Assembly (NCBI GenBank): GCA_016188625.1
Contig: JACPHL010000023.1
Coordinates: forward strand, 1-6,433
Source of the DNA: Candidatus Rokuibacteriota bacterium
Lineage (GTDB): Bacteria; Methylomirabilota; Methylomirabilia; Rokubacteriales; JACPHL01
Reading direction: 5' to 3'
DNA: 6,433 bases
How positions within the stretch are numbered: position 1 is the first letter of the stretch; each line of letters opens with the position of its first letter. This document shows positions 1 through 6,433 of this stretch, in pieces. A program made the position numbers and the translations under genes. The notes under the pieces were generated by a model that saw only the letters and a list, made by a program, of their open reading frames with translations, was not told where the DNA came from and did no database searches.

Positions 1-196
1 CGATCCCCACCAGCTTGATCTTCGCGAGGGGGATCGCCTCCTTGGCCTCGGGGCTCTCGGGCTTGGGCTTGGTGACCAGGGGGACGAAGGGGTCGCGCCG
101 GGTGGGCTGCGCCGAAGCCGCGGGGAGGCCCAGCAGGAGGAACGTCAGGAGGAGGAGCAGGAGGCGATAGGTCCTGCAGGCGCGCCGAGGTCCCAT
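1..196 (-). CDS. pilP: PilP, type IV pilus periplasmic assembly protein (N-terminal part, truncated at left window edge)
   Basis: Only the first 65 codons lie in the window. The ATG at 196-194 comes one base after the pilO stop (200-198), so translation is probably coupled. Residues 1-11 are basic and residues 12-24 are Leu-rich. A type I signal peptidase site (LPAASA, then Q30) follows, and mature residues 33-40 read RRDPFVPL, the conserved 'DPF' opening of PilP proteins. The segment IPLAKIKLVGI (55-65) starts the beta-domain. PilP is known to be periplasmic, to bind the PilN/PilO dimer and to connect it to the PilQ secretin. Many PilP proteins are lipoproteins, but here no cysteine lies at or after the signal-peptide end; the only one, C7, precedes the hydrophobic core. 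The assignment rests on position after pilO plus the export signal and DPF motif; most of the protein is unseen. Confidence 0.82.
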   Translation of the reverse strand, partial: MGPRRACRTYRLLLLLLTFLLLGLPAASAQPTRRDPFVPLVTKPKPESPEAKEAIPLAKIKLVGI

Positions 197-197
197 C

Positions 198-785
198 CTA
201 CGGCTTCTTCGCGTCCCGGGCCGGGGCCGCCTCGGTCGGGGCCTGGAAGACCGTGGCCACCAGGTCGGCCTGGAGGCGGAACCCCGCGTCGGCGGGCGCC
301 GGCTTCATCTGGACCTCGGAGATCGTGACCAGCCGCGGCAGTTGCCCCACCTGTTCCGCGAAGCGAAGCAGGCCGTGGTACCCGCCCTGGAGGGAGACCT
401 CCAGGGGGATCTCCACGAAGATGGGATTGACCTGGGGACGCCCCTCCTTGCGCTTGATCCCCACCACGGTGAGCCCCGCGCCCCTGGCCAGGCTGGTGAC
501 GCTCCGCAGCACCTGGGGGATCTCCCGCTCGGGCGGGAGCCGCTTGAGCAGCTCGGCGAGTTGGCCCTCCAGGGCCGCCCGCTCCTTGCGGATCTTGTCG
601 AGGTTCGCGGCCTGGACCCGGCGCAGCTCAACCTCGGTCTGGAGCTGGCGGACCTCCCGCTGGTAGGCCTCCACCCGGTCGCCGTACGGGCGCAGGTAGA
701 GGTACCACACGACCCCCACCGCGACGAGGAGGAGGACGAACATCAGGATCTTCTGCCGCGGGGTAGCCGAGAGTTCGATGGCCAT
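198..785 (-). CDS. pilO: PilO, inner-membrane type IV pilus alignment protein
   Basis: This 195-residue protein has the usual PilO length and plan. It has a short cytoplasmic N-terminus, one transmembrane helix (about 12-30), a charged coiled coil (about 36-82), and a periplasmic ferredoxin-like domain (about 84-182). That domain carries family hallmarks: LPPEREIPQVL at the coiled-coil exit (83-93), FVEIPLEVSLQGGYHGLLRF (123-142), and LPRLVTISEV (149-158). The tail (183-195) is Ala/Pro/Lys-rich and probably disordered. PilO is known to pair with PilN through equivalent folds and to bind PilP, passing signals between PilM and the secretin. The ATG at 785 lies 8 nt after the pilN stop, with AGGGG just upstream as a ribosome binding site; the next gene starts one base past the TAG. 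Nothing looks damaged. Confidence 0.94.
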   Translation of the reverse strand: MAIELSATPRQKILMFVLLLVAVGVVWYLYLRPYGDRVEAYQREVRQLQTEVELRRVQAANLDKIRKERAALEGQLAELLKRLPPEREIPQVLRSVTSLARGAGLTVVGIKRKEGRPQVNPIFVEIPLEVSLQGGYHGLLRFAEQVGQLPRLVTISEVQMKPAPADAGFRLQADLVATVFQAPTEAAPARDAKKP

Positions 786-793
786 GGCCGCCC

Positions 794-1501
794 CTAGAGG
801 CTCACGCTCGCGGTGAGCTCGAAGTTCATGACCTTGGTCTGCTCGACGAGTCCCTGCCGGGTCGCCAGGAAGTCCACCTCCGAGAAGACGCCGAGCCGGC
901 TCAGGTTATCGATGAAGTCCGCCACCTGCGTGATGCCGAAGGCCGATCCCTTGAGGACGACGCTGAACCCCTGGACCTCGATCACCTCGATGAACTCCGG
1001 CTGGCCCTCCTTCGTCTGCAGGACCTCCTGCCTCTTCTCGAGCCTCTCGAGGACCCCGACCCTGGTCCCGGCCGGCCTCTGGACCTTGGTCTTGACCTCC
1101 CGGGGCTTGACCTCGAAGGCCGTCAGCCAGAGCCCCTCGGGCACGCTCCTGAGGACCCCGCTCAGCATCTGGACCGGGAGGCCCTGGGTCCTGGCCACCC
1201 GGCCGATGATCTCGACCCGGCTCTGGATGTCCCGCCTGGCCGCCTCGACCGCCTCCTGGTCCTTCAGCTGCTCCTTGAGCTGCGCCTCCTCCGTCTTCAG
1301 GACCGCGATCCGGGCCTGGGCCGCGTCGGCCTGGCGCTTCTTCACGAAGAGCCACCCGCCGACCAGCAGAACCTCGAGGATGAGGATCAGCGCCAGCAGG
1401 GGGGTGGCGAGCCCCTCCCGGAGGGAGATCCGGGGCATGGCCAGCGCGGGGGCCGCCCGGCGCTTGCGTTCCTCGCGGGGGAGGAGGTTGATCCGGATCA
1501 T
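794..1501 (-). CDS. pilN: PilN, inner-membrane type IV pilus assembly protein
   Basis: The 235-residue product opens with MIRINLLPREER. The INLLP motif is the PilN segment known to dock in a groove of cytoplasmic PilM. A basic stretch is followed by one transmembrane helix (about 33-53), a coiled coil (about 54-100), and a periplasmic ferredoxin-like domain. The family patterns LPEGLWLT-type (120-127, here VPEGLWLT) and VVLKGSAFGITQVADFIDNL (181-200) are visible. Residues about 131-170 form a charged K/R/E-rich insertion between these two strands, which makes the protein longer than the roughly 180-200 residues I recall for many PilN proteins. It partners PilO in the alignment complex. The start codon lies 28 nt downstream of the pilM stop with only a weak GAGAG ribosome binding site. 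The ATG was chosen because INLLP follows it immediately. Confidence 0.93.
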   Translation of the reverse strand: MIRINLLPREERKRRAAPALAMPRISLREGLATPLLALILILEVLLVGGWLFVKKRQADAAQARIAVLKTEEAQLKEQLKDQEAVEAARRDIQSRVEIIGRVARTQGLPVQMLSGVLRSVPEGLWLTAFEVKPREVKTKVQRPAGTRVGVLERLEKRQEVLQTKEGQPEFIEVIEVQGFSVVLKGSAFGITQVADFIDNLSRLGVFSEVDFLATRQGLVEQTKVMNFELTASVSL

Positions 1502-1529
1502 GACTGCTCTCGGAGGGGGGCTCCCATGG

Positions 1530-2585
1530 CTACCGCCGGTCGTCCGGAGAGCGCATCGCCAGCCCGGTCGCCACGGTCGCCAGCGGGGCCACCCGCTGGA
1601 TCTCGTCGGGGGAGACCCCTGGCGCGGCGATCTTCACCTGGCGGAAGGGGTCGGCCAGGCTCACGTCGATCCCCCACTGGGAGGAGAGGAAATCCCTCAA
1701 CCCGGGGATCAGGGCGCAGCCGCCCGAGAGGAAGATCCGGTCGAGCCGCTCGTGCTCGGCCGTGGTGCCGAAGTAGTCGAGGGTGCGTTGGATCTCCTGG
1801 CCCAGCTCCTGGGAGACCAGCTCGAGAACCGGCCCGACCTGGGCCCAGGCGACGGACCCTTCCTTCCCCCGCAGCACGGCCTCCGCCTCGGGGAGCGGCA
1901 GGTTGAAGCGCTGGGCGATGCTGGAGGCGTACCGGGCCCCGCCCATGAAGATGTCCCGGGCGTAGACGCTCACCCCGCCCTGGAGGATGTTGGTGTTGGT
2001 GTTCTCGTGGCCGATGTTCACGATGGCCACGACCTCGTTGGTCTCGCCGGCGTAGTTGTGCTCGTACTGGGTCTCGAGGGCGAAGACGTCGGCGTCCACC
2101 ACCACCACGTTCAGGCCGGCGGCCTTCGCGACCTCCGCGTAGGACTCCACCTTCCCCTTCTTGACCGCCGCCAGCATGACGTCGATCTGGGGCCCACCGC
2201 CGGCGACGATCTGGAAATCCAGGTTGACGTCGTCGATGTCGAAGGGGATGTACTGCTCGGCCTCCCAGCGGATGGACTCCGCCAGCTCGGCCTCGGACAT
2301 CTTGGGGAGCTTCACCCGCTTGGCGATCACGGAGCCCCCCGACACCCCGATCACGGCGTCCGTCGCGTCGGTCTTGGAGTCGGCCAGCGCGCTCCCGATG
2401 GCGGCCTGCACCGCGCCGGGCTCCCGGATCTCCCCGCCCTCGATGGCCCCGAGGGGGACCTCCGCCATGCCGAAGGCGGCCAGCTGGTACCCGCTCCCGG
2501 CGCGCTTCAGCTCGACCACCTTGACGGCGCTCGAGCCGATGTCCACACCGATCACGTGAGCCTTGCGCTTGCCGAACAGCGCCAT
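1530..2585 (-). CDS. pilM: PilM, cytoplasmic actin-like ATPase of type IV pilus assembly
   Basis: This 351-residue protein matches PilM in length and throughout. It is a cytoplasmic FtsA/actin-fold nucleotide-binding protein that holds the N-terminal tail of PilN and so couples cytoplasmic motors to the envelope complex. Visible motifs are phosphate-1 GVDIGSSAVKVVEL (13-26), YIPFDIDDVNLDFQ (112-125, typical of the family), phosphate-2 IVNIGHENTNTNIL (188-201) and the adenosine motif IFLSGGCALIPGL (284-296). In phosphate-2 the usual Asp before IG is Asn190. I recall Asn here in other PilM proteins from related lineages, so I treat it as a variant and not a defect. The ATG at 2585 has AGGA about 5 nt upstream. 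A promoter candidate lies about 65 nt upstream, making pilM the likely first gene of a pilMNOP unit. Confidence 0.97.
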   Translation of the reverse strand: MALFGKRKAHVIGVDIGSSAVKVVELKRAGSGYQLAAFGMAEVPLGAIEGGEIREPGAVQAAIGSALADSKTDATDAVIGVSGGSVIAKRVKLPKMSEAELAESIRWEAEQYIPFDIDDVNLDFQIVAGGGPQIDVMLAAVKKGKVESYAEVAKAAGLNVVVVDADVFALETQYEHNYAGETNEVVAIVNIGHENTNTNILQGGVSVYARDIFMGGARYASSIAQRFNLPLPEAEAVLRGKEGSVAWAQVGPVLELVSQELGQEIQRTLDYFGTTAEHERLDRIFLSGGCALIPGLRDFLSSQWGIDVSLADPFRQVKIAAPGVSPDEIQRVAPLATVATGLAMRSPDDRR

Positions 2586-2607
2586 GGTCCTATCCGCTCA
2601 TCCCTCG

Positions 2608-2621
2608 GGGCGCGATCGCCC
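2608..2621 (-). repeat. Small GC-rich hairpin in the pilM leader
   Basis: Arms GGGCG and CGCCC flank an ATCG loop, ending 22 nt upstream of the pilM start. In RNA this would form a short, strong stem just before the ribosome binding region. It contains the palindrome GCGATCGC. It could tune translation or be chance in GC-rich DNA. Confidence 0.35.
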
Positions 2622-2628
2622 GGAATTT

Positions 2629-2643
2629 ACGGCCTTTTGCCGT
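2629..2643 (-). repeat. Hairpin at the predicted 5' end of the pilM transcript
   Basis: Arms ACGGC (2643-2639) and GCCGT (2633-2629) flank an AAAAG loop. If the promoter at 2679-2650 is used, transcription would begin at about 2643, so the mRNA would start with this stem. Stems at the extreme 5' end are known to protect bacterial messages from 5'-dependent decay. The structure is seen in the sequence; its function is inference. Confidence 0.35.
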
Positions 2644-2649
2644 GAGCAC

Positions 2650-2679
2650 ACCATAGGGTCGCACCCGTTCGGAAGTCAA
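2650..2679 (-). promoter_or_regulatory. Predicted sigma70-type promoter for pilMNOP
   Basis: The -35 TTGACT (2679-2674, five of six consensus bases) and the -10 TATGGT (2655-2650, four of six) are separated by 18 bp. An A/T-rich tract lies just upstream, and the spot is one of the few AT-rich patches in this DNA. The predicted start near 2643 gives a leader of about 58 nt before the pilM ATG. It sits between the kinase gene and pilM, where an internal operon promoter would be expected. Confidence 0.55.
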
Positions 2680-2680
2680 G

Positions 2681-2714
2681 AAAAAAGTGGGCAGGCTCAC
2701 GACCGCTTCCGCCC
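2681..2714 (-). terminator. Possible weak intrinsic terminator at the end of the hybrid kinase gene
   Basis: GGGCGG (2714-2709) can pair with CTGCCC (2694-2689) with one G-T pair and a 14-nt loop, followed after two bases by six T residues (2686-2681). The left arm lies inside the last codons of the kinase gene. The long loop makes this weak. The same T tract may instead serve as upstream A/T-rich DNA for the pilM promoter. Confidence 0.35.
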
Positions 2715-3398
2715 GGCCAGCAGGCCGCGGACGGTGTTGAGGAAGTCCTGGATATCGAAGGGCTTCCCCAGCACCAGGTCCACGCCCAGCTCCTTCGCCC
2801 GCCGCGTCGCCCGGGCCCGGTCGAACCCCGACATGATCACGACCGGCGTGGCGGCGTCCCGGCCCTTGACCGCCTCGACCACCTCCCACCCCGACACGTC
2901 CGGCATGGCCAGGTCGGTGACGACCAGGTCGAAGCGGCCCTGACGCTCCCGGACCCTGGCGATCGCGTCGAGTCCTGACGGGGCGACCGTGACGGCGTAC
3001 CCCGCGCTCCTGAGCACGTCGGCGACGGCGGTCAGGACCCCTTCGTCGTCGTCCACGACGAGCACCTCGGCCCGCTCCTCCGGGGGCGCCTCGGGGGCCT
3101 CGCCCGCCGGCGGGATGCGGAGGGCGACCGTGGTCCCCCGGCCCGGCGCGCTCTCGATGGCGGCCTCGCCGCCGTGGCGCGCCATGACCCCGTAGACCAC
3201 CGCCAGCCCGAGGCCGAGGCCTTTCTCCCCCTTGGCCGAGAAGAACGGCTCGAACGCCCGCCGCTTCACCGGCTCCGGCATCCCCTCGCCGGTATCGGTG
3301 ACGGCGATGACGCCGCGCCCGCCCTCGCTGCCGGTGCGGACGGTGATCGTGCCGCCCTCGGGCATCGCGTCCACGGCGTTGGCGATGAGCTGGACCAC
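2697..3398 (-). CDS. Hybrid histidine kinase, C-terminal half: HATPase domain plus receiver domain (frame-shifted fragment)
   Basis: This 233-codon frame holds the catalytic and receiver parts of the kinase that begins at 4804. Fragment residues 5-11 read IANAVDA, the ATP-binding N-box (Asn7), followed by the G1 box DTGEGM (35-40), F-box FEPFF (49-53) and G2 box GLGLGL (60-65). After a Pro/Glu linker (about 97-110), a complete receiver domain follows (about 111-228), with acidic pocket VVDDDE (114-119), phosphoacceptor Asp162 in VVTDLAMPDVSG, and Lys212 in LGKPF. It is out of frame with the upstream half because of the 50-bp duplication at 3395-3492. The 3398 GTG is only where the open frame happens to offer a start codon; in the restored protein it is an internal valine. 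GCGAGG lies close upstream, so weak reinitiation cannot be excluded. Alone, the fragment lacks the phosphorylated His domain. Confidence 0.85.
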   Translation of the reverse strand: MVQLIANAVDAMPEGGTITVRTGSEGGRGVIAVTDTGEGMPEPVKRRAFEPFFSAKGEKGLGLGLAVVYGVMARHGGEAAIESAPGRGTTVALRIPPAGEAPEAPPEERAEVLVVDDDEGVLTAVADVLRSAGYAVTVAPSGLDAIARVRERQGRFDLVVTDLAMPDVSGWEVVEAVKGRDAATPVVIMSGFDRARATRRAKELGVDLVLGKPFDIQDFLNTVRGLLAGRKRS

Positions 3399-4804
3399 GG
3401 CCTCGCGCAGCTCCCCCTCCAGGCCCGAGATCGCCGGGGGCGTCCCACGGCCTCGCGCAGCTCACCCTCCAGGCCCGAGATCGCCGGGGGCGCGCCGAAG
3501 TGGGTGACCAGCTCGACCCGGATCCCCTTCGCCGCCGGCTGGTCGCGCCACTTGGGCCGGGCCTGCTCCACGGCCCGCTGGACGACCTCGTTGAGGTCCA
3601 CCGGGCCGAAGGCCTCGGCGGGGCGGGCGCTGAAGGCCTGGATCCGGGTGAGGGCGTCGATCCCGGCCCGGGTGGTCTGCTCGATCTCGGCCAGGCCCGC
3701 CAGGAGCTCCTGGGCCCGCTCGCGCCGGGCCTGCCGGAGGAGGAGCTGGGTGCGGCCGAGGATCCCCGCCAGCACGTTGTTGAAGACGTGGCCGACGCCC
3801 GAGGCCATGTTGATGAGGGCCTGCATCTTCTCGTCCATGGGGATGGAGTCCGCGCCGGGCCCCTCCCGGACGACCTCGACCGGCACCTCGACCCGCACCT
3901 CCCTGACCACCTCCTTCACCACCTCGACCGGGACCTCCCTCACGACCTCCCGGACGACCTCCTCCCGGACCACCTCGCCGGCGGCGGACGGCTGGGTCGC
4001 GCGGAGCGCGGAGGCGAGCAGGTCGGCCCCGAGCCGGAGCACGGCCAGCTCGCCGGGGGTGGTCGCGAGCGCCTGGGACCGGCCGACGACCAGGAGCCCG
4101 AGGGTTTCGTCGCCGACCCGGAGGGGGAGGAGCCCCGCCAACCCGAGCCCGGCCATCGGGCGCGCCAGCCAGACCGGCTCCACCCGCCCGAGGGCCTGCC
4201 CGAGCTGGGCGGCCGGGAGGCGGGCGAGGGGCTCGAGTGCGCCCGGGGGGGCGAGCCACCTGAACCCCGCTCCCTCCGGGAGAGCAACCCCGGCAAAGTC
4301 CATGCCGCCACCCTCGGCCAGGGCGGGCAGGAGCGTCAGCGCCGCGTCCTCGGGCGTCCCGCTCTTCCCCAGGGCCGCCCGGAGGGCCGTCCCCAGCCGC
4401 TCGATCCCGCCTGCCGTCTCGGGCAGCGCCGGCTCGGCCGTGACGGGGCCCGCGGAGGGCGCGCCCGCAACCCCCTGCTTGAGGAGGTCGAGGAGGAGGC
4501 GGGTGCCGAGGACGCTCATCACCTCGACGCCCGGGGGCTTGATGGAGAGGAGCCGCTCGTACTGGCGGTCGTCCCCGTTGACCTCGAGGACCACGTTGGC
4601 GTCGGTGCGGAAGATCGCCATCCAGTTCTTCTCCAGCGGGAGGTTGAGCCGCTGGGCGAGCCTGGCGCCCTCCGAGCGGTCGCTGGCGTCCGCGACGACC
4701 GCGATCTCGACCCCGGGGATGCCCCTCAGGGCCTCGATGGCCTCGACCATCTCGGGCCCGGTCCCGACCAGGCCGAAGCGGGCAGGGGTGGCAGGCGCCG
4801 CCAT
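3266..4804 (-). CDS. Hybrid histidine kinase, N-terminal half: Rossmann-like, GAF-like and HisKA domains (frame-shifted fragment)
   Basis: With the ATG at 4804 as residue 1, residues about 9-110 look like a NAD(P)-binding Rossmann fold: beta-strand then FGLVGTGPEM, then VEIAVVADAS and later ANVVLEVNGD. Residues about 135-270 resemble a GAF domain (MDFAGVALPEG, then LLPLRVGDETLGLLVVG). A Val/Glu repeat linker (277-315) leads to a HisKA H-box with His339 in GVGHVFNNVLAGI. Reading stays correct to about residue 453 (LEGELREAV). The duplication at 3395-3492 then shifts the frame, the remaining residues are meaningless, and translation stops at 3266. No transmembrane segment is seen, so the protein should be cytoplasmic. 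A GTG at 4834 would add ten residues, but it lies upstream of the start site implied by the TATAAT box and lacks a ribosome binding site, so I prefer the ATG. Confidence 0.83.
   Translation of the reverse strand: MAAPATPARFGLVGTGPEMVEAIEALRGIPGVEIAVVADASDRSEGARLAQRLNLPLEKNWMAIFRTDANVVLEVNGDDRQYERLLSIKPPGVEVMSVLGTRLLLDLLKQGVAGAPSAGPVTAEPALPETAGGIERLGTALRAALGKSGTPEDAALTLLPALAEGGGMDFAGVALPEGAGFRWLAPPGALEPLARLPAAQLGQALGRVEPVWLARPMAGLGLAGLLPLRVGDETLGLLVVGRSQALATTPGELAVLRLGADLLASALRATQPSAAGEVVREEVVREVVREVPVEVVKEVVREVRVEVPVEVVREGPGADSIPMDEKMQALINMASGVGHVFNNVLAGILGRTQLLLRQARRERAQELLAGLAEIEQTTRAGIDALTRIQAFSARPAEAFGPVDLNEVVQRAVEQARPKWRDQPAAKGIRVELVTHFGAPPAISGLEGELREAVGRPRRSRAWRGSCARPWSSSSPTPWTRCPRAARSPSAPAARAGAASSPSPIPARGCRSR
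3395..3492. repeat. Tandem direct duplication (48-bp copies, 50-bp period) inside the kinase gene
   Basis: Copies at 3395-3442 and 3445-3492 are identical at 47 of 48 positions. The one difference is C3414 versus A3464 on the plus strand. They are separated by TC (3443-3444), which matches neither the left flank (GA) nor the right flank (CG). The 50-bp period is not a multiple of three and causes the frameshift, whereas a bare 48-bp duplication would have stayed in frame. The copies encode the end of the HisKA-HATPase junction (about GAPPAISGLEGELREAV). Confidence 0.95.
3863..3976 (-). repeat. Val/Glu tetrapeptide-repeat linker in the hybrid kinase
   Basis: The encoded stretch (residues 277-314 from the ATG) is built from about nine EVxx units: EVVR, EEVVR, EVVR, EVPV, EVVK, EVVR, EVRV, EVPV, EVVR. 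The DNA repeats only imperfectly, with variants of a 12-nt unit such as GAGGTCGTCCGG (plus strand CCGGACGACCTC). The repeat is therefore clear in protein and degenerate in DNA. It joins the GAF-like domain to the HisKA helix, where signal-relay helices often lie. Confidence 0.75.
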
Positions 4805-4813
4805 AGACGACCC

Positions 4814-4819
4814 ATTATA
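4814..4819 (-). promoter_or_regulatory. Perfect TATAAT -10 box immediately upstream of the hybrid kinase start
   Basis: TATAAT (4819-4814) matches the sigma70 -10 consensus at all six bases, in DNA where AT-rich hexamers are rare. The -35 region is poor (TTCGCG at 4843-4838 with an 18-bp spacer). Transcription would start about 4808-4807, only about 3 nt before the ATG at 4804. This would give an almost leaderless mRNA and exclude the upstream GTG (4834). Low match at -35 suggests either an activator or a chance hexamer. Confidence 0.45.
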
Positions 4820-4852
4820 CGCCAGGGCGCCCACCGCCGCGAACCGCAGGAG

Positions 4853-4860
4853 CCCCCCCC
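4853..4860 (-). repeat. Homopolymer G8 tract (C8 on the plus strand) in the intergenic region
   Basis: Eight consecutive G residues on the minus strand lie about 45-55 bp upstream of the predicted kinase transcription start. Tracts of this length are prone to slippage and also to sequencing error. It lies outside any reading frame, so a length change would alter only promoter-upstream spacing. Confidence 0.6.
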
Positions 4861-4892
4861 GCGATCCGGGAGTCCTCCGCGCCGCGGATCGC
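4861..4892. repeat. 8-bp inverted repeat upstream of the kinase promoter
   Basis: Perfect arms GCGATCCG (4861-4868) and CGGATCGC (4885-4892) flank a 16-bp GC-rich centre. Neither strand has a T run after it, so it is not a standard intrinsic terminator. Its position about 55-85 bp upstream of the predicted start would suit an activator or repressor operator. A second short palindrome, CCCCGG-C-CCGGGG, abuts it at 4892-4904. Confidence 0.4.
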
Positions 4893-4928
4893 CCCGGCCC
4901 GGGGAGGAGGACGAAAATCGATCGCCGA

Positions 4929-6433
4929 TCAGTTACAGGCGGTCGGCCCGCCCGACTCGTCGCCGTAGGTGGCGCAGTGGATCCAGCTGGACCGGGCCCA
5001 CACCGGGAACACCCCGCCGCCCGGGACGGAGAAGCCGGGGGGTGGGGCCGCGTTCCCGTACGTCTCGTTGTAGGTGATCGAGGTCGCGGCGTTGTTGACG
5101 TTGATGTCGTAGGCGACGATCCCGCCGTTGACGGTGATGGGGTTGAAGTCCACCGTCCCGCCCGAGAAGACGATCCCGTTGATCCGGCTCGTCGCGTTCG
5201 AGATGTCGAGGTGGATCGACTGGCCGGTCGTCGGGTAGACGGGGGCCGGGTCGTCCGCGTCGTTCGGCGGCGGCCCGCCGGGGGCGTAGGGGTCGAAGGC
5301 CAGGATCGCGAGCGGGTAGCCGCAGGTATTCGCCCCGCCGGTGCAGGGGTTGGTCGTGATCCGGTTCGTCCCCGACAGCGTGAGGTCGCGGTTCGGCCCG
5401 GTGCTGCCCGGCACCCCGTTGCCGTGCAGCACCAGGGTCCCGTTGATCTCGACGTTGTTCGTGACGCTCGCCTTCCCCATCACGTAGACGACGACCGAGC
5501 TGTTGGCCCCGGCCTGGTAGCACGGGCGGGAGGAATCCTCCCCCTGGGTCCCCATGCACGCGGCGTTGTGGGGTGGGGCGGTCCCGAAGGTGACGTCCGC
5601 CCCGGTGGCGCGGTTCGCGGCCGTCCCGAAGAAGACCATCCCGTGGCACTTGGAGGGGTTGGCCGCGCAGGTGGCGAAGTTGGGGTTGAGCGGATCACTG
5701 GTCCACGGTAAGGTCCCCGCCGGGGTTCCCCCGGGCTGGGTCTGACAGTTCCCGCCCATGCAGTCCCGCCGGGTAGGGGCCGCGGTCTGGATGGCCCACT
5801 GGTAGTACGGGAAGATCACGCAGGTGTTCTGAAGGGTCATGGAGGCGACCATGTCGGTCGGGACCAGCGTCGCCGGGATCTGCGACGCGCCCGCGCCCAC
5901 CCCGCAGCGCATGTCGTTGGGGAGCGGGAGCTGCCCCTTGACCGGTCCATTGGGGTCTTTCGGGTCTGCGGGGGAGACGCAGTTCTGGTTGGCGCAGGCG
6001 GGGACCTGGTCGTCGGTGCAGAGCTGGTCGTTGCCGCTGTAGCAGGAGTGCTTCCAGGGGTTCGTGTACTCGACGAAGACCCGGACGCGGGCCCGGCCGG
6101 CCCCGCCCGAGGCCCACCCACCGCCGGTCGCGGTCGTGGCCCAGGCGGTCAGGGCGGCCTTCTCGTTGCCGTCCTGGTTCGCCCCGCAGCCGGTGTCGGC
6201 CAGGACCGCCGGGACGATGTTGGGCGAGCAGTCGTTGTCGATCCGGACCGCGTAGGTCCCGCCCCCGAGCTCCTGGCCCGAGATGACCATGGCGCCGTTG
6301 TTCGCGTTGGCGACCCAGGTGTCGAAGTTCTCGGAGCCGGCGCTCAGGACGAGGTTCCGGGCGTGATCCAGGCCCGCCTCGGCGAGGGCCAGGGCCTGGA
6401 CGGCCTGCTTCTGGTTGAGCCCGATCCGGGTCT
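4929..6433 (-). CDS. PilX-like type IV minor pilin / pilus tip protein (N-terminus beyond right window edge)
   Basis: The frame is open from the window edge to the TGA at 4931-4929, giving 500 visible residues. An internal ATG at 6290 is not the start, because the 47 codons before it read in frame and include NQKQAVQALALAEAGLDHARNLV, the 'A..AEAGl..A' pattern of the PilX N-terminal domain just after the prepilin helix. The cleavage site and most of the hydrophobic helix lie off-window. Residues about 48-290 are Gly/Pro/Asn-rich with many paired cysteines; residues about 310-470 show short V-x-I/L-x-G strands (VEINGTLVLHGNG, INGIVFSGGTVDF, ITVNGGIVAYDINV) suggestive of a beta-helix or beta-solenoid. 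There are 18 visible cysteines, an even number consistent with periplasmic disulfides. A role in pilus priming or adhesion is inference. PilX in Pseudomonas is far smaller, so I give no symbol. Confidence 0.8.
   Translation of the reverse strand, partial: TRIGLNQKQAVQALALAEAGLDHARNLVLSAGSENFDTWVANANNGAMVISGQELGGGTYAVRIDNDCSPNIVPAVLADTGCGANQDGNEKAALTAWATTATGGGWASGGAGRARVRVFVEYTNPWKHSCYSGNDQLCTDDQVPACANQNCVSPADPKDPNGPVKGQLPLPNDMRCGVGAGASQIPATLVPTDMVASMTLQNTCVIFPYYQWAIQTAAPTRRDCMGGNCQTQPGGTPAGTLPWTSDPLNPNFATCAANPSKCHGMVFFGTAANRATGADVTFGTAPPHNAACMGTQGEDSSRPCYQAGANSSVVVYVMGKASVTNNVEINGTLVLHGNGVPGSTGPNRDLTLSGTNRITTNPCTGGANTCGYPLAILAFDPYAPGGPPPNDADDPAPVYPTTGQSIHLDISNATSRINGIVFSGGTVDFNPITVNGGIVAYDINVNNAATSITYNETYGNAAPPPGFSVPGGGVFPVWARSSWIHCATYGDESGGPTACN

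Follow-up and report, generated by a model that had tools for sequence, protein, structure and literature searches.

The 50-bp duplication that breaks a hybrid histidine kinase gene in the window is, in our judgement with a probability of roughly 86%, a local assembly artefact within an intact and ordinary gene, and thus most likely not a real feature of the organism. The window, as we call the whole stretch of DNA that was analysed (6,433 nucleotides), is an entire contig (C33) of a draft genome of 2.6 Mb in 344 contigs that is 84% complete. The evidence that carries this reading comes from the geometry of the two copies, from the single copy found in related genomes and from the recurrence of similar duplications in the same assembly, regardless of gene function and frame, in four conserved genes within 1.01 Mb.

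Structure of the kinase gene and its duplication

The kinase lies on the minus strand with its start at 4804, and its N-terminal part remains open as far as 3266. The HATPase_c and receiver domains follow from about 3461 to 2697 in the -1 frame relative to the N-terminal part. Up to the copies, the N-terminal part (3494-4804, minus strand) consists of an N-terminal region, a linker of EVVREVPVEV repeats and a DHp-like segment (GVGHVFNNVLAGILGRTQLL). A Pfam search of this part gave no match; the NCBIfam models for CckA- and VirA-like kinases match residues 323-413 (last 110 residues of the N-terminal part), a region without a Pfam domain in which a histidine lies within GVGHVFNN. The C-terminal part (2697-3398, minus strand) carries the ATPase domain with its N-box (PF02518, E 1.1e-21) and a Response_reg receiver domain (PF00072, E 8.2e-24) without an additional frame break. 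The N-box reads NAVDAM and the G boxes DTGEGM and GLGLGL.

The duplicated segment occupies 3395-3442, the copy downstream in the gene direction and in the C-terminal frame, and 3445-3492, the upstream copy in the N-terminal frame, both on the minus strand. Each copy is 48 bp long and encodes PPAISGLEGELREAV in its own frame; the two are identical at 47 of 48 positions with a period of 50, the sole mismatch being C3414/A3464. When the window was shuffled 300 times (mononucleotide shuffling), the best 48-bp match reached 33/48 (periods 20-120), so the observed match is far above chance. Between the copies lie the bases TC (3443-3444, no strand assigned), which differ from the bases at the corresponding positions of both outer flanks, GA (3393-3394) and CG (3493-3494). 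The 50-bp tandem duplication is therefore imperfect. On its upstream side the C-terminal frame is closed by a TGA (3464-3462) that owes its existence solely to the mismatched base A3464.

The earlier note had described a hybrid histidine kinase gene that is broken by two 48-bp copies at a 50-bp period and adjoined by pilus genes, and all of this is present, with the one mismatch and the intervening TC. Its arithmetic is also borne out: from 4804 to 2697 there are 2108 nt, and removal of one 50-nt period leaves 2058 nt, or 686 codons including the stop. It had further placed the break exactly at the HisKA/HATPase junction. There is indeed a frame break in the kinase, but the copies are located at the start of the ATPase domain and run into the N-box helix. 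A separate start for the C-terminal part was also considered; by inspection, the candidate GTG at 3398 falls within the N-box helix and would give a product without the start of the ATPase domain, and it was thus rejected.

Two further features of the N-terminal part deserve mention. The linker (3862-3971), an in-frame EVV(R/K)EVPVEV repeat of coiled-coil-like character that connects the N-terminal region to the kinase core, varies in length and is much longer, roughly 200 residues, in one orthologue (genome G003, locus L114). The N-terminus itself (4450-4804; RFGLVGTGPEMVEAIEAL...VADASDRSEG) matched no Pfam family and appears by eye to be Rossmann-like (dinucleotide-binding), making it a possible and unusual sensor domain for a pilus-linked kinase.

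Genomic neighbourhood and related genomes

Downstream of the kinase lies an intact pilM (1530-2585, minus strand; PF11104, E 8e-76). Upstream, at 4929-6431 on the minus strand and running off the contig, is a gene without a Pfam match that, judging from synteny, probably encodes a PilX-like minor pilin or pilus assembly protein. Among 95 genomes of the phylum, clear orthologues of the kinase were found in only two (G002 and G003), which belong to the same order as the genome of the window and to other families. No second genome of the same species or genus was found, the relatives being related at the level of order only, and a scan of genome contigs returned only distant kinases with at most 45% identity. 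Gene order is the same in both relatives, with pilM next after the kinase; in G003 a PilX-like gene also lies upstream, and pilN and pilO downstream. The kinase, which the two relatives share, is an ordinary one of the hybrid histidine type and belongs to a cluster of type IV pilus genes.

In both relatives the kinase is a single open frame (719 and 735 codons between stops), and the repeat is absent at this position. The N-terminal part of the interrupted gene shares 59% identity with the intact G002 orthologue over 461 aligned positions. The sequences that correspond to the two flanks are 45 nt apart in G002 and G003 and 95 nt apart in the window, a difference of exactly 50 nt or one copy, from which we conclude that a single copy is the ancestral state. 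Between the C-terminal part and the two relatives, dN is 0.18-0.21 and dS 0.65-0.96 (dN/dS about 0.2-0.3), values no worse than those of the N-terminal part. The gene has therefore not been decaying. This comparison, which the earlier note had recommended, agrees with its view that the break is recent or artefactual.

Similar duplications in the same assembly

We surveyed 130 non-masked contigs of the assembly (1.01 Mb, about 39% of the genome) for tandem near-duplications with periods of 8-700. Two smaller in-frame tracts were set aside (L178, periods 21 and 60; L192, period 18), leaving four duplications with periods of 42, 43, 47 and 50, all in conserved genes. Besides that of the kinase, the one in contig C280 (L205, 5071-5156) is an exact duplication of period 43 that changes the frame of the main sdhB gene; the segment concerned, ALEMHPLDTHSRT, occurs once and in an unbroken frame in 7 homologues from the class. 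A gene for a HEAT-repeat protein in C18 (L135, 5228-5320) is likewise frame-broken, by a duplication of period 47 with 43/46 identical positions, and is one open frame in three relatives according to a comparison of search tables. In C342 (L249, 1742-1825), a duplication of period 42 (39/42) repeats a 14-residue stretch close to the C-terminus of a 2-oxoacid dehydrogenase E1-beta; for this gene, also compared by search tables, the best three structures listed align through the first copy only.

Mismatches are thus present in three of the four duplications, with the C280 pair exact, and three of the four periods are not divisible by three, a property that real coding repeats under selection would not be expected to have. 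By comparison, the coding tandem repeats that we inspected elsewhere (80 loci, about 0.84 Mb) all had periods divisible by three, namely 84, 51 and 36, and a repeat of period 49 was among the non-coding-looking ones. The rate of repeats per base in the surveyed assembly is not above that in these 80 loci; what stands out is the narrow size range, the frame-blindness and the type of genes affected.

The sampled contigs contain nine runs of N, 1-79 bases long, and exact 141-bp overlaps exist between three pairs of contig ends of this genome (L146/L247, L158/L161 and L186/L235), which suggests a large assembly k-mer of about 141. Taken together, the N runs and end overlaps make it probable that the assembler used a large k-mer and that scaffolding followed. 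When the flanks of the N gaps were checked as additional duplicated overlaps, the shared stretch never exceeded 11 bp. A second copy of the kinase locus with a single unit was not found in the same genome, the window being the sole full-length match.

Discussion

The narrow size range of the duplications, their frame-blind placement, the mismatches in three of four and the small N gaps lead us to infer that contig ends were joined without merging their overlap, and that such a blind join, rather than mutation, gave rise to the duplication in the kinase. Two contig or read-path ends with an overlap of about 48 bp would have been laid end to end and the overlap left unmerged; it would then be present in duplicate, one base differing between the copies and two bases without support lying where they meet. 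Unpolished contig ends are what the mismatches, found in three cases, and the odd bases at two of the joins look like. In the organism itself there is most likely one copy only, and the hybrid histidine kinase of the pilMNO region is intact. For IDBA-UD and CLC assemblies, scaffold joins at which the overlap stays duplicated have been described (PMC7111523), and slightly divergent copies can be placed side by side by mis-assembly (PMC2864568, PMC9516828).

Some observations count against an artefact. Kelley and Salzberg state that mis-assembly is rare for duplications inside one contig (PMC2864568), and the 98-bp structure could be spanned by large k-mers if the ends were joined within the assembly graph. 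In the four cases the copies are separated by 0-2 ordinary bases and no Ns (the N gaps lie elsewhere), unlike the published cases, so that the fit is imperfect, and the one or two additional bases at the join in two of the four are unexplained by a simple overlap without end errors. Additionally, the survey reaches only about 39% of the genome.

Alternatively, a recent short tandem duplication could have inactivated the kinase in the sampled strain, or in part of its population, with no role in switching. We regard such an ordinary mutation as unlikely. The gene is otherwise intact, its relatives are single-copy, and gene-inactivating short tandem duplications are known in natural isolates, for instance in pneumococcal wchA (PMC4022640). 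However, this would leave the similar-sized duplications in sdhB, the E1-beta gene and the HEAT-repeat gene as coincidences; their presence in conserved genes, sdhB included, points instead to a systematic assembly error. Moreover, the TC junction and the mismatch would be odd if the duplication were fresh, and they argue for an artefact, as the copies of a clean tandem duplication should agree across the full period. The undecayed C-terminal part speaks against an old duplication, and we count it for the artefact together with the 45 nt in the relatives against 95 in the window.

The earlier note had gone further and proposed a reversible switch, in which slippage or recombination drops one copy and turns the kinase on again. 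This is mechanically possible, since loss of one copy joins the two frames, and spontaneous duplications within capsule genes reportedly cause phase variation in pneumococcus (Waite et al., 2001, 2003, cited in PMC4022640). Nonetheless, we found the proposal unsupported and consider it very unlikely: there is no second allele and no other sign of two states, the repeat is not conserved in either relative, only two copies exist, one of them mismatched and with unmatched bases at the junction, and the same kind of duplication occurs in three other conserved genes, including one where switching would be senseless. Indeed, sdhB, which encodes a succinate dehydrogenase subunit, is not plausible as a phase-variable gene. 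Slightly less credible still is a combined version, in which the duplication is real in part of the population, gain and loss of 50 bp toggle the pilus-linked kinase, and the lineage has an unusual genome-wide process of tandem duplication of about 45 bp. Finally, translation of both copies through a -1 ribosomal frameshift, yielding a kinase with 17 additional residues, has a negligible probability. Only arithmetic speaks for it: the change from the upstream to the downstream frame is -1, and 50 + 1 gives 51 nt. We judge it unlikely because the -1 frame contains the TGA (3464-3462), which limits where the slip can occur, namely after this stop; judged by eye, the sole candidate slip site is the run of five C in the second copy and no stimulatory element can be recognised, and the relatives need no frameshift.

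If the duplication were real, it would give an uncultured bacterial lineage a simple switch for a pilus-linked kinase. The assembly artefact that we favour carries a caution: frame-breaking duplications of about 45 bp in draft metagenome genomes can mimic pseudogenes or phase-variable switches. Scanning the assembly for duplications of the same size in essential genes offers a quick way to tell these apart.

Among known systems, unmerged-overlap scaffold joins in metagenome assemblies (Chen et al., 2020; PMC7111523) are alike in that a short stretch is doubled by an overlap that goes unrecognised at the joined ends; in those cases Ns separate the copies, whereas ordinary bases, two at most, do so here. 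Duplicated overlapping contigs, or false duplications, also place slightly divergent copies next to each other, but they are long, come from diploid vertebrate genomes and lie on separate contigs or across gaps, unlike the duplication in the window (Kelley and Salzberg, 2010; PMC2864568; PMC9516828). A search of the literature for reversible duplication in histidine kinases retrieved only a duplication of 208.6 kb, which is not relevant here. Phase variation by spontaneous sequence duplication reportedly occurs in the pneumococcal capsule genes studied by Waite and colleagues in 2001 and 2003, and the likeness lies in a short duplication within a gene that could alter the reading frame and later be removed. 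In the capsule genes switching was reportedly observed, whereas the window presents a single assembled state for which an artefact is the likelier origin.
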